Below, in pieces: positions 1 to 64,000 of a DNA stretch of 64,000 nucleotides. This DNA is from Bifidobacteriaceae bacterium (GTDB lineage Bacteria; Actinomycetota; Actinomycetes; Actinomycetales; Bifidobacteriaceae): contig JALCQD010000003.1 in the NCBI GenBank assembly GCA_022651005.1, positions 248,001 to 312,000 on the forward strand, read 5' to 3'. The stretch's first letter is position 1. Each line of letters begins with the position of its first letter. A program made the translations under genes and the position numbers. The notes under the pieces are model-generated. The model saw only the letters and a program-made list of their open reading frames with translations, had not been told where the DNA came from and did not search any database.

Positions 1-1
1 G

Positions 2-973
2 CTCTTCGGCATCGTCGCCTCGGTGGTACTGACGCTGCCGATCCTCGCCGTGCTGTATCACCGTCGCAATCGTCTGCAAATCGGCACCATTCTCAGCGTA
101 TATCTCTCCATCCTCTACGTTTTCGCACTCGCGTTCTTCACCCTGTATCCGCTGCCGTCCAACCCCGCACAGTACTGCGCCACGCATCATGTGTATCCTC
201 AGCTCAATTGGCTCGGCTTCATCGACGACCTGCGCAGCGCTGGCAAGCGAGCCGTTCTGCAGATCGGCCTCAACGTTCTTTTCTTCGTGCCGCTCGGCTT
301 CATTCTCAAGCGTCTGTTCCGCTGGCGCTGGTACGCCATCATCCCCATGGGCTTTGCCGTCTCGCTCCTTATTGAGACTTCGCAGGGCACGGGTCTCTTC
401 GGCCTGTTCCCCTGCGCCTACCGCGTCTTCGACGTGGACGATCTTCTCTCCAATACGTCGGGTGCTGTGATCGGCCTGTGGCTCGCGTCGATGTGGAATC
501 GTGTGGACCCGCCAGAGGAGGCAAACACCGAAACGGTGACGCGCCCCGGCCTCATCCGCAGGTTCGTTGCCTTCGTGGTGGATTATGTCCTCATCGTCGC
601 TGCGAGCTTCCTTGTGTCGATTCCCCTGGCACTTCTTGTTGGTTCGACCACGGTGAATCAGACTATGGCAAATATCGTCACGTTCGTCATGTTCATCGTC
701 GCAGAGGGCGTGATTCCGTGGTTCTCTCGCGGGCAGACGCTGGCCGGCCGCTTCGTGCACATGACGTGCGAAACGAAATATCGTGAACGGGGCCCGCGTG
801 CGCTGTTCTACGTCATTCGCTTGGTGGTGTTGTACTGCGCGGTCTTCCTGCAGCACAACGGCTGGAATCTCATTCTCGTTCTGGTGCTGCTGGTGTTCTG
901 GCTCATCAAGCGCTGCATGCCGTACGATCTGGTTCCAGGCGAGGAGTGGAGCCAGGAGGCCCCGCAGCAATAG
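2..973 (+). CDS. VanZ-like / RDD-domain membrane protein (5' partial)
   Basis: The reading frame is open to the left edge, so the true start lies upstream; the first internal start-like codon is a GTG at 23. The N-terminal half is a VanZ-like domain: several hydrophobic segments, the segment ending in FFVPLGFILKRLF, and the family-typical acidic pair in FDVDDLLSNTSGAVIG. The C-terminal half (from about residue 180) looks like an RDD domain, starting GLIRRFVAFVVDYVLIV. VanZ-like proteins are associated with teicoplanin or lipoglycopeptide tolerance in some Firmicutes, but most members, including VanZ-RDD fusions in actinobacteria, have no known substrate. It acts in the cytoplasmic membrane. 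No partner gene is visible because the upstream side is cut off. Confidence 0.75.
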   Translation, partial: LFGIVASVVLTLPILAVLYHRRNRLQIGTILSVYLSILYVFALAFFTLYPLPSNPAQYCATHHVYPQLNWLGFIDDLRSAGKRAVLQIGLNVLFFVPLGFILKRLFRWRWYAIIPMGFAVSLLIETSQGTGLFGLFPCAYRVFDVDDLLSNTSGAVIGLWLASMWNRVDPPEEANTETVTRPGLIRRFVAFVVDYVLIVAASFLVSIPLALLVGSTTVNQTMANIVTFVMFIVAEGVIPWFSRGQTLAGRFVHMTCETKYRERGPRALFYVIRLVVLYCAVFLQHNGWNLILVLVLLVFWLIKRCMPYDLVPGEEWSQEAPQQ

Positions 974-1020
974 GGGAGAGGGCCTAGTCCCGTTCGTCAA
1001 GTCTGTAAATCTGCATCCGC

Positions 1021-2121
1021 CTACTGATCCATCAGCAGTTTCTTCGTGAATTTCTTGATGGCGCGGCGTTGCTTGGACAGGCTCGATTTCGTGGAATGCG
1101 TTTTTGCCGTGTGGTAGGCGGAGGCAGCATCGGTCTTGGCGACCCGCACGCTGGCGTGAGAGTGCTTTTTCTTCCCGTAGTAACGCTGTGAATGCGGCTT
1201 GTGATTGCCGGCAGCGAGACTCTTCTTGGCGAGTTTTTCCTTTTCTCGCTTGGCGGCACGCTGATCGACCGAATCGGGGTCGAGCTTGAGTCCGAAGATG
1301 AGGCTCTGGCGCATGGACTCGTAATCGAGGTTGGAGAAGAAGGCGAGGGACTGTCTGAGCATGTACCCCTTGAGTGCCGGGTAATGAGTCAGGATGTAGT
1401 CCTCGCGGTCTTCCACGGCCTTAGACCAATCCGAGATGAGGCTCGGGGTGACCTGACCCATGGCAGATCCGGAGCGCAGCCTGTAGTGGTACAGGGTTTG
1501 CGGCAGTCGCACGATTTTCTTGGCGTCTCCCAGAATGGTGCAGATGCGAGACAGGTCCTCGATCTTCCGTCCCACGGGGAAGGTGAGGTTTTGCGCGCGG
1601 TAGATGGCCGTTTTCGCCATGAAGGCCCACAGGTAGCCGGCGATGTCGCCATGGAGCTGCTGCTTGATGGCCTCTGTGGCGGTGAGAACCTGCACCTGAT
1701 CGTATAGATTGTGGTCGTATTGGGAGTTTAGCGGCTTGCCCAAGAGACTGATGGCGTCGAACTTGAACATCACGATGTCAGCGTCGAAATTCCGCATGGC
1801 GGTGACGCACCATTCGATGAGATTGAGCTCGATGCGGTCGTCGGGGTCGAAGAAGTAGAGGAAATCCCCGTTTGCCGCGGCAACCCCTGTGTTGCGTGCA
1901 GCCGAGATGCCGCCATTTTCCTGACGAATCACGCGCAGACGATCATCGTTCTCGCTGAAGCGCCGGTAAATGGCGGGGGTGGAGTCGGTGGAACCGTCGT
2001 CTACGAGGATGACCTCGATGTTTTTATATGTCTGGTTGAGTGCGCACCCGAGACTCTCCTCGAGGAAATCCTGCATGTTATAGACGGGCATCACAATGCT
2101 CACGAGTGGTTGAGGTGCCAT
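1021..2121 (-). CDS. Family 2 glycosyltransferase
   Basis: A 366-residue GT-A fold glycosyltransferase. The N-terminus (VSIVMPVYNMQDFLEESL, then VDDGSTDST) is the nucleotide-sugar-binding signature, followed by GGISAARNTG and an acidic FFDPDD that fits the metal-binding DxD. The start at 2121 is preferred over upstream in-frame codons because an AAAGGC ribosome site precedes it and the family signature begins eight residues later. The C-terminal 60 residues are rich in Lys, His and Ser and probably bind membrane or anionic polymer. Such proteins add sugars to cell-wall polysaccharide, teichoic acid-like polymers or exopolysaccharide; donor and acceptor cannot be read from sequence. It is a single gene, divergent from the QorB-like gene. 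Confidence 0.85.
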   Translation of the reverse strand: MAPQPLVSIVMPVYNMQDFLEESLGCALNQTYKNIEVILVDDGSTDSTPAIYRRFSENDDRLRVIRQENGGISAARNTGVAAANGDFLYFFDPDDRIELNLIEWCVTAMRNFDADIVMFKFDAISLLGKPLNSQYDHNLYDQVQVLTATEAIKQQLHGDIAGYLWAFMAKTAIYRAQNLTFPVGRKIEDLSRICTILGDAKKIVRLPQTLYHYRLRSGSAMGQVTPSLISDWSKAVEDREDYILTHYPALKGYMLRQSLAFFSNLDYESMRQSLIFGLKLDPDSVDQRAAKREKEKLAKKSLAAGNHKPHSQRYYGKKKHSHASVRVAKTDAASAYHTAKTHSTKSSLSKQRRAIKKFTKKLLMDQ

Positions 2122-2231
2122 TACTGCCTTTCTGCATCTGCGGATTCTGCGCGTTCCAGCAGGCTTACAGCTTCCCATTCTAACGAGAGGGGGCGTGCCC
2201 GCAGTCATTCCGCGGTATGAGATATACACTC

Positions 2232-2262
2232 TTGACATCTCACAAGCTGTTACTATCATAAT
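2232..2262 (+). promoter_or_regulatory. Probable sigma70-type promoter of the qorB-rrf2 pair
   Basis: A perfect TTGACA (2232-2237) is followed by TATCAT 16 bp downstream, or CATAAT 19 bp downstream, upstream of the AAGGGA ribosome site and ATG at 2314. The Rrf2 regulator encoded at the end of this transcript is the natural candidate to bind here (inference). Confidence 0.45.
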
Positions 2263-2313
2263 TACAGGAAGACGGTTGATGACATCGTTAAAGGTCAATG
2301 AAGGGATACGGAT

Positions 2314-3174
2314 ATGACTACTTATGCAATTGCTGCGGTGACAGGTCGGTATGGTCGAGCGGCGCTGGATCAGCTGCTGACGCGTGTGGGGAAGGACGAC
2401 AAGGTAATCGCTCTCGCCCGCAACGTGGAGAAGGCGAAGACAATGGTTCCGCAGAACGTCGAGGTACGCGCCGGGGACTACGCGGATGCCGGCAGCATGG
2501 TGGAGGCTCTCAAGGGAGTCGACCGCCTACTGTTCGTCTCCTCGCAGCCAGGTGCGGCGGTTCCCCGCACGCGCCAGCACCAGAACGTCATCGATGCTGC
2601 AGTCAAGGACGGTGTAAGCCTCCTCGCGTACACGAGCTTCGCAAAGGCAGATACTGCAAAGGCGCCTCTCGCCGAAGACCATCAGTACACCGAGGCGGCA
2701 CTCAAGAAGTCGGGTCTCCGGTATGCGTTCTTGCGCAATGCCTGGTATTTCGAAAACGACGCCGCTGTTTTTAAGGCCGCAGCAGCCGGAAAGCCCTTGA
2801 CGTATTCTGCGGGCGACGGCCGCGTGAGCTGGGCCGCAGAAAATGACTATGCGGTGGCGGGAGCGAACGTCCTCGCTTCGAAGGATCCGAAAGCAGTCTA
2901 TGAGTTTGGCGGCACGCCACGCACTTTCGCGGATGCTGCGGCAGTTGTTGAACAGGTCACCGGCACGAAGGTCACGTTGAATCCGGTGGACGACGCCACA
3001 TACGAGAAGGGCTTGGAAGCCTCGGGCATGCAGCCGGGCGTTGCTCAGTTGCTGACGAGTTTCCAGACCATGATGCGTAACGGCGAGCTTGACGTCGATT
3101 CATCCGACCTGGAAGACGCGCTGGGGCGTCCGGCCACGCCTTTCGCCGAGGCGATGAAGCATGCAATCGCATAA
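2314..3174 (+). CDS. qorB: NmrA-like NAD(P)H-binding oxidoreductase (QorB/YtfG type)
   Basis: A 286-residue atypical short-chain dehydrogenase of the NmrA/QOR2 type. The N-terminus AIAAVTGRYGRAALDQLL is the dinucleotide-binding turn (a GxxGxxG variant), and residues 65-75 (VDRLLFVSSQPG) and FLRNAWYFEND match quinone oxidoreductase 2 proteins, which use NADPH to reduce quinones. The family may act as a redox sensor or in electrophile detoxification. An AAGGGA ribosome site lies 7 bp before the ATG. The gene overlaps the following Rrf2 regulator by 14 bp; pairing of a qorB-like enzyme with a thiol-based regulator is common in Gram-positives. The symbol is assigned by family resemblance, not proven orthology. 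Confidence 0.75.
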   Translation: MTTYAIAAVTGRYGRAALDQLLTRVGKDDKVIALARNVEKAKTMVPQNVEVRAGDYADAGSMVEALKGVDRLLFVSSQPGAAVPRTRQHQNVIDAAVKDGVSLLAYTSFAKADTAKAPLAEDHQYTEAALKKSGLRYAFLRNAWYFENDAAVFKAAAAGKPLTYSAGDGRVSWAAENDYAVAGANVLASKDPKAVYEFGGTPRTFADAAAVVEQVTGTKVTLNPVDDATYEKGLEASGMQPGVAQLLTSFQTMMRNGELDVDSSDLEDALGRPATPFAEAMKHAIA

Positions 3175-3637
3175 GCTCAGCGATGCCATTCACATCCTGA
3201 CATACATCGAGGTCTTCGGGCGGGATCGTGCCGCAGGCATCGACCCGTCCGTGCCCCATGTCGATCTATCGAGCGCTTCGATTGCCAAAAGCGTGGAATC
3301 AAACCCCGGTCTCATCCGCAGGCTCATGTCCACGCTCGCGAAGGCGGGTCTGCTGGACACCCGTCCTGGTTCGGCCGAACCACGGCTTGCTCGTCCCATT
3401 GAGGACATCTCCGTGCTTGACGTCTATCGCGCCATCGGGGGAGAAACTCGTTTCCTCAACATCGACGAGAAAACGAATCCACAATGCATCGTGGGAGGCA
3501 ACATCCAGCAGTCGCTCAATGACGTGTACTCCCGCGTACAGGCCAGCGCCGAGGCGACGATGGCCAGCACAAGCCTGGCCACGATTGTCGACGACGTCCT
3601 GCGCCGAGAGCAGGCGAAGACCGCCGTGCAGGCGTGA
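3161..3637 (+). CDS. Rrf2-family transcriptional regulator
   Basis: A 158-residue winged-helix protein of the Rrf2 family (YwnA/CymR/IscR/NsrR relatives). The N-terminal HTH includes SSASIAKSVESNPGLIRRLMSTLAKAGLL, the usual Rrf2 DNA-recognition region. It has a single cysteine (Cys109, in NPQCIVGG) rather than the three of iron-sulfur IscR or NsrR, so Fe-S sensing of NO is unlikely; single-thiol redox sensing as in YwnA or QorR-type proteins is more plausible. It overlaps the QorB-like gene by 14 bp and lies 108 bp upstream of the nitrite reductase operon, so it could control either or both (inference). Confidence 0.85.
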   Translation: MQSHKLSDAIHILTYIEVFGRDRAAGIDPSVPHVDLSSASIAKSVESNPGLIRRLMSTLAKAGLLDTRPGSAEPRLARPIEDISVLDVYRAIGGETRFLNIDEKTNPQCIVGGNIQQSLNDVYSRVQASAEATMASTSLATIVDDVLRREQAKTAVQA

Positions 3638-3745
3638 CCAATTCTCTCGTAGGGGTTCCGCACTGCGACGTCTCTCACTAAGATTGAGCACGCTTTGCCC
3701 GTGGCGTCATGGGCGTTCCGACCGTGAGAGGCAAGAGGTGAGTGA

Positions 3746-5113
3746 GTGGCAGGAGAACCCAGCGATCGCAGCGAGAATAAGACGGCGCACAAGGGAAAAG
3801 TTCCGCAGGACGTTGGTTCCTTTTCGCATGCTCGCACGCCAGGCGCTGCCGTTAAGCTCCCTAAAACACGTCTTGTGCTTCTCTTCCTCGCCGCGATCGG
3901 TGCCCTTATTGGCCTGAATTCCGCGCTCATTCGCTCCTCCCTTCCCGCCATCGTGAGCCGAGCTCCACTTGGTGACGGTCACGGAGTTTTTATGGTCTTC
4001 GGCTTCCTCGGCGGTGCCATCGGCCTGGAACGTGCCGTCGCCTACCAAGCGGGAAGCCCCGCCAAACCCAAATGGGGTTTTCTTGCTCCGGCGTTCGCGG
4101 GAGTTGGCTCCCTCCTCATGATCTTTGAGGTTTCTCCCCTTGTTTCACGTGAAACACCCATCGCTCCACTTGCCTTCATGGCCTCCAATCCTCAGATGCT
4201 CCCCGGCCTCGCATGGACGCTGTCAATGGCCGCACTCACGGGCATCTACCTGGGCGTGTGGAGACGACAGCAGTCGGTCGCAGTGCTCATACAGCTTCTT
4301 GGTTCCTTCCTTGGTGTGTGTGGCATCGCCCTGTGGGCTCGCGGCGTCGACGCCCAGATGCTGGCACCGTGGTGGATGGCCTATCTCGTGCTCACCATCG
4401 TGGGAGAACGCATCGAACTGGCCCGCGTGGCCTTCATCGCGCACAACATAGAATGGCTGATCTTCTTCTCCGCCCTCGCCTTTTCGCTGACGCTCGGCCT
4501 TTGCCTTCTCAATCCGGCTATTGGCTACCCCGCAATGGGCGTCACCATGGGCATCATGCTCCTCCTCGCCATCACGCACGACACCGCTCGCAAGACATTC
4601 AAACTCAAAGGCGTCACTGGCTTCATGGGAACGTGCATGCTGGTGGGATACGCGTGGGCGCTCCTGGCGGCGGCAGTCTGGATCTTTTCGCCTACGGGAT
4701 TCGAGGGCTACTGGCGCGACATGGCCATTCACGCCTTGGCGATCGGCTTCACCATGTCGATGGTGGCGGCGCACGCGTCCATGATCATCCCCTCCATTAC
4801 TCGGCGCCCCATGACGTACAAGCCTGTTCTGTGGGTCGGCTGGGCCGTGATGCAGCTTGGTCTCGCGGTGCGCCTTCTGGGCACCACGCGCGCTTCCACA
4901 CTCTTGTGGCAATGGGGAGACGGCATCAGCGTCGCTGGAATGCTCGCGATGATGGTGACGGTGGCGGCACTCAACATAGCGACCAGCAAGAAATCTGCGG
5001 CGTCAAAAGCGACCGCAACAGCGACGGCGACAGATCACTCGCGGGCAGTTCACCCAGAAGCGTCGCCTCATCCCAAAGTGACGGCTCCTCCGAAAGCGTC
5101 GTCACAGCGATGA
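3746..5113 (+). CDS. Polytopic membrane protein, NnrS/heme-copper-oxidase-like, in nitrite reductase operon
   Basis: A 455-residue protein with roughly 12 hydrophobic segments after a polar N-terminus of about 40 residues. It starts with GTG preceded by AGAGGTGA. Conserved-looking histidines lie in or near membrane segments: His79 (GDGHGVFMVFGFLGG), His329 (MAIHALAIGF) and His343 (AAHASMIIPS). This pattern resembles NnrS and related haem-binding proteins that accompany denitrification genes, although my family call is by pattern only. It overlaps the next gene by 4 bp (ATGA) and begins an operon with a second membrane protein, a copper nitrite reductase and a DNA glycosylase, suggesting a role in electron delivery, NO handling or copper/haem supply. 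A perfect parS site is embedded in its coding sequence. Confidence 0.7.
   Translation: MAGEPSDRSENKTAHKGKVPQDVGSFSHARTPGAAVKLPKTRLVLLFLAAIGALIGLNSALIRSSLPAIVSRAPLGDGHGVFMVFGFLGGAIGLERAVAYQAGSPAKPKWGFLAPAFAGVGSLLMIFEVSPLVSRETPIAPLAFMASNPQMLPGLAWTLSMAALTGIYLGVWRRQQSVAVLIQLLGSFLGVCGIALWARGVDAQMLAPWWMAYLVLTIVGERIELARVAFIAHNIEWLIFFSALAFSLTLGLCLLNPAIGYPAMGVTMGIMLLLAITHDTARKTFKLKGVTGFMGTCMLVGYAWALLAAAVWIFSPTGFEGYWRDMAIHALAIGFTMSMVAAHASMIIPSITRRPMTYKPVLWVGWAVMQLGLAVRLLGTTRASTLLWQWGDGISVAGMLAMMVTVAALNIATSKKSAASKATATATATDHSRAVHPEASPHPKVTAPPKASSQR
4141..4156. other. parS: parS centromere-like site (ParB binding)
   Basis: The 16-bp sequence TGTTTCACGTGAAACA is a perfect palindrome and is identical to the well-known bacterial parS consensus bound by ParB/Spo0J. 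It sits inside the first gene of the nitrite reductase operon, where it is translated as part of a loop (LVSRETP) between membrane segments. parS sites normally cluster near oriC, so this marks the window as origin-proximal. No parA or parB genes are in the window. Confidence 0.9.
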
Positions 5114-6489
5114 GTGAGCAACCTCGTTTTCCTTCTTCCTCGCCTCAGCGCGGTCTGCGCGGCCGGTGGTCAGACGATCACTTTACCCTCGCGTGGATGC
5201 TCATCGCCGTGGTGACGTGCGTGATGGCCATCGTTGCCCCCGGGTTCCTCGTGCAGCCCCTGTGGACGCCACTGCATGCCATCGCGCTCGGCGTGGTGAG
5301 CAACGGAATTTTCCAATGGTCATGGTTCTTCTCCCGCGGTCTGCTGCACTTCCCGCTCGCTGGCGTGGCACGATACTCAACATTCGTGCGCATCGTGGTG
5401 CTCAACGTCGGTATCATGGCTCTCTTCGCTGCAATGTGGACGGGCAACGTTCCCACAGCGCTCACTGCCACTGTGCTGATATGCGCCGCAGGCGTGCACC
5501 AGGGCGTGGTTTTGGCGGTTGAGGCTCATAGGGCGAAAGGCAACCGTTATGCCCCGATGGTGAGGTATTACGCCGTCGCCTTCTTCCTGTTCGTTCTCAC
5601 TTGCCTCATCGGTGGACTTCTCGCGTACGAGATGATGGCATCTCGCGTTCCCGCCTGGCTTGTGGCATATGCGGATGGCATCGCGGTGGCACATTCGATC
5701 ATCGGTGTGGGCGGTTGGGCAGGCATCACCATTCTTGGAACAGTGGTGACTTTGGGACTTTCGATGCTGCACGCGCGCCAGGATTCCCGTGCTCTTACTT
5801 CCGCACAAAGCGCACTACCGCTGTTTCTGGCGGCAGTTGTCGTCGCCAGCATTGGCGGTGTGGCGGGCCTTCCGATCATGGTGGGATGCGGAGTTCTCGC
5901 TTTTCTCGCCGCTGCGGTAGGGGGAATCGTTGCGCCGCTGTGGCGTTCCTTTGGAGTCAGGAAGCGGAGCTCGCACGCCGTGTGGCCCTTGCTTGCCGGT
6001 CTTGTATGGACCATCGTGCTCCTGGCGGCATTCGCTGTGGAGGCCTTTGTAGCTGAGTCGGTTTCTGTGGTGCGCACAGAGATCATTGATCAATTAGGCG
6101 TGTTCCTGGCGGCGGGAATTGGGCAGATTTTCGTGGCGTCGCTGGCGTACCTGGTTCCCGTCGCCATTGGCGGTGGGCCAACCGTCCAGAGGGTCGGAGA
6201 CGTTGCCGTGTCGTTCCTATGGCCTGTGCGTCTGATGGTGCGCAACGCCGCACTCGTGCTGCTGCTGCTGGGAGGCGCTGTGGGAGGTGGAATCAGCGGC
6301 ACCGTTCGCACCTATTTGCTGGTGATTGTTGTGGCGACGTATGCGGTGGATGTGGTGTTGGTGGCATTTTCTGCAGTGAGGCAGCTGATTGCCAAGCGCA
6401 CCAAACTTGAGGCGAAGGCTATTGCAAAAGGCCGGAATATGACGATGATGAAGAGTACTGAGAAGAAGGCAGAGGGTGGCAATGACTGA
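5110..6489 (+). CDS. Polytopic membrane protein, companion of copper nitrite reductase
   Basis: A 459-residue protein with about 12 predicted membrane segments. The ATG at 5110 overlaps the upstream stop (ATGA), indicating translational coupling. The first membrane segments contain TPLHAIALGVVSNGIFQWSW, which I recall as similar to the N-terminal membrane part of long actinobacterial copper oxidase/nitrite reductase proteins, where a membrane module is fused to a NirK domain. Here the two would be separate polypeptides. A basic C-terminal tail (KRTKLEAKAIAKGRN) follows the last segment. The likely role is a membrane scaffold or electron-input module for the nitrite reductase encoded immediately downstream; no cofactor ligands can be assigned with certainty. 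Confidence 0.65.
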   Translation: MSEQPRFPSSSPQRGLRGRWSDDHFTLAWMLIAVVTCVMAIVAPGFLVQPLWTPLHAIALGVVSNGIFQWSWFFSRGLLHFPLAGVARYSTFVRIVVLNVGIMALFAAMWTGNVPTALTATVLICAAGVHQGVVLAVEAHRAKGNRYAPMVRYYAVAFFLFVLTCLIGGLLAYEMMASRVPAWLVAYADGIAVAHSIIGVGGWAGITILGTVVTLGLSMLHARQDSRALTSAQSALPLFLAAVVVASIGGVAGLPIMVGCGVLAFLAAAVGGIVAPLWRSFGVRKRSSHAVWPLLAGLVWTIVLLAAFAVEAFVAESVSVVRTEIIDQLGVFLAAGIGQIFVASLAYLVPVAIGGGPTVQRVGDVAVSFLWPVRLMVRNAALVLLLLGGAVGGGISGTVRTYLLVIVVATYAVDVVLVAFSAVRQLIAKRTKLEAKAIAKGRNMTMMKSTEKKAEGGND

Positions 6490-8074
6490 GCGCAACGATC
6501 GCGGTGCACGCGATTCCATGGCGGGGCCCGACAGCCAAAAGCCTCGCAAGGTCGAGACCAACGATAGTTTTGCGGCGCAAGGCGCCACAGGTCTGAACCT
6601 TCACCAGGGCTTTCAGATACTGGCGGGCGTGGCCGTCGTGGTGGCCCTCATCGTTGCCTTTATCCTGGTGCGTCCCTCGGAGGCGAAGGACGTGAGCAGC
6701 GTCGGGTCCTCCGGTACGACATCTGAGGCGTCGTCGGGCGGATCTGGATCAGGTACATCGGGCTCGGTTGCCGCTACGGGCAAGACTACGGCGGTGACGG
6801 TCACGGTGGATGGCATGTCGTTCACGCCCTCGAATATTAAGGTTCCGACCGGTAACAAGCTCGCCATCACATTCAATAACACCGGAGATCAGCGGCACGA
6901 CCTCGTTCTCAGCAACGGGGAGAAAACCGCCACCATCGCACCGGGGGCAACGGCGAAGCTGGCAGCCTTCGTGGTGAGCGAGAACATGGACGGCTGGTGT
7001 TCGCTGCCCGGTCACCGTCAGATGGGCATGTACCTCACCATTACGGCCACTGGCTCCGGATCGTCGTCGAGTTCCTCATCTTCTTCGGGAATGAGCGGTA
7101 TGAGTGGGATGGGTTCCATGATGGGCGGATCGTCCTCGAGCTCAGGCGCAGATAGCAATTCCACAACCGACGTTGCGACTCCAAGCGCCGCCGCGCTGCA
7201 GAAGCAGGCTAAGAAGGAAAAGGCATACGACGCCAAGCTTGGTACGCTCACCTCCACGAAGGATCGGAAGTACACCCTGACGGTCACCGAAGGAACACAG
7301 ACCCTCTCCGACGGCGTGACGCGCCAGACCTGGACGTATAACGGCACTGCGCCTGGTCCCGTGTTGCATGGGCATGTTGGTGACACCTTCCACGTGACAC
7401 TCATTAACAAGGGCACGATGGGCCATTCCATCGATTTCCACGCGGGACAGAACAACCCGCAAAAGGTGATGAAGACCATCGATCCGGGAGAGAAGCTCAC
7501 CTACACCTTTACCGCGGATCACGCGGGAATCTGGCTGTATCACTGCTCCACGGCGCCGATGTCCAATCACATCGCCAACGGAATGTACGGTGCGGTGGTC
7601 ATCGAGCCCGACAATCTTAGTGACGTGTCGGCGCAGTACGTGCTCATTCAGGGGGAGGAGTATCTGGGAACGAACGGTGGGCCCGCTGATGCCTCGAAGG
7701 TTGCCGGACTCATCCCCGACATCGCGACGTTCAACGGCCGCGCCTTCCAATACGATGCGCACCCGCTCACCGCCAAGGCGGGGCAGAAAATCCGCATCTG
7801 GATCCTCGACGCGGGCCCGAACGCTGCACTGTCCTTCCACATCGTTGGCGCGCACTTCAACACCGTATGGAAAGAAGGAGCGTACCAAATACGTGACAAC
7901 AAGGCAGCCGGGTCAAGTGGCACGGATGCAGCATCCCAGGCCTTGGGACTGCAGGCGGCGGAAGGCGGCTTCGTGGAACTCACCATCCCGGAAGCAGGGA
8001 GCTACAGCATGGTCAATCACATCATGAGCTTGGCGGAAAAGGGAGCCCACGGAACGTTGAAGGTAACGAAATGA
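6482..8074 (+). CDS. nirK: Membrane-anchored copper nitrite reductase (NirK/AniA type) with N-terminal cupredoxin
   Basis: A 530-residue protein that should reduce nitrite to nitric oxide at the outer face of the membrane. There is one membrane segment at about 43-63, a Ser/Gly linker, then an extra cupredoxin (about 100-190) with type 1 copper ligands His139, Cys173, His178 and Met183 (rusticyanin-like spacing). A Ser- and Met-rich linker (about 192-222) follows, and then a two-domain NirK core. In the core, type 1 ligands are His315, Cys355, His363 and Met368; type 2 ligands are His320, His354 and His513; the catalytic pair is Asp318 and His453. Every residue needed by the family is present. 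The ATG at 6482 overlaps the upstream gene by 8 bp; a GTG at 6476 is an alternative start. The gene overlaps the DNA glycosylase by 4 bp. Confidence 0.9.
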   Translation: MTERNDRGARDSMAGPDSQKPRKVETNDSFAAQGATGLNLHQGFQILAGVAVVVALIVAFILVRPSEAKDVSSVGSSGTTSEASSGGSGSGTSGSVAATGKTTAVTVTVDGMSFTPSNIKVPTGNKLAITFNNTGDQRHDLVLSNGEKTATIAPGATAKLAAFVVSENMDGWCSLPGHRQMGMYLTITATGSGSSSSSSSSSGMSGMSGMGSMMGGSSSSSGADSNSTTDVATPSAAALQKQAKKEKAYDAKLGTLTSTKDRKYTLTVTEGTQTLSDGVTRQTWTYNGTAPGPVLHGHVGDTFHVTLINKGTMGHSIDFHAGQNNPQKVMKTIDPGEKLTYTFTADHAGIWLYHCSTAPMSNHIANGMYGAVVIEPDNLSDVSAQYVLIQGEEYLGTNGGPADASKVAGLIPDIATFNGRAFQYDAHPLTAKAGQKIRIWILDAGPNAALSFHIVGAHFNTVWKEGAYQIRDNKAAGSSGTDAASQALGLQAAEGGFVELTIPEAGSYSMVNHIMSLAEKGAHGTLKVTK

Positions 8075-8721
8075 CGGACTTCGATTCCTTGCCGTTCCCT
8101 GATTTTCTCGACACCGACGCCGATACTGTGGCGCGCAAGCTTCTGGGATGCTATCTCGTCAGGGATCTGGAAGTACCTGCGGGGGAGGAGGGCACCGCTG
8201 CATCGCATCGTGTCGTCGTGCGCATCGTGGAGACCGAGGCCTACGACCAAAACGACCCTGCGAGCCACGCCTACCATGGCAAAAGCGAACGAAACAAGGC
8301 GCTTTTCGGTCCCTCTGGCCATCTCTACGTCTACTTCACCTACGGCATGCACTACTGCGCTAATATCGCCTGCTTCGAAGACGGCTTCGGCGCAGGAGCG
8401 CTCGTACGCGCCGTAGAACCGGTCGTCGGAAAAGACATCATCGAGACTCGTCGCGGCATGAAGGGTCCCAATGCAACGAATGGTCCGGCGAAACTGTGCA
8501 AGGCGCTCGACATCGACAAGCGCCTCTACTCCCACGACCTGCGTGAGCCGCCGCTGCAGCTCAAAGCGGGGACTCTCATGCCGGAAGAACACGTCCTCGC
8601 CACTGAGCGCATCGGCATCTCGAAGGCAACAGAGCGACTGCGCCGGTTTATTATCGGGGACAATAAGTACGTATCAAAGGGCAAGTTACCGGATAGTACT
8701 CACGTGCGCGCCATCCGGTAG
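8071..8721 (+). CDS. mpg: 3-methyladenine DNA glycosylase (AAG/Mpg family)
   Basis: A 216-residue AAG/MPG-type glycosylase that removes alkylated and deaminated purines (3-methyladenine, hypoxanthine, ethenoadenine) to start base excision repair in the cytoplasm. Visible features are ARKLLGCYLVRD near the N-terminus, the active-site strand RIVETEAYDQNDPASHAYHG with the catalytic glutamate, the nucleotide-intercalating region YVYFTYGMHYCANI, and GPAKLCKALDI. The length is normal for bacterial members (about 200). Its ATG overlaps the nirK stop (ATGA), so it is translationally coupled to the nitrite reductase. Confidence 0.93.
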   Translation: MTDFDSLPFPDFLDTDADTVARKLLGCYLVRDLEVPAGEEGTAASHRVVVRIVETEAYDQNDPASHAYHGKSERNKALFGPSGHLYVYFTYGMHYCANIACFEDGFGAGALVRAVEPVVGKDIIETRRGMKGPNATNGPAKLCKALDIDKRLYSHDLREPPLQLKAGTLMPEEHVLATERIGISKATERLRRFIIGDNKYVSKGKLPDSTHVRAIR

Positions 8722-8729
8722 TTCCCCCC

Positions 8730-8981
8730 TCAATCCTTCGTTGCGCGGGTCACGAAGAACGAGACAACAGCCACTACGATCACAGCGCCGAGAATGGAGG
8801 GAATGAGCGCCATTCCAGCCAGTGAAGGTCCCCACGATCCCAGGAGAGCTTGCCCCACTGAGGCGCCGACGAGCCCTGCCACAATATTACTGATCCATCC
8901 CATCGAATGGCCCTTGCTGGTAATCGCTCCGGCGACTGCGCCGATAATTGCGCCAACGATCAAAACCCATATCCAATGCAT
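8730..8981 (-). CDS. GlsB/YeaQ/YmgE-family stress-associated membrane protein
   Basis: An 83-residue protein made of three hydrophobic segments with the glycine-rich pattern of transglycosylase-associated (Tag) proteins: WVLIVGAIIGAVAGAI, IVAGLVGASVGQALLGSWG and ILGAVIVVAVVSFFV. The start at 8981 follows a strong AAAGGAGG site. Family members such as GlsB are induced by stress and sit in the membrane; the biochemical role is unknown. The gene converges on mpg with 8 bp between stops. Confidence 0.88.
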   Translation of the reverse strand: MHWIWVLIVGAIIGAVAGAITSKGHSMGWISNIVAGLVGASVGQALLGSWGPSLAGMALIPSILGAVIVVAVVSFFVTRATKD

Positions 8982-9186
8982 CGTGTCCTCCTTTAATAGG
9001 GGTGTCGCGTTACACCCAGCGGTGCACTTCATCGCCAACTGGTGAGGAAATTCTCCAACAGGCCCAGAGAGCCCCGGTGGAATCCTCACTTTGCACGCTT
9101 TTGTGCATGACTTCAATACTGACAAAAGTGCGCAACTGTGCGCAAGTCGGTCCGTTTTCTGGACTATAAAATGGACAACTTGCTGT

Positions 9187-9203
9187 CGATGTGTCGAACA
9201 TCG
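9187..9203. promoter_or_regulatory. Inverted repeat upstream of ABC transporter operon
   Basis: CGATGT (9187-9192) and ACATCG (9198-9203) form a perfect interrupted palindrome about 55 bp upstream of the ATP-binding protein start. Just upstream (9093-9147) an imperfect inverted repeat around CTTTTGT/ACAAAAG and a doubled GTGCGCAA are also present. Together these suggest an operator region, but no regulator gene is adjacent. Confidence 0.3.
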
Positions 9204-9258
9204 CTTTCAGCCTTACGGATGAATACTTCTGCTGCTCCTTCTCGATAGACTCGAAAGC

Positions 9259-10248
9259 ATGGCTAGAACAAATACGGGCGTGCCCGCGGTGCAGCTCACG
9301 GGTGTGAGTAAGTCGTACGGCAGCCACGAAGCATTGCGTCAAATTGACGCAGTGATCAACCAAGGTGAGATCTTCGGTCTTGTGGGCCGCAACGGTGCCG
9401 GCAAAACAACCCTGATGAAACTGATCCTCGGGCTATCCCAGCCCACATCGGGTACGATCTCCATCAACGGGAGCGTTGGCGGCGCGGCTCTCAACAGAGA
9501 GCGCAAGTCCATCGGCTACCTCGTGGGACAGAGCTTCTTCGGGTCTCTTAACGCCGTAGACAATCTCAAATACTTCAGCAAGCTCAAGGGCGTGAGTGGC
9601 GGGCGCAAGGAAATCCAGCGCGTGCTACATCTCGTGGGGCTGGAGAGCGTCAAAACGCCGCTCAAGGGATATTCGATGGGCATGAAGCAGCGCTTCGGCA
9701 TCGCCAACGCCCTGCTGGGCGGACCCCGCCTCATCATCCTCGACGAGCCCATCAACGGCCTTGATCCGCAAGGCATCGCGGAGATGCGCGACCTCTTCAA
9801 ATATCTCAATGAGCAAGAGGGGATCACCATCATCATCTCCTCTCACCTTCTGAGCGAGTTGGCGCTCACGGCCACCAGCTTCGGTGTGATCCACGACGGC
9901 CGCATGGTCGTCGAGCTCACGCATTCCCAGCTGGAACACCAGACCAAGGCGCAACGCCTCGAAGTGGTGACTAACGACAACGTGCGCGCCGCTCAACTGC
10001 TCCGAGAGCGTTTCAATGTTGCAGTGGCACTCGAGGATGGCACCATCATTCTTAACGACGCAAGCACTGCAGACGCTTCGGCAGGTGCTGCGGCTGCCAG
10101 CGCGCCCGGTGTTCCTTCTGCTGTTCCGCCTGAGCGAGTGGCCGCAGCTCTGCTCAATTCCGGCTTCGATCTCACGGAACTGCACACGCGCCGCCAAAGC
10201 CTCGAAGACTTCTACTTCTCCATCACCGGAGGTGAACCCAATGCTTAA
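9259..10248 (+). CDS. ABC transporter ATP-binding protein (drug/peptide efflux type)
   Basis: A 329-residue ATPase subunit. The Walker A is GRNGAGKTT, the signature region is GYSMGMKQRFGIA (a relaxed form of LSGGQ, common in bacitracin/lantibiotic-type exporters), the Walker B is LIILDEPINGLDP, and the switch histidine is in IISSHLLSEL. A long, Ala-rich C-terminal extension (about residues 245-329) is typical of the BcrA/NatA-like group. It overlaps the permease gene by 8 bp. A YxeA-like protein follows, which suggests antimicrobial peptide resistance or envelope stress, but the substrate is not determined. Confidence 0.88.
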   Translation: MARTNTGVPAVQLTGVSKSYGSHEALRQIDAVINQGEIFGLVGRNGAGKTTLMKLILGLSQPTSGTISINGSVGGAALNRERKSIGYLVGQSFFGSLNAVDNLKYFSKLKGVSGGRKEIQRVLHLVGLESVKTPLKGYSMGMKQRFGIANALLGGPRLIILDEPINGLDPQGIAEMRDLFKYLNEQEGITIIISSHLLSELALTATSFGVIHDGRMVVELTHSQLEHQTKAQRLEVVTNDNVRAAQLLRERFNVAVALEDGTIILNDASTADASAGAAAASAPGVPSAVPPERVAAALLNSGFDLTELHTRRQSLEDFYFSITGGEPNA

Positions 10249-10996
10249 CTACTGGAAAGCAGACGCCTTTAGAATCGTGCGCTCGCGGAGCTTCTGGATC
10301 CTGACGCTCGTCTCCGTGGTGGCCTATGTTGCTGGAGTCTTCATCATCAGCGGCCCTGGCTACTCGACGGATACGCACGTGAGCATCATCATGATGATTG
10401 GCGTGCTCGCCACGATCTTCACGGGCCTGGGCGTCTACAACGCCATCTACAGCCAAGACATCAAGGCGGGCGCCATGCGCGTGGCCATCGGCAGGGGAAC
10501 GGCGCGCAGCCGCATTGTGGCAGCCAAGCTCATCGAAACCATCGTGGTGACGGCGCTCCTCGGGCTTGTGTATTATGTTGTGTTCTGCTTCCTCCCGCTG
10601 GTATTCGGCATTGCAGGCAGCACAGTTTTGACCACGACGATCACCACCAGCGTGCTGCAGATAGTGCTGGGAACGGTGGTGTACGCCTCTATCTCCTCCA
10701 TCGTGAGCATGGCTCGGCAGGAATCCGTCACAGCAACCGTGGTGTTCGTGCTACTTGCGGCGGGCGTCGTTGACCAGCTGCTTGGCCTGCTGCTCAAGCT
10801 GAAGATGGTGACGAGCCTAGTCGGCAATCTCACGGGGTACCTTCCGCAGACGGTGGCCAGCAATCTCAGCATGCAGATTACGGGGGTTGGTACCGCCAGC
10901 GTAAGCGTCGCCACAGTGTGCGTCTACGTCGGTTATGTGGTGGTGTCACTGGTGTTGGCGAGCTGGGTATTTAGCCGCAAGGAACTCGAGTTCTGA
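10241..10996 (+). CDS. ABC-2 type transporter permease
   Basis: A 251-residue membrane protein with six hydrophobic segments and the layout of BcrB/ABC-2 permeases: a short cytoplasmic N-terminus with RIVRSRSFW, then a first segment and a large loop with the conserved GAMRVAIGRGTARSRIVAAKL. The start at 10241 overlaps the ATPase gene by 8 bp, so the two are co-translated and form one exporter. Confidence 0.88.
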   Translation: MLNYWKADAFRIVRSRSFWILTLVSVVAYVAGVFIISGPGYSTDTHVSIIMMIGVLATIFTGLGVYNAIYSQDIKAGAMRVAIGRGTARSRIVAAKLIETIVVTALLGLVYYVVFCFLPLVFGIAGSTVLTTTITTSVLQIVLGTVVYASISSIVSMARQESVTATVVFVLLAAGVVDQLLGLLLKLKMVTSLVGNLTGYLPQTVASNLSMQITGVGTASVSVATVCVYVGYVVVSLVLASWVFSRKELEF

Positions 10997-11078
10997 GCGT
11001 TCCCACGGCTCTGGTAATGATAAATGAGCGAGAATTTCAGATGAGAATTCACAGTTTTAAGAGTTGAGGAGCATTTAT

Positions 11079-11477
11079 ATGGCACGGAAATCTTCTTTTG
11101 CAGGGTGGATTATCGGCATCGTTGTGGTGGTGATCGTAGTAGCCGGCGGCATGTGGGCTAAGAATTATTACAACGATCGGTATGTGTCGCAGTCGTACTA
11201 CGCGCAGGTTCCCGCGGACGAAACGATGACGCTTGAAGGGCTCAAGGACGATCAGGGTAAGGTGGTCGACAAGGGTCATCGGTACGAGCTGACGGCGTAC
11301 GACAAGAACGGCGTTGAGCGCAAGCTGGACGTCACGGTGTATACCAACAAGACGAGCGCACTGTACAAGCCGGGCACCTACCTCAAGATTGAGGCGAGTA
11401 AGCAGATTGTGACCGGGCAGGCCGTGATTCACGAGGGCGATATTCCGCCGGCAGCGTTCGCGAAGATTCAAGACTGA
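11079..11477 (+). CDS. YxeA-like small secreted or membrane-tethered protein
   Basis: A 132-residue protein with one N-terminal membrane segment (about residues 9-27) and an extracytoplasmic domain resembling YxeA (DUF1093). Typical features are YYNDRYVSQSYYAQV, DKGHRYELTAYDKNGVE and YLKIEASK near the end. The start follows GAGGAG at a spacing of 8. In Bacillus, yxeA lies with a BceAB-type exporter induced by cationic peptides. Here it sits 82 bp after the ABC pair, before a strong terminator, and probably belongs to the same transcript. The function is unknown. Confidence 0.75.
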   Translation: MARKSSFAGWIIGIVVVVIVVAGGMWAKNYYNDRYVSQSYYAQVPADETMTLEGLKDDQGKVVDKGHRYELTAYDKNGVERKLDVTVYTNKTSALYKPGTYLKIEASKQIVTGQAVIHEGDIPPAAFAKIQD

Positions 11478-11520
11478 GCGGCTTTGGGCCGGGGAAACTG
11501 ACTCGGCCGTGGTGGGTAAT

Positions 11521-11557
11521 GAGCGGGGATTGATAGTGTGCCATCCCCGCTCTTTTT
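11521..11557 (+). terminator. Rho-independent terminator of ABC-yxeA operon
   Basis: A perfect 10-bp stem GAGCGGGGAT/ATCCCCGCTC with a 12-nt loop is followed by five T residues. Confidence 0.9.
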
Positions 11558-11639
11558 GTATTTTTATCTGTATTTCGAACAAATTCACATTCGACCACAG
11601 GGGTTGAAATCTAGTACACTCCTGCGCTTCTTTAAGTAG

Positions 11640-11675
11640 CTTCTTCAGCAAAGCGACGACGGTTTGCTGAAGAAG
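11640..11675. repeat. 13-bp perfect inverted repeat of unknown role
   Basis: CTTCTTCAGCAAA (11640-11652) and TTTGCTGAAGAAG (11663-11675) with a 10-nt loop. Neither strand has a T-run after the stem, so it is not a standard terminator. The right arm runs into a Shine-Dalgarno-like GAAGGAG. Confidence 0.6.
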
Positions 11676-11763
11676 GAGATGCAAGAAAATGCGCGAAATG
11701 TACCGAAAATCTATGGGACTACAAGGACCGGTCCCCAATTGTGGACAGTTGAAATGTACTTCA

Positions 11764-11785
11764 ATTATACCTAATGAGGTATAAT
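11764..11785. promoter_or_regulatory. Palindromic operator candidate of the higBA operon
   Basis: ATTATACCT (11764-11772) and AGGTATAAT (11777-11785) are perfect 9-bp arms around AATG, ending 1 bp before the toxin ATG. The right arm contains the toxin's ribosome site (GAGGT). Toxin-antitoxin operons are usually autorepressed by the antitoxin at such palindromes. Confidence 0.6.
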
Positions 11786-11786
11786 C

Positions 11787-12155
11787 ATGTGGACGGTTGA
11801 TGAACACCTCATTGAAACGTGGTTATTACAACAAGATGAGGAGACGAAGGTTTCCATTTTCGCTGTTCTCGAACTTCTCGAAAGAGAGGGGCCGATGCTT
11901 CGTCGGCCCTTGGTAGGGGAGATAAAGCATTCGAAATACAAAAGAATGAAAGAACTAAGACCACCTTCCACAGGGCGTAGCGAGGCGCGAATTATCTTTG
12001 CGTTCGATCCGCACAGAACAGCAGTTTTACTTCTTGCTGGTGATAAGGCCAACAAGCAGGGTTTGCGCGGCGGTCTTAAGTGGAATGCGTGGTACAGGAA
12101 AGTGCTGCCGATAGCGGATGAATTATTTGACCAACATCTCAGGTCATTGGAGTGA
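11787..12155 (+). CDS. higB: HigB/RelE-superfamily toxin
   Basis: A 122-residue protein of the HigB-like (phage-derived Gp49) RelE superfamily, predicted to be a ribosome-dependent or free mRNA endonuclease that inhibits translation. The start MWTVDEHLIETWLLQQDEE, the region VLELLEREGPMLRRPLV with ELRPPSTGRSEARIIFAFDP, and the later AVLLLAGDKANKQ match this group. It is followed 11 bp later by its HTH antitoxin; toxin-first order is typical of HigBA. Codon use is somewhat AT-richer than in neighbours, consistent with horizontal acquisition. Confidence 0.85.
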   Translation: MWTVDEHLIETWLLQQDEETKVSIFAVLELLEREGPMLRRPLVGEIKHSKYKRMKELRPPSTGRSEARIIFAFDPHRTAVLLLAGDKANKQGLRGGLKWNAWYRKVLPIADELFDQHLRSLE

Positions 12156-12166
12156 AAGGATCGAAT

Positions 12167-12487
12167 ATGAGTGAAAAGACGCCGAATTGGAGAGATAGCC
12201 CTGCTTTCCGCGATATCTCTGACGAAGAGATTGCGAAAGCCAGGAAGCGCACTGAGGAATACATCAATGAGTATGCGCTCAAGCAAGCGAGAAAATCCCG
12301 CAGGCTGACTCAGGTCGCAGTGGCACTCAAGATGGGTGTGAGTCAGAAGCGCATCAGCAAGCTTGAATCAGGCGATGTGTCCCGTTTAAAGATGGACACG
12401 TTAAAGCGGTATGCCGAAACACTGGGTGGAAAGCTGCGGGTAGAGATTGAGCTGCCCGGCAAAACGATTCATTTGATGGGCGAGTAA
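12167..12487 (+). CDS. higA: XRE-family HTH antitoxin
   Basis: A 106-residue protein with a central helix-turn-helix (about residues 38-92: LTQVAVALKMGVSQKRISKLE). The N-terminal DEEIAKARKRTEEYINEYALKQ helix probably wraps the toxin. The ATG at 12167 follows AAAGGA. It should neutralise the upstream HigB-like toxin and repress their shared promoter at the palindrome just upstream of the toxin gene. Confidence 0.85.
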   Translation: MSEKTPNWRDSPAFRDISDEEIAKARKRTEEYINEYALKQARKSRRLTQVAVALKMGVSQKRISKLESGDVSRLKMDTLKRYAETLGGKLRVEIELPGKTIHLMGE

Positions 12488-12488
12488 G

Positions 12489-12527
12489 AGGCTCGTTCAA
12501 GCGGCGTTGAAGCCGCAAGACGAGCCT
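12489..12527. terminator. Hairpin between convergent higA and ahpC
   Basis: AGGCTCGT (12489-12496) pairs with ACGAGCCT (12520-12527), with a second inner stem GCGGC/GCCGC. There is no clear T-run, so the termination role is likely but not certain. Confidence 0.4.
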
Positions 12528-12542
12528 ACGAAGAACCTAAAC

Positions 12543-13106
12543 TCAGATTTTTCCAATCAAATCAAGGCTCGGGATGATGGTGTCATCGCCTGGATGCCAG
12601 TTAGCAGGGCATACGTGATCGCCGTGCTCGGCCACAAATTGAGCAGCTTCAAGCGTACGCAACACTTCCTCCGCGTTACGGCCTATGCCCATGTTGTTGA
12701 CCTGATATGACTGAATCACACCCTGCGGATCCACGATGATAGTGGCGCGGTATGCCTGCCCGGTCTCCTCGTCGAGCACGTCAAAGAAGCGTGCGAGCTT
12801 GCCTGCCGGATCCGCCAACATTGGGTATTTCACCTTGCCGATAGTGGGCGTGGCCTGCGACCACGCTTCATGCACGAATTCCGTATCCTCAGACACCGAA
12901 TAGATTTCCGCGTTCGCCTTCTGGAAGTCCGCGTAGTGATCCGCCATGTCACCCAGCTCGGTGGGGCACACGAACGAGAAGTCAGCAGGATAGAAGAAGA
13001 ACACGGCCCACTTGCCAAGAGTATCTGCCTTGGACACGGTGGTGAGTTTCCCATCGTGGTAAGCATTAACAGTGAAGTCAGCTACTTCTTGATTGATAAA
13101 TGTCAT
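12543..13106 (-). CDS. ahpC: Peroxiredoxin, alkyl hydroperoxide reductase subunit C
   Basis: A 187-residue typical 2-Cys peroxiredoxin that reduces H2O2, organic peroxides and peroxynitrite. The peroxidatic Cys47 lies in ADFSFVCPTEL and the resolving cysteine in HVCPANW near the C-terminus. Length and motifs match AhpC. The start at 13106 follows GAAAGGG. No ahpF reductase is adjacent, so electrons must come from a thioredoxin-reductase-type protein encoded elsewhere. Confidence 0.95.
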   Translation of the reverse strand: MTFINQEVADFTVNAYHDGKLTTVSKADTLGKWAVFFFYPADFSFVCPTELGDMADHYADFQKANAEIYSVSEDTEFVHEAWSQATPTIGKVKYPMLADPAGKLARFFDVLDEETGQAYRATIIVDPQGVIQSYQVNNMGIGRNAEEVLRTLEAAQFVAEHGDHVCPANWHPGDDTIIPSLDLIGKI

Positions 13107-13473
13107 GTAAACCCTTTCTCGTGGAGCTCCCTTTTCCACATTCGATACTAGGTGCTCGGGAAGGCTACGGCTAGGGGCGAATGGGGAACATGAGACGAGA
13201 ACCGTGCTAGGCGGCCGTGGCCCGGTTCCCCGTTTTCCATGACAAGCATGAAGTATGTGCGCTTCACATTCTCATTTCATTCCCTCGAGAAAATGCCGAG
13301 AAAACTCTCAGACGAGACAAATGCCTTTTTCAGGAGCTAGGGCAAAATCACCTTTAATCTCAACATGTGTAAGGACCGAAAAAATCCCGTCACACTGTGA
13401 AAATCACCGCGAAAATATCGTGACGTGAGAGTAAAAAACAGTGCGGGACAAGTTAGAGAAGGAGAATGCTCGA
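13107..13473. other. Divergent intergenic region ahpC / acyltransferase (367 bp)
   Basis: It carries the promoters of both divergent genes. I see AT-rich tracts and two CGAGAAAA direct repeats near 13285-13310, but no operator or RNA that I can name. Confidence 0.4.
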
Positions 13474-15072
13474 ATGTCTGCTGCTGATGTGACGACCGCA
13501 GAATCGCCAGCCCGCGCAGGGTCTCCGTCTCAAAAAAATATGCACGCCCCAAGTACACATTCCGTGCGCCGAGCCCCGCGTCTCAAGTGGGTGGACGCCT
13601 TCAAGGGAATCGGTATTCTTCTTGTCATCGTGGGCCACACTTCCCGTATTCCATGGGTGACGCAATTTATCTACTCATTTCATATGCCGTTGTTCTTCTG
13701 GCTATCGGGCTATTTGTTCACGCTGCGGCCCTTCCGCAAGTTTCTGCGCCGCAAGTCGGCCACACTTCTCGTTCCTTATGTTTTCTTTGGCGTGACAACG
13801 TGGATCTTCTGGGCCTTCGTCGAGCACGACTATTCCGGTTCCATGGACCAAGCGTGGCCTGTGCTTCTCAACGTCTTCGTGGGCAAACCGGGCAATGTCA
13901 ACTATCAGGCGGACGCGCCGCTCTGGTTTCTCCTTGCGCTCTTCCTGGCTGAGACCGTGCTGCTGTGCGTGGTAGCGGGGAGCCGCGCTATCGCAGCGTT
14001 CAGTGTGCCGGAGATCTCTCATAGCCGCTATATCTCGGACGAGGACGCCCGCCATCACGTGCGAGTGTGGCGCAAAGTTGTTGAGGTGAGCGTGGTGGCC
14101 CTCGTGACAGTTGGAGCGGCGACGGCGGGAGCGCTCATTGTGAACGCAAAAATGGAACGCTGGCCCATCGCACTTGATATTGTTCCCACGGCCTTCGCTT
14201 TCATGGGCTTCGGCTATGTGTGCCGCTCCATTGTGACGGCAGCGCAGCATAGTGAGTGGATGGTGGTGTGGCGTGCTGCTCGGAACCAGGCGCGGGCGCT
14301 GCGTGTGGAGAGGGCGTCGCGCGCGGCTCGTATGGCAGCAAAAATGAGCTTTGCCTGTGACCCGCTTGCGGTTCTCAGTGGTATCAGCAGCTTGCCTGAT
14401 ATTCCTACCCCGTTGGTGGATAGTCGTGCCAAGCGAATCTTCAAGGTGTGCGCGAAGGTACTTTTCGGCCTGGGTATTCCCTTTGGTGTGGGCGTGCTCG
14501 TGGATGTCATGCTCCGCGACCATGGCGTCCACGTGGATCTTGCCAACGACGTGATGCGTAAACCGGTGTACTTCTATATTGCCGCCGTGACGATGACGCT
14601 CATGATCGTCATTGTGGCGCATGCCGCTGCGAACCTCGCGTGGCTGCGGTACCTCGGCAATGCGTCTCTGGGAATCATGTGTGTGCATGATCTCGCCAAG
14701 GGTGAATTTGCCAATGGGCTTTCTGCTGCGTTGGATATGGATCGCACCGCCGTGCAGCAGACTCCCGTTCTCGTGGCACTGTTGTGCATGCTGATTTTAG
14801 GCTCATCGCTCGCTGTGTATGAGGTGGTGAAGCGAGTATTCCCGTTTGCTCTCGGATTGCGCGGCGGCATCGGCGGCGGAATGAGTGGTATTGCAGGAGG
14901 CAGGGTTGGTGTTGCGCTGAATCGAGGTGCGCACGCAACGAGGAAGAGCCTTGCTCGTGGGCGAGTTGCAGTGAAGACGGCGTTTGCGCTTGTACCCAGT
15001 GCGCGCTTGAGCTCGGGACGCGTGCAGCGCGGGCGTTCGGTGTCGGCCTCGTATCAGTCGTCGCTGCGGTAA
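13474..15072 (+). CDS. Acyltransferase family 3 membrane protein
   Basis: A 532-residue integral membrane O-acyltransferase with about ten hydrophobic segments. The N-terminal RLKWVDAFKGIGILLVIVGHTSRIP carries the conserved Asp and His of the Acyl_transf_3 family, followed by FHMPLFFWLSGYLF and FLLALFLAETVL. Relatives O-acetylate cell-surface polysaccharides or peptidoglycan. A polar, Arg-rich cytoplasmic loop (about residues 270-330) and a basic C-terminal tail of about 70 residues are unusually long. The start is placed at the ATG at 13474, 10 bp after AAGGAG. The acceptor is unknown. Confidence 0.85.
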   Translation: MSAADVTTAESPARAGSPSQKNMHAPSTHSVRRAPRLKWVDAFKGIGILLVIVGHTSRIPWVTQFIYSFHMPLFFWLSGYLFTLRPFRKFLRRKSATLLVPYVFFGVTTWIFWAFVEHDYSGSMDQAWPVLLNVFVGKPGNVNYQADAPLWFLLALFLAETVLLCVVAGSRAIAAFSVPEISHSRYISDEDARHHVRVWRKVVEVSVVALVTVGAATAGALIVNAKMERWPIALDIVPTAFAFMGFGYVCRSIVTAAQHSEWMVVWRAARNQARALRVERASRAARMAAKMSFACDPLAVLSGISSLPDIPTPLVDSRAKRIFKVCAKVLFGLGIPFGVGVLVDVMLRDHGVHVDLANDVMRKPVYFYIAAVTMTLMIVIVAHAAANLAWLRYLGNASLGIMCVHDLAKGEFANGLSAALDMDRTAVQQTPVLVALLCMLILGSSLAVYEVVKRVFPFALGLRGGIGGGMSGIAGGRVGVALNRGAHATRKSLARGRVAVKTAFALVPSARLSSGRVQRGRSVSASYQSSLR

Positions 15073-15094
15073 TTCCGCTGATAGCGACGGCTTC

Positions 15095-15976
15095 TCATTG
15101 CGTCGCGAGATCGACCTTGTGCGTGGGCGCAGGGAAAGCGGCATCGATGCGTGTGAAATCCTCATTGTCGAGAGCGACGGTATCTGCCAAGGCATTCTGA
15201 CGCATATGATGGGCGGAGGTGCTCATCGGGATAGCGATAGTGGCACCGTTGCGAATTGCCCATGCCAGCATGACTTGTGCACTCGTTGCGTGGTGCTTTT
15301 GCGCGATTGACATGAGAGTTGGGTCAGCGAGCAGCGGTGGATGCGTGGCGGGTAGCGTGCCGCCTTGTGCCAGCGGGCAGTACGCCATGACGGGAACGTT
15401 GTGATCGCGCAGCCATGGCACAAGATCGTACTCGATACCGCGTGAACCCACGTGGTAGAGCACTTCGTTCACTTGGCAATGGTCGCCGTTCGGAACCTGC
15501 CAGAGTTCTTCCATGTCGGCGACGTCGAAGTTGGAGACGCCCCAGCGGCGGATCATGCCGCGGCGTACAAGCTCCTCCATGCATTCCACGGTCTCCGCAA
15601 GTGGGACGGATCCACGCCAATGCAACAAATAAAGGTCGAGATAGTCAGTACCGAGACGTTTGAGACTTGCGGAGCAGGCATCGAAGATGTGCCCTTTCCC
15701 GGCATTCCAGGGATAGACCTTGGAGACCACAAAGACATTGCTGCGAGGGGTTGCCGAGCCGAGACTTACGAGTGCCTCGCCCACGAGACTTTCGCTTTTG
15801 CCGTCCGAATACATTTCAGCGGTATCCACAAGATTCATGCCGGCATTGATGCCGGTGCGAAGCGCGTCGATCTCGCGTTCGCGCTGCCGGATGATGGTAG
15901 TTTCGGCCGTGTGCCACGTGCCGATTCCCAGCGCTGGAACTGTTACTCCAGATGGCAGGGTGACCTCATGCCTCAT
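15095..15976 (-). CDS. Aldo/keto reductase
   Basis: A 293-residue NADPH-dependent aldehyde/ketone reductase with a TIM-barrel fold. The catalytic tetrad is visible: Asp and Tyr in NLVDTAEMYSDGKSE, Lys in VVSKVYP and His in YLLHWRG. The NADPH-binding end contains AIPMSTSAHHMRQN. A strong TGAGGAGGAA site supports the start at 15976. It is a single gene, convergent with the acyltransferase. Confidence 0.9.
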   Translation of the reverse strand: MRHEVTLPSGVTVPALGIGTWHTAETTIIRQREREIDALRTGINAGMNLVDTAEMYSDGKSESLVGEALVSLGSATPRSNVFVVSKVYPWNAGKGHIFDACSASLKRLGTDYLDLYLLHWRGSVPLAETVECMEELVRRGMIRRWGVSNFDVADMEELWQVPNGDHCQVNEVLYHVGSRGIEYDLVPWLRDHNVPVMAYCPLAQGGTLPATHPPLLADPTLMSIAQKHHATSAQVMLAWAIRNGATIAIPMSTSAHHMRQNALADTVALDNEDFTRIDAAFPAPTHKVDLATQ

Positions 15977-16298
15977 CGCGTTCCTCCTCAAGTGGCTGAC
16001 GTCCAGTGTCAGCCTTCAATGCAATCCCTTACGCAACGATAGTCAGTGTTGACAGATGTGGTGAGTCAGGAGTGAAAGCGTGTCGAGAGCGTTGCGGCTA
16101 CTTCCATTTAATGAACTCAAAGTTGAAATATCTGCCCTCCGGCGCGTCATTTCAACTTTTTATTCGTGCCCGCTGCACAACATACGCGCAACCAGCTCTT
16201 ATTAAATGGGCCTATAACCCCCTATTTCGGCGCCAACACGCCTCTTGGAAGGTATAGAAAAACCGCCAGGAACGTAACGTTTCCAACGGTTTCAATCG
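15977..16298. other. 322-bp intergenic region upstream of aldo/keto reductase
   Basis: It contains an 11-bp inverted repeat AAAGTTGAAAT/ATTTCAACTTT (16119-16159) followed by T residues on the plus strand, and the tRNA-Ala terminator (16257-16292). No gene is seen. Confidence 0.5.
16257..16292 (-). terminator. Terminator of the tRNA-Ile/tRNA-Ala transcript
   Basis: On the minus strand AAACCG...CGGTTT with inner GGAA/TTCC pairing is followed by a T-run, directly after the tRNA-Ala 3' end. Confidence 0.75.
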
Positions 16299-16371
16299 TG
16301 GAGCTAGCCGGGTTCGAACCGGCGACCCTCTGCTTGCAAAGCAGATGCGCTACCAGCTGCGCCATAGCCCC
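16299..16371 (-). tRNA. tRNA-Ala (TGC anticodon)
   Basis: A 73-nt cloverleaf with anticodon TGC in CTTTGCAAG, a T-arm loop with GGTTCGAACC, and an acceptor stem of 7 pairs that includes the G3:U70 wobble, the alanine identity element. CCA is not encoded. Confidence 0.97.
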
Positions 16372-16391
16372 AAATTTATTTTTAGTTATTA

Positions 16392-16487
16392 GGTCTATGG
16401 CGCAGCCGTTCGCAACACAAGTGTTGCCCATCGCCTCGCTATTGAAAGCACACTGTGCTTTCAATGACGCTCCGGTGCCATAGCCCC
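16392..16487. repeat. Cloverleaf-like inverted-repeat element with tRNA-Ala 5'-end duplication
   Basis: The outer stem CTATGGC (16395-16401)/GCCATAG (16477-16483) encloses two perfect hairpins: GCAACAC/GTGTTGC (16412-16427) and ATTGAAAGCAC/GTGCTTTCAAT (16441-16465). The minus-strand 5' end (GGGGCTATGGC) is identical to the first 11 nt of the neighbouring tRNA-Ala. The AT-rich flank (ATTTATTTTT) is also repeated. Confidence 0.7.
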
Positions 16488-16516
16488 ATAAGCATTTATT
16501 TTTTAAGTAAACACTG

Positions 16517-16590
16517 TGGGCCCAGGAGGATTTGAACCTCCGACCTCATCCTTATCAGGGATGCGCTCTAACCAACTGAGCTATGGGCCC
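16517..16590 (-). tRNA. tRNA-Ile (GAT anticodon)
   Basis: A 74-nt cloverleaf with acceptor stem GGGCCCA, anticodon GAT in CTGATAAG, and T-arm GGTTCAAATCC. CCA is not encoded. It is probably co-transcribed with tRNA-Ala downstream on the minus strand. Confidence 0.97.
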
Positions 16591-16733
16591 AACATTGTGA
16601 TTGAAAAATCACACAAATGAATATGTTATTGGTTTGGCAAGAAATAGTCAATTCAGAGTGTCGGAATTTCACACCGGATACGCTCCGAGCGTGGCGCTGT
16701 TGCCAGTCGCTACAGCCCATGATGGAATGAAGT

Positions 16734-17192
16734 ATGACTACATATCAAGGAAATGAGCCGTCGGAGATCGTCTACACAGCAGTGGCGAACGTCACTGGTG
16801 GACGTACCGGCGAGGCCTACAGCACCGAACCCGACATGCATTTGAGCATGCGGTCCCCCAAGTCCATGGGCGGCCAGGGAGATGGCACCAACCCCGAGCA
16901 GCTGTTCGCTATGGGGTGGGGAGCCTGCTTCCAAGGCGCACTTGGACTTGCTGCCAAGGAAATGCGCATCAGCGGATTGAAGGTCTCCAAATCTAAAGTT
17001 CGCACGCACGTCTCCTTCGGCCCAGAAGGCGATTCTTTCGCCCTGTCAGTGAAGATCGAAGTGGCAATTCCCGGTCTGGAGCTCGATCAGGTGCAGAAGC
17101 TCGCTGAACGTACCCACGAGCTGTGCCCCTATTCCAAGGCCACGCGTGGCAACGTGCCAGTTGAGGTGATTGCGGTCGAAAGCCTCGACTGA
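16734..17192 (+). CDS. ohr: Organic hydroperoxide resistance protein (Ohr/OsmC family)
   Basis: A 152-residue thiol peroxidase that detoxifies organic and lipid hydroperoxides in the cytoplasm. The two redox cysteines are Cys65 (GWGACFQGAL) and Cys131 (HELCPYSKATRGN), both in family-typical contexts. Features such as NPEQLFAMGW and the C-terminal V-rich strand agree with Ohr more than OsmC. No OhrR regulator is adjacent. Confidence 0.92.
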   Translation: MTTYQGNEPSEIVYTAVANVTGGRTGEAYSTEPDMHLSMRSPKSMGGQGDGTNPEQLFAMGWGACFQGALGLAAKEMRISGLKVSKSKVRTHVSFGPEGDSFALSVKIEVAIPGLELDQVQKLAERTHELCPYSKATRGNVPVEVIAVESLD

Positions 17193-17285
17193 ACTGAATA
17201 CTTGGCGTTGAGTGTTGAGCGTCGAACGCCAGACGCTGAACGCCCGTATTGAGCGCCGGGCACGCGCTCTACGGTGATTTTGTGG

Positions 17286-17320
17286 AAGGCCGGCGGTTGA
17301 GGGTTCAGCCGCCGGCCTTT
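17286..17320 (+). terminator. Rho-independent terminator of ohr
   Basis: The stem AAGGCCGGCGG/CCGCCGGCCTT extends with weaker pairs to about 15 bp and ends in TTT. Confidence 0.85.
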
Positions 17321-17343
17321 CGCACCCCGTGGCAGGTATATTA

Positions 17344-17982
17344 GTGACCGTGGGAAGAAGATATGGGCGACAGCAGGCAAGACGCTCTGGCGAGCCCGTT
17401 GAAACGCTCCTCGATGATATTCGCGTCGTCGTGACCCGCAAACCCATCAAAAATCTGTATCTACGCGTTAAACCTCCCGACGGCCATCTCGAAATTTCAG
17501 CGCCCCAACGCATGGCCGATACCACTATCCGCAATTTCGTGCGTACCCGTCGCTCGTGGATTGACGAAATGCGCAATCGTGTCCAAGTAGCCGCCGCAGT
17601 GGGTGCTCTAGGCGGCGATGCCCCGCTGCCACTGGCGGAAAAGTGGACACCGGAGCGCACGCGCGTGGCCAAACGGCAGATGACCGCCCAGCTTGATGCG
17701 CTGCTGCCCAAGTGGACAGCGGTAGTCGGGAAGAGTCCCACGTCAATCAGCCTGCGCGCCATGAAGACGCGATGGGGTTCCTGCACGCCTCGTACAGGCA
17801 GAATTCGCCTCAATCTTGAGCTTGCAGACATCCCCGAGCAGTTCCTCGAATACGTCCTTGTGCACGAACTCACGCACCTGCACGCCTCTGGCCACGGTCC
17901 CCAATTTCAACGGCTGATGAGCCTGTATCTGCCTAATTGGCGTCAGCTGCGCAGCGAGCTCAACAAATACGTCATCTTCTAA
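17344..17982 (+). CDS. YgjP-like (DUF45/M48-type) zinc metallopeptidase
   Basis: A 212-residue predicted zinc metalloprotein. The HELTH motif (174-178) with a further His in SGHGPQFQRLM gives the HExxH...H zinc site, and RWGSC (143-147) is the conserved YgjP/DUF45 signature. The start is uncertain because the transcript leader after the ohr terminator is very short; GTG at 17344 is used, with GTG 17329 or 17350 possible. The substrate is unknown. Confidence 0.85.
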   Translation: MTVGRRYGRQQARRSGEPVETLLDDIRVVVTRKPIKNLYLRVKPPDGHLEISAPQRMADTTIRNFVRTRRSWIDEMRNRVQVAAAVGALGGDAPLPLAEKWTPERTRVAKRQMTAQLDALLPKWTAVVGKSPTSISLRAMKTRWGSCTPRTGRIRLNLELADIPEQFLEYVLVHELTHLHASGHGPQFQRLMSLYLPNWRQLRSELNKYVIF

Positions 17983-18100
17983 ACGCCGCGGCAGCCCAGA
18001 GTACCCCAGAGTAGCCCAGAATAAAGCCGCCAGAATGCGGATAAAGTTGAGAACAGTGAGCCGGATATAGCGGAACTCGAACTATGTGAAAGGACGCATG

Positions 18101-18850
18101 ATGACAGGAACAAAACGCGCGGTGGTGACGGGGGCGTCAAGCGGAATCGGAGCGGCAACGGTGCGCTCGTTGATCTCGGACGGATGGCACGTGGTGGCGC
18201 TGGCGCGCCGGGAAAAGCGCCTGGCAGAGCTCTCGGAACAGACCGGCTGCGAGTATTACGTCTGTGATGTAACGGACGAGGAATCCACGGAGCAGGCGGT
18301 GCGGCACGTGCTGGATCACGGCCCCGTCGACGCCCTGGTGAACTGCGCGGGAGGCGCGTTGGGCACGGATCGCGTCGCGCAGGCCAAGGTCGAGGAGTGG
18401 CGGTGGATGTATGAGACCAACGTGTTGGGCACCTTGCGCGTGACGCAGAAACTGCTGCCGGCAATCAAGGAGCGTCAAGGGTCGGTCGTGGTGATCTCGT
18501 CGACCGCTGGCATCGATCCGTACGAAGGTGGCGCCGGTTACTGCGGCGTGAAGGCGGCCGAGAAGACGCTGGCGCGCGTGCTCAGACTCGAGCAGCTGGG
18601 CGAGCCGGTTCGCATCATTGACATTGCTCCGGGCTTGGTAAAGACCGCGGAGTTCTCGCTGAATCGCCTTCACGGAGATCAGGCCGCAGCTGATGCCGTA
18701 TACGCTGGGGTGCCGAACCCGCTGACGGGTGACGACATCGCGGAGACAGTGCGCTGGGCGTTGGATCAGCCAGCAAGCGTCAACATCGACGAGGTAGTGG
18801 TGCGTCCGCGCGCCCAGGTCTCGTCTACGCAGGTGTATCGCGAACAGTAA
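18101..18850 (+). CDS. Short-chain dehydrogenase/reductase
   Basis: A 249-residue classical SDR. The cofactor loop is TGASSGIG near the N-terminus, NCAGG is the NAG-type motif, and the catalytic Ser, Tyr and Lys are in VISSTAGIDPYEGGAGYCGVK. It resembles the YdfG/serine-3-hydroxy acid dehydrogenase group by its APGLVKTAEFS segment. AGGA precedes the ATG at 18101 by 6 bp; an ATG at 18098 is also possible. Confidence 0.88.
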   Translation: MTGTKRAVVTGASSGIGAATVRSLISDGWHVVALARREKRLAELSEQTGCEYYVCDVTDEESTEQAVRHVLDHGPVDALVNCAGGALGTDRVAQAKVEEWRWMYETNVLGTLRVTQKLLPAIKERQGSVVVISSTAGIDPYEGGAGYCGVKAAEKTLARVLRLEQLGEPVRIIDIAPGLVKTAEFSLNRLHGDQAAADAVYAGVPNPLTGDDIAETVRWALDQPASVNIDEVVVRPRAQVSSTQVYREQ

Positions 18851-18864
18851 AGCAGCAAGAGAAA

Positions 18865-18912
18865 ACAAAAGGCTCCGTCCCTGCAACCATGCAAGGAACA
18901 GAGCCTTTTGTT
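18865..18912. terminator. Bidirectional terminator between SDR and dps
   Basis: ACAAAAGGCTC and GAGCCTTTTGT pair, with an inner TGCA/TGCA stem. There are T-runs on both strands, fitting the convergent genes. Confidence 0.85.
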
Positions 18913-18946
18913 AATTGTTCAGCGTTACTGAACTACGTCAGCTGTA

Positions 18947-19423
18947 CTACGCCAGGTGGCTGTGGAGGAACCACTGGAATTGCTCGAGCTCCTGGACGTG
19001 GTCCTGAATGATGTTCGAGCTGATGACGTCGAGCTCATCGAGTTCTGCGATGGCCTTGCGATCCGCAATGATGAAGGCATCGTAGTAATCGATCAACGCT
19101 TGAATGTAATACTCGGTTGAGGCGCGGCCCTTGGAAGCGAAGGGCTCCCAGTTGCGTGAACGCACCACTCCGTCGGGAGTGCCGTCGGGCTCTCCGCCCA
19201 ATGCGGCGATGCGTTCTGCGGTTTCGTCCGCCTGGTTGCGCACGGCGTCGACCTGTGGGTCAATCATTTCGTGAACGGCGATGAAATTCGGGCCGGTCAC
19301 ATTCCAATGAGCGTGCTTGAGAATGAGGGCTGCCTCGTTCTCCTGATACAGGCGATCCTGCAGAATTGAAACAGTCTTCTCGGCAGCGCCATCCTCGAGA
19401 CCTGGAACGGTGAACTTTGCCAT
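18947..19423 (-). CDS. dps: Dps-family ferritin-like DNA-protection protein
   Basis: A 158-residue four-helix-bundle protein that should form a 12-mer cage oxidising and storing iron using peroxide. The intersubunit ferroxidase residues are visible in KHAHWNVTGPNFIAVHEMIDPQVD, with His and acidic ligands, and ADETAERIAALGG continues the pattern. The start follows GAAAGGAG. The N-terminus lacks a Lys-rich tail, so DNA binding may be weak. Confidence 0.92.
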   Translation of the reverse strand: MAKFTVPGLEDGAAEKTVSILQDRLYQENEAALILKHAHWNVTGPNFIAVHEMIDPQVDAVRNQADETAERIAALGGEPDGTPDGVVRSRNWEPFASKGRASTEYYIQALIDYYDAFIIADRKAIAELDELDVISSNIIQDHVQELEQFQWFLHSHLA

Positions 19424-19458
19424 TTCGGCTCCTTTCTGGTGAACTTATCTCTCGCTTA

Positions 19459-20859
19459 TCAGCTTATCGAGGCTTCCTCGGAGTCACCAGTGGATTGGGT
19501 GAGAGCTGAATCGGAGCCTGTCGCCTTGACAGGGGTGTCATCCTCGCCATTTTTGGTTCCGGAAAGATTATCGTCGTCCTTGCGCTTGCGAATCTCGATG
19601 GTCTGGATGCGGCGGCCGTCCACTTCGGTGACCACCATGTCGTAGCCAGCGTCTTGATGCAGCACGTCGCCCACCTTTGCCATCACCCCGGTGTGCGCCA
19701 GGAAGTAGCCCGCAACCGTCTCGTAGGGGCCGTCCTCGAGCTCGATGCCTGTGAGATCGGCGAAGTCCTCGATGGTCATGCCGCCGTCCACCGTGGCAAC
19801 GCCGCCCACGAAGGCGGAGCCGTTGGCAGTATCCATCTCGGGGAGATCGTATTCATCGCGGATGTCGCCGATGAGCTCCTCGGTCATGTCCTCCAACGTC
19901 ACGATGCCGTCGGTGCCGCCGTATTCGTCGATGACGATGGCGAGATGAATGCCCCTCTTGCGCAGCAGGCTCAGCGAGGGCAGCAGACGTGAGGTTCCGG
20001 GAAGCGAAATGCCTTCGCGCGTTACGTCCGCAACGGTCTTGGCGTGATTGTCGCGCACATCGAGCAAGTCGCGTACGTGCACGAAGCCCAGGACGTTGTC
20101 GAAGTCCTCGCCGATGACGGGGTAGCGCGAGTAGGGCTTGTCGTGCACCTCGGCCGCCGCCTCCGCGATGGTCTGAGACCCCTCGAGGAAGGTGACGTCG
20201 GCGCGTGGGCGCATGACTTCGGACACGGTGGTTTCGGAGGCGTCGAACACGTCGTCCAGGATCACGCGCTCTTCCTGGCCGATGCGGGTGTTTGTGGACA
20301 CGAGAACGCGCAGCTCGTCGTCGCTGACCTCAGATTCGGTTTCGTTGGGATCAAAGCCCAGTAGGCGCACAAGGCCGTTGGTTGACTTTCCCAGCAGCCA
20401 GATGAACGGCGTGCAGATGGTGGCGAAAGTGTCGATGGCGGGAACCACGGCGCGCGCGATGCGTTCCGTTTGCTGCAGGGCGATGCGCTTGGGCACCAGT
20501 TCGGAGATGACGATAGAAACGTAGGAGATGACGATAGTGAGAATAATGGTGGTCAGCACGCTTGCCAGATTTGTGGAGACCCCCCATCCCTCGAGAACGG
20601 GGATGAGGAACGGAGCGATCGAGCTCGCTCCGAACGATGCGGAGAGGAAGCCCGTCACCGTGATACCGATTTGCACTGCTGAGAGGAATCTATTGGGGTC
20701 GTGCGCCACTTTGGCCACGCGCGCGCCCCGGACGTCCTCCTGCTCCATCTGTTCGATCTGAGAGCCACGCAGGGATACGAGCGCCAGCTCGGTGCCGGAG
20801 AAGACCGACCCGATGAGCATGAAGATGAGAATCAGCAGGATATTGAGCCACAAAGACAT
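19459..20859 (-). CDS. CNNM/CorC-type transporter or hemolysin-like protein
   Basis: A 466-residue protein with an N-terminal DUF21/CNNM membrane domain (GSVFSGTELALVSLRGSQIE and ISELVPKRIALQ are typical), two CBS domains (about 205-340; SRYPVIGE, IVIDEYGGTDGIVTLEDM) and a C-terminal CorC_HlyC domain. Such proteins are linked to Mg2+ or Co2+ efflux or exchange. The acidic Ser/Thr-rich C-terminal tail is variable. No clear ribosome site precedes the ATG. Confidence 0.9.
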   Translation of the reverse strand: MSLWLNILLILIFMLIGSVFSGTELALVSLRGSQIEQMEQEDVRGARVAKVAHDPNRFLSAVQIGITVTGFLSASFGASSIAPFLIPVLEGWGVSTNLASVLTTIILTIVISYVSIVISELVPKRIALQQTERIARAVVPAIDTFATICTPFIWLLGKSTNGLVRLLGFDPNETESEVSDDELRVLVSTNTRIGQEERVILDDVFDASETTVSEVMRPRADVTFLEGSQTIAEAAAEVHDKPYSRYPVIGEDFDNVLGFVHVRDLLDVRDNHAKTVADVTREGISLPGTSRLLPSLSLLRKRGIHLAIVIDEYGGTDGIVTLEDMTEELIGDIRDEYDLPEMDTANGSAFVGGVATVDGGMTIEDFADLTGIELEDGPYETVAGYFLAHTGVMAKVGDVLHQDAGYDMVVTEVDGRRIQTIEIRKRKDDDNLSGTKNGEDDTPVKATGSDSALTQSTGDSEEASIS

Positions 20860-20937
20860 ATTTCAACGATACGTCATGGGGTCGTATCTGGCGGGATTCC
20901 AGCGAACTGGCTGAATTGGTGTCTGCTCGCGGCTCAC

Positions 20938-23526
20938 TTACTCGCTGAATTTCTCGAAATGCTTCCTCAGGTGCTGCAGTGTGAGGCTGCGGTTCGCGCT
21001 CGTCCGGTCTGCGGTTCCATCCGTCACCAGATCGCGTGGCCTCCCCATCGCCAAAATCTTGCCTCCGTCGTCGCCACCGCGCGGCCCGAGATCGATAAGC
21101 CAGTCAGCGTTCGCCATCAAATCCATGTCGTGCGTGATCGCCAAAACGGTGGCTCCCTTGCTCAACAGCTTGTCAATGACACCAAGTAGCGTCTGCACAT
21201 CCAGTGGATGCAAGCCAATCGTGGGCTCGTCGAAAACGAACAGCGTTCCCTCCTGACGCCGATCCATATGCTTGACAAGCTTGAGGCGCTGCGCTTCGCC
21301 TCCCGACAGCGTGGGTGTGGCCTCACCGAGATGCAGATACCCCAGCCCCACCTCATCAAGCAGCCGCAGCTGACGGCGAATCGCAGGAACATGCGCGAAA
21401 ACCGGCAGGGCCTCACGCACTGATAGCGCCAGAACGTCGACGATGGAGCGGCCGTCCCACTCAATCTTCTGAATATCGTCGTTAAATCGCGAGCCGTGGC
21501 AGTAAGGGCACACCTCATCCATGTCGGGCATGTACTGGATGTCGAGCGTGAGATAGCCCAGGCCGTTGCAATGCGGGCAGGCGCCCTCCTTGCTGTTGGA
21601 CGAGAACGCGGCGATTCCCAGCCCCGCAGCCTTTGCCTCAGGCAGCTCGGCGAACAGCCGGCGCAGACGATCCATAACCCCCGAATACGTAGCCAGCGTG
21701 GAGCGGGCATTCTTGCCAACCGGGCTGGCATCGACGCTCACCACGTCGGTGAGACTCGTCTCCAACGAACTCACCTGAGCCGGCACCCGCTCGCCATGCG
21801 ATTTCCCGTAGGAGCCCTGTGCGCGAATGGCGGGAACAAGATTGTCGAGTACCAAACTCGTCTTGCCGGCGCCGGAGAAACCGGTGACCACGCTCATGCG
21901 GTTCTGGGGGAAGCGAGCGCTCGCGTCGTGCAGATTGTGCCAGTTCGCCACCGTGATGCTCGTTTCCGGAGGCTCTTCGCCGGATGCAGAAGACTTGTCG
22001 GTGGTGTGGCTGACGTTGCGCACTGTGAGCTGTGCGCTTCCGGAGAGGAACGGTCCGATGAGCGACCGCGGATTATGCTCCAGCTCCTCGGGGGTGCCGG
22101 TGCAGATGATCTGCCCGCCCTCTGATCCGGAACCGGGACCAATCTCGATCACCCAGTCGGCCGCTGCGATGACGTCCGTCTCATGATCCACCACGACGAG
22201 CGAATTGCCTTGTGCCACAAGGGCGTGGAAGATGTCGATGAGGCCGGTCACGTTGTCGGGGTGCAGGCCGATGGAGGGTTCGTCCAGAACGTAGAGCACG
22301 CCCGTGGTTTCGGTGCGCAGAGTGCGGGCCAGTTGGATGCGTTGGAGCTCGCCGGTAGACAGTGTATTGGCAGCGCGTGCGAGGCTCAGATAATCCAGAC
22401 CCAGCTCGAGGAGCGGGCGTAGGTCGTCGTCGAGCTCACGGAAAATTGTGGACCCCAGCGTTTCCATGTCGTCGGGCAGCTCTTCCTGAACGTGTGTGCG
22501 CCAGGCGGTGAGCTGGCCGAGTTGGAGGTTGGAGACTTGAGCGATGTCGAGCCCGCCCGCGTGCTGGGTGAGCAGCTTCGGGTCGAGCCGCGAGCCGTGG
22601 CACGTGGGGCAAGTGGCGAAATGGAAGAACCGGTTGATTTGGGCGATGCTGCGCGCCGACGTTGAGGTGCGTGCGGAGTCGAGGACCGCCTCGCTCGCGT
22701 TCTCGTACAGCGCGTTGTCCATGTGGAACACGCGTCCGGTGCCGCTCGACAGGTCGACGGGGTAATGCTTCTTCTCCCCGTGCAGCACGATGTCCTTTTC
22801 ACGCGCGGTGAGGTCCTTGTACGGTACATCGACCCGCACGTCGAGCGTGCGCACCACCTGCGGCATGAAGTTGCGACCGGGCAGGTGCCAGGAGGCGACG
22901 GCGCCGTCGTTGAGGCTCAGGTTCTCGTCGCCGATGAGCAGGCTCTCGTCGAGGCTGCGTACGGATCCGGTTCCATGACAGGTGGGGCAGGCACCGGTTG
23001 AGTTGAAGGCAAAGTCTTCGGCTGCGAAGGCCATGAATTTCACGCCGCATTTGGGGCACGCGATGATGCCCATGCCACTGCCGGGCTTGTTGGGCAAATC
23101 CATGGCGTGAGCGATGGCGAGGGTCGGCGCCAGTCTGTGGCCGTTGGGGCATACCGCCGAGCCGAGGCGCGAGAACGCCAGGCGCACCACGTTGAAGATT
23201 TCGCTGAGAGAGCCCACGGTGGAACGCTCGTTGGGGATGGAGGGCCGCTGACGCAGTGCCAATGCCGAGGGGATATGACGCACGCTGCGCACGTCGCTGC
23301 GCTTGTCTTGCGTGATGCGCCGGCGGGTGTAGGTGCTCAGCGCCTCCAGATAACGCCGCGACCCCTCCGCGTAGAGGATGCCCATGGCGAGCGAGCTTTT
23401 TCCAGAACCGGAAGGACCTGATATTGCGATGATTTTTCCCAGAGGGATGTCAACATCGATGTCCTTGAGATTGTTGACGTTGCCACCGCGCACCTCGATG
23501 GCGGTTGGCTGAGTTGTATCGCGCAT
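20938..23526 (-). CDS. UvrA-like ABC ATPase (UvrA paralogue, drug/DNA-damage type)
   Basis: An 862-residue UvrA-family tandem ABC ATPase. Visible are Walker A ISGPSGSGKSS and, in the second half, VTGFSGAGKTSLV; signature motifs LSTGELQRIQLARTL (first, non-canonical Thr and Leu) and LSGGEAQRLKLVKHM (second); and zinc-finger cysteine pairs CPKC, CPTCHG, CPHCNG and CPYCHG. It is about 100 residues shorter than housekeeping UvrA (about 950), as expected of class II UvrA paralogues that lack the UvrB-binding insert. These are linked to DNA-intercalating drug resistance or damage tolerance. The start at 23526 follows GGGAGG. Confidence 0.88.
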   Translation of the reverse strand: MRDTTQPTAIEVRGGNVNNLKDIDVDIPLGKIIAISGPSGSGKSSLAMGILYAEGSRRYLEALSTYTRRRITQDKRSDVRSVRHIPSALALRQRPSIPNERSTVGSLSEIFNVVRLAFSRLGSAVCPNGHRLAPTLAIAHAMDLPNKPGSGMGIIACPKCGVKFMAFAAEDFAFNSTGACPTCHGTGSVRSLDESLLIGDENLSLNDGAVASWHLPGRNFMPQVVRTLDVRVDVPYKDLTAREKDIVLHGEKKHYPVDLSSGTGRVFHMDNALYENASEAVLDSARTSTSARSIAQINRFFHFATCPTCHGSRLDPKLLTQHAGGLDIAQVSNLQLGQLTAWRTHVQEELPDDMETLGSTIFRELDDDLRPLLELGLDYLSLARAANTLSTGELQRIQLARTLRTETTGVLYVLDEPSIGLHPDNVTGLIDIFHALVAQGNSLVVVDHETDVIAAADWVIEIGPGSGSEGGQIICTGTPEELEHNPRSLIGPFLSGSAQLTVRNVSHTTDKSSASGEEPPETSITVANWHNLHDASARFPQNRMSVVTGFSGAGKTSLVLDNLVPAIRAQGSYGKSHGERVPAQVSSLETSLTDVVSVDASPVGKNARSTLATYSGVMDRLRRLFAELPEAKAAGLGIAAFSSNSKEGACPHCNGLGYLTLDIQYMPDMDEVCPYCHGSRFNDDIQKIEWDGRSIVDVLALSVREALPVFAHVPAIRRQLRLLDEVGLGYLHLGEATPTLSGGEAQRLKLVKHMDRRQEGTLFVFDEPTIGLHPLDVQTLLGVIDKLLSKGATVLAITHDMDLMANADWLIDLGPRGGDDGGKILAMGRPRDLVTDGTADRTSANRSLTLQHLRKHFEKFSE

Positions 23527-23898
23527 GGTGCCTCCCGGAAGTCTGCGATTCCAGAGTAGTGGTGGGAGGAATGTTGCGCCGAAAGTGAGGTGACTGCTTG
23601 GAGAGGTGTGTTGCAGAGGATAACGGGACTCTCCTCCCCTTAGCCAAGGTGGAGGGGAGCTTACCGTTCTTTCTGTCTTCTCTCCAAGCATGTTTCTCAC
23701 GCACGCTTCCCAGTAGTGTCCCATTGGGATTGTTAACGGAATGAAACGTAGTATCTTTTAATTTCTGCACTTTTAGGCCATATTGCTTGCAAACACTTGT
23801 GCTCACAGTGGTTCGGTTCTACCAGATAGTGCATAAAAGACTCGCCGGTGTGTTTAAAAATCAACGTGTTTAGAGAATGTGGTGTATCTATCCGCGTC
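23527..23898. other. 372-bp intergenic region upstream of the uvrA paralogue
   Basis: It holds the promoter side of the uvrA-like gene. An imperfect hairpin CCTCCCCTT/AAGGTGGAGG lies near 23630-23650. No convincing gene, RNA or named regulator site is seen. Confidence 0.4.
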
Positions 23899-25194
23899 CT
23901 ATTTGAAAGCGGCGACGATGGCATTCCCGAGGTCTTCGGTGAGATCCGTGGCATCCTCCAACCCGATGGAAAGCCGTATGAGATTGTCGGTGACGCCGCC
24001 CGCCTCGCGGTACTCCGCAGGGACCTCGCGGTGCGTGATGCGGGCGGGATTAACGATCATGGAGCGCACGTCTCCCACGTTTGGAATATAGGTAAACACC
24101 TTCACCGAGTTGAGGAGAGTGCGAATATTCTCCTCGTCGCCCTCCAGTTCAAATGACAGAACGGTTCCCACACCCTTCGGGAAGTACTTTGCCACCAGAT
24201 CAGCCTGCTGCGAATCGGGCAGTCCGGAGTAATAGACCTTCTTTACGTGCGGTGTTTTCTCCAGGAACTGTGCCACGGCGAGTGTGTTGGCGACTTCCTT
24301 CTCCTCGCGCTCCGCAATGGTGTCGAGTCCCAAAAGTTGCAGATAGGCGTTGAAGGGGTTTTGTACGGCCCCAAGGGTGCGGAGGAACTTGATGCGCACT
24401 CGACGAATGAAGGCCTCGTGCCCGAAGGCCTCCCAGAAACTCTTCCATTCCCCGGTGCGTTCGTCGCTAATGACGAGTTCCTTCTCTGTGAATTGAGGGA
24501 ATTTTCCATTGTTCCAGTCGAAATGGCCTCCGTCGATGATGACGCCGCCGAGTGCGTTGCCGTGTCCGGAGATGCCCTTGGTGGTGGAGTGCACCACGAT
24601 GTCGGCGCCGTATTCAATCGGCCTGAACAGGTACGGGGTGGGGAAGGTGTTGTCTACGATCAACGGGATGCCATGCTTATGCGAAAGGGCGGCGAGCGCC
24701 TCGATGTCGGTTACCTTGGTGCTTGGATTCGCCACAGATTCTGCGAAGATGGCTTTGGTGTCGGTGGTAATGGCTGCCTCAACCTCGGCGAGATCGTTGA
24801 TGTCAGTGACGAAGGTGGCACGCACGCCGAAGTGAGGGAAGAAGCTTTCGAGAGCATCTACGGAGGCGCCGTACAGGTTCGTTTGGGCGATGATGGTGCC
24901 GCCCATCTCTGCCACGGCGAGCAGAGCGTACGACACGGCTGCCATTCCGGAAGAGACTGCGACTGCGCCAATGCCACCCTCCAGTGCGGTCAGTCGCTTT
25001 TCAAGCACGTCAACGGTTGGGTTGGCAACGCGAGAATACGAAAATCCGTGGACGCGCCCGGCCGCGAGATCGTCGCCGTGCTGCTCGGTCACCATGTCGA
25101 ACGCCGCCGACTCGTAGATCGGTACATTGGCAGCGTTGCCGTTGCCCTGTGGATCGTATCCGGCGTGAATGCGCTGCGTGTTAAAACCTGTCAT
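23899..25194 (-). CDS. metY: O-acetylhomoserine sulfhydrylase / Cys-Met metabolism PLP enzyme (MetY type)
   Basis: A 431-residue PLP-dependent enzyme expected to make homocysteine from O-acetylhomoserine and sulfide in the cytoplasm. The schiff-base lysine lies in VVHSTTKGISGHG and the PLP region includes NPTVDVLEKRLTALEGG. The length is typical of MetY rather than MetB/MetC (about 390). It lies 15 bp downstream of an M20 amidohydrolase gene on the same strand, suggesting one operon. The ribosome site is GAAAGG. Confidence 0.9.
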   Translation of the reverse strand: MTGFNTQRIHAGYDPQGNGNAANVPIYESAAFDMVTEQHGDDLAAGRVHGFSYSRVANPTVDVLEKRLTALEGGIGAVAVSSGMAAVSYALLAVAEMGGTIIAQTNLYGASVDALESFFPHFGVRATFVTDINDLAEVEAAITTDTKAIFAESVANPSTKVTDIEALAALSHKHGIPLIVDNTFPTPYLFRPIEYGADIVVHSTTKGISGHGNALGGVIIDGGHFDWNNGKFPQFTEKELVISDERTGEWKSFWEAFGHEAFIRRVRIKFLRTLGAVQNPFNAYLQLLGLDTIAEREEKEVANTLAVAQFLEKTPHVKKVYYSGLPDSQQADLVAKYFPKGVGTVLSFELEGDEENIRTLLNSVKVFTYIPNVGDVRSMIVNPARITHREVPAEYREAGGVTDNLIRLSIGLEDATDLTEDLGNAIVAAFK

Positions 25195-25209
25195 GATGCC
25201 TTTCGTCCG

Positions 25210-26403
25210 TTAATCTGCCGTTGTGCCGAGCACGTCAAGTTCGCGCAGTGCCACGTTCGCCAGAAGTCGTGCCGTATCCGCCAAGCTGGAAATATCGGGG
25301 GTGAAATGCGGGCCGTGCAATGCACCCGCCTCGGCTCCCACTCCCGCGTGAATGAAAAGTCCGGGAATCCGCTGCTGGTAATACGAGAAGTCTTCACCGC
25401 TCAAGCTCGGTACCGACTCCGCGGCCGTCAGTCCCATCCCATGTGCCACCTCACGGCCAAGCCGAACGAGGTCGGCGTCGTTTTCAACAGACGGAGAGCC
25501 GTCTTCCCAACGCAGCGTGGCGTCGACTCCGTAGGCGCTGCCCAGGCCAGTCACAATGGAAGCGATGCGCGTGTGAATCACGTCCCGTGCGCGCGAGCCC
25601 ACCGTGCGCGCTGTGCCTTCGATGAAGGCGGAGTCGGGAATCACGTTCCACGTACTGCCAGACTCCACGTGCGTCACCGTGACGGCGTGGGGAGTGGCGG
25701 GATCTGCGTCGAGGCCTGGAACCGTCTCAATGGCGGAGACGAGCTCGGCGGCTACGCGAATGGGGCTGCGGCCCTCATTCGGATGTGCTGCGTGACTTCC
25801 GCGTCCCTGAATCTGAATCTGGAATTTGCTGACGGCCCCGCTCACAGGCCCCGCTGAAATACCGAAGGTGCTAACCTCCAGGGCTGGGGTATCGTGCACT
25901 CCGAAAATTGTTTCCACGTTGTCGAGTACGCCGGAATTGAGAATGTAGACGGCTCCGGTCGGTGTGCTCTCGTTGGCTGCCACCTCTTCTGCCGGTTGGA
26001 AGACCACCTTTACCGTGCCCGTGAAGCTGGTAGCTTGGCGCTGCAGTTCAAGAGCGGCTCCCAGCGCACTCGTCATGTTGAAATCGTGACCGCACGCGTG
26101 CATGGTGCCGGGGTTTTCGGAAGGGAACGCGAGCGCGGTGTCTTCCGTCACGGGCAGTGCATCGATGTCCCCGCGTATGGCGACGACGTGATTGACGATG
26201 GCACCCTCTGCTGGTGCCGTTCCGTGAATGACTGCCACGAGGCCCGTCGCGAGCGTTGGTGCATCGAGAATCTCGATTCCGGCAGCGCCGAGGATGTGCC
26301 GTAGATGTGCGGTGGTTGCGGTCTCCTCGTAGGAGCGCTCGGGGTGGCGATGGAACCACTGATAATGCTCTGCAAGGTCGCGTTGCAGCTGTGGATCGGT
26401 CAT
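25210..26403 (-). CDS. M20-family amidohydrolase (N-acyl amino acid / hippurate hydrolase type)
   Basis: A 397-residue zinc-dependent amidohydrolase that removes acyl groups from amino acids or related conjugates. Metal ligands are in RGDIDALPV, HACGHDFNM and QPAEEVAANES; HPNEGRSPIRVA and SGEDFSYYQ complete the family pattern. AAGGAG lies 6 bp before the ATG at 26403. Its coupling to MetY suggests use of acylated sulfur amino acids, but this is inference. Confidence 0.88.
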   Translation of the reverse strand: MTDPQLQRDLAEHYQWFHRHPERSYEETATTAHLRHILGAAGIEILDAPTLATGLVAVIHGTAPAEGAIVNHVVAIRGDIDALPVTEDTALAFPSENPGTMHACGHDFNMTSALGAALELQRQATSFTGTVKVVFQPAEEVAANESTPTGAVYILNSGVLDNVETIFGVHDTPALEVSTFGISAGPVSGAVSKFQIQIQGRGSHAAHPNEGRSPIRVAAELVSAIETVPGLDADPATPHAVTVTHVESGSTWNVIPDSAFIEGTARTVGSRARDVIHTRIASIVTGLGSAYGVDATLRWEDGSPSVENDADLVRLGREVAHGMGLTAAESVPSLSGEDFSYYQQRIPGLFIHAGVGAEAGALHGPHFTPDISSLADTARLLANVALRELDVLGTTAD

Positions 26404-26467
26404 GGAGGCTCCTTCAAATCGCTCTCAGGCTAACATTCGTATAAATCCTCTGCGAGCCCAGACGCAA

Positions 26468-26500
26468 GAACGGCTCATAGAAATAATCTATGAGCCGTTC
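26468..26500. terminator. Hairpin downstream of the LAXTG surface protein gene
   Basis: A perfect 14-bp stem GAACGGCTCATAGA/TCTATGAGCCGTTC with a 5-nt loop and only a short T tail, so it is a probable terminator. Confidence 0.6.
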
Positions 26501-26571
26501 AAGTGCCGAGTCGTTGCAGTGGGCAGGCGTTCTGCCTGTATCTGCGGCCGCGCGCCTGCTATGGCGTTGTG

Positions 26572-28221
26572 TTATTTCATTGTGGTTATTGTGCCGTGAT
26601 GCGCACGCATCATAATGCCTGAGGTCTTACGCCTTCGTGCGATGATGGTGGCCGCGCTTCCCAGGACAACGGTTGCCACTGTGAGATAGGTGAGCGTTGT
26701 GATATCGGTTCCAGTGATTGCCAGCTGAGTGGGATGCGATTGAGACTGGGGCTGTGAGCTCGACGCGGCCGCTTTTGTTGCCTTTGTTGCCGCCGCTGTC
26801 TTCGTTTTTGGCGTCTTAGTGACCGTGGTCGATGACTTTCCAGAGGTTATGGGCAGCGTCGTAATCTTCATCGTCGTCGTGGACGAATCTTTTGCGGTGG
26901 GCTTCGGCGTCTTTGTGGCCGTCTTTGTGGTCGTCGTGGTGGGCGTTGGCTTCGAGGTCGTAGCTGGCTTTGAGGGTGACGTTGCGCCGGTTGTTGGGCT
27001 CGTGGTGGTTGTGGTGCTCGTTGAGGATCCGCTGGTGGTGCCAGTTGTGGTTTTTCCGGGTGCTGTGGTGCTGGTTCCCGTAGTACTGCTCGTGGGTCCC
27101 GTGCTGCCTGTTGAGGGCTTCGTGGTCGTACTGCCCGTGTTACCGGTCTCGCCTGTGGTCCCGGTTGAGGGCTCACTCGGCTTTTTCGCGAACGTGAAGG
27201 CGAGCGATTGTGCGCCACCCCTGTAGGAAATGTCAGTGCTTTGGGCCGTTGTGGCGTCATAGCCGGCTGGCGTGCTTGCAGGGGTGACGGTGACAGACGT
27301 CATGGCCTCGAGATCGGCCACGGCGGCGTGTGATAGCTTGATGCTGCCGACGGCGGGATCCTCGTCGTTCTCGCCGTTGTCGGTGACGGTGAGCGTGGTG
27401 TCAACGGGTGTGCCACTGTCTATGCGACCCGCCTGATCGGTGATGTGAACCGTCCACGACGTGCCAGCAACTGCTGTTCCGTCGGAATCCTTTGCGGTCC
27501 ATGTGAGGCTTGAGGCCTGCGGAACGGTTGCGGCTGCCCAGCGTGTTGTGTGGGGAGCCTCGGAGTACGGCGCCACGTAGAGGTCCTCATCGCTGGGAGT
27601 GAGATTTTTCTGTCCGTCGCGGAAGTAAGTGCCTCCCCATTCCTGGCCGATGTTCGTTGGAATGGAGTTGCACTGTTGGAGCGACGTGCTGGTAGCGGGA
27701 GTGTATCCGGCTACGTAAGGGAAGTATGAAAAGGTTGCTGCAGCGGAGCCCATACGTGCCCAGCTGCCATCGGCGCCGTTGTTGTTGACACCGAGAAGTG
27801 CCGTTTCGTGGCCTGCGGCTGCTGTTGTGTTCTGGAGGGTGTAGGAGTTGCCGGACTGGAAGTAATCTTCCGTCATGCCAGCTGCGGCGGCCTTTTCGTT
27901 GTTGAGCTGCAGGAAGGTTCCTCCATCCACAGTGAACGTTTCTCCCGCGGAATTCGCCACGGTCCATGTTCCGGAGGGACCCAGTGTGTTGCTCCATGAG
28001 CCGTCTGCGGCCTGATTGAAAACATATACCGTCAGGGAATCTGTGTGGCCGTAAACGTCCCATGACTGGGAACACATAGATTTTATCTGTGCGTCGGTTT
28101 TGGGCGGTGCCGCCGAAGCCGTTGCGGGGGCAACGATTGCCGTTGTAACCGTTGCGATGGCTGCGATGGATACCATCGCTAGCCTATGACTGAACTTTTT
28201 ATCTCTCATAAAGGCATGCAT
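26572..28221 (-). CDS. Sortase-anchored surface protein with Thr/Ser-rich stalk and LAITG motif
   Basis: A 549-residue secreted protein. The signal peptide runs to about residue 38 (APATASAAPP). The globular N-terminal domain (about 40-290) contains the repeated-looking WTVANSAGETFTV and TWTAKDSDGTAV segments and resembles a thioester- or Cna-B-like surface domain only loosely. A Thr/Ser/Pro/Lys-rich stalk follows (about 300-490). The sorting signal is QLAITG at about 499-504, then a membrane segment and RRRK, with 17 further residues after the basic stretch. LAXTG is the class E sortase recognition form, and a class E sortase gene is at 50241-51494. A host- or matrix-binding role is possible. 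Confidence 0.75.
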   Translation of the reverse strand: MHAFMRDKKFSHRLAMVSIAAIATVTTAIVAPATASAAPPKTDAQIKSMCSQSWDVYGHTDSLTVYVFNQAADGSWSNTLGPSGTWTVANSAGETFTVDGGTFLQLNNEKAAAAGMTEDYFQSGNSYTLQNTTAAAGHETALLGVNNNGADGSWARMGSAAATFSYFPYVAGYTPATSTSLQQCNSIPTNIGQEWGGTYFRDGQKNLTPSDEDLYVAPYSEAPHTTRWAAATVPQASSLTWTAKDSDGTAVAGTSWTVHITDQAGRIDSGTPVDTTLTVTDNGENDEDPAVGSIKLSHAAVADLEAMTSVTVTPASTPAGYDATTAQSTDISYRGGAQSLAFTFAKKPSEPSTGTTGETGNTGSTTTKPSTGSTGPTSSTTGTSTTAPGKTTTGTTSGSSTSTTTTTSPTTGATSPSKPATTSKPTPTTTTTKTATKTPKPTAKDSSTTTMKITTLPITSGKSSTTVTKTPKTKTAAATKATKAAASSSQPQSQSHPTQLAITGTDITTLTYLTVATVVLGSAATIIARRRKTSGIMMRAHHGTITTMK

Positions 28222-28332
28222 AATAAGCAGCTCTCTCTGTGCTGATCGAATCCCTCTCAAAAGATTCAGTGCCAGAATAGGTGCTCAGCGGAGCGAGTCA
28301 AGACTTTTTCACAATGCCGTTCGATATATGGA

Positions 28333-28376
28333 CAAAAATGTGGACGCCCAAGAGCTGACACTTCGGGCGTCCACAT
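28333..28376 (-). terminator. Terminator of the alpha/beta hydrolase gene
   Basis: A 12-bp stem ATGTGGACGCCC/GGGCGTCCACAT; on the minus strand it is followed by TTTTTG. Confidence 0.88.
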
Positions 28377-28403
28377 CCTGTGTGCGTACCTTTCTTGGCA
28401 CCT

Positions 28404-29231
28404 TCAGAAAGTGGTGGGGAACGTGCGCCGCATCCATGCGTGGAAGAGCTCAGGCCAGGCTTGCACGGATTCCTCCACGCGGCCATCGATGGCGCGAGTC
28501 TCTTCCGTTCCCAAGCCGAGGCCGTGCTGGCCGTGGGGGAACAGGTGCGCCTCGACGCTGATCCCGTGCTCCAGCAGCGCGTCGACGAACATGAGGGTGT
28601 TGCGCATAGGGACCGTTTCGTCTGTCACGGTGGTCCAGATGAAGGTGGCGGGGGTGTCGTCGCTCACTTGCTTCTCCATGGAAACGCGTTCGAGCAGTGC
28701 TGGATTTGAGGCGCGGTCTCCGAGCAGCAGATCGAAAGATCCGCGGTGCGCGAGCTTTCCGGAGGTGATGACCGGATAGCCCAGGTAGAGGCCGTTGGGA
28801 CGTGCCTCGCCGTGTGCGTAGGCAGGATTGTCGGTGACGGGCTCACGGTTCCAGCCCGTGGCGAGGCTTGCGGCGAGATGGCCGCCAGCAGAGAATCCGG
28901 CGATGGTGATGGCATTAGGATCGACGTGCCATTCCTCGGCGTGCTCGCGGATGGTGCGCATGGCCTCCGCAGTCTCGAGCAGTGCGGTTGGGTAGGTGGA
29001 GGGTGCGCACGAGTAGCGCAGAATAAAGGCCTGATAGCCGAAGGAAACGATCTTCAGCGCGATGGGCTCGGCCTCGCGGTCCGAGCAGAAGCGATAGCCG
29101 CCACCGGGAAGAATGAGGACGGCCGGACGGCGGCGGTTCATGTCGACCTCCGGTGAGTTGTCGATGACGTAACCGGAGAATTGCGCCTGTGTGCCGTCTG
29201 ATCCTGTGATTACCTGTGTGAACGTCTGCAT
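28404..29231 (-). CDS. Alpha/beta hydrolase (esterase, BD-FAE/AXE-like)
   Basis: A 275-residue serine esterase. The oxyanion-side motif is ILPGGGYRFCSDREAEP, the nucleophile is in IAGFSAGGHLAASL (GxSxGG), the acid lies in TDETVP and the histidine in HGQHGLGL. This layout matches xylan/acetyl esterase and BD-FAE proteins, so deacylation of plant or host glycans is likely. GGAGAG precedes the ATG at 29231; an ATG at 29270 would add 13 residues. Confidence 0.85.
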   Translation of the reverse strand: MQTFTQVITGSDGTQAQFSGYVIDNSPEVDMNRRRPAVLILPGGGYRFCSDREAEPIALKIVSFGYQAFILRYSCAPSTYPTALLETAEAMRTIREHAEEWHVDPNAITIAGFSAGGHLAASLATGWNREPVTDNPAYAHGEARPNGLYLGYPVITSGKLAHRGSFDLLLGDRASNPALLERVSMEKQVSDDTPATFIWTTVTDETVPMRNTLMFVDALLEHGISVEAHLFPHGQHGLGLGTEETRAIDGRVEESVQAWPELFHAWMRRTFPTTF

Positions 29232-29313
29232 TGACGAGCTCTCCCAAGTGAGATGAGTAATGGTTGACATCTCTGTTATAGCATTTTGTGCAACAGATGT
29301 TGCAATTTCGGCA

Positions 29314-29359
29314 ATAAAGAACCCCGCGCCTCGGCCGAAGGCCATGAAGCGTGGGGTTC
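29314..29359 (-). terminator. Terminator of ppc
   Basis: On the minus strand GAACCCCACGC...GCGCGGGGTTC (one mismatch) with an inner GGCC/GGCC stem is followed by TTTATT, 38 bp after the ppc stop. Confidence 0.85.
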
Positions 29360-29396
29360 CTACGGTACCGCGAGCGGGGCATGTACCCGCCACACA

Positions 29397-32207
29397 TCAG
29401 CCGGTGTTCTGCAGGCCGGCGGCAACACCCGACACAGTACACAGAATCAGGTAGATGAAGTCAGCAGTCTGCGACGTGCTCAACTCGTTCTTGGCGTCAC
29501 GGCGGCGCAGAGACGCCAGCGCGCGCACCTGGGTGACGCTGAGCGCGTCCACGTATGGCGAGCGAATGCGCACGGCCTGGCCCAGAACATGCCTGTGCTG
29601 CAGCGGCCATTCGTCACCCACGATGTCGAGAACCCACTTGCGGGTCAGATGCATCTCGTCGAGCACCTTCGTGCTGAGATCCTCGCGGTCTCCCAGCGCC
29701 AGATACATCTTGGCGATGCGCTCATCGGTCTTAGCGATCGACATCTCGATGTTGTCAATGAAGGTGGAGAACAGCGGCCACTCCTCATAGGCCTCGCGCA
29801 AGGTGTCGAGGTCGCCGAACTTCTCGCAGGCGGTCCCCAAGCCATACCACGCGGCGAGGTTAATGCGGGCCTGAGCCCAGGAGAAGATCCACGGAATGGT
29901 GCGCAGGTCGTCGAGCGACTTAGCGCCCAGGCCACGCTTTGCAGGGCGCGAACCGATGGGCAGCAGACCGATCTCGGTGAGCGGCGTCACGGTGGAGAAC
30001 CACGGCGTGAAGTCGTCGGTGTGCAGCAGGTCGAGGAAACGCTCGTGCGCGGCCTGGTCGATTTGCTCGGCCATATCGGCGTACTTGCGCGTCATGTCGG
30101 TGTTGGTCTTCTCCACGCTCGGCGCGGAATTCAGCAGTGTCGCCGCCGCCACGGACTCGAGGTGCCTCGTCGCCAGCGTGCGGTTACCGTAGCGGGCGAA
30201 GATGACTTCTCCCTGCTCGGTGAGCTTGAAGCGGCAATTCACGGAACCCTTTGGCTGCGCGAGCACGGCGCGGTTCGCGGGACCGCCGCCGCGGCCCACA
30301 GCGCCACCACGACCGTGGAAGAGCGTGAGGTCAAGATCGTTCTTCACTGCCCACTGCGCAATTTGCTCCTGCGCCTTGTGCAGCGCGAGCGTCGCGGAAG
30401 TGGGGCCGGCGTCCTTGGACGAATCCGAATAGCCGAGCATGACCTCGATCTTGCGACCGTTGGCCTTCAGCCGCGCCTGAACCTCGGGGATCTTGAGCAT
30501 GCCGTCAAGTACCTGCACCGAATTCTGCAGGTCCTCGAGCTGCTCGAACAACGGGATGACGTCGATAACTGGCACGTCGTCGGGGTTCGAGAAAGCAAGG
30601 CGGTTGAGCTCGTAGACGTCCTTGACGTTCTGAGCGGACTTGGTGAACGAGATGATGTAGCGACGTGCGGCCTTCTGGCCGTTGCGCTTCTGGATGGCGC
30701 CCAGTGCGCGGAAGGTGTCGAGCACCTCCGTGGTCATGGGAGCCAGTTCGCCGCGCTCGCCGTGCAGGCCATGCTCGCGAATATCGTCGAGGGCGCGGGA
30801 ATGCACGATGGAGTGCTGACGGAACTCCATCTCCACCATGTGGAAGCCGAAAGTCTCCACCTGCCAGATGAGAGTCTGCACAGGGCCGTAGGCGGCACGC
30901 ACTGCGCCCGCCTCGACGAGGGAATCCTGCACGGTCTTGAGATCGGACAGGAACTCGTCGGCGGTCTTGTACATGAGGTCGGCGTTGCGCTCGCTCGTGG
31001 CGTGAATGCGGTCCGCGAGAACCAGAACCACGGCGCGGTGCAGCTCGGAGCGCGAGATCACGGCGGCCTTGTCGGTCAGCCGTTCGCTCATCTCCTGCTG
31101 GCGGCTCCACACGCGGCGCAGCTCGTGCGACGGCGGTGTGGTGCGCGTATCGAGAGTGAGGTTGCGGCCCACTTCGCGTGTGGCCTCTTCCAGCTTCTCG
31201 AGCATGTGGTCGGTGAACTTGTGAGACACCTGACGTGAAATCTTCGCGGTGACGTTGGGGTTTCCGTCGCGGTCCGAGCCGATCCAGGAACCGGGGTGGA
31301 AGAATGCGGGGCAGACCGGCTTGACGGTTCCCGCCTTGTCTCCCAGAACCCAGTCGTCGAAGCGGCGATACACCTTGGGAAGGGTGTCGAACAGGGTGTT
31401 GTCGAAGATGTCGAGAATGGTGTCGGCCTCTTCAACGGGCGTGGGCTTCTTCGCCGCGATGGGCGAGGTGCGGAACAGGGCGTCGATCTCGTTGAGCATC
31501 TTGCGCTCGTTCTCGGCCAGATCGGAGCCGCCCAGGAAGGGGCGCTCTTCGAGCAGGTCGGCGATGCGGCGGATCTTGCCCTCGACCGCCTTGCGGCGAG
31601 CCTCGGTGGGATGCGCGGTGAACACGGGATGGAACTCGAGCTTGTTGAGCAGCTCGAGGGCCTTGTCCTGGCCAACCTCCGAGATGAGCTTCTTGTAGGC
31701 GCCCGTCAGTTCGTTGACGGGATCGGTGTCGAAGTGCTTGGGCACGTTCTGTTCGCGGTTGCGCAGAACAGAGGTGCGGTAATGCTCCTCGGACAGGTTT
31801 GCCAAGTGGAAGTATGTTGCAAAAGCACGAGCAATCTGCTGAGCGTCTTCGACGGAGAGCGAGTCAATAATCTTGACTGCGTCTTCGAGCCCGTTGCGAT
31901 CCGGATTCGGATCCTTGAGCATTCCGCCGGAATCCTCTGCACTGGCCTCGATCGAGGCATCGCGCAGGGCATTGAACTTTTCGAGCATGTCCGGACGATA
32001 CTCACCCAGAACGGTCTGCAGCAGACGCAGGAACAAGTCCATGTCGTGCTTGAGATTGGTGGGAACGCCCCGCTCTTCGGGTCCCTTGGTGCCGGTGCCG
32101 GAATTTACGATTGCGGCGTCCGCAGCGGTGATTGATTCTTCTCGCGAAGCTTCATGTGCTTCTGAAACAGGCGTTGAATTCGTATTTTGCGAGTTTTCTT
32201 GCGCCAT
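29397..32207 (-). CDS. ppc: Phosphoenolpyruvate carboxylase
   Basis: A 936-residue cytoplasmic enzyme that adds bicarbonate to PEP to give oxaloacetate, the main anaplerotic step in bifidobacteria. The catalytic histidine is in FTAHPTEARRK, the second active-site region is LFHGRGGAVGRGGGP and GYSDSSKDAG is present. The C-terminus ends in QNTG, as in most bacterial PEPC. Length is normal. GGAGGT lies 7 bp before the ATG. It is followed by its own terminator and is divergent from a ThrE-like gene. Confidence 0.97.
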   Translation of the reverse strand: MAQENSQNTNSTPVSEAHEASREESITAADAAIVNSGTGTKGPEERGVPTNLKHDMDLFLRLLQTVLGEYRPDMLEKFNALRDASIEASAEDSGGMLKDPNPDRNGLEDAVKIIDSLSVEDAQQIARAFATYFHLANLSEEHYRTSVLRNREQNVPKHFDTDPVNELTGAYKKLISEVGQDKALELLNKLEFHPVFTAHPTEARRKAVEGKIRRIADLLEERPFLGGSDLAENERKMLNEIDALFRTSPIAAKKPTPVEEADTILDIFDNTLFDTLPKVYRRFDDWVLGDKAGTVKPVCPAFFHPGSWIGSDRDGNPNVTAKISRQVSHKFTDHMLEKLEEATREVGRNLTLDTRTTPPSHELRRVWSRQQEMSERLTDKAAVISRSELHRAVVLVLADRIHATSERNADLMYKTADEFLSDLKTVQDSLVEAGAVRAAYGPVQTLIWQVETFGFHMVEMEFRQHSIVHSRALDDIREHGLHGERGELAPMTTEVLDTFRALGAIQKRNGQKAARRYIISFTKSAQNVKDVYELNRLAFSNPDDVPVIDVIPLFEQLEDLQNSVQVLDGMLKIPEVQARLKANGRKIEVMLGYSDSSKDAGPTSATLALHKAQEQIAQWAVKNDLDLTLFHGRGGAVGRGGGPANRAVLAQPKGSVNCRFKLTEQGEVIFARYGNRTLATRHLESVAAATLLNSAPSVEKTNTDMTRKYADMAEQIDQAAHERFLDLLHTDDFTPWFSTVTPLTEIGLLPIGSRPAKRGLGAKSLDDLRTIPWIFSWAQARINLAAWYGLGTACEKFGDLDTLREAYEEWPLFSTFIDNIEMSIAKTDERIAKMYLALGDREDLSTKVLDEMHLTRKWVLDIVGDEWPLQHRHVLGQAVRIRSPYVDALSVTQVRALASLRRRDAKNELSTSQTADFIYLILCTVSGVAAGLQNTG

Positions 32208-32463
32208 AAAATTGACCTCCTTGCCACTCCCTCAGGTTGCCTGTCTACCGACTTCTACGGCTCCTCCGCAGTTATGTGTGTCGGCCGTCCCAGGCCCAAA
32301 GCCTTTGATTGCAGCTGTCGGGTACAGTGTAGGTCGCTTTCTCGGAGTTTGTGTAACACCTCCCTGAATGTGACACGTGGCGTTCCTGGGGCTCTGCGCG
32401 GTATTAACAGACGGGTAAGGCCCCGTGAGTAGGGTGGAGGTGCGCTACGAATTGGGAGGACAC

Positions 32464-34026
32464 GTGAGATTCAGGCGGCCATTCGCTCACTTGCACGACA
32501 TCGAAGAACAAAACGAGCATCCCCGTCCCGATTCTCACGATTTTTCGTCCATCGCCTCGCAGCCAGCAGCGGAGCCTTCTGAGGCCACCCAAGCCGCTGA
32601 ATCTACCGAGCTCAAGGGCGCCGCTCACGTGCAGGTGAGCCTGCCACACACCCACGCCATCCCGCTCGACATGGACGACATCATCCGCGATGAGGACAAG
32701 CCCATCGAAGAGGCGGGCATCGCCGCAAAATCAAGCGTCATTGTACGCGTCGGCATGATGGATCTCGCCAGCGGCACCGGCAGCTACCGCGTCCGCGAAA
32801 TGATGCACCGCATCTCCTACCCCCTGGGCGTGCATACCCGCGCCAACGTCAATCTCACCGACATCGAGGCCACGTGCACCGACGGCGCGCACCGCCTCAC
32901 CGAGGTGGTGGACCTTCCCACCACCGGCGTCAACACATGGCGCATCTGGCAGCTCGAGCACTTCGCCGACTGGTTCAACGTGAAGCTCGGCCAGAACTCC
33001 GTCTACTCCAAGCATCCCCACGACGTGACCGGCGGGCCCCTCACCGTGCGCGGAGCCCACGAGCGTCTCGACGCCATCGACCACAAAAAACCGCTCTACA
33101 AACCATGGTTCTCCGGCCTCGCATCGGCGCTCGCATGCGGCGCGTTCGTGTTCCTGCTTGGTGGCGGCCTCTACGACATCATCGGCGCCTTCATGGGTGC
33201 CGGCGTGGGCCACTGGCTGCGGCGGCGCATGTTTGCGCACCATCTCAATCAGTTCTTCGTCTCGATGGTTTCGGTGGCAGTGGCCGCGCTCGTGTGCGTG
33301 GGAACGCTGCGGCTCATAGGATTCATGGATCCTTCGGCACTTGAACACGACACCGCCTACATCGGTGCCATGCTCTTCGTGATCCCCGGCTTTCCGCTCG
33401 TTACGGGCGGCCTTGACATCGCCAAGCTCGACTTCCCCTCCGGCATCCAGCGCCTCACCTACGCTTTGTCGATCATCGGCGTCTCAACGTTGGGCGCGTG
33501 GGCGGTGGCGCGCCTTGTGCGCTTGAACCCGCAGGGCTTCCCGCCCCTGGGCCTCGATCCGTGGCTCAACGGTGGGCTGCGGTTCCTCGCTGCCTTCGTC
33601 GGTGTGTGGGGCTTCTCGATCCTCTTCAATTCGCCCGAGCGCATGGCACTCGTGGCGGCCTTCATCGGTGCCATCGCCGATACCCTACGCTTGGAGATCC
33701 AAGACTTCTGGAACGTGCCTCCCGAGGCCGCCGCGTTCCTGTGCGCGCTTCTTGCCGGGCTCCTGGCCACGGCATGGCGCTCTTCTGTGCGTCACGGAAT
33801 GTTGTCGCCGTCGTGGGGATTCCCCCGCATCTGCCTGACGGTTCCCTCCATCGTGATCATGGTTCCGGGCCTTTATATGTACCGAGCAGTGTTCTACCTG
33901 GGCCAGTTCTCCACGCTCAACGCGCTCAACTGGGGATTCCGCGCCATCATGGTGATTCTGTGCCTGCCGATCGGCCTCGCGTTCGCCCGCGTCATCACCG
34001 ATCCGCAGTGGCGCTATGACGTGTGA
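32464..34026 (+). CDS. Threonine/serine exporter family protein (ThrE-like)
   Basis: A 520-residue protein with a cytoplasmic N-terminal domain of about 220 residues (DUF1212: GTGSYRVREMMHRISYPLGV) and about ten C-terminal membrane segments (FSGLASALACGAFVFLLGG; DUF3815-like end). The ThrE family exports L-threonine and L-serine. GTG at 32464 follows GGGAGG; another GTG at 32425 would add 13 residues. It is divergent from ppc with a 256-bp gap. Confidence 0.85.
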   Translation: MRFRRPFAHLHDIEEQNEHPRPDSHDFSSIASQPAAEPSEATQAAESTELKGAAHVQVSLPHTHAIPLDMDDIIRDEDKPIEEAGIAAKSSVIVRVGMMDLASGTGSYRVREMMHRISYPLGVHTRANVNLTDIEATCTDGAHRLTEVVDLPTTGVNTWRIWQLEHFADWFNVKLGQNSVYSKHPHDVTGGPLTVRGAHERLDAIDHKKPLYKPWFSGLASALACGAFVFLLGGGLYDIIGAFMGAGVGHWLRRRMFAHHLNQFFVSMVSVAVAALVCVGTLRLIGFMDPSALEHDTAYIGAMLFVIPGFPLVTGGLDIAKLDFPSGIQRLTYALSIIGVSTLGAWAVARLVRLNPQGFPPLGLDPWLNGGLRFLAAFVGVWGFSILFNSPERMALVAAFIGAIADTLRLEIQDFWNVPPEAAAFLCALLAGLLATAWRSSVRHGMLSPSWGFPRICLTVPSIVIMVPGLYMYRAVFYLGQFSTLNALNWGFRAIMVILCLPIGLAFARVITDPQWRYDV

Positions 34027-34158
34027 GGGAGTGCGGGGCGTGTGAGAACGCGTGGGGTGTTTAACGGCCAGAGGAATCGCGCGGATGCCGAGTAGAGTTC
34101 GCATCAGATTCAGAATATGGCGCTTTTATGGCGCTTGCGGATGGAACGAGGAGTTGGC

Positions 34159-35532
34159 ATGACATCAATTGAAAACACTGCGGCTAAGGGACTCACGGAG
34201 GCGGGTCTCGCCCATTACTCCGAGGCATTTGGCGCTCAGCGCGCCAATACGGTTGCCGCGGCAGCCGCCACGAACAACGGTGTGCTGAAGGCCGCCACGG
34301 ACTATCGCGGCGTGCGCGCACTCCCGCAGAATTTCTCGATCGAACTGGAGCAGGGCTCCATCACCGCGCAGAAGCATTCCGGCCGCTGCTGGATGTTCTC
34401 TGGCCTCAACGTGCTGCGGTACGAGATGATTCACCGCTGGAATCTCAAGGATTTCGAGTTTTCCGAGAGCTTCCTCTTCTTCTATGACAAGCTCGAGAAG
34501 TCGAATTACTTCCTCGAGGGCGTGCTTGCCACACTCGACGAGTCGATCGAATCTCGCCGCTTCGAATGGGTCATGGAAGACGTGGCCAGCGACGGCGGCT
34601 TCTGGGACATGTTCTCTGGTCTGGTGCGCAAGTATGGTCTTGTGCCGAAGGACGCCAGCCCAGAGTCCAAGAATTCTAGTGATTCGGGAGCCTTCACCCA
34701 ATATCTGCAGACACTGCTGCGCAAGGATGCGCTGGAACTGCGCACGCAGGCCGAAGCAGGAAAGACCGTCGACGAGTTGCGCGCTCTGAAGGCACAGCAG
34801 CTCGAGGCCGTCTATCGGCTCCTCGCCATCAGCCTGGGAGAGCCGCCGAAGACCTTCGATTTCGTGATGCACGACAAGGACGGAAAGCTGCTGGAGGATC
34901 ACGGCATCACTCCGAAGCAGTTCTACGACAAGTACGTCGGTGCGGAGGGTGCTGGCGTCGATCTCGATGATTTCGTATCGCTCATTGATTCGCCAACCGC
35001 CGCCACGCCATACGGAAAGCGCTATCGCCTCGCGCGCTCCGGCAACATGGCAGACCAGGACGACTCAATTTTCGCCAACGTCGGCATGGACGTCATCAAG
35101 GCGGCCATCGTTGCCCAGCTCAAGGACGGCCATCCCGTCTGGTTCGCCTGCGACTGCACCAAATATGAGCTGCGCGACGAGGGCATCTTCGATCCCGCTA
35201 CAGTTCGTGTGGCAGATCTCTTCGATACTGATCTCAGCTTCGACAAGGGTCGCTCCCTGGAATACCGCGACGCCGAAGGCAACCACGCCATGACGCTCAT
35301 GGGTGTGAACCTCGATGCCACAGGCGCTCCCGACCGGTGGAAGATCGAGAACAGCTGGGGCAAGGACGTTGGCAAGGACGGATATTTCGTAGCCTCTGAC
35401 TCCTGGTTCAATCAGTTCGTACTCGAGGCGATCGTGCAGAAGAAGTACCTAGACGAGGCAACGCTCAAGGTTCTCGCCACCGCGCCCGTGACCCTGGATC
35501 CGTGGACCAACCTCTGCCTCAAGAGCGACTGA
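34159..35532 (+). CDS. pepC: Aminopeptidase C (bleomycin-hydrolase-type C1 peptidase)
   Basis: A 457-residue papain-fold aminopeptidase (C1B) that trims amino-terminal residues from peptides in the cytoplasm. The catalytic triad is visible: Cys in SGRCWMFSGLN, His in EGNHAMTLMGV and Asn in KIENSWG. Length matches PepC (about 440-450). GAGGAG lies 6 bp before the ATG. Confidence 0.95.
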   Translation: MTSIENTAAKGLTEAGLAHYSEAFGAQRANTVAAAAATNNGVLKAATDYRGVRALPQNFSIELEQGSITAQKHSGRCWMFSGLNVLRYEMIHRWNLKDFEFSESFLFFYDKLEKSNYFLEGVLATLDESIESRRFEWVMEDVASDGGFWDMFSGLVRKYGLVPKDASPESKNSSDSGAFTQYLQTLLRKDALELRTQAEAGKTVDELRALKAQQLEAVYRLLAISLGEPPKTFDFVMHDKDGKLLEDHGITPKQFYDKYVGAEGAGVDLDDFVSLIDSPTAATPYGKRYRLARSGNMADQDDSIFANVGMDVIKAAIVAQLKDGHPVWFACDCTKYELRDEGIFDPATVRVADLFDTDLSFDKGRSLEYRDAEGNHAMTLMGVNLDATGAPDRWKIENSWGKDVGKDGYFVASDSWFNQFVLEAIVQKKYLDEATLKVLATAPVTLDPWTNLCLKSD

Positions 35533-35573
35533 AGCGACTGAAGCGCGTCCTCTTTTATCGTCTATTTATCGCC

Positions 35574-35614
35574 CTTTTACGCACTCGACGCCTTATAGTC
35601 ACGAAGTGCGTAAG
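35574..35614 (+). terminator. Hairpin downstream of pepC
   Basis: TTTACGCACT and AGTGCGTAA pair imperfectly around a 20-nt loop. It is a probable terminator; the stem base (TTACGCAC/GTGCGTAA) resembles the TTCGCAC hairpin family of this window. Confidence 0.5.
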
Positions 35615-35659
35615 AGCAGTAGTCGTCAGATCGCAGTCATTCCAACGATTCGATTGCTT

Positions 35660-35703
35660 ATAAAAATTCGCACTTGATGATTAAGAGTCATCAAGTGCGA
35701 ATT
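35660..35703 (-). terminator. Terminator of trpS (TTCGCAC-type hairpin)
   Basis: A perfect 16-bp stem AATTCGCACTTGATGA/TCATCAAGTGCGAATT with a 7-nt loop; on the minus strand it ends in TTTTTA. Confidence 0.9.
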
Positions 35704-35727
35704 GAGGCGCATGAGAACGGTTGCGTC

Positions 35728-35757
35728 GTCAGGGCGTCAGGGCGTCAGGACGTCAGT
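35728..35757. repeat. 8-bp tandem repeat CGTCAGGG at the trpS stop codon
   Basis: About 3.5 copies of CGTCAGGG/A overlap the trpS stop (35753-35755) and its 3' flank. Confidence 0.7.
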
Positions 35758-36847
35758 ACTTCATGCCCATAGCCGAGCGCACCTCATCAAGCGTCTGCTC
35801 TGCGATTTCGTTGGCGCGACGATTGCCGTCATGCAGAATGTCACGTACGGAATCCATGTCCTTGGCAAGTTCGGCGCGGCGCTCGCGGTGCGGGGCCAGG
35901 AACTCGTTCACGGTCTCTGTCACGTACTTCTTCAGCGCGCCCGCGCCCGCGTCGCCGATTTCGTTGGCGATATCCTCGGGGGAGCGTCCCGTGCACAGGG
36001 CCGCGGTGGTCACCAGCGCGGAGACCTGCGGACGGTTGACGGGGTCGAAAGTGATGCGGCGTTCGGAGTCGGTCGGCGACTTCTTGATGAGCTTTGCGGT
36101 CTCCTCCGCGGTTGCGCCCAGCATGATGGAATTGCCGTAGGACTTGCTCATCTTGCGACCGTCGAGGCCGGGAATCTCTGGGGCATCGGACAGAATTGCG
36201 GCCGGCTCGGGGAACACGGGATTCTTCGGCGCGTAGCGCTCGTTGAAGCGACGGGCGATGGTGCGGGTGATCTCGACGTGCGGCAGATTATCCTTGCCGA
36301 TCGGCACCACGTTGGCCTTGCAGAACAGAATGTCGCATGCCTGGTGAACCGGGTAGGTGAGCAGCAGACCGGTGAGCGCGTGGCCGGAAGCCTCCATCTC
36401 GGACTTCACAGTGGGGTTGCGGTGCAGCTCGGCCTCCGTGACCAGTGAGAGGAAGGGCAGCAGCAGCTGGTTCTCTGCGGGGACGGCGGAATGGGTGAAG
36501 ATCATGGTCTTGCTGGGGTCGATGCCCGCGGCCATGTAGTCCAGCACCATGTTGAGCACGTTGTCCTTGATGTGCTCGGTGGTGTCGCGGTCGGTGATCA
36601 CCTGATAGTCGGCGATGATGATGTTCGTGTTGACGCCGCGGTTTTGCATTTCGACGCGGCCCTTGATGGAACCGAAGTAATGACCCAGGTGCAGGCGTCC
36701 GGTGGGACGATCTCCCGTGAGCATGCGGAACTTTCCGGGGTTGGCCTCCAGCTCGCTCAGTGTGGCATCCGACCGCTTCTTCGCCGCCAGAAAGCTTGCG
36801 CTCAGCTCGTTTCCAGCCGCGGTATATTGTGCATCTTGCGAAGTCAT
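35753..36847 (-). CDS. trpS: Tryptophanyl-tRNA synthetase
   Basis: A 364-residue class I aminoacyl-tRNA synthetase that charges tRNA-Trp. The HIGH-type motif is TGRLHLGHYFG and the KMSKS motif is GRKMSKSYGN. Length and the conserved GDRPTGRLHLGH start are typical. AAAGGA precedes the ATG at 36847 by 7 bp. No T-box or Trp attenuator is visible upstream. Confidence 0.96.
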   Translation of the reverse strand: MTSQDAQYTAAGNELSASFLAAKKRSDATLSELEANPGKFRMLTGDRPTGRLHLGHYFGSIKGRVEMQNRGVNTNIIIADYQVITDRDTTEHIKDNVLNMVLDYMAAGIDPSKTMIFTHSAVPAENQLLLPFLSLVTEAELHRNPTVKSEMEASGHALTGLLLTYPVHQACDILFCKANVVPIGKDNLPHVEITRTIARRFNERYAPKNPVFPEPAAILSDAPEIPGLDGRKMSKSYGNSIMLGATAEETAKLIKKSPTDSERRITFDPVNRPQVSALVTTAALCTGRSPEDIANEIGDAGAGALKKYVTETVNEFLAPHRERRAELAKDMDSVRDILHDGNRRANEIAEQTLDEVRSAMGMKY

Positions 36848-36988
36848 GAAGGGTCCTTTACCTGTGCTCAAATTATCGCTTTTATCGTAAAAGACTTTAA
36901 AGACAACGCAGAGTGGTAATCTCTTCATGGTGAACTAGCAAATAGAAGTGTTGCCTCAGAGCAACCAAGGACTGACGAAGGGGGTCGG

Positions 36989-37648
36989 ATGGGCCGCGGA
37001 CGTCAGAAGGCTAAGCAGACAAAAATCGCTCGTAAGCTCAAATACCTCACTACTGACACTGATTACGACGAGCTTGCAAAAGAATTGTCGAATCGAGATA
37101 AGTCAGCTGCACCGCAGAAAGACGCATTTGCCGAAATAGACAAAAAGATCCAGCACGATCAAGAGTTGGACGAGTATGCCCAGTGGGCTGCGGAAGCCGC
37201 GGCAAAGGCAGAGCAGAAGGAGCAGGGTGAGAAGCCGGTTCGTAAGCCGATTCCGATTCCCGTACCTTCAGCGCTGAAGGGTAAACCTGGGCCACGCAAG
37301 CCCGCGCCTGCCGCGCATGCACCGAATCCGATGGCGGCCGTTGCCTCGGCGGGTGTCGCGTCAAAGTCGGCCGCTGAGCCGAAGGCGGAGGGTGCGGAAA
37401 AGTCTGCGGCCAAGAAAGCTGCGACAAAGCCCACCGCCAAGAAGACCACAGCAAAAAAGGCCTCTGCGAAGAAGGCAACCACGAAGACCGCGAAGTCGAA
37501 GGCATCGGCATCGAAGACCTCGGCGGCCACTGCCAAGAAGACAGCGGCTAAGAAGCCTGCTGCGAAGAAGGCGGCTACTAAGACGACGGCTTCTAAAACG
37601 GCCGCGAAGACCGCTAAGGCTACTAAGGTCGCCAAGAAGGCCGAGTAG
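36989..37648 (+). CDS. DUF3073 protein with histone H1-like Lys/Ala-rich tail
   Basis: A 219-residue protein. Residues 1-60 (GRGRQKAKQTKIARKLKY...) are the actinobacterial DUF3073 domain. Residues about 130-219 form a repetitive AKKTAAKKA-type tail, like histone H1 and mycobacterial HupB C-termini, which bind DNA. It is predicted to be a basic nucleoid-associated or RNA-binding protein. AAGGGGG precedes the ATG. A clear terminator follows. Confidence 0.8.
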   Translation: MGRGRQKAKQTKIARKLKYLTTDTDYDELAKELSNRDKSAAPQKDAFAEIDKKIQHDQELDEYAQWAAEAAAKAEQKEQGEKPVRKPIPIPVPSALKGKPGPRKPAPAAHAPNPMAAVASAGVASKSAAEPKAEGAEKSAAKKAATKPTAKKTTAKKASAKKATTKTAKSKASASKTSAATAKKTAAKKPAAKKAATKTTASKTAAKTAKATKVAKKAE

Positions 37649-37685
37649 CGCAGAGCTATTTACTACGCATAGCGATTTATTTCGG

Positions 37686-37728
37686 AATGGTGTGAATCAC
37701 AGCCTGAGCTGTGCTTCACACCATTTTG
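37686..37728 (+). terminator. Terminator of the DUF3073 gene
   Basis: AATGGTGTGAA/TTCACACCATT with an inner CACAGC/GCTGTG stem and a T-run. Confidence 0.9.
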
Positions 37729-37869
37729 TTATTACGCGTGATGGTGTGCCCCTGCCGCCAGCTCACAGAGATTGCGCTTCGAGACAGATACTTTTCCGCG
37801 ACACAGACGTGGTTTATCCTAAGGGCGGCAAAAAGTAGGTGTGACTGAAAATAGGCTATAGAATGTGTC

Positions 37870-37883
37870 TGGAAGCGCTTCCA
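37870..37883. promoter_or_regulatory. LacI-family operator upstream of lacI-type gene
   Basis: TGGAAGCGCTTCCA is a perfect 14-bp palindrome of the LacI/CcpA type, 53 bp before the regulator's ATG; autoregulation is likely. Confidence 0.8.
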
Positions 37884-37936
37884 TAACGAAGCGTCAGAAG
37901 ACAATGGTGTCATTCCAGATCGGAGGCGCTGAGAGC

Positions 37937-38947
37937 ATGAGACATAAATCGAAGGCAGTAACACTTCGTGAAGTTGCGTTGCGAGCAGGCGTTTCCATGG
38001 CTACCGCGTCGAGAGCTCTCACCGGTGGGTCTGCCTCTCAGAAAGCGCAGAATGAAGTACGAATTGCTGCGAAAGAATTGGGATTTGTCCCGAGTGCCGC
38101 AGCGCAGCATCTCTCGACAGGTCGCACCAACACAATAGCTATCGTGATGGCCGAGCGCACGGAGTTCATCTTCAGGGATCAGTTTCTTTCGATCCTGGTG
38201 AGTCAGCTGGCAGTGTCCCTCAATACACAAGGGCTGCTGGGGGCATTGATTCTTGAGGATCCCACGGATCCCGCGTTTTTCAAGGGGCTTGTGCAGAAAA
38301 CAGGTGTCGACGGAATCATCATGGCCAGTTGCCATCCTTCTGATGACCTCACGCGCTCCATTCGTTCTCTGAACATTCCCATTGTTTTTGTGGGAAGGCC
38401 TCCGGAGGGATTAAGTCACTATCCATATGTTGACGTTGATAATTTCCGGGGTGGCTACGATGCGGCTCAATACCTCATATCGTTGGGACGGCAGCATATT
38501 GCTCAGATCAGAGGACCGCGCGAGATGGCACCCAGCATTGACCGCGGGGCCGGCTTCTCGGCTGCGATGAAAGAGTCAGGTCGTCTGCAGGAAGCCGTGA
38601 CGACGCAAGAATTCTCTGTGGAGCAGGGGCAGGAAGCAATGGCGCAGCTTCTCGTGAAAGTTCCTGACGTGGACGCGATTTTTGCTCATTCCGATCAGAT
38701 TGCCGCCGGCGCCATGCAAGTGCTCGCGGAGAGAGGCAAATCGGTTCCTGATGATGTTGCCATCATCGGCTTTGATGACTTTGATGCTGCGAAGGCGGTA
38801 AATCCCGAACTCACGACGATGTCGCAGCCAATAGACAAGGTGGCCTCCGCAGCGGCTGGGATGATGGCTGGTTTTCTCAAAGATGGAGAATACGAGCTGT
38901 CCAAGCAGCTCTTCAAAGTCCCTCTTATTTTGAGGAAAAGTGCGTAA
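37937..38947 (+). CDS. LacI-family transcriptional regulator
   Basis: A 336-residue sugar-responsive repressor. The N-terminal HTH is VTLREVALRAGVSMATASRALTGG, and the hinge and periplasmic-binding-like core follow (IAIVMAERTEF... IIGFDDFDAAKAVNPELTTM). The ATG at 37937 has GGAGG 10 bp upstream. Palindromes of the same type lie before this gene and before the following sugar-binding protein gene, so it likely represses the downstream importer until its sugar is present. Confidence 0.93.
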   Translation: MRHKSKAVTLREVALRAGVSMATASRALTGGSASQKAQNEVRIAAKELGFVPSAAAQHLSTGRTNTIAIVMAERTEFIFRDQFLSILVSQLAVSLNTQGLLGALILEDPTDPAFFKGLVQKTGVDGIIMASCHPSDDLTRSIRSLNIPIVFVGRPPEGLSHYPYVDVDNFRGGYDAAQYLISLGRQHIAQIRGPREMAPSIDRGAGFSAAMKESGRLQEAVTTQEFSVEQGQEAMAQLLVKVPDVDAIFAHSDQIAAGAMQVLAERGKSVPDDVAIIGFDDFDAAKAVNPELTTMSQPIDKVASAAAGMMAGFLKDGEYELSKQLFKVPLILRKSA

Positions 38948-39065
38948 TTTCACGCCTTGTTGGCGCAGATTCTTCCTTTCAGAATCCTATTTCTAAGAAT
39001 GTCCTTACACCGGGTGCTCATTTTTTTTGGTGTTCCATCGAAATTCGTAATATAGTGAGAACATC

Positions 39066-39083
39066 TTTGGAAGCGATTCCAAA
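39066..39083. promoter_or_regulatory. LacI-family operator upstream of sugar ABC importer
   Basis: TTTGGAAGCGATTCCAAA is a near-perfect palindrome sharing GGAAGCG with the site at 37870, 75 bp before the binding-protein ATG and just after an AT-rich TAATATAG stretch. Confidence 0.8.
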
Positions 39084-39157
39084 AATGCGGGAGTACAAAG
39101 CAGTATTCCCATCCCTGAGAGTTACACAATGCTGTGTTACGCAAGGAGTAGAAGTAT

Positions 39158-40474
39158 ATGAAAACTAAGGCAGTAGTAGCGACGATGGCTTCTCTAGCCA
39201 TGTTGGTTGGCTTTGCGGGATGTGGTGGAAGCGACTCCACAGCATCCAAGAAGTCGACGAGCTCAAATGAAAAAGTAACTATTAAAATTCAAACGTTCAA
39301 CAATTTCGGATTTGGTGAGAACTCGGACACGGCTCCGGGCGCCGATCTGTATACGAAATACATGAAGGAGCATCCGAACGTCACTATTAAGCCGACGGTC
39401 GCTGCGTCTTCCGATGATGCTCGTGCAGCCTTCAACACGGCAATTTCCACGGGTTCCGGCGCCTATGACATCTATGCCACTGAGGTTGACTGGATGCCGT
39501 CCATCATGGCAATCCCCGACAAGTTCTACGATCTGACGTCCGCGACGTCCGGCAACGATTGGGCCGACTGGAAGGTCGCCGCCGCGAAGTCCGCTGATGG
39601 CAAGCTGATTGGCGCAGGAACGGATTCCGGCCCTGAGGGTATTTGCTACCGTGCTGACCTCCTCAAGAAGGCTGGGTTCGATTCCAGCCGTGAGGCCGTT
39701 GCAAAGTGGATCGGCGGAGATAGCGCAACGTGGGATTCGTACTTCAAGGCGGGCGAGGAATACACCAAGAAGACTGGCCTTCCGTGGTATGACTCCATGA
39801 GCGCGGTGTACCAAGGCATGGTCAATCAGATCGAAGAGTCCTACGTCAAGAAGGATGGCACCATCATTGCCACGCAGAACCCCGATATCAAGAAGGCCTA
39901 CGGTCAGCTGACAGCTACGCAGAGCCAGTCCGCTCATCTGGCCCAGTGGTCCGATGACTGGAATGCTGCGTTCAAGTCCGATAAGGGCTTTGCCACCACC
40001 CTGTGCCCCGCTTGGTTGGTCAATAATATCAAGGGCAATGCGGGTGCCGACTTCAAGGGTTGGGATATCGCTGATGTATTCCCCGGCGGTGGCGGCAACT
40101 GGGGCGGTTCCTACCTCGTTGTTCCTCAGGACTCGAAGGTGAAGGAAGAGGCCGCAAAGCTCGTTGCATGGCTGACGGCTCCCGAGCAGCAGGTCGCCGT
40201 CTTCTCAGCAGCGTCCAACTACCCGAGCTCTCCCACCGCGCAGAAGGACGCAAAGGTTGCAGACAAGAAGGATGCGTTCCTCAACAATGCGCCCGTGGGC
40301 AAGATCTTCGCCGACCGTTCGGACGCCATCAAGGTTGTTCCTTACAAGGGAGCGCAGTATTTCGACATTCAGACCAAGCTGGCTGACGCGCTGAACCGCT
40401 TCGATGTGGATAAGTCACAGAGTGCTGATCAGGCCTGGAAGCAGTGGACGAATGATGTAAAGAGCCTCTCCTAG
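39158..40474 (+). CDS. Sugar ABC transporter substrate-binding lipoprotein
   Basis: A 438-residue extracellular binding protein (MalE/UgpB-like cluster 1). The signal peptide ends in a lipobox at GFAGC (Cys22), so it is lipid-anchored. GYxxx-type domains such as YDIYATEVDWMPSIM and TLCPAWLVNNIKG match carbohydrate ABC binding proteins. AAGGAG lies 9 bp before the ATG. It is followed by a hairpin and two permease genes; the ATPase is not encoded here, as is common for bifidobacteria that share one MsmK-type ATPase. The sugar is unknown. Confidence 0.9.
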   Translation: MKTKAVVATMASLAMLVGFAGCGGSDSTASKKSTSSNEKVTIKIQTFNNFGFGENSDTAPGADLYTKYMKEHPNVTIKPTVAASSDDARAAFNTAISTGSGAYDIYATEVDWMPSIMAIPDKFYDLTSATSGNDWADWKVAAAKSADGKLIGAGTDSGPEGICYRADLLKKAGFDSSREAVAKWIGGDSATWDSYFKAGEEYTKKTGLPWYDSMSAVYQGMVNQIEESYVKKDGTIIATQNPDIKKAYGQLTATQSQSAHLAQWSDDWNAAFKSDKGFATTLCPAWLVNNIKGNAGADFKGWDIADVFPGGGGNWGGSYLVVPQDSKVKEEAAKLVAWLTAPEQQVAVFSAASNYPSSPTAQKDAKVADKKDAFLNNAPVGKIFADRSDAIKVVPYKGAQYFDIQTKLADALNRFDVDKSQSADQAWKQWTNDVKSLS

Positions 40475-40486
40475 GGACGGGAAGTA

Positions 40487-40522
40487 CCGGCGGGAAGTCA
40501 CCCTTCACCGACTTCCCGCCGG
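40487..40522 (+). terminator. Intercistronic hairpin between binding protein and permeases
   Basis: A perfect 13-bp stem CCGGCGGGAAGTC/GACTTCCCGCCGG followed by CTTCT. It probably acts as a partial terminator or mRNA stabiliser giving excess binding protein. Confidence 0.75.
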
Positions 40523-40570
40523 CTTCTATCTCACAAAAGTGATCCCGTATTCCTAACGAAGGAGAGATTC

Positions 40571-41617
40571 GTGTCGTTTACAAAAACCAAGGTGTCGACG
40601 TCATCGAACGCGGGACCTGGCAAGGTTCGTAATTGGTTGGGCAGGTTTGAGTGGAAAGCCTCGCCTTATCTCTATGTAGCTCCGTTCTTTCTGTTGTTCT
40701 CAGTTGTTGGATTGTTCCCGCTGTTCTACACGGCTTACATTGCAATGCGGCAGTACAATACCCTGACCGGGGATTCTGGTCTGGCCGTGTGCGGTGCGAC
40801 GTGTGGCAGCAGCGGGTCCGTCGGCTCGTGGTTTGGCAACTTCAGTTGGGTTCTCCACCAGCCTGCTTTCTGGGATGCGTTGCGCAATTCGTTCTCGATT
40901 TTCCTTTTGAGCTCTGTGCCCCAGATCATCATTGCTCTGTGGCTAGCGTGGGTGCTCAATGCAAACCTCAAAGCAAAAACCTTCTGGCGCATGGGCGTTC
41001 TTCTTCCCTATATTGTTGCTCCCAGCGCCGCCGGTATTATCTTTTCTCAAATCTTTTCCGACAAGATGGGCGCGCTGAACGTTCTCTTGCAGCAATTCGG
41101 AATGAACCCCATCATGTGGCACGGGACGCCGTTCTGGTCTCACATCGCCATTGCCACCATCGTGAACTTCCGATGGACCGGCTACAACACCCTGATCTTC
41201 CTGGCGGCCATGCAAGCGATACCGCACGAGCTAACGGAGGCAGCCGTGGTGGATGGAGCCGGTAAGGTGCGCACCTTCTTCTCAGTGACGCTGCCGCTCC
41301 TGAAGCCCACTCTCATCTTCGTCATCATCACCTCCACCATCGGTGGTCTGCAAATCTTTGACGAGCCTCAGATGTTCCACAGTGGCACTTCGGGGTATGG
41401 GGGAGCCAACCGGCAATATCTCACGGTCTCAACGTATCTGTGGAATCTAGGCTTTAATAACGTGACGATCGGCCAGCCAAATCTCGGCCGCGCGGCAGCG
41501 GTGGCGTGGATCCTTTTCCTTATCATCGTGGCCATCGCAATCCTCAATTTCTGTTTGACGCAACGGCTTGCCACAAGCGGTGAGGCTAAGTCCAAAAAGA
41601 AGAAGGGGAGGGCCTGA
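40571..41617 (+). CDS. Sugar ABC transporter permease (MalF type)
   Basis: A 348-residue membrane protein with six to seven segments and the cytoplasmic EAA loop seen in ELTEAAVVDGAGKVRTFFSVTLPLLKPT, which contacts the ATPase. GTG start after GAAGGAGAG. It belongs with the neighbouring MalG-type subunit and the upstream lipoprotein. Confidence 0.92.
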   Translation: MSFTKTKVSTSSNAGPGKVRNWLGRFEWKASPYLYVAPFFLLFSVVGLFPLFYTAYIAMRQYNTLTGDSGLAVCGATCGSSGSVGSWFGNFSWVLHQPAFWDALRNSFSIFLLSSVPQIIIALWLAWVLNANLKAKTFWRMGVLLPYIVAPSAAGIIFSQIFSDKMGALNVLLQQFGMNPIMWHGTPFWSHIAIATIVNFRWTGYNTLIFLAAMQAIPHELTEAAVVDGAGKVRTFFSVTLPLLKPTLIFVIITSTIGGLQIFDEPQMFHSGTSGYGGANRQYLTVSTYLWNLGFNNVTIGQPNLGRAAAVAWILFLIIVAIAILNFCLTQRLATSGEAKSKKKKGRA

Positions 41618-41619
41618 CG

Positions 41620-42594
41620 ATGTCGATGCTCAACAATCAACAGAAAAAGCAGTCCTCTGACATTCTGGGGACGAATGGGCAGAAGGAACTTGGCGTTCCT
41701 GCTATGGAACAGGTGTATGGAAAATCGGTGGCGCGAGCGGCCGCGCGGAAGCGCAATCTCGCGGTGACATCCGAGGGCAGGAGCCCGGGGTGGGGCAGCT
41801 ATGCCATTCTGGTCATCGTCATCCTCGTCTTCTTGTTGCCGCTGTATTATGCGCTGTCAATCGCTTCTCAGGACAGCACCTCCACCCAGTATGGCGTTGA
41901 AGCACTGATACCTGGCGGTTCGTTATTCCGCAACATCGGGAGAGCTTTTGGGGCCATCAGTTTTTGGCAGGCTCTCGGTGGAACGCTCTTTGTGGCTACC
42001 TTCACGTCGTGCACAACGGTTCTGTTTTCGACGCTGGCAGGGTATTCGTTTGCAAAGCTGCGTTTCCGTGGGCGCGGTTTCCTGTTTGTGTTCGTCATTG
42101 GAACAATGACGATTCCGCAGCAGCTCAGCGTGGTGCCGCTCTACATCATGGCCAACAAAGCCGGCCTATTTGGCTCGTTGTGGGCAGTGATCATTCCTTC
42201 ACTCGTTACAGCGTTCGGAGTGTTTTGGATGACCCAATACCTGCAGGATGCGTTGCCGTATGAACTCATCGAGGCGGCCCGCGTCGATGGTGCGTCAATG
42301 CTCCGCACCTTCTGGTCCGTGGCGATGCCTGCTGCACGTCCGGCGGCGGCGATGCTCTTCCTCTTTACCTTCATCGCGCAGTGGACCAACTACTTCTGGC
42401 CCATGCTGATTCTGGGGCCGAACAAGAACAGCATGCTCATCGTGGCGGCTGCAAATCTCAAGGGAGCGTATTTCACGGACTACACCATCATCATGGGCGG
42501 TGTGGTACTGACGACGTTCCCGCTGATTTTGCTCTTCGTCTTCGCCGGCCGTCAGCTGGTTGCGGGCATCATGGCAGGCGCCGTGAAGGGGTAG
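41620..42594 (+). CDS. Sugar ABC transporter permease (MalG type)
   Basis: A 324-residue membrane protein with six segments after a polar N-terminus of about 60 residues. The EAA loop is YELIEAARVDGASMLRTFWSVAMPAARP. It starts 2 bp after the MalF-type gene and completes the importer. Confidence 0.92.
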   Translation: MSMLNNQQKKQSSDILGTNGQKELGVPAMEQVYGKSVARAAARKRNLAVTSEGRSPGWGSYAILVIVILVFLLPLYYALSIASQDSTSTQYGVEALIPGGSLFRNIGRAFGAISFWQALGGTLFVATFTSCTTVLFSTLAGYSFAKLRFRGRGFLFVFVIGTMTIPQQLSVVPLYIMANKAGLFGSLWAVIIPSLVTAFGVFWMTQYLQDALPYELIEAARVDGASMLRTFWSVAMPAARPAAAMLFLFTFIAQWTNYFWPMLILGPNKNSMLIVAAANLKGAYFTDYTIIMGGVVLTTFPLILLFVFAGRQLVAGIMAGAVKG

Positions 42595-42651
42595 AGCGCT
42601 CGCACATCATCAAACTGCGGGTTTGTTGCGTACCCGCTGCTCCAAAAAACG

Positions 42652-42695
42652 TTGCCGCTCATTCCTCCGTCACCAGGGAGTGGGCGGCAATTTTT
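42652..42695 (+). terminator. Terminator of the sugar importer operon
   Basis: TTGCCGC...GCGGCAA with further pairing (CATTCC/GGAGTG) and five T residues. Confidence 0.8.
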
Positions 42696-42705
42696 ATGTG
42701 CGGCT

Positions 42706-42750
42706 GTGAATTTATGAGACTGTGCGTTTATGAGACTGTGAATTTATGAG
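42706..42750. repeat. 16-bp imperfect tandem repeat
   Basis: GTGAATTTATGAGACT (42706-42721), GTGCGTTTATGAGACT (42722-42737) and GTGAATTTATGAG (42738-42750). Confidence 0.8.
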
Positions 42751-42765
42751 GCCACGGCCCTGGCC

Positions 42766-43218
42766 CTACGCCTCGATCGGCAACAACCGCGACAAATCAT
42801 CCCGCTCGCCCACGGCGCTGATATGCCCCGCGGCCTTCTCCTGCACCCACGTGGTGATGCCGCACGCCAATCGCATCCATACCCATGGTTCGAGCTCGAT
42901 CACATCCGGCGGCGTGAGATTATGCGGATCCGACGCCGGCCCCTCCAGAATCTTGACGGCAGCGTACGGCGCAATGCGCACCTCGACTCCCGGCCCGGGG
43001 GCCACCCTCTCCAGCACATAGAGCGTGTAGCGCACAGCCATCGCCATCACGCGGCGTGGAGGCACGGCGTCCGCTGCGGGAACGAGATCGGTCAGCGGAA
43101 GAGGCTGCGTTGCGCCGCCCTGCCCCGCCGCAGCCTTCCGCAACGCCTCGCAACAGGCGAGAAAATCCTGGCGAGCGCCCTCGATATCCGATGATTTCAA
43201 AACTGGCATAGTGACCAT
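42766..43218 (-). CDS. Sterol-carrier-like (SCP) actinobacterial protein
   Basis: A 150-residue protein matching the small actinobacterial SCP-type family by the pattern VEVRIAPYAAVKILEG...PPDVIELEPWVWMRLACGITTW...ISAVGERDDLSRLLPI. SCP-like domains bind hydrophobic ligands; the substrate and role of this family are unknown. The first start codon is used because no ribosome site discriminates it from Met4. Confidence 0.75.
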   Translation of the reverse strand: MVTMPVLKSSDIEGARQDFLACCEALRKAAAGQGGATQPLPLTDLVPAADAVPPRRVMAMAVRYTLYVLERVAPGPGVEVRIAPYAAVKILEGPASDPHNLTPPDVIELEPWVWMRLACGITTWVQEKAAGHISAVGERDDLSRLLPIEA

Positions 43219-43278
43219 GGTAGTTGCAGCGCCGGTAGCGTACTCTCGTTCAAGGGCGTTCAGGAGGGCAACTCATCC

Positions 43279-43986
43279 ATGGCTAAACTGTATTTCCGCT
43301 TCGGAACTATGAACTCGGGCAAGTCGATCGACTTGCTGAAGGTGTATCACAACTATCTCGAGCTCAATAAGCGAGCCGTGGTGCTGGCGCCGTCGCTCGA
43401 CACCCGAAGTGGCGGAAAAATCAAGGCGCGCATCAAGGGGATGGAGGCACCAGCCATCCAGGTGCACGCAGGCGATAACATGCTCGAACTCGTGGTCGCC
43501 GACGCCAAGCGGCAGGAACGCGCCGCACAGAAGGCGCTCGCTGCTGCGGCGGTACCTTCCGCCCCCTCCGTGCCCTCCGCTCCCGACGAGATCGTCGACG
43601 CTGACACGGCCACAGACGCGCTCTCGACGGCGGGTGCTCTCGCCACCGTGGACGTGGTGCTCGTGGACGAGGCGCAGTTCCTGACACACGCCCAGGTGGA
43701 GCAGCTGGCGCAGCTTGTGGACAGATACAACGTGGTCGTCATCGCGTACGGCCTCAAGACGACGTTCAAGGGCACTCTTTTCGAGGGGTCTGAGGCGCTG
43801 CTGATCCTTGCGGACAAGATCGAGGAGATCAAGACGCTGTGTGCCTTCTGCGAGCACAAGGCCACCATGCACGTGCTGCGGCAAGGAAACGCTTACAAGG
43901 AGGAGGGCGACGACGTCTTCATCGGAGACACGGAGTTTCTCTCGGTCTGCCGCCGCCACCGGTACGAGCTGCTCGGGCACTATTAA
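43279..43986 (+). CDS. tdk: Thymidine kinase
   Basis: A 235-residue type II thymidine kinase for pyrimidine salvage. The P-loop is GTMNSGKS (9-16), the DEAQFL motif lies at about 130-135 and the zinc-binding cysteines are in CAFC and SVCRRH. Usual length is about 190-200; the extra residues are an Ala/Ser/Pro-rich insert at about 74-122 just before the DEAQ strand. AGGAGG is 12 bp before the ATG. Confidence 0.93.
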   Translation: MAKLYFRFGTMNSGKSIDLLKVYHNYLELNKRAVVLAPSLDTRSGGKIKARIKGMEAPAIQVHAGDNMLELVVADAKRQERAAQKALAAAAVPSAPSVPSAPDEIVDADTATDALSTAGALATVDVVLVDEAQFLTHAQVEQLAQLVDRYNVVVIAYGLKTTFKGTLFEGSEALLILADKIEEIKTLCAFCEHKATMHVLRQGNAYKEEGDDVFIGDTEFLSVCRRHRYELLGHY

Positions 43987-44364
43987 AGCGCCATTGCGTA
44001 AGTGGGCAATCGGTGGATCCCACGCCGTCGTCGCTCCTCCCTTCTCCTGCAATCGTTGTCATTCCAATGAAAACGAGTAATTGCAACGAAAATATCGCCA
44101 CGCCGTCCGCTTATTGCTTGCTCGTTTGCACGGTCTCGGTCATAATGGAAAGACGCGCGCAACGTTAGATGCGCACGTGGTTGAGCGTAGAGGAGCGCTT
44201 GCCTGCCACTTCGCAAAGGACGCGGAGAGGAACGGGTGGGGCTCTGAGGCGGGAACTCCAGCAAGCTCATGATGCACGGTCGGTAGTTCGGCCAGTGGCT
44301 GGGTTTCTGTCGGATGCGCAGGAAACGTATCCGCTCAGCAGGGCATCACAGAAAGAGCACGATC
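43987..44364. other. 378-bp leader region of the glgP gene
   Basis: A plausible promoter is TTGCTC (44118-44123) and CATAAT (44141-44146) with a 17-bp spacer, giving a leader of about 210 nt before the glgP start. No known riboswitch was recognised. Confidence 0.4.
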
Positions 44365-46842
44365 GTGAGCGAGTACACCACCACTCAACAGTTCAAAGAT
44401 GACATTATCGCGGCGTTGCGGTATTCACGCGGCGTCACTCCCAAAGAGGCGAACGTCGACGATATGTACGTTGCCGCTTCCACAGCGGTTCGCAACCGCC
44501 TGGTCGACAAATGGGTGAAGACCCGCGAAGACACTCTCGCAGGCTCCACGAAGGCCGTGGGCTACCTCAGCGCTGAGTTCCTCCTGGGCACGCAGCTGCC
44601 GAACGCAATCCTCAACGCCGGGCTCACGCATGAATTCGACGAGGCGGTGACGGAGCTTGGCTTCGACCCGCGCGAGGTTGAAGACGCCGAGTACGAGCCC
44701 GGATTGGGCAACGGCGGCCTTGGCCGTCTCGCCGCCTGCTTCATCGATTCGCTGGCCACGCTGGCGGTTCCGGCGATCGGGTATGGCATTCGGTACGAGT
44801 ACGGCATTTTCCGCCAGGAGTTCGGGGCCGACGGCTCGCAGATCGAAAAGCCGGATTATTGGCTCGAAAACGGCAATCCTTGGGGGCAGGCGGATTACCG
44901 TCGTTCCCAGATCGTTCACTTCGGCGGCACAGTTGAGGTGGGCGTCGGCGGCAAGAAGACGTGGAAGCCCGCATGGGGTGTGCGCGCCCTGCCTTACGAC
45001 TATATGGTGCCCGGATATGGTTCGGGCCGCGTCAATACGCTGAGGCTGTGGTCTGCCAAGGCGCTCGACGAATTCGACCTGGCCACCTTCAACCGCTCCG
45101 ACTACGACGGCGCCGTGAAGGCGCAGACCGCGGCCGAGAACATCTCGAAAGTGCTGTACCCGGAAGACTCAACCCTCGTGGGCAAGCAGCTGCGCCTGGA
45201 ACAGCAGTACTTCTTCGCCGCCGCCTCGCTGGCCGACGCGATCTCCCTGTTCTACCCGGGGCAGGAGCACCCTGACCTCACCACGCTGCCGGACAAGATC
45301 ACTTTCCAGCTCAATGACACGCACCCGGTTATCGCCATCCCGGAACTCATGCGCCTCATGATGGATGTGTACGGCTACGACTGGGACACCGCGTGGAGCG
45401 TCACGCAAAAGACGTTCAACTACACCTGCCACACGCTGCTCCCGGAGGCCCTCGAGGTGTGGCCGGCATCGCTGCTGGGAGATCTGCTGCCCAGACACCT
45501 GGAGATCATCACGCGTATCAGCAGGGAAGCGGCGGCCGACGAGGCAGCGCGCGGCGCCTCCCCCGAGACCGTGGAGCGCATGCGCGTGTACACGGGTGCT
45601 GAAGACGGCGGCGACGTCACGTCCGCCAATTCTGCTGATGCTCAAGTACGCATGGCCTACCTCGCAACGGTGGGCGGCAGCCACGTCAACGGCGTGGCCG
45701 AGCTGCACTCCGACTTGCTGAAGGAAAGCGTCCTCAAGGACTTTGCCGACGTGTACCCGCAGAAGTTCACCAACGTCACCAACGGTGTGACGCCGCGGCG
45801 CTTCGTGCGTCTGGCGAATCCGCGTCTCTCCGACCTCATTACCGAAGGTCTGGGAACCGACACCTGGCTCGGCGATCTCGACAAGCTGCAGGGGCTGGAG
45901 GCACTCGCCTCTGATGATGCCTTCGTGGACCGCTATGCTGCGGTCAAGCGCGCCAACAAGGCGGACTTCGCGGCGTGGTATCAGGGAACGTACGGAGTGA
46001 GCGTGGATCCGAACTCCATGTTCAACACCATGATCAAGCGCCTGCACGAGTACAAGCGCCAGTCCATGAAGATCCTGCAGGTCATCGCCACCTACGCGGA
46101 CATCAAGGCGGGACGCATCGACGTTACCGCCCCCGATTTCGTGCCGCGCACGGTGATCTTCGGCGCCAAGTCCGCCCCCGGCTATGCACTCGCGAAGGAG
46201 ACCATCAAGCTCATCAACAACGTGGCCCGTGTCATCGATGCGGACCCGGCGGTGCAGGGCAAGCTGCGCGTCATCTTCCCATACAACTACAACGTCACCG
46301 TAGCTCAGCACATCATCCCTGCCACCGACCTCGACGAGCAGATCTCGCTCGCGGGCAAGGAAGCCTCGGGAACGTCCAACATGAAGTTCGCCCTCAACGG
46401 CGCACTGACGGTGGGAACCCTCGATGGTGCCAACGTGGAGATCCGCAACCGAGTGGGCGCGGAGAACTTCTTCCTCTTCGGCATGGACGTGGACGAGGTC
46501 TCGGCGCTCGAGACCGCCGGCTACAATCCGCGCAAGTACTACGAGGAGGATGCGCAGCTCAAGGGCGCCATCGACATGATTGCGTCGGGCGCGTTCTCCG
46601 ACGGCGATCGTTCCGTATTCTCCGGCTTCGTGAATGATCTGCTGAACAACGACCGCTTCATGGCGCTTGCCGACTTCCGTGCGTACATGGACGTGCAGGG
46701 CTCGATTGAGGCCCAGTATCGCGACGAGCACGAATGGGCGCGCAAGGCGCTGCTCAACACGGCGCGTTCGGGCTATTTCAGCTCGGACCGCTCCATCCGC
46801 GATTATCTCGATCGCGTGTGGATGACGCAAGGGCTGAAGTAG
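44365..46842 (+). CDS. glgP: Glycogen/maltodextrin phosphorylase
   Basis: An 825-residue PLP-dependent phosphorylase that releases glucose 1-phosphate from glycogen or maltodextrin. The PLP-binding lysine is in EASGTSNMKFALNG and the region ADQVSSVI-like substrate part is near LNDTHPVIAIPELM. GTG at 44365 follows AAAGAG. It is a single gene with its own long leader and a strong terminator. Confidence 0.94.
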   Translation: MSEYTTTQQFKDDIIAALRYSRGVTPKEANVDDMYVAASTAVRNRLVDKWVKTREDTLAGSTKAVGYLSAEFLLGTQLPNAILNAGLTHEFDEAVTELGFDPREVEDAEYEPGLGNGGLGRLAACFIDSLATLAVPAIGYGIRYEYGIFRQEFGADGSQIEKPDYWLENGNPWGQADYRRSQIVHFGGTVEVGVGGKKTWKPAWGVRALPYDYMVPGYGSGRVNTLRLWSAKALDEFDLATFNRSDYDGAVKAQTAAENISKVLYPEDSTLVGKQLRLEQQYFFAAASLADAISLFYPGQEHPDLTTLPDKITFQLNDTHPVIAIPELMRLMMDVYGYDWDTAWSVTQKTFNYTCHTLLPEALEVWPASLLGDLLPRHLEIITRISREAAADEAARGASPETVERMRVYTGAEDGGDVTSANSADAQVRMAYLATVGGSHVNGVAELHSDLLKESVLKDFADVYPQKFTNVTNGVTPRRFVRLANPRLSDLITEGLGTDTWLGDLDKLQGLEALASDDAFVDRYAAVKRANKADFAAWYQGTYGVSVDPNSMFNTMIKRLHEYKRQSMKILQVIATYADIKAGRIDVTAPDFVPRTVIFGAKSAPGYALAKETIKLINNVARVIDADPAVQGKLRVIFPYNYNVTVAQHIIPATDLDEQISLAGKEASGTSNMKFALNGALTVGTLDGANVEIRNRVGAENFFLFGMDVDEVSALETAGYNPRKYYEEDAQLKGAIDMIASGAFSDGDRSVFSGFVNDLLNNDRFMALADFRAYMDVQGSIEAQYRDEHEWARKALLNTARSGYFSSDRSIRDYLDRVWMTQGLK

Positions 46843-46854
46843 CTTGTGATCTCT

Positions 46855-46905
46855 GCGTGTTTTTCGCACTCGACGACTATTCAGCGTCGAGTGCGAAAAA
46901 CACGC
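46855..46905. terminator. Terminator of glgP (TTCGCAC-type hairpin)
   Basis: A 21-bp perfect stem GCGTGTTTTTCGCACTCGACG (46855-46875) pairs with its exact complement at 46885-46905. Confidence 0.9.
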
Positions 46906-46996
46906 GGTTTAATATCGTTGTGATGTCAAGGGTTATCGGCTATATCGGTTTTGTACTCTGTGATTATTGATTGCCGAGTGCGATGGGAACAGACAT

Positions 46997-47039
46997 AAAA
47001 GAGGGGTGGCTCCACATTCGGTGTGGAGCCACCCCTCTT
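46997..47039 (-). terminator. Terminator of the small acidic membrane protein gene
   Basis: An 18-bp stem AAGAGGGGTGGCTCCACA/TGTGGAGCCACCCCTCTT with a 5-nt loop; on the minus strand it is followed by TTTATG. Confidence 0.9.
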
Positions 47040-47060
47040 GCGATTGGAGGAGAGAATTAC

Positions 47061-47306
47061 CTACTTCTCTTCGTCGTCCTTTGCGTCGGCTTCGTCGGCC
47101 GCGGCGTCGTCATCCTCGTCTTCGTCATCGTCGTCCGAGTCGTCGAATCCGAGATCAACCGGTGACGAGCTGTTTTCCCACGGCTCTTCCCATGGGTCAT
47201 ACTCGGGGTTTTGCTGCTTGTAGACATAGAATCCGACTGCGCCCGCGAGCAATGCGCCGAACAGCAGGGCGAAAAACTTCCAACCGTTTCCGGATTTGTT
47301 TTCCAT
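47061..47306 (-). CDS. Small membrane protein with acidic tail
   Basis: An 81-residue protein: one membrane segment (about residues 10-28), then PWEEPWENS and a tail almost entirely Asp/Glu/Ala. AAGGAG precedes the ATG and a strong terminator follows, so it is likely real. No family recognised. Confidence 0.75.
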   Translation of the reverse strand: MENKSGNGWKFFALLFGALLAGAVGFYVYKQQNPEYDPWEEPWENSSSPVDLGFDDSDDDDEDEDDDAAADEADAKDDEEK

Positions 47307-47424
47307 ACTGGCTCCTTACCCTTGTGCGACTTGCGCATATGCAGGTCGTCTTTGTACCAATAGTATTGCCTCAACTCGGTGTTTGCATGCAGTTACCTGA
47401 AAAAGATGAAATAGAGTGGTCAAT

Positions 47425-48219
47425 ATGGCACAACACTTCTTCAGTAACGGTGGCTCCTCGTTGATAACGTCGCTCCGCGATCTTTTCTCCAAGAAACGAA
47501 TCTCCTACGAATGGCGTAATGGCGGGCCTGTGATCACCACGGCCATCCTCCTGATCTGCGTTGCGGTGTGGCTGGTGGAGATTGTGACGAGGTTTTTGGC
47601 ACCCACCGTGTTTTCGGTGCTGGTGAACGGCGGATCCTTCGCCCCAGTGTATTTTTCGCTGCGCCCCTGGACGGCTCTCACCTCGATGTTTCTGCATTCC
47701 ACGTCGATCTTCCACATCGGGTTCAACATGTTGACCCTGTGGATGGTGGGGCCGATGCTCGAGAAGTTGTTTGGACACTGGCAATATTTCGCGCTGTACA
47801 TGATCTCGGGCCTCGGCGGCAGCATGGGACTTATGCTGTGGTCCCGCTTGGCACCGCTGTCGACGGGCGCTTTGGCCGTGTCAGCGTACGGAGCCTCAGG
47901 AGCCATCTTCGGCCTCTTCGCGGCCCTGCTGGCGGTGTATCACCGCACGGGCGTGGATATTCGATCGATGATCGTTCTGCTGGTGATCAACTTCGCCATG
48001 CCGTTCTTCTACCCGAATATCGCGTGGCAGGCGCACGTCGGCGGGTTCGTCATGGGAGGAATCCTGACGCTGCTGCTGATGTGGCGGGCGCCAGGAGTGC
48101 GCAAGATGAGCCTCACGGCGCGCACGTGGATGTTCAGCCTGATACTGCTGGTCGTTATGGCGGTCGTCATGGTGTGGTGCTCCGCGGGAATCAACGCACT
48201 TCTGGGCGCATACCTGTAA
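47425..48219 (+). CDS. Rhomboid family intramembrane serine protease
   Basis: A 264-residue membrane protease with six to seven segments. The catalytic Ser is in YGASGAIFG, the His in AWQAHVGGF and the conserved Asn in HIGFNML. Substrates are unknown. In mycobacterial and bifidobacterial genomes a rhomboid gene lies near crgA. Confidence 0.9.
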   Translation: MAQHFFSNGGSSLITSLRDLFSKKRISYEWRNGGPVITTAILLICVAVWLVEIVTRFLAPTVFSVLVNGGSFAPVYFSLRPWTALTSMFLHSTSIFHIGFNMLTLWMVGPMLEKLFGHWQYFALYMISGLGGSMGLMLWSRLAPLSTGALAVSAYGASGAIFGLFAALLAVYHRTGVDIRSMIVLLVINFAMPFFYPNIAWQAHVGGFVMGGILTLLLMWRAPGVRKMSLTARTWMFSLILLVVMAVVMVWCSAGINALLGAYL

Positions 48220-48749
48220 TTCGTAATCCCCAAAGTTATCCACAGGAATTCACAATGTGCACGATTCGCCGATTTTCACAGCTGTGTAAAAGTGTGCAGA
48301 GGTTATCCACAATTGTGGAAAACTTTGGGTACAAGTGTTCGCAGAGGCATCATGTGGGAAACTTTAGACGCTGCAAAATCGTTGGAATTGCAGTGGTCCT
48401 TGAGTAAATTACCTTCTGTGTAACTACAGCTGTGTAATTTATCCACCACGGTGGAAAAGGCTGTGGATAACTCCGGGAAAACAGTGCATAACTAGTACGG
48501 AAACCCCCATTTTTCAACAGATCTACGCCGCTATCCAACACTGTTGACGTTCACCACTACATGTGGGTGAGCGAGAAGAGTTATCCACCAAATATGCCGA
48601 GAGCGCCTGACGGTGGGATTGATCTCGAAGCACCGAGCGCTCGGCCCGGCATCAGAGGGTGGCTGAAACGAGTACGCAAAAGCCGCGCCCTTGATTCATT
48701 ACGAAAGTGAATCGAGGACGCGGCGTGAAAATAAAGTGAGTGTGAGCGC
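48220..48749. other. 530-bp gene-free region with DnaA boxes (candidate oriC or datA-like site)
   Basis: Perfect TTATCCACA DnaA boxes lie at 48236-48244 and 48303-48311 (plus strand) and 48462-48470 (minus strand). One-mismatch boxes are at 48314-48322, 48439-48447, 48483-48491 and 48581-48589. Moderately AT-rich stretches lie among them. No gene is present. dnaA itself is not adjacent, so this may be the origin or a DnaA-titrating cluster. Confidence 0.65.
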
Positions 48750-49229
48750 TCAGTTCCACCACATGGTCATGAGGAAGCCCACCATCATGATGCCGAAGCC
48801 AATGAGGAGGTTCCAATTGCCCAGGCCGGGGATTGGGTACGTTCCGCCGGTGATGTAGTTGACAACAACCCATGCGAGGCCGAGAACCAGCAGCACGGAG
48901 AACAAGGGAACGAACCAGCGGGGATTCGACTTGGTCTTCTTCACAGCCTCTTCGACGCGCTTGGTGCTTTCCTGCTCGCTTTTGAGCAGCTTCTGCACGC
49001 TCTTGGGAAGGTCGCGAGAATCGGCGTCGCGATTGAGGATGTTCTGTACTTCTTCGAGGGAGACTTCTTCGGGGTCGCGCTCGGAGTCAGTCGTCTTTTC
49101 ATCGTCCGCAGTAGCGGCGACGGTATCGGCGTCGGAAGCCGAAGCGTCCGCTTCGCCTTGTGCGGCGGTGTTCTCAAGCTCGTCGGCGTCGACCTTCTCG
49201 GTTGCGGTGCCGTCTTCTTTCTGAGCCAT
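48750..49229 (-). CDS. crgA: Cell division protein CrgA
   Basis: A 159-residue protein whose C-terminal 60 residues match CrgA: NPRWFVPLFSVLLVLGLAW, a short YPIPGLGNWNL loop and GFGIMMVGFLMTMWW, giving two membrane segments. CrgA helps place FtsZ and septal PBPs in actinobacteria. The N-terminal ~95 residues form an acidic, coiled extension absent from the usual 80-90-residue protein. AAGGAG precedes the start. Confidence 0.92.
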   Translation of the reverse strand: MAQKEDGTATEKVDADELENTAAQGEADASASDADTVAATADDEKTTDSERDPEEVSLEEVQNILNRDADSRDLPKSVQKLLKSEQESTKRVEEAVKKTKSNPRWFVPLFSVLLVLGLAWVVVNYITGGTYPIPGLGNWNLLIGFGIMMVGFLMTMWWN

Positions 49230-49336
49230 GGGCTTAGTCTCCTTCGATAAACTACATAGACATAGTACCGGCTAGTGTTGGACGAGGGAGATAGCGACAC
49301 AGCTATGCAACAGTTACACGGCCTCAGGGAGGTGCG

Positions 49337-50188
49337 ATGAGTCGGCACGGCAAGAGGAGAAGCGCCAGGCAGACGGCAGTGACTAGTCTCATCGTGGTGC
49401 TCATCTGCGCAGTGGCCGGCTACCTCTTCGTCCTCAATGTTCGTTCCAATGGCTCCACCACCATGAGCTCAGATACCGAGGGACTCCTGCAGGAGCGCGC
49501 CAAGCACGTGAATCAGCTGCAGAAGGATATTACGGACCTCAGCTCTCAGGTCGAAACGCTTAAGAAGACGCTCGGAACGAATACCGATAACAGCACCACC
49601 ACAAATAAGGACTCCGAGACCTCCTCGAATTCCGCCAGCACCGAATCTGACGAGAACTCAAATTCTTCCGCGTCGGGCAATGATTCCGCCACCGGTGACG
49701 ACACCTCCAGCGAGGAGTCCGGTGCCACCGTCCTGCCCGCCTATTCCGGCCCCGGTCTCACCGTGACGCTTTCTGATTCCCCGCTGTGGCAGGACGCGGA
49801 GACGTCCTCCAGCCTTTCCGACACCAACGTCAACGATTATGTGGTGCATCAACAGGATCTCGAGGCCGTGGTCAACGCCCTGTGGGCGGGCGGTGCCGAA
49901 TCCATGATGATTCAGGATCAGCGAGTGCTCCCCACCACGGCCGTGCGCTGCGTGGGCAACGTGCTGTTGCTGCAGGGAAAGCAGTACGCTCCGCCCTATA
50001 CCGTGTCGGCCATCGGACCCACGGATGAGATGCAAAGCGCCCTGGACACGTCGCAGGCCATTATCATTTACAAGCAGTATGTGGATTCTGACGGCCTGGG
50101 ATGGGATCTCAAGGTGTCGCAGAATCTAAAATTCCCCAAGACCACCGCAGTGCTTCAGACGCTGAAATATGCGTCCGTGGTGAAGTGA
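49337..50188 (+). CDS. DUF881-family membrane-anchored protein
   Basis: A 283-residue protein with one N-terminal membrane segment (about 13-33), a coiled stretch and a long Ser/Thr/Asn/Asp-rich linker (about 60-130), then a DUF881 domain (GPGLTVTLSDSP, LEAVVNALWAGGAESMMI, GNVLLLQGKQYAPPY). Homologues lie between crgA and trpG in mycobacteria (Rv0012-like) and are linked to the division machinery. GGAGGT precedes the ATG. Confidence 0.85.
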   Translation: MSRHGKRRSARQTAVTSLIVVLICAVAGYLFVLNVRSNGSTTMSSDTEGLLQERAKHVNQLQKDITDLSSQVETLKKTLGTNTDNSTTTNKDSETSSNSASTESDENSNSSASGNDSATGDDTSSEESGATVLPAYSGPGLTVTLSDSPLWQDAETSSSLSDTNVNDYVVHQQDLEAVVNALWAGGAESMMIQDQRVLPTTAVRCVGNVLLLQGKQYAPPYTVSAIGPTDEMQSALDTSQAIIIYKQYVDSDGLGWDLKVSQNLKFPKTTAVLQTLKYASVVK

Positions 50189-50240
50189 GCGACGTGGAGC
50201 ATATGGGCATGCAGGAGATGAAGAGGGAGATGGAGAGAAA

Positions 50241-51494
50241 GTGACTTCAATAAGTCCTCGAGGCTCACGGGACAATTCGGGCGATCAGACGTCCTTCGCA
50301 TCGCTTCAGAAGCAGCAGCGTTCTGTGTTGACAACCGTCGTGGGCGTCATTGGGGAGCTGTTCCTCACTCTCGCCGTGGTATGTGCCCTCTATATTCTGT
50401 GGCAGCTGTGGTGGACTGGAGTTGTATCTGAGCAGACGCAGGACAAGCAGGCCGAGCAGACGTCATGGACCGATCCCTCAGAGGCGAACGGCAGTTATAA
50501 AATCGCCAAGGCGCAGAAGGGCACGCCTCCGGTAGATGCTGCGCCCGCAGACGGCGCCGTGGTGGGCCAGATTTATATTCCGCGCTTCGGATCGCAGTGG
50601 AAGCGCCTCATAGTGCAGGGAATCACGGCGGATCAGCTGGCGCGTCACGGTATGGGGCACTATCCAACGTCGCAAATGCCCGGAGAACTCGGCAACTTCG
50701 CTGTTGCCGGCCATCGCTCCGGATACGGTGAGCCTCTGGGCAACGTCCCCGATTTCGTCAAGGGCGACGCCATTGTGGTGCGCACGCAGAAGTACTGGTA
50801 TGTGTATCACTACACGAGTCACGAGATTGTGTTGCCGACCGAGGTGGACGTGGTGGCTCCCGTTCCGCATCATCCGGGCCAGACTCCCACGAGTCGCCTC
50901 ATCACGCTCACCACCTGCGAGCCGAGGTACACCACGGCGACTCACCGCTGGATTACTTACGGAGAGTTTGACTACTGGGCCAAGGTCTCCGACGGTATCC
51001 CCAAGGAGCTGGCGTCGCAGGGCACGAATGGCGCCGTTGCGTTCACACAGAACGACAATCAGACGTTGACGAGCAAGATTCCACCGCTCACAACCATCCT
51101 GCTGTGGCTCATCGTCGCCTACGCCATCATCTATATTGCAGGTGCTGTGGTGTGGAGGTATCCGGCCACGCGCCGCCATGCGCGCAAAGCGCTGGCAGCC
51201 GCGCAGAACGCAGTCCGCAATAGTGGTTCTGCGAGCGGGGCTGGTGCGACTGCGCCTGCGTCGCGGTCCGCGTCGGCGGCCGCCATTCGCAAGTACTCGA
51301 AGTACGAGATGCGTTCGGCGAGTATGTACGGTTGGATTTATCGCCATCATCCGGGTATCGCTCCGGTGCGGTGGATCCTCATGATCATCCTGGCGCTCAT
51401 CGGCACGGTGGCACTGTTCCAATGGGGCTTCCCCTGGCTGGCCACGAACGTTCCGTTCCTGCAGGTGGCGTCGAACTACGTGGCAGTGGGCTAG
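50241..51494 (+). CDS. Class E sortase
   Basis: A 417-residue housekeeping sortase that cleaves LAXTG-type signals and links surface proteins to the wall. The N-terminal membrane segment is at about 29-55; the catalytic domain has His158 (VAGHRSGYG) and Cys226 in TLTTCEPRY. Two further membrane segments at about 283-305 and 376-396, separated by a basic Ala/Ser linker, are an unusual C-terminal addition. GTG start after GGAGAG. An LAITG substrate is encoded at 26572-28221. Confidence 0.9.
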   Translation: MTSISPRGSRDNSGDQTSFASLQKQQRSVLTTVVGVIGELFLTLAVVCALYILWQLWWTGVVSEQTQDKQAEQTSWTDPSEANGSYKIAKAQKGTPPVDAAPADGAVVGQIYIPRFGSQWKRLIVQGITADQLARHGMGHYPTSQMPGELGNFAVAGHRSGYGEPLGNVPDFVKGDAIVVRTQKYWYVYHYTSHEIVLPTEVDVVAPVPHHPGQTPTSRLITLTTCEPRYTTATHRWITYGEFDYWAKVSDGIPKELASQGTNGAVAFTQNDNQTLTSKIPPLTTILLWLIVAYAIIYIAGAVVWRYPATRRHARKALAAAQNAVRNSGSASGAGATAPASRSASAAAIRKYSKYEMRSASMYGWIYRHHPGIAPVRWILMIILALIGTVALFQWGFPWLATNVPFLQVASNYVAVG

Positions 51495-51536
51495 TACGCT
51501 GGGTGGAAGTGTGTGATGACAACTATGGGGGCTGTG

Positions 51537-52199
51537 ATGAGTGAACAAGCAAAGATTCTTGTTATCGATAATTACGATTCGTTCGTGTACACCATCGTGG
51601 GGTATCTCAAGACCTTGGGAGCCGATGTGACGGTGTACCGCAATGACGCCCTCAGCGACGCCGAGATTTCCGCCGCCGTCAAGGCCGCGGACGGAGTGCT
51701 CATTTCCCCCGGCCCCGGAACACCACAGGAGGCGGGATGCTCCGAAGACGTCATCCGTGAATGTGCCGCGCAGTCCAAGCCCATGCTCGGTGTGTGCCTC
51801 GGGTTGCAGGCGCTCGCGGAAGTCTACGGCGCAACCGTGGACCACGCGCCCACCATCATGCACGGGAAGACGAGTCTCATTGACCACGTCGACGGCGGGC
51901 TGTTCGAGGGCGTTCCCAACCCCATGACGGCCACCAGGTATCACTCGCTGGCCGTGGAGCCCTCCACGATGCCCGCAGAGCTGGAAGTCATCGCGCAGAC
52001 CCAGGACCACATCATCCAAGGCATCAAGCACCGCACCCTGCCGCTGTATTCGGTGCAATTCCATCCCGAATCCGTGATGACGCAGGGCGGCTACCGCCTC
52101 TTCGCTAACTGGCTTGCCATGTGCGGCCAATCTAACGCCATTGAGAAATCAGCCGGTTTGGTGCCCAACGTATCGAAGGTCGCGGCAGAGGCGCTGTAA
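51537..52199 (+). CDS. pabA: Glutamine amidotransferase PabA/TrpG
   Basis: A 220-residue class I glutamine amidotransferase. The nucleophile is in GVCLGLQAL and the His-Glu pair in VQFHPES; DNYDSFVYTI is the family start. It supplies ammonia to aminodeoxychorismate or anthranilate synthase; without an adjacent trpE/pabB the choice between folate and tryptophan roles is open. This gene sits at the same place as trpG next to pknB in mycobacteria. Confidence 0.88.
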   Translation: MSEQAKILVIDNYDSFVYTIVGYLKTLGADVTVYRNDALSDAEISAAVKAADGVLISPGPGTPQEAGCSEDVIRECAAQSKPMLGVCLGLQALAEVYGATVDHAPTIMHGKTSLIDHVDGGLFEGVPNPMTATRYHSLAVEPSTMPAELEVIAQTQDHIIQGIKHRTLPLYSVQFHPESVMTQGGYRLFANWLAMCGQSNAIEKSAGLVPNVSKVAAEAL

Positions 52200-52236
52200 A
52201 TCTGTAGGGTTTAAGAGCTCTGACCAAAGGAAACTC

Positions 52237-53379
52237 ATGCCAGTAGAACCAATGAAGGTTGCTGTTATCGGCTGCGGTGTCATCTCGACGGCGTATCTGT
52301 CGAATCTGACGGGACGCTTCAAAGCCATCCGGGCGGTGGCCTGCTACGACCACCATCCCGAGAAAGCGGCGGCCCAGGCAGAGCGTTTCGGCATCGCGTC
52401 GCTGAGCTGGGAGGAGATCCTTGCGAATCCCGAGATCGAGATGATCATCAATCTCACCCCTCCCGCCGCGCACTACGCGGTGATCAAGGAAGCGCTCGAG
52501 CACGGCAAGCACGTGTTCAGTGAGAAGACCATGACAGTGTCTCTCGAGGAGGCCCGTGACCTCGTGGCCCTCGCAGATGCCAAGGGACTGCGTCTGGGCG
52601 TTGCCCCCGACACCTTCCTCTGTGGCGGCGTGCAGACAGCCCGGTATGCCATGGAGCACGATCTCATCGGAACGATTCGATCGGCAACCATCGCCGTCAA
52701 CCGTAACATCGGCGTCTACGCGGACATGCTTCCGTTCCTGGAGCGTCCGGGCGGTTCCATGGCCTTCGATTACGGCGTGTACCATCTCACGGCGCTCGCC
52801 TCGTTCATGGGGCCAGCAACGCGCGTGACGGCTTTCTCCCACCTGTCTGCAACGCAGCGCACACGCATGCGTCTGGACCAGCCGCACTTCGGCGAAACGG
52901 TGAACCTCACCGAGGACGACGTGGTGGCGGGTGTAATCGAGTTTGCGTCGGGCGCGCTGGTGACGGTCAACTTCACTGGCTCTTCCCTCATCAACGAGCA
53001 GCCGTACTTCACGGTCTTTGGGAGCAAGGGTGTCATGAGCATGGGAGACCCCAACATCCCCAACGGTGAGGTGCGAATTCGCAAGCCACAGCAGGAGTGG
53101 TTCACGCTGCCCTTCACGCATGGCTTCCTTGATGAGTCGCGCGGCGTGGGCGCTGCTGAGATGGTGTGGGCCATTCGCGCGGGGCGTGCGCACCGTGCCA
53201 GCAAGGAGATGTCCCTCAACGTCCTCGAGATGGTGCACGGACTCACGATCAGCGCTCATTCTGGCGCGCCGTATGAAATGACAACGACGTTCACGCCCGC
53301 TCCGGCGCTTCCCGAGGGGTACCTGCCCAACGCGGCCGCTCCGGCATGGGGACCGAGCGAGGAGAGTGCGTTGGTGTAG
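52237..53379 (+). CDS. Gfo/Idh/MocA-family oxidoreductase
   Basis: A 380-residue NAD(P)-dependent sugar or inositol dehydrogenase type. The N-terminal Rossmann motif is VAVIGCGVIST, EKTMTVSLEEA contains the conserved EKP-like lysine (here Lys-Thr instead of Lys-Pro), and FDYGVYHLTAL lies in the C-terminal barrel-like domain. AAAGGA precedes the ATG. Substrate unknown. Confidence 0.88.
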   Translation: MPVEPMKVAVIGCGVISTAYLSNLTGRFKAIRAVACYDHHPEKAAAQAERFGIASLSWEEILANPEIEMIINLTPPAAHYAVIKEALEHGKHVFSEKTMTVSLEEARDLVALADAKGLRLGVAPDTFLCGGVQTARYAMEHDLIGTIRSATIAVNRNIGVYADMLPFLERPGGSMAFDYGVYHLTALASFMGPATRVTAFSHLSATQRTRMRLDQPHFGETVNLTEDDVVAGVIEFASGALVTVNFTGSSLINEQPYFTVFGSKGVMSMGDPNIPNGEVRIRKPQQEWFTLPFTHGFLDESRGVGAAEMVWAIRAGRAHRASKEMSLNVLEMVHGLTISAHSGAPYEMTTTFTPAPALPEGYLPNAAAPAWGPSEESALV

Positions 53380-53396
53380 GAGCGTTTCGCACCTTG

Positions 53397-53434
53397 CTTC
53401 GCACCTTTCGGAATGGACCGAAAAGGTGCGAAAG
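53397..53434. terminator. Bidirectional terminator between oxidoreductase and pknB
   Basis: TTCGCACCTTTCGG and CCGAAAAGGTGCGAA pair with one bulge around a 6-nt loop; a member of the TTCGCAC hairpin family. Confidence 0.8.
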
Positions 53435-53455
53435 ACTCCCCCCAAAAATAACTTC

Positions 53456-55552
53456 TCAGTTCCCCGACGCGTTCCCGTTAGGGGAATCCGTTGATGACTG
53501 GGAATTATTGTCAGACGAGTTGTCCGCCGTGGTCCCATCCGTCGAGCTGTCGGCGGAGGCGTCGGTCGTCTTCACCGTGAGCGTGATAGTAGCGCCCTTG
53601 TCGACCTTTCCGCCGTCTGCCAGATCCGTATTCCCGGACTTGATGGCCGTCACAACAGCTGTCACGTCGCTGGCTGAATCAGCGGGAGTCACCTTGATGG
53701 TGACGTCCGTACCGAGACGACCCTGGACGTAAGCAAGAGACTGGTTGACCATACCCGAGGGGATGGTGACCTGATCCTTGCCGGTAGACACGTACAGCGT
53801 GATCATGGACTTCTGCTCCACGGTCGCTCCCTTGGCGGGATCTGTGCCGATGGCATCATCCTTGGCCACGGTGTCGGAGCTCTGCGACTGCACTGTGATG
53901 GAGAACCCGGCCTTTGTGAGAATGGACTTGGCCTCGTCCGCGGGCTTGCCTGCCACGCTGGGCACGGAGGTCTGCCCCGTGGAGATGTAGAGAATCACGG
54001 AGGTTCCCTTGGGCTGCGAGGTTCCCGATGCGGGATCGGTGCGCGTCACGAGGTCCTTGGCCACGGTGGCCGAGTCCTCGGAGCTGGTGGAGCCGACGTC
54101 AAAGCCCGCGCTCTCCAGCTGCGACTTGGCTTCGGACTGCGACAGCCCCGACACGTCTGGCATGGTGGCGTCGGCAGGTCCAGAGGAGAACCACACCTTC
54201 ACGGTGGAGCCCTGCGCGGCCTTCTTGCCGCCTGCCGGAGTCTGCTTGGTGAAAGTTCCCTTGGGCTTGGAGGAGTCGGAGTCGGTTTCTTGCACATACA
54301 CGAATCCGGCGGCTTCGATCTTCTCCTTGGCGCGCGTCTCGCTCATCTCTTCGGTAATGGTGGGAACGGTCACCATCTCGGTGGTGCTGCCCCCAAAGAA
54401 GTAGAATCCCGCCGCTACGAGCGCCGCGAGCACAATGACGCCCAGCACAATGCCGATGATGGTGCGCTTCTTTTTCTTCTTGCGCGCGGCGTCGCGTTGT
54501 GCGGCCCGGCTGAGGTCGCCGGCAGCAGAAGACGCGGCAGGACTCGCGGAATCCGTAATCGGGTTGAAGGCCTGCGTCGCCTCGGTGGCGGTTGCCGGCA
54601 TGAGCTCGGTCTGCTTGGCTTCCTCTTCCTTGCGCGCGCGCAGGTTGCCGAGGTCCGTCAGCGGATTGTAGGCGGCCGCGGAAACGGTGCCGCCATTCAT
54701 GATTCCCAGGATGTCGCGCTTGAACTCGGCGGCAGTGGCATAGCGGTTCTGGCGATCCTTCGCCATAGCCTTGGCGAGCACGGAGTCCCAGATCTTGGGC
54801 AAGCCCGGCACGAGCGCGGACGGTGGCGTCGCCACTTCCGACACGTGTTGGTAGGCGATTGCCACAGGGGAGTCGCCAGTGAACGGCGGACGACCCGTAA
54901 GGACTTCGTAGAGCACGCAGCCGGCCGAGTACAGGTCGGAGCGCATGTCGACGTTCTCACCGCGCGCCTGCTCGGGTGAGAGGTACTGCGCGGTTCCCAC
55001 CACGCCCTGCGACTGCGTCATGGTGGCGGCCGAGTCGTCGAGCGCGCGGGCGATGCCAAAGTCCATCACCTTCACCACGCCCTGATCGGAAATCATGATG
55101 TTTCCGGGCTTGATGTCGCGGTGGATGATGCCCATGCGATGCGAGTATTCGAGTGCGTTGAGCACGCCCACGATGATCTGCTCGGCGTCCGATTGACTCA
55201 GCGGCCCGTTCTCCTTGAGGATGTCACGCAGGGTCTGACCCTTCACGTACTCCATGATGAGGTACGGCACTGATTCCTGTGCGCCGCCGTCGCTGGTGAG
55301 CGGCTCCTCGCCCGTATCGTAAATCGAGACGATGTTGGGGTTGTTGAGCATGGCGACCGAGTGGGCCTCTCGCCTGAAGCGCGACAGGAAGATAGCGTCG
55401 CTGGCGAGATCGGAGCGCATGATTTTAATGGCCACCTGACGTCCCAGGCGCGTATCCGTGCCAAGGTGCACCTCTGCCATGCCGCCATGCCCGATGAGTG
55501 CGCCGACTTCATAGCGCCCTTGCGCGAGCGAATCCGGGATATTCTGCCTCAT
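53456..55552 (-). CDS. pknB: PknB-type serine/threonine protein kinase with PASTA repeats
   Basis: A 698-residue membrane kinase. Kinase domain about 14-278: glycine-rich GHGGMAEV, Lys43, HRDIKPGN with Asp146, DFG 164-166. A Lys-rich juxtamembrane stretch and a membrane segment (about 364-387) lead to four extracellular PASTA repeats (from about 392), which bind muropeptides or lipid II. The acidic/Ser-rich C-terminus ends the protein. It overlaps pknA by 4 bp (ATGA) and controls growth and peptidoglycan synthesis in actinobacteria. Confidence 0.95.
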   Translation of the reverse strand: MRQNIPDSLAQGRYEVGALIGHGGMAEVHLGTDTRLGRQVAIKIMRSDLASDAIFLSRFRREAHSVAMLNNPNIVSIYDTGEEPLTSDGGAQESVPYLIMEYVKGQTLRDILKENGPLSQSDAEQIIVGVLNALEYSHRMGIIHRDIKPGNIMISDQGVVKVMDFGIARALDDSAATMTQSQGVVGTAQYLSPEQARGENVDMRSDLYSAGCVLYEVLTGRPPFTGDSPVAIAYQHVSEVATPPSALVPGLPKIWDSVLAKAMAKDRQNRYATAAEFKRDILGIMNGGTVSAAAYNPLTDLGNLRARKEEEAKQTELMPATATEATQAFNPITDSASPAASSAAGDLSRAAQRDAARKKKKKRTIIGIVLGVIVLAALVAAGFYFFGGSTTEMVTVPTITEEMSETRAKEKIEAAGFVYVQETDSDSSKPKGTFTKQTPAGGKKAAQGSTVKVWFSSGPADATMPDVSGLSQSEAKSQLESAGFDVGSTSSEDSATVAKDLVTRTDPASGTSQPKGTSVILYISTGQTSVPSVAGKPADEAKSILTKAGFSITVQSQSSDTVAKDDAIGTDPAKGATVEQKSMITLYVSTGKDQVTIPSGMVNQSLAYVQGRLGTDVTIKVTPADSASDVTAVVTAIKSGNTDLADGGKVDKGATITLTVKTTDASADSSTDGTTADNSSDNNSQSSTDSPNGNASGN

Positions 55553-56673
55553 CTCGAACCTCTTTTCCTGTCGTCCCTGCTGTCCTCAAGTGGATTATCA
55601 ATGTGTGCGTGTGAAGTGTTCAGCGAAGTATGAATGTGATATTTCATCTTGTGCGGTGAGCTGCGGATGGATCGCGGCTCGCGCGGTTCCGGCGGCTCGG
55701 CGCTGATATGCACACCGCGGGTGCCATGGGGGCCGCTCTGTTCGCCGCGTGCGATGACGGGCGTTCCCGGCCGTGCCTGTGGGTGGCCCTGGCTTCTTCC
55801 CGACGAGCGGTCCACGGCCTTTTGCGCCGGGAAGGACCCGGTTTCCGCGTCGAGGATGTCGCGCTCGATGCGGCTGAGCCGACGAGAGACGTCCAGGGCG
55901 TTCTGCGGGCGGCGCATGGGATCCTTCTCGAGCATCGACATGACGAAGCGCGCGAGTTCCGGTTCTGTGGAATCAGGCAGCGGCGGCACAGGGTCGTTCA
56001 CTTGCGCGGCCGCAATATCGACGGCCGTGGCGCCCGTGAAGGGCCTGTGCCCGGCAATTCCCTCGTAGGCCACGATTCCCAGCGAATATATATCAGAACG
56101 TGCGGTTGCCTGCTCGCCCTGCGCCTGCTCGGGGGAGATGTACTGGGCGGTTCCCACCACCATGCCATCCTGCGTGATCTGCGCCTGGTTTGTGGAATAG
56201 GAGACGCCAAAGTCAGTGATCTTCACCTCGCCGGAGTCGGACACCATGATGTTGGCGGGTTTCACGTCGCGGTGAATCACGCCGTGCGAGTGTGCCACGT
56301 AGAGGCCGCGCGCGGTCTGGATGAGAATTGGCAGAAGGCGGGAGGGGCTCAACGTACCCTCCTCCTTGTAAATCTGCGCCAGCGACTTGCTGTCCACAAA
56401 TTCCATGACGAGGAAGCCGATGCCGTCGTTCTCGTAGTACTCGAAGAGCGCGGCAATGTTGGGATGCGCGAGGTTGGCGGAGTTGTGCGCCTCTGCCCGC
56501 AAGCGTTGCAGGCGGTTGCGATCCACCGCGAGATCACCGCGCAGCGCCTTGATGGCGACGTCGCGGCCAAGTTCGAGGTCGTACGCCTTCCACACCTCTC
56601 CCATGCCGCCTTGGGCGAGGCGTTGATCGAGACGGTAGCGCCTATGGATGAGTTGGCCTTCAATGAGTCTCAT
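55549..56673 (-). CDS. pknA: PknA-type serine/threonine protein kinase
   Basis: A 374-residue kinase. The glycine loop is AQGGMGEV, the lysine is Lys42, HRDVKPAN has Asp136 and DFG is at 154-156. Residues about 275-374 are a His/Pro/Ser/Arg-rich tail with no hydrophobic segment, so this protein lacks the membrane anchor usual in mycobacterial PknA. It overlaps pbpA by 14 bp and pknB by 4 bp. Confidence 0.93.
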   Translation of the reverse strand: MRLIEGQLIHRRYRLDQRLAQGGMGEVWKAYDLELGRDVAIKALRGDLAVDRNRLQRLRAEAHNSANLAHPNIAALFEYYENDGIGFLVMEFVDSKSLAQIYKEEGTLSPSRLLPILIQTARGLYVAHSHGVIHRDVKPANIMVSDSGEVKITDFGVSYSTNQAQITQDGMVVGTAQYISPEQAQGEQATARSDIYSLGIVAYEGIAGHRPFTGATAVDIAAAQVNDPVPPLPDSTEPELARFVMSMLEKDPMRRPQNALDVSRRLSRIERDILDAETGSFPAQKAVDRSSGRSQGHPQARPGTPVIARGEQSGPHGTRGVHISAEPPEPREPRSIRSSPHKMKYHIHTSLNTSHAHIDNPLEDSRDDRKRGSR

Positions 56674-58132
56674 TGAGGTACTCCTCCATGATGGCTTTCA
56701 TGATCGGCCCCGCGGTGTTGCCGCCATATGTGGTGGCATTGTGGACCACCACCGCCACAGCGATCTTGGGATTACTCGCCGGAGCGAACCCGGTGATCCA
56801 GCCGTCCTGCGTGGAATTGGTTCCCGTCTGTGCGGTGCCGGTTTTGGCCGCCACCTTGACGCTGCTGCTAATCTGCAGGCCCGGGTACTCCTTGGTGATC
56901 ACCGATTCCATCATCGACGTGAGTGACTTCGCGGTGTCCGAGCTGAACGGCTGCGAGTACTGTGACGGCGAAGTCTGGGAGATGACGCTCAAGTCCGAGC
57001 TGCGCACGCGGTCCACCAGCGTGGGGCGCATGAGCTTGCCGCCGTTGGCCACAGCCGCGGCGATCATGGCGTTCTGCAGCGGCGTCTCCACGGTGTCGCC
57101 CTGTCCGATGGACGCCAGTGCGAGCTTGTCGTCTGTTTGGCCTGTGGGGAACTTCGACGCCACGGCCTTCATGGGGCGGCCAGTGGTATCGGAGCCGTCC
57201 ACGGTGATGGAAGTTCCGAAGCCGAGCTTGTTGGTGATGTCGCTGATCTTGTCCGCTCCCACCTTGAGGCCGAGCTGGGCGAAGGCGGTGTTGGACGAGT
57301 ATGCGAAGGCATCGCTCAGGGAGATCTTGGTGGAGGCGTTCCACCCATGGTTCGCGGAGTTCACCAGCTGTGTTTTGGTGCCCGGAAGCGTGTAGGAATT
57401 CGGAGACGACACCTGCGTGGAGGTGGTGTACTTGCCAGATTCAAGTGCGGCTGCCGCTACGGCAATCTTGAACGTGGACCCCGGAGGGTAGAGCTGCGAG
57501 GTTGCGTTGTTGAGCAGCGGGCTTGGATTCTCGCCCACGAGTTTGGTGAAGGTGGCCGCCGCGGACTTGGTATCGTGCGTGGCAAGAGCATTGGGATCGT
57601 AACTAGGGGTGCTCGCCATGGCGAGAATGCGGCCGGTCGAGGGCTCGATCGCCACCACGGCGCCGACCTTGGAACCGAGCTCCTTGTAGGCCAGCTTCTG
57701 CAGCTTGGTGTCGATGGACGTCTCGATGGTGGCGCCCTTGTTGTCCTCGCCCTTGAACACGGCCTTGATCTTTTCGAGCCACAGGCTGTCGTTTTCGCCG
57801 TTGAGCAGCGAATTCTGCGAGGCCTCGATGCCGCGGTCGGCGCGGTTGGTGATGGAGAAGTAGCCGGTGACGGGCGCGTAGATGGAGCCCGCAGAGTACG
57901 TGCGCTGGTATTCGAATGCGTCCTTTGACGCGGTGGATTGGGCCATCACGGTTCCGTCGGCGGCGAGGATCGCGCCACGGGGAACGGCGTATTCGTGATA
58001 CAGCGCACGGGTGTTGCGGGTGTCCTGATTGAGGGAGTTCGCGCGCACCGTCATGATGTAGGTGGTGGACGCGGCGAGCACGGCGAAAAGCGTGAGCACG
58101 GCGATGAACAGCTGATGCAACGATTTATTCAT
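56660..58132 (-). CDS. pbpA: Penicillin-binding protein PbpA (transpeptidase)
   Basis: A 490-residue class B PBP. The N-terminal anchor is at about 7-28. Active-site motifs are SxxK (PPGSTFKI, Ser219/Lys222), SxN (YSSN, 279-281) and KTGT. It cross-links peptidoglycan at the elongation site with its RodA partner and is a target of the adjacent kinases. It follows rodA by 6 bp. Confidence 0.94.
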   Translation of the reverse strand: MNKSLHQLFIAVLTLFAVLAASTTYIMTVRANSLNQDTRNTRALYHEYAVPRGAILAADGTVMAQSTASKDAFEYQRTYSAGSIYAPVTGYFSITNRADRGIEASQNSLLNGENDSLWLEKIKAVFKGEDNKGATIETSIDTKLQKLAYKELGSKVGAVVAIEPSTGRILAMASTPSYDPNALATHDTKSAAATFTKLVGENPSPLLNNATSQLYPPGSTFKIAVAAAALESGKYTTSTQVSSPNSYTLPGTKTQLVNSANHGWNASTKISLSDAFAYSSNTAFAQLGLKVGADKISDITNKLGFGTSITVDGSDTTGRPMKAVASKFPTGQTDDKLALASIGQGDTVETPLQNAMIAAAVANGGKLMRPTLVDRVRSSDLSVISQTSPSQYSQPFSSDTAKSLTSMMESVITKEYPGLQISSSVKVAAKTGTAQTGTNSTQDGWITGFAPASNPKIAVAVVVHNATTYGGNTAGPIMKAIMEEYLNETH

Positions 58133-58138
58133 GGATCC

Positions 58139-59521
58139 TCACGCCTCCTTCGCCTTGAGCGCCTTGACCGCTTCCACACGGAATGTGGTGTCGCTCATGC
58201 CGTCGTCGTTCTCCACCTTGTTGGCGGCGTTGGAGATGATGAGCACGAGCGTCGCCAGAAGCCAGTTCGCGATGAGCGATGAGCCTCCCGCAGCGATGTA
58301 GGGCAGTGTGAGGCCGGTGAGCGGAATGACGAGGGTAATGCCACCCACCACCACGAAGACTTGGAAGGCCATGGAGAAAACGAGGCCGCTGACGAGCAGC
58401 TTGCCGAATCCATCCTTGATTTTCATGGCGGTGATGAAGCCTGCGCCGATGATGATCAAGTACAGCACCAGGATGGCGATGAGTCCGGTGAGGCCCACCT
58501 CTTCGCCCAGCGACGCGTAGATGAAGTCTGAATTGGCGAACGGGGTGATGGAGGGGTGTCCGTGGCCGAGCCCGGTTCCCATGAGTCCGCCCGTCGCCAT
58601 GCCGAAGAGGCCCTGAACCACCTGGTAGGAGCCGCCGTAGGTTCGTGTATAGATGGCTTGGCTGAACGGGTCGAGCCAGATTTGGACGCGGTTGGCGAAG
58701 TTTGAGAACAGGCGCGCTGCCACCACCACTCCGCCTGCGAAGAACACGGCGCCGATGAGAATCCAGCTCGCCCGCCCCGTGGCTACGTACAGCATGCCGA
58801 CGAACATGGCGAAGAACAGAAGGGACGTGCCCAGATCGTGCTGCACGATGAGAATGCCCAGCGAAATGGCCCACACCACGAGGATCGGCCCGAAGTCCTT
58901 GAGCCGAGGGAAGCGGATGCCGAGCACCTTGCGCCCGCCCACGGCCAGGGTGTCGCGATGATCGAACAGATACGACGCGAAGAAGATGGCGAGGAAGAGC
59001 TTCGCAAATTCGGCGGGTTGCAGACTGTAGGAGCCCAGGTGAATCCAGATGCGTGCCCCATTGATTTCGGTGCCGAGCCCTGGAACCATGGGGGAGAGCA
59101 GCAGTACGATGCCGATGATCATGGATGTGTAGGAGAAGCGACGCAGCTTGCGGTAGTCGCGCAGAACCATCACGAGCACCGCGCACACGACGAGCGCTAT
59201 TCCCACCCACATGATCTGGCGCATGCCCACGTCTGATTTCATGCCGTTCTGGATCTGCGCCAAGTCAATCCGCGTAATCATGGTGATGCCGATGGCGCTG
59301 AGCAGCACGATGCAGGGTAGAATCGCCTGGGCGCTAAACGGCAGACGGTATCCCAGCAGGATCGCCAGCACAACGGCCAGCACGGCGAGGACTCCCAGCG
59401 CGGTGGAATAGCGGGCGGTCATGGTGCCGTCCACGCGAACGATCATCTGCCAGAAGGCCATGAAGCCCACGAGCAGTGCCGCGATGAGCAGCCATGCGTG
59501 ACGGATTTTTTGGAGGATCAT
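58139..59521 (-). CDS. rodA: RodA/FtsW-family SEDS glycosyltransferase
   Basis: A 460-residue protein with about ten membrane segments. SEDS motifs include LQPAEFAKL, HDLGTSLLFFAMF and GHPSITPFANSDFIYASLGEE. It polymerises lipid II together with the PbpA encoded downstream. It overlaps the phosphatase gene by 4 bp. Confidence 0.94.
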   Translation of the reverse strand: MILQKIRHAWLLIAALLVGFMAFWQMIVRVDGTMTARYSTALGVLAVLAVVLAILLGYRLPFSAQAILPCIVLLSAIGITMITRIDLAQIQNGMKSDVGMRQIMWVGIALVVCAVLVMVLRDYRKLRRFSYTSMIIGIVLLLSPMVPGLGTEINGARIWIHLGSYSLQPAEFAKLFLAIFFASYLFDHRDTLAVGGRKVLGIRFPRLKDFGPILVVWAISLGILIVQHDLGTSLLFFAMFVGMLYVATGRASWILIGAVFFAGGVVVAARLFSNFANRVQIWLDPFSQAIYTRTYGGSYQVVQGLFGMATGGLMGTGLGHGHPSITPFANSDFIYASLGEEVGLTGLIAILVLYLIIIGAGFITAMKIKDGFGKLLVSGLVFSMAFQVFVVVGGITLVIPLTGLTLPYIAAGGSSLIANWLLATLVLIISNAANKVENDDGMSDTTFRVEAVKALKAKEA

Positions 59522-61137
59522 GCGCGCTTCACCTCAGAGGAGGCGGGCGCGTGGCGCGTGGCGGCCCCGGGGACATACGCGGACTTGCTCGTGGTCGTGT
59601 CCGTAGATGAGGAAGTCTTGCTGCTGGAGGTGCCGTCCGCGCTCTTCTTGAACGCCTCGGCCTGCTTCTCGATCACCGTCGCGTGATCGACGGCCTCCTG
59701 ATACGAATCGGCCGCAATGCCGGACGCCAATTGATCGCGCCACGACTTTGGCAGCGATGAAATCTCAGTGGTGGTGTCCTTGATCTTGTGCGAAAGCTGG
59801 AATCCGAACACGTTGGTGGGGACGCCCTGATAGATGGCCACAACCCCGTCTGAAGAGCCCAGGTAATACTGGCTCTGCGACCAGTTCCACCCGGCGTAGC
59901 CTCCCGCTACAAGGCCGATGAGCACAACGACAACGCCGATGAGCTTGGCGATGCGGCGATGCACTCTGTGCTTGTGATCACGCTGCGCCTCTTCTGCTGC
60001 GTGATCCTTCACGGCCTCGACCACTTCGGGGTCGCTCGGATTGGTGGACACGGAACCGTCGGACTTGGTGACGATGGGAATCTCGCCGGTGTCGGGCAGG
60101 GGAGAATCCTCCTCCTGGTCCGTGCTCGGCTCGACGATGCGCTGATCGGCACTGAGATGGTCGATTCCCAACGCACCCTGCACCTGCGGATCGTCCACGG
60201 CGTCCGCGTGATCCAGAAGCTCCGCGGCCTTCTGCGCGGGCGTCTTCTCGCTGCGCAGCTTGGGGGCGGAGGCGACGGCGCGGTGCACCACGTCCGCTAT
60301 GGACGACAGGTTCGCCGCAGCGGCTCCCGCCACGAGAGGAACCTGCAGCATGTGCGATTCAGCGGGGCCGCGATGAATCGTCGGCCCGGAGTGGTGTACG
60401 ACCTCGGCATCGCCGATGATCGCGGAGACGTTGTCGGTGCTTCCGGCTTTGAGCGCCATATTGACGAGCTGCTGGGCGCATTCCTCGCGGTCGATGGTGG
60501 AACTGAGCACCTCTGCGATGGTCTCGTCCTCGAGGGGGCCGCACAGGCCATCGGAGCACAGGAGCCAGCGATCTCCCGGCGCGGCCACGCGCACGGAGAT
60601 ATCGGGATGCGGATCGATGTCAAAGTCACCCAGCACGCGCATCACCACGTTGCGCTGCGGATGGTTTTTCGCCTCTGCGGGCGTGATGCGCTTCGTGTCA
60701 ATCAGATGCTGGACGTAGCTGTGATCCTTGGAAACGCGAATGAGCTTGCCGCCGCGCAGCAAATAGGCGCGCGAATCGCCGATATGCGCCAAAACCCAAT
60801 ACCCGCGCACCAACGCCACCGCGTCAACGGTGGTGCCCATGCCGCTCAGCTCGTGTTCCTTCTTCGCCTTGCCCACAATGGCGTCATGCGCGGCGAGGAT
60901 TGACTTCTCCAGCGCCGCCGCCGTGCCCGCAATATTCTGCCGGTGCTCTGCTCGTTCCAAGTGCGCTAGCGTACGGATGGCGATGGTCGACGCGGTGTCT
61001 CCGCCTGCGTGCCCGCCCATTCCGTCGGCGATTGCGATGAGATGCGACCCCGCAAACGCGGAATCCTGATTGTTTGCGCGCACGTAGCCCACATCGCTGA
61101 GGGCTGTTGAATGAAGGGAGAGTTCGGGCTCGGCCAT
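59518..61137 (-). CDS. pstP: PP2C-type Ser/Thr phosphatase (PstP)
   Basis: A 539-residue PPM phosphatase that removes the phosphates added by PknA/PknB. The catalytic domain starts SDVGYVRANNQDS and has DGMGGHAGGD, GDSRAYLLRGG and DGLCG with metal-binding aspartates. A single membrane segment at about 405-425 and an Ala/Ser-rich extracellular C-terminal part follow. ATG at 61137 is preferred (GAGG upstream); a GTG at 61143 would overlap fhaB by 4 bp. Confidence 0.93.
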   Translation of the reverse strand: MAEPELSLHSTALSDVGYVRANNQDSAFAGSHLIAIADGMGGHAGGDTASTIAIRTLAHLERAEHRQNIAGTAAALEKSILAAHDAIVGKAKKEHELSGMGTTVDAVALVRGYWVLAHIGDSRAYLLRGGKLIRVSKDHSYVQHLIDTKRITPAEAKNHPQRNVVMRVLGDFDIDPHPDISVRVAAPGDRWLLCSDGLCGPLEDETIAEVLSSTIDREECAQQLVNMALKAGSTDNVSAIIGDAEVVHHSGPTIHRGPAESHMLQVPLVAGAAAANLSSIADVVHRAVASAPKLRSEKTPAQKAAELLDHADAVDDPQVQGALGIDHLSADQRIVEPSTDQEEDSPLPDTGEIPIVTKSDGSVSTNPSDPEVVEAVKDHAAEEAQRDHKHRVHRRIAKLIGVVVVLIGLVAGGYAGWNWSQSQYYLGSSDGVVAIYQGVPTNVFGFQLSHKIKDTTTEISSLPKSWRDQLASGIAADSYQEAVDHATVIEKQAEAFKKSADGTSSSKTSSSTDTTTSKSAYVPGAATRHAPASSEVKRA

Positions 61138-61139
61138 GC

Positions 61140-61979
61140 TCACCTCAGCTCGAAGGTGGTGGCACCAACGCGCACGGGAACGCGGGCAGGAAGTGACATG
61201 ATCCCGTTGATCCTCGATTCGTTGACGTAAGTGCCGTTCGTGCTGTTGAGATCTTCAAGCATCCACTGGCGCGTCGACGGATCCTGAAAGACGCGCGCGT
61301 GGGATGAGGAGACAAATTCGTCGTCAAGCACCACGGTGTTCGACGTTCCGCGCCCCAGGGTAATCGGCTGACCGGTCAGGGGAACCGTCGCGCCCGCAAG
61401 GGGGCCGTCGATAACAATCAGCAGGGTAGGAGCCGCTCCCGCGTTTGCTGGTGCGCCTGCCGCCCCGCCTGCTCCCACTGCCATGGTGGGCATGGAATCA
61501 TTGCCGTTGGAAGGAGCGAGAGGACTATCGAAGGAACCGTTCGCATCGTCTGTTGCTCCGGCCACGCCGTAGCCGCCCGAGACGGACGCCGCGAGATTCG
61601 CCAGGCTCTGAACGCCCTCGCCGTCACCGGAAAGAGGCGCGTCGGCGTCACCCTCGGGGAACACGCTCGGCTGCACAGCTGCGAATTGGCCTGATTGTGC
61701 AGAACGTCCCGGAGAGACTTGAGGAGCCGGTTGTGCCGCCTGCTGTTGCGCTGCGGAAGCGTCGCGAGCCACATGCACGGGAGGTGCGGCATACCCCGAA
61801 TTTGAGGCCCCCACCATCACGGAATCCTTGGAATTGCGCTTACGCTTGCCCCGCGCCCGCTTTGAACTCGGCAGGTACGCGGTGATATCGCGATGCAGGG
61901 ATCGAGCCACCATCCAGGCAAAAAGCCAGAGGGCGATGACGAATCCATACTTCAGGATTGCAAATGTAAGTTCGGTCAT
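61140..61979 (-). CDS. fhaB: FHA-domain protein FhaB (FipA-like)
   Basis: A 279-residue protein: one N-terminal membrane segment (about 6-26), a long Ala/Ser/Gln/Pro linker, and a C-terminal FHA domain (ITLGRGTSNTVVLDDEFVSSSHARVF, LNSTNGTYVN) that binds phosphothreonine. It acts as a substrate and reader of the kinase pair in cell division. Confidence 0.93.
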   Translation of the reverse strand: MTELTFAILKYGFVIALWLFAWMVARSLHRDITAYLPSSKRARGKRKRNSKDSVMVGASNSGYAAPPVHVARDASAAQQQAAQPAPQVSPGRSAQSGQFAAVQPSVFPEGDADAPLSGDGEGVQSLANLAASVSGGYGVAGATDDANGSFDSPLAPSNGNDSMPTMAVGAGGAAGAPANAGAAPTLLIVIDGPLAGATVPLTGQPITLGRGTSNTVVLDDEFVSSSHARVFQDPSTRQWMLEDLNSTNGTYVNESRINGIMSLPARVPVRVGATTFELR

Positions 61980-62005
61980 ACTCCCGCTTCCTCGCGGTCA
62001 CTCCT

Positions 62006-62707
62006 TCAGTCCTGCGGCTCCGAGGAGGCCCAGAAGAGGATACGCGTACGACCAATTGTAATTGTGTTTCCGTCTAACAATGTCGCCGCTGGAACGAGAT
62101 GTCCCTCGACGTACGTGCCGTTGGTGGAACCGAGATCGCGCGCAATGACACCGTTCTTCGTGATGTCGATCTCGAGATGCTTGCGTGAGATGCCAGGATC
62201 GTCGATCACGATGTCGCACATGGAGCCGCGGCCGATCACCGTCTTGGTGGCGGTGAGCAGGTACTGGCGGCCGGAAATCTCGAGGACCGGGAAGTCCTTG
62301 GACTCGGACTTGTCGGTAACGGGCGCCGCATTGCCCTGAACGGACTCGGAGGTGAGCTGGAAATCGGACTTGGCGAGATCCAGATTCTCCTCGAAGATCA
62401 CAACGACCGGGCCCACGAAGGCATAGTGCTGGCTCTCGGCGTACTTGGTGAGGTTGTCGGCCAGTTCGTTGGCCAGCGCCTCGGAGCCCCAGCCCTCGAT
62501 GCGATCGAAGTCAGGGGTGGAAAGTTCGAAGCGGTACTCGTTGGGGGCAACTGTGCGTTCGCGGCCCACTGGCATAGCCTGGGCGTCGATCTCGCGCTCC
62601 AGGGCGCTGGACAGGTCAACGGGCTGCAGGTCTTTAGAGCCGAACTTCGAGAACATGCCATTGACGGCGCCTTCTACGCTCTTCTCGAAACGGTCTAATA
62701 CGCTCAT
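62006..62707 (-). CDS. fhaA: FHA-domain protein FhaA (DUF3662-FHA)
   Basis: A 233-residue protein with an N-terminal DUF3662 domain (FEKSVEGAVNGMFSKF, RTVAPNEYRFELSTPDFDR) and a C-terminal FHA domain (VIGRGSMCDIVIDDPGISRKHLEI, LGSTNGTYV). It couples kinase signalling to peptidoglycan synthesis. GGAGGA precedes the ATG. First gene of the seven-gene operon. Confidence 0.94.
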   Translation of the reverse strand: MSVLDRFEKSVEGAVNGMFSKFGSKDLQPVDLSSALEREIDAQAMPVGRERTVAPNEYRFELSTPDFDRIEGWGSEALANELADNLTKYAESQHYAFVGPVVVIFEENLDLAKSDFQLTSESVQGNAAPVTDKSESKDFPVLEISGRQYLLTATKTVIGRGSMCDIVIDDPGISRKHLEIDITKNGVIARDLGSTNGTYVEGHLVPAATLLDGNTITIGRTRILFWASSEPQD

Positions 62708-62930
62708 GAATCCTCCGCTGTTTGTGCCCGTCGTTGCTGTGTGGCGTACATACCTCTTTACAACGATTGAACCATTGAAAACACTACAAGCTCATGGCGC
62801 CGTTGGCGGTATGAAACCCGTTGCTTAACAAGATTCTCACCGTTTCTACGTTTCATGGTGCCCAATTTGTCTTTTAAGACGGCTCACAGCGTGTGAGGAG
62901 GGGGCTTGAACGATCTAGGAATTCTCTTCC

Positions 62931-62971
62931 TCTTTCGCACCTTTTGGCATCATCGGCAAAGGTGCGAAAGA
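62931..62971. terminator. TTCGCAC-type hairpin downstream of DUF4190 gene
   Basis: A 14-bp stem TCTTTCGCACCTTT/AAAGGTGCGAAAGA with a 13-nt loop. It lies between divergent fhaA and the end of the DUF4190 gene. Confidence 0.75.
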
Positions 62972-62977
62972 AGAGCC

Positions 62978-63442
62978 TCAGGCACCTATGTTCGCAACGA
63001 CGACGTTCATGGCCAGCACGGTCATCACAATGGCGGCGATGACGCCAAGAATGGACAGTACCAATCCGACGATGGCCATTCCGCGTCCGGTCTTCTGCTT
63101 TCTGGGGGAGGCGTCGACGATTCCCGCGATGCTCACACCAATGCCAACTGCAGAGATAATGAAATTGAGCACCGGCGTCCAGAACATTGCGAGGGCGGCG
63201 ATGCCGATCACCAAACCGGCGATGGCGAGTGGGCTGCGCGTGATGATCTCAGGTGCGCCGCCCACTCCATAGGCACGCAGAGGCATCATGGGCGTGACGT
63301 TGCGGAGAAAATCGCTCGATTGGGCGGGTGCGGGGCCGGGCACCTGTGCTGGCACTGGACTTTGAGGCGTGGAAGATTCGATTGGTCCGTTGCCGCCGGT
63401 GACGCGACTGTCGTGAGAGTCATTCATCGGATCATTGCCCAT
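62978..63442 (-). CDS. DUF4190-like membrane protein
   Basis: A 154-residue protein with a Pro-rich N-terminus and two or three membrane segments (SPLAIAGLVIGIAALAMFWTP, GIGVSIAGIVDA, GMAIVGLVLSILGVIAAIVM). The GIAALAMF...GxGxA pattern fits DUF4190, a family of unknown function. AAGGAG precedes the ATG at 63442. Confidence 0.75.
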   Translation of the reverse strand: MGNDPMNDSHDSRVTGGNGPIESSTPQSPVPAQVPGPAPAQSSDFLRNVTPMMPLRAYGVGGAPEIITRSPLAIAGLVIGIAALAMFWTPVLNFIISAVGIGVSIAGIVDASPRKQKTGRGMAIVGLVLSILGVIAAIVMTVLAMNVVVANIGA

Positions 63443-63707
63443 TGGTGCTCCTTCGTTCCGAACTCCATCTCTTACTCCATCGTAGAGGTAACGGGGGGCG
63501 TTCGAGATTTTCTTAACGGCATGCCCTTTCTTCATCATGTTTGGGAATAGTGTCGTGATAAATCTGTTGGTAAAGTGGCACAAATAAATATGTCGCGCGG
63601 TGCAATCCTGTGCCCGCGCCCATCACATTAACCGCGCAGTCACGCGGATCTCGCACACGTGTGAGACCTCTTGACTGACTACTCCGCGGCCGACAAGAGG
63701 AGGACTT
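63443..63707 (+). promoter_or_regulatory. Structured leader of the P-type ATPase gene
   Basis: It carries hairpins GCGCGG/CCGCGC (near 63594-63618) and CCGCG/CGCGG (near 63629-63644) and a CACACGTGTG palindrome (63656-63665) before a strong AAGAGGAGGAC ribosome site. It was not recognised as a known riboswitch class. Confidence 0.35.
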
Positions 63708-64000
63708 ATGACCTCTCCGTCCCCACAAGAGCAGCAGTTGCCAAAGAATTCTCTCGAGAATTCCGCAGGCGCGTTCGATTCAGTTGACGCTGATCCCTCG
63801 CTTCTGGACGCCTCGCAAGTGGCGTCCACGCTCAGTACATCCCTCGACACGGGCCTGAGCTCGGCGGAGGCCGCGCGTCGTCTGGAACAATTCGGTCACA
63901 ACGCGCTGAAGAGTGCTCCGCCCGTCCCCGCATGGAAAAAATTCCTCGCGCAATTCCGCGACCCCCTGGTATATCTGCTTCTCGCCGCGACCGTCATCTC
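63708..64000 (+). CDS. Cation-transporting P-type ATPase (3' partial)
   Basis: The first 98 residues only. After a 30-residue polar start comes the cation ATPase N-terminal domain (LDTGLSSAEAARRLEQFGHNALK) and the start of the first membrane segments (PLVYLLLAATVIS). The family pumps Ca2+, Mg2+ or other cations; the ion cannot be told from this part. AAGAGGAGGAC precedes the ATG. Confidence 0.88.
   Translation, partial: MTSPSPQEQQLPKNSLENSAGAFDSVDADPSLLDASQVASTLSTSLDTGLSSAEAARRLEQFGHNALKSAPPVPAWKKFLAQFRDPLVYLLLAATVI

Follow-up and report, generated by a model that had tools for sequence, protein, structure and literature searches.

The window analysed here is a 64,000-nucleotide stretch of DNA from an uncultured relative of the bifidobacteria, and its positions 3746–8721 carry four plus-strand genes whose ends overlap. 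The first two, g1 (3746–5113) and g2 (5110–6489), encode membrane proteins of 455 and 459 amino acids with about 12 helices each in structure models; neither matches a Pfam family, and g1 is without an NCBIfam match as well. They are followed by nirK (6476–8074), encoding a membrane-anchored cupredoxin and copper nitrite reductase of 532 residues when read from the GTG at 6476, with an alternative in-frame ATG at 6482, and by mpg (8071–8721), encoding a 216-residue AAG-type methylpurine-DNA glycosylase. The overlaps measure 4 bases between g1 and g2, 14 or 8 bases between g2 and nirK with the GTG or ATG start, respectively, and 4 bases between nirK and mpg, bearing out the overlapping four-gene layout described in an earlier note on this DNA. 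Four-base overlaps are frequent in operons generally. At the last junction the sequence ATGA (8071–8074, plus strand) joins the mpg start to the nirK stop, and a GAAGG motif resembling a ribosome-binding site (8059–8063, plus strand) lies inside the end of nirK, 7 bases upstream of the mpg ATG; as far as the sequence indicates, mpg is probably translationally coupled to nirK. Two promoter-like sites were counted where 1.8 would be expected by chance, and 9 terminator-like sites where 4.3 would be; no terminator-like site lies 3′ of mpg on the plus strand.

Alignment of the third gene product to solved NirKs identifies H317, C357, H365 and M370 as type 1 copper ligands, H322, H356 and H515 as type 2 copper ligands, and D320 and H455 as catalytic residues, roles assigned from the NirK numbering; the complete residue set noted earlier is upheld by this alignment. 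The best structure match has an E value of 5.6e-45, and among the best 60 of 197 solved-structure matches 58 are named nitrite reductase, not laccases, the other two being ‘Major outer membrane protein PAN 1’ and ‘Multicopper oxidase type 1’. The catalytic region covers residues 270–531 (7283–8068, plus strand). Nearer the N-terminus are a hydrophobic helix at residues 47–65 and an extra cupredoxin domain, for which Pfam PF13473 marks residues 99–162 (6770–6961, plus strand) and whose candidate ligands, H141, C175, H180 and M183/M185, run on to residue 185. The protein scores 144 bits against TIGR02376, the Cu_nitrite_red equivalog model, below the cut-off of 296.3, as do three further actinobacterial NirKs (124–154 bits); by its residues it is an actinobacterial NirK, and it is not filed under that model. 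PMC4770552 describes a Propionibacterium acnes NirK of about 900 residues with N-terminal transmembrane and cupredoxin domains. Actinobacterial NirKs and the window protein are alike in their cupredoxin–NirK core and copper ligands, and the membrane domain of the P. acnes enzyme probably corresponds to a g2-type domain. Unlike the P. acnes type, the window has g1, g2 and nirK as three genes, with mpg added at the end.

The two membrane proteins have counterparts at other nirK loci: g1 is homologous to the N-terminal membrane half of the NirK fusion proteins that most other Bifidobacteriaceae with nirK encode, and g2 to the membrane domain that, at the other Actinomycetales loci examined, is fused to NirK or overlaps it. 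No sequence homology between g1 and g2 is detectable by BLAST or shallow profiles, though their predicted folds agree. Models of moderate confidence for g1 (pLDDT 73) and low confidence for g2 (pLDDT 61) give both a 12-helix fold, and comparison with CcoN (8smr_E, 3mk7) and NorB (4xyd_A) aligns 357–393 residues at Z 25.2–27.0; in Foldseek, at E 0.001, one g1 match and no g2 match passes. The predicted fold is thus common to g1, g2 and the CcoN/NorB catalytic subunits, but identity is about 10%, neither protein matches PF00115, and the histidine set of the binuclear centre is incomplete. In NO reductases and heme-copper oxidases this centre is formed by histidines in helices 6, 7 and 10. By helix count, without residue-level superposition, g1 (conserved His 79, 329 and 343) has no conserved histidine in helices 6 and 7, and g2 (conserved His 56 and 195) has one such residue in helix 6 but lacks any in helices 7 and 10, so that the centre would be missing from both. 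We predict from the models that g1 and g2 have a heme-copper oxidase/NO-reductase fold without the full active site. An NnrS identity for either was set aside, since PF05940 matched nothing in the genome of the window even at E values as high as 10, and gave no match on g1 or g2. A PF00115 search for an oxidase or NO reductase likewise returned zero matches in this genome, which is 95.6% complete. That result, together with the model matches to NOR and cbb3 catalytic subunits (Z 25–27), would suit a reading in which one or both of g1 and g2 act as divergent NO reductases and the operon alone takes nitrite to N2O. We regard this as very unlikely, given the conserved histidines missing by helix count, the moderate and low confidence of the models, and the failure to find g2 in most nirK loci of the family, where g1 is fused to nirK.

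The product of mpg exceeds the curated cut-offs of both PF02245 (195 bits, cut-off 27) and NF002003 (192 bits, cut-off 182), and alignment shows counterparts of the human AAG catalytic residues E125, Y127, H136, Y159, N169 and R182. The earlier identification of an AAG-type glycosylase with a start codon overlapping the end of nirK stands; relative to human AAG (1f4r) and the NF002003 family, this MPG differs only by its place in a nirK operon. Sampled Bifidobacteriaceae mpgs form one clade (100/100) in a tree of 70 rows, which includes every linked family genome and part of the remainder (left out are, for example, G004, G026, G063, G096–G099, G101, G102, G104–G107, G171 and G172). A recent transfer of mpg from outside the family is not favoured; the 151 plasmid records matched by mpg, all below 60% identity, also count against it. 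Another enzyme, endonuclease V, was reportedly linked by Weiss, in the title of a 2001 paper, to mutations that arise from nitrate/nitrite respiration. A search of 189 Bifidobacteriaceae genomes for endonuclease V found none, so this alternative means of hypoxanthine repair was set aside for the family and mpg may matter for hypoxanthine.

We propose, at somewhat less than an even chance, that g1, g2 and nirK constitute a membrane-anchored NirK operon ending in a resident mpg, whose product repairs NO damage. Electrons would pass from the membrane through g1 and g2 to the copper sites of the cupredoxin and NirK, with g1 and g2 serving as heme-copper-oxidase-like scaffolds that may keep heme-ligand histidines, though not the full binuclear centre. 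NirK would then convert nitrite to NO outside the membrane, the chemistry itself being established for the NirK family. From its N-terminal anchor we infer that NirK faces outward; DNA exposure to NO would therefore be indirect, which counts against a repair partnership. Within the cell, NO-derived species would react with DNA to give hypoxanthine and other damaged purines, which co-expressed MPG would excise. According to PMC4693234, MPG-type enzymes initiate hypoxanthine repair, and the bases recognised by AAG-type enzymes further include 3-methyladenine and 7-methylguanine, which would fit a variant in which MPG guards mainly against methylating agents from amines nitrosated by nitrite or NO, not against hypoxanthine. 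The genomic facts are the same for this variant as for the repair partnership, and we consider it improbable. To our knowledge no sequence feature separates hypoxanthine from methylpurine substrates, a point counted against the variant.

The nirK–mpg adjacency is not confined to one strain, the outcome that the earlier note named as a refutation. The start–stop overlap is kept in all three genomes examined of the genus; the two sister genomes, both of which also keep the upstream TGAAGGT, have ATGA and GTGA at this point. Between the window and these sisters (L032 and L033) synonymous divergence is saturated (dS 1.7–1.9), and mpg has dN/dS values of 0.08 and 0.13, like nirK. The flanks of the locus, too, show partial conservation within the genus, which weakens the case for a partnership. 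Moreover, in a nirK-free genome (G003, locus L132) mpg adjoins relatives of the same DUF3566, VanZ and F15 genes that flank the nirK–mpg operon in G164 (L124); F15 reads as a putative glycosyltransferase. Between F15 and g1 is a slot of varying content, with SDR and Rrf2 genes in the window and L032 and an aldo/keto reductase gene in L033 and L124. The Rrf2 gene (3161–3637), which shares an overlap with the SDR gene and does not occur in the slot of L033 or L124, is unlikely to be the nirK regulator. This genomic arrangement suggests that the nirK operon arrived next to an mpg already resident there, in which case chance placement could explain the linkage. The two would then be fortuitous neighbours, the nirK operon occupying a variable slot next to an mpg that now travels on the nirK transcript while serving general housekeeping repair unrelated to NO. 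Such an explanation, which has a substantial chance of being right if not quite an even one, is also favoured by the different neighbours of mpg in other genera and by the rarity of linkage outside the family; retention of the overlap at saturated dS speaks against it.

Surveys of gene content provide arguments on both sides. nirK is present in 31 of 189 Bifidobacteriaceae genomes and in 126 of 396 genomes of the order; it is ordinary there, contrary to the earlier remark that the family is not usually thought of as reducing nitrite. Within the family, with kinship ignored, mpg occurs in 26 of 31 nirK genomes versus 36 of 158 without nirK, a co-occurrence that fortuitous placement does not predict well; across the order it is hardly commoner with nirK (88/126 versus 163/270, p 0.07). 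No mpg was found in 38 of the 126 nirK genomes of the order or in 5 of the 31 of the family (G139, G140, G143, G155 and G185), and two genomes (G138 and G152) keep mpg while nirK has no match, observations that count against a partnership. When every genome found with both genes is considered, the genes are linked in two family genera and unlinked in three. Among the 107 such genomes from outside the family, 2 show a spacing of no more than 10 kb; in 34 the distance is 79 kb or greater, and the other 71 carry the genes on different contigs, where linkage across a contig end is possible. Assuming uniform placement and 40–60 lineages, the probability of three lineages linked within 10 kb is 0.2–0.6%, and that of two, with the window lineage left out, 3–5%.

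A second arrangement occurs in genus g6, the Bifidobacterium asteroides clade, where all 14 genomes with both genes have mpg less than 3 kb from nirK and divergent from it. In the ten named loci of the clade that show mpg (L035, L037, L038 and L040–L046) an HTH regulator (F8), a ferredoxin and mpg stand in a row divergent from a g1–nirK fusion gene, and in all ten an ATGA combines the mpg start with the stop of the ferredoxin gene; the ferredoxin is FdxA by NF045480 in L122. F8 is probably a nirK-locus regulator, since its relatives also adjoin nirK in two mpg-less genomes (G139 and G143) and in three genomes from two other families (G270, G483 and G458). As in the window, mpg is part of an operon at this locus and overlaps the preceding gene by 4 bases, whereas here it is divergent, coupled to the ferredoxin and regulator, and accompanied by fused g1–nirK. 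The window mpg groups in the tree with that of the nirK-free G003, not with those of the B. asteroides clade, making two separate recruitments likelier than one. The nirK tree has 57 rows; absent from it are three genomes of the family (G129, G145 and G148) and the majority of those from the order. Trees and neighbourhoods suggest that the two linkages are separate events; a single ancestral linkage is disfavoured because the linked mpgs belong to different sublineages, and because different genes (F4, F12 and F13, which read as putative mevalonate-pathway-like genes) adjoin mpg in genera g3 and g5. An operon at the nirK locus with mpg from a different sublineage is difficult to reconcile with fortuitous placement.

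The repair-partner interpretation of the earlier note thus survives in part. It draws support from the conserved overlap, the second clade, family co-occurrence and lack of endonuclease V matches, and is set back by the unlinked genera, the rare linkage outside the family and the nirK genomes in which mpg was not found. On these genomic grounds a working nirK–mpg repair partnership is plausible, with the balance tilted against it. That mpg was recruited at least twice into nirK transcription units of Bifidobacteriaceae, once behind nirK and once behind its regulator and a ferredoxin, as an adaptation to self-made NO, is a tentative idea that we hold with similar reserve; the family yielded no endonuclease V, and the window genome no known NO reductase.

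Among the literature matches listed, with most subscription journals outside the search, none announces a nirK–glycosylase pairing, and none announces NirK in B. asteroides or Bifidobacterium. In the parts of these sources available, PMC12998184 covers a set of gut strains, among them B. longum ATCC 15697, with no mention of NirK; PMC5822648 has nirK and Bifidobacterium in one vinasse metagenome without connecting them in the 12 places concerned; and the nitrite reductase of PMC6052428 is of the NAD(P)H type only. PMC4770552 calls the membrane domain of actinobacterial NirK one of unknown function. Independently of the repair question, that domain would gain a fold, as a heme-copper oxidase-like module perhaps used for electron transfer. 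If the partnership is real, a denitrification enzyme would be paired with a dedicated base-excision partner, and the mutagenicity of self-made NO for its producer would be directly testable in culturable B. asteroides from the honeybee gut. Having nirK in 31 of 189 genomes of the family is also relevant to the nitrite and NO of bee guts and of manure fermenters.

Four plus-strand genes with overlapping ends were read as open reading frames at positions 3746-8721 of the window, which belongs to a genome of 2,162,097 bases in 6 contigs. The first two, g1 (3746-5113) and g2 (5110-6489), encode membrane proteins with no match in Pfam or NCBIfam profile searches. The third, nirK (6476-8074), encodes a membrane-anchored product in which a cupredoxin domain is joined to a NirK domain; alignment to solved NirKs shows that its copper ligands are complete and both catalytic residues present. 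The fourth, mpg (8071-8721), specifies an AAG/MPG glycosylase that exceeds two curated cut-offs and, by alignment, keeps the catalytic residues of human AAG. The earlier note had described this locus correctly, from its overlapping genes and complete NirK residues to the terminal glycosylase. Coupling of nirK to mpg recurs in all three genomes examined of the window genus, where 33, 36 and 72 bases separate the matched regions and the junctions read ATGA, ATGA and GTGA. It persists despite saturated synonymous sites (dS 1.7-1.9, window versus two sister genomes), and mpg dN/dS values of 0.08 and 0.13 against two sister genomes indicate purifying selection.

At 2314-3637 an NmrA-like SDR gene overlaps an Rrf2 regulator gene, in a slot that lies between the nirK operon and F15, a family that reads as a glycosyltransferase, and whose content varies: in the related loci L033/L124 (L124 belongs to G164) it holds an aldo/keto reductase gene. 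On the other side, 9259-11477 holds an ABC transporter ATPase near a lantibiotic-protection subfamily model (193 bits, short of the 310 that its cut-off demands), together with genes for a permease and for a YxeA-like protein, the latter scoring under its cut-off, and 11787-12487 holds two small overlapping genes that we take to resemble a type II toxin-antitoxin pair, a HigB-like protein with an HTH protein.

A second arrangement occurs in the Bifidobacterium asteroides clade, where mpg lies less than 3 kb from nirK, divergently oriented, in 14/14 genomes having both genes. Ten loci showing mpg (L035, L037, L038, L040-L046) share the order F8 (an HTH regulator), ferredoxin, mpg, and the ferredoxin stop overlaps the mpg start as ATGA in every one. 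This operon divergent from nirK is seen at L122:11273-12989, whose ferredoxin is FdxA by profile search; by eye, the F8 proteins of the clade carry a C-terminal Cys/His-rich pattern. F8 seems to belong to nirK, because its relatives adjoin nirK in two genomes without mpg (G139, G143) and in three from two other families (G270, G483, G458); G126 has ferredoxin and mpg and lacks F8. A third, looser linkage (6.5-6.7 kb) is found in one genus of family f8 (G270, G483).

Sampled Bifidobacteriaceae mpgs form one clade (100/100), in which the window gene groups with G163 and G164, then at modest support (83/84) with nirK-free G003, and does not group with B. asteroides-clade mpg. The operon in G164 is flanked by DUF3566, VanZ and F15 genes, and relatives of these adjoin mpg in G003. 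Within the B. asteroides clade, the MFS-like F10 adjoins mpg in nirK-free G138 and G152 as in nirK-bearing members. Since mpg has such neighbours in common between nirK-free and nirK-bearing relatives, it has a local home in both clades, and nirK adjoins it wherever present. Two separate events are a likelier origin of the linkage than one, and either nirK insertion or nirK loss fits.

The earlier note had proposed that mpg is a built-in repair partner against nitrosative damage from NirK-made NO. The second arrangement supports this idea, and it is weakened by the numerous genomes in which mpg is missing or no linkage can be seen. No linkage was seen in three other Bifidobacteriaceae genera (genes at least 111 kb apart in 7 genomes, on separate contigs in 2), and five nirK genomes of the family have no mpg match. 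Outside the family, linkage was not seen in 105 of 107 genomes having both genes: in 34 they lie at least 79 kb apart, and in the other 71 they fall on separate contigs and may be linked across a contig end. Within the family, mpg accompanies nirK in 26/31 genomes versus 36/158 others (Fisher 1.7e-10, uncorrected for descent); the order gives 88/126 versus 163/270 (p 0.07), and newly added genomes of the class 27/34. Endonuclease V was found in 0/189 Bifidobacteriaceae genomes (controls positive in 6/14), and a PF00115 protein was not found in the window's own genome (controls positive in 8/14). Given this co-occurrence and these two negative searches, an MPG role under NO is reasonable. If genes are placed uniformly and 40-60 lineages are assumed, the probability that three of them are linked within 10 kb is 0.2-0.6%, and that for two, with the window lineage left out, is 3-5%; these statistics are suggestive only. 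Repair partnership is a fair hypothesis that we hold tentatively, at distinctly less than even strength, and we consider a fortuitous placement about equally likely.

NirK itself is ordinary for the order: with the window protein as query, relatives were found in 126/396 Actinomycetales genomes, with a stricter limit applied at class level, in 42/296 genomes, and in 31/189 Bifidobacteriaceae genomes (6/16 genera). Apart from G112 and G116, the sampled Bifidobacteriaceae NirKs (26 rows) fall in a single clade (95/89), in which the window genus is sister to the remaining 23 (99/93). Domain mapping distinguished three forms: separate g1, g2 and nirK genes (window genus, G112, G116); a g1-nirK fusion in the remaining Bifidobacteriaceae loci examined, with g2 not found in the available stretch; and, among other Actinomycetales, a g2 that either forms a fusion with nirK or overlaps it. 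In one locus (L105:9341-12126, G126), the g1 part of the fused gene is split over two frames, like a frameshift or assembly error. The 900-aa P. acnes NirK includes a 400-aa membrane domain of "unknown function", according to the published account (PMC4770552), and the domain probably resembles g2.

AlphaFold models of g1 (pLDDT 73.1, 11 sequences) and g2 (pLDDT 61.3, 3 sequences) both matched cbb3 oxidase and NO reductase catalytic subunits in structure comparison: 8smr_E with Z 26.8 over 357 residues and Z 27.0 over 389 residues, respectively, and NorB 4xyd_A with Z 25.2 and 26.5. Sequence identity to the matched chains is about 10%, and by Foldseek alone one g1 match and no g2 match passed E 0.001. 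Among relatives with a residue at the position, invariant histidines are H79 (helix 2), H329 and H343 (helix 10) in g1 (37 relatives) and H56 (helix 2) and H195 (helix 6) in g2 (33 relatives); neither alignment has the full binuclear-centre histidine set. On models of moderate and low confidence, g1 and g2 are possible heme-binding electron-transfer scaffolds. The heme-copper oxidase/NO reductase fold predicted for 3746-6489 may supply a fold for the actinobacterial NirK membrane domain of unknown function.
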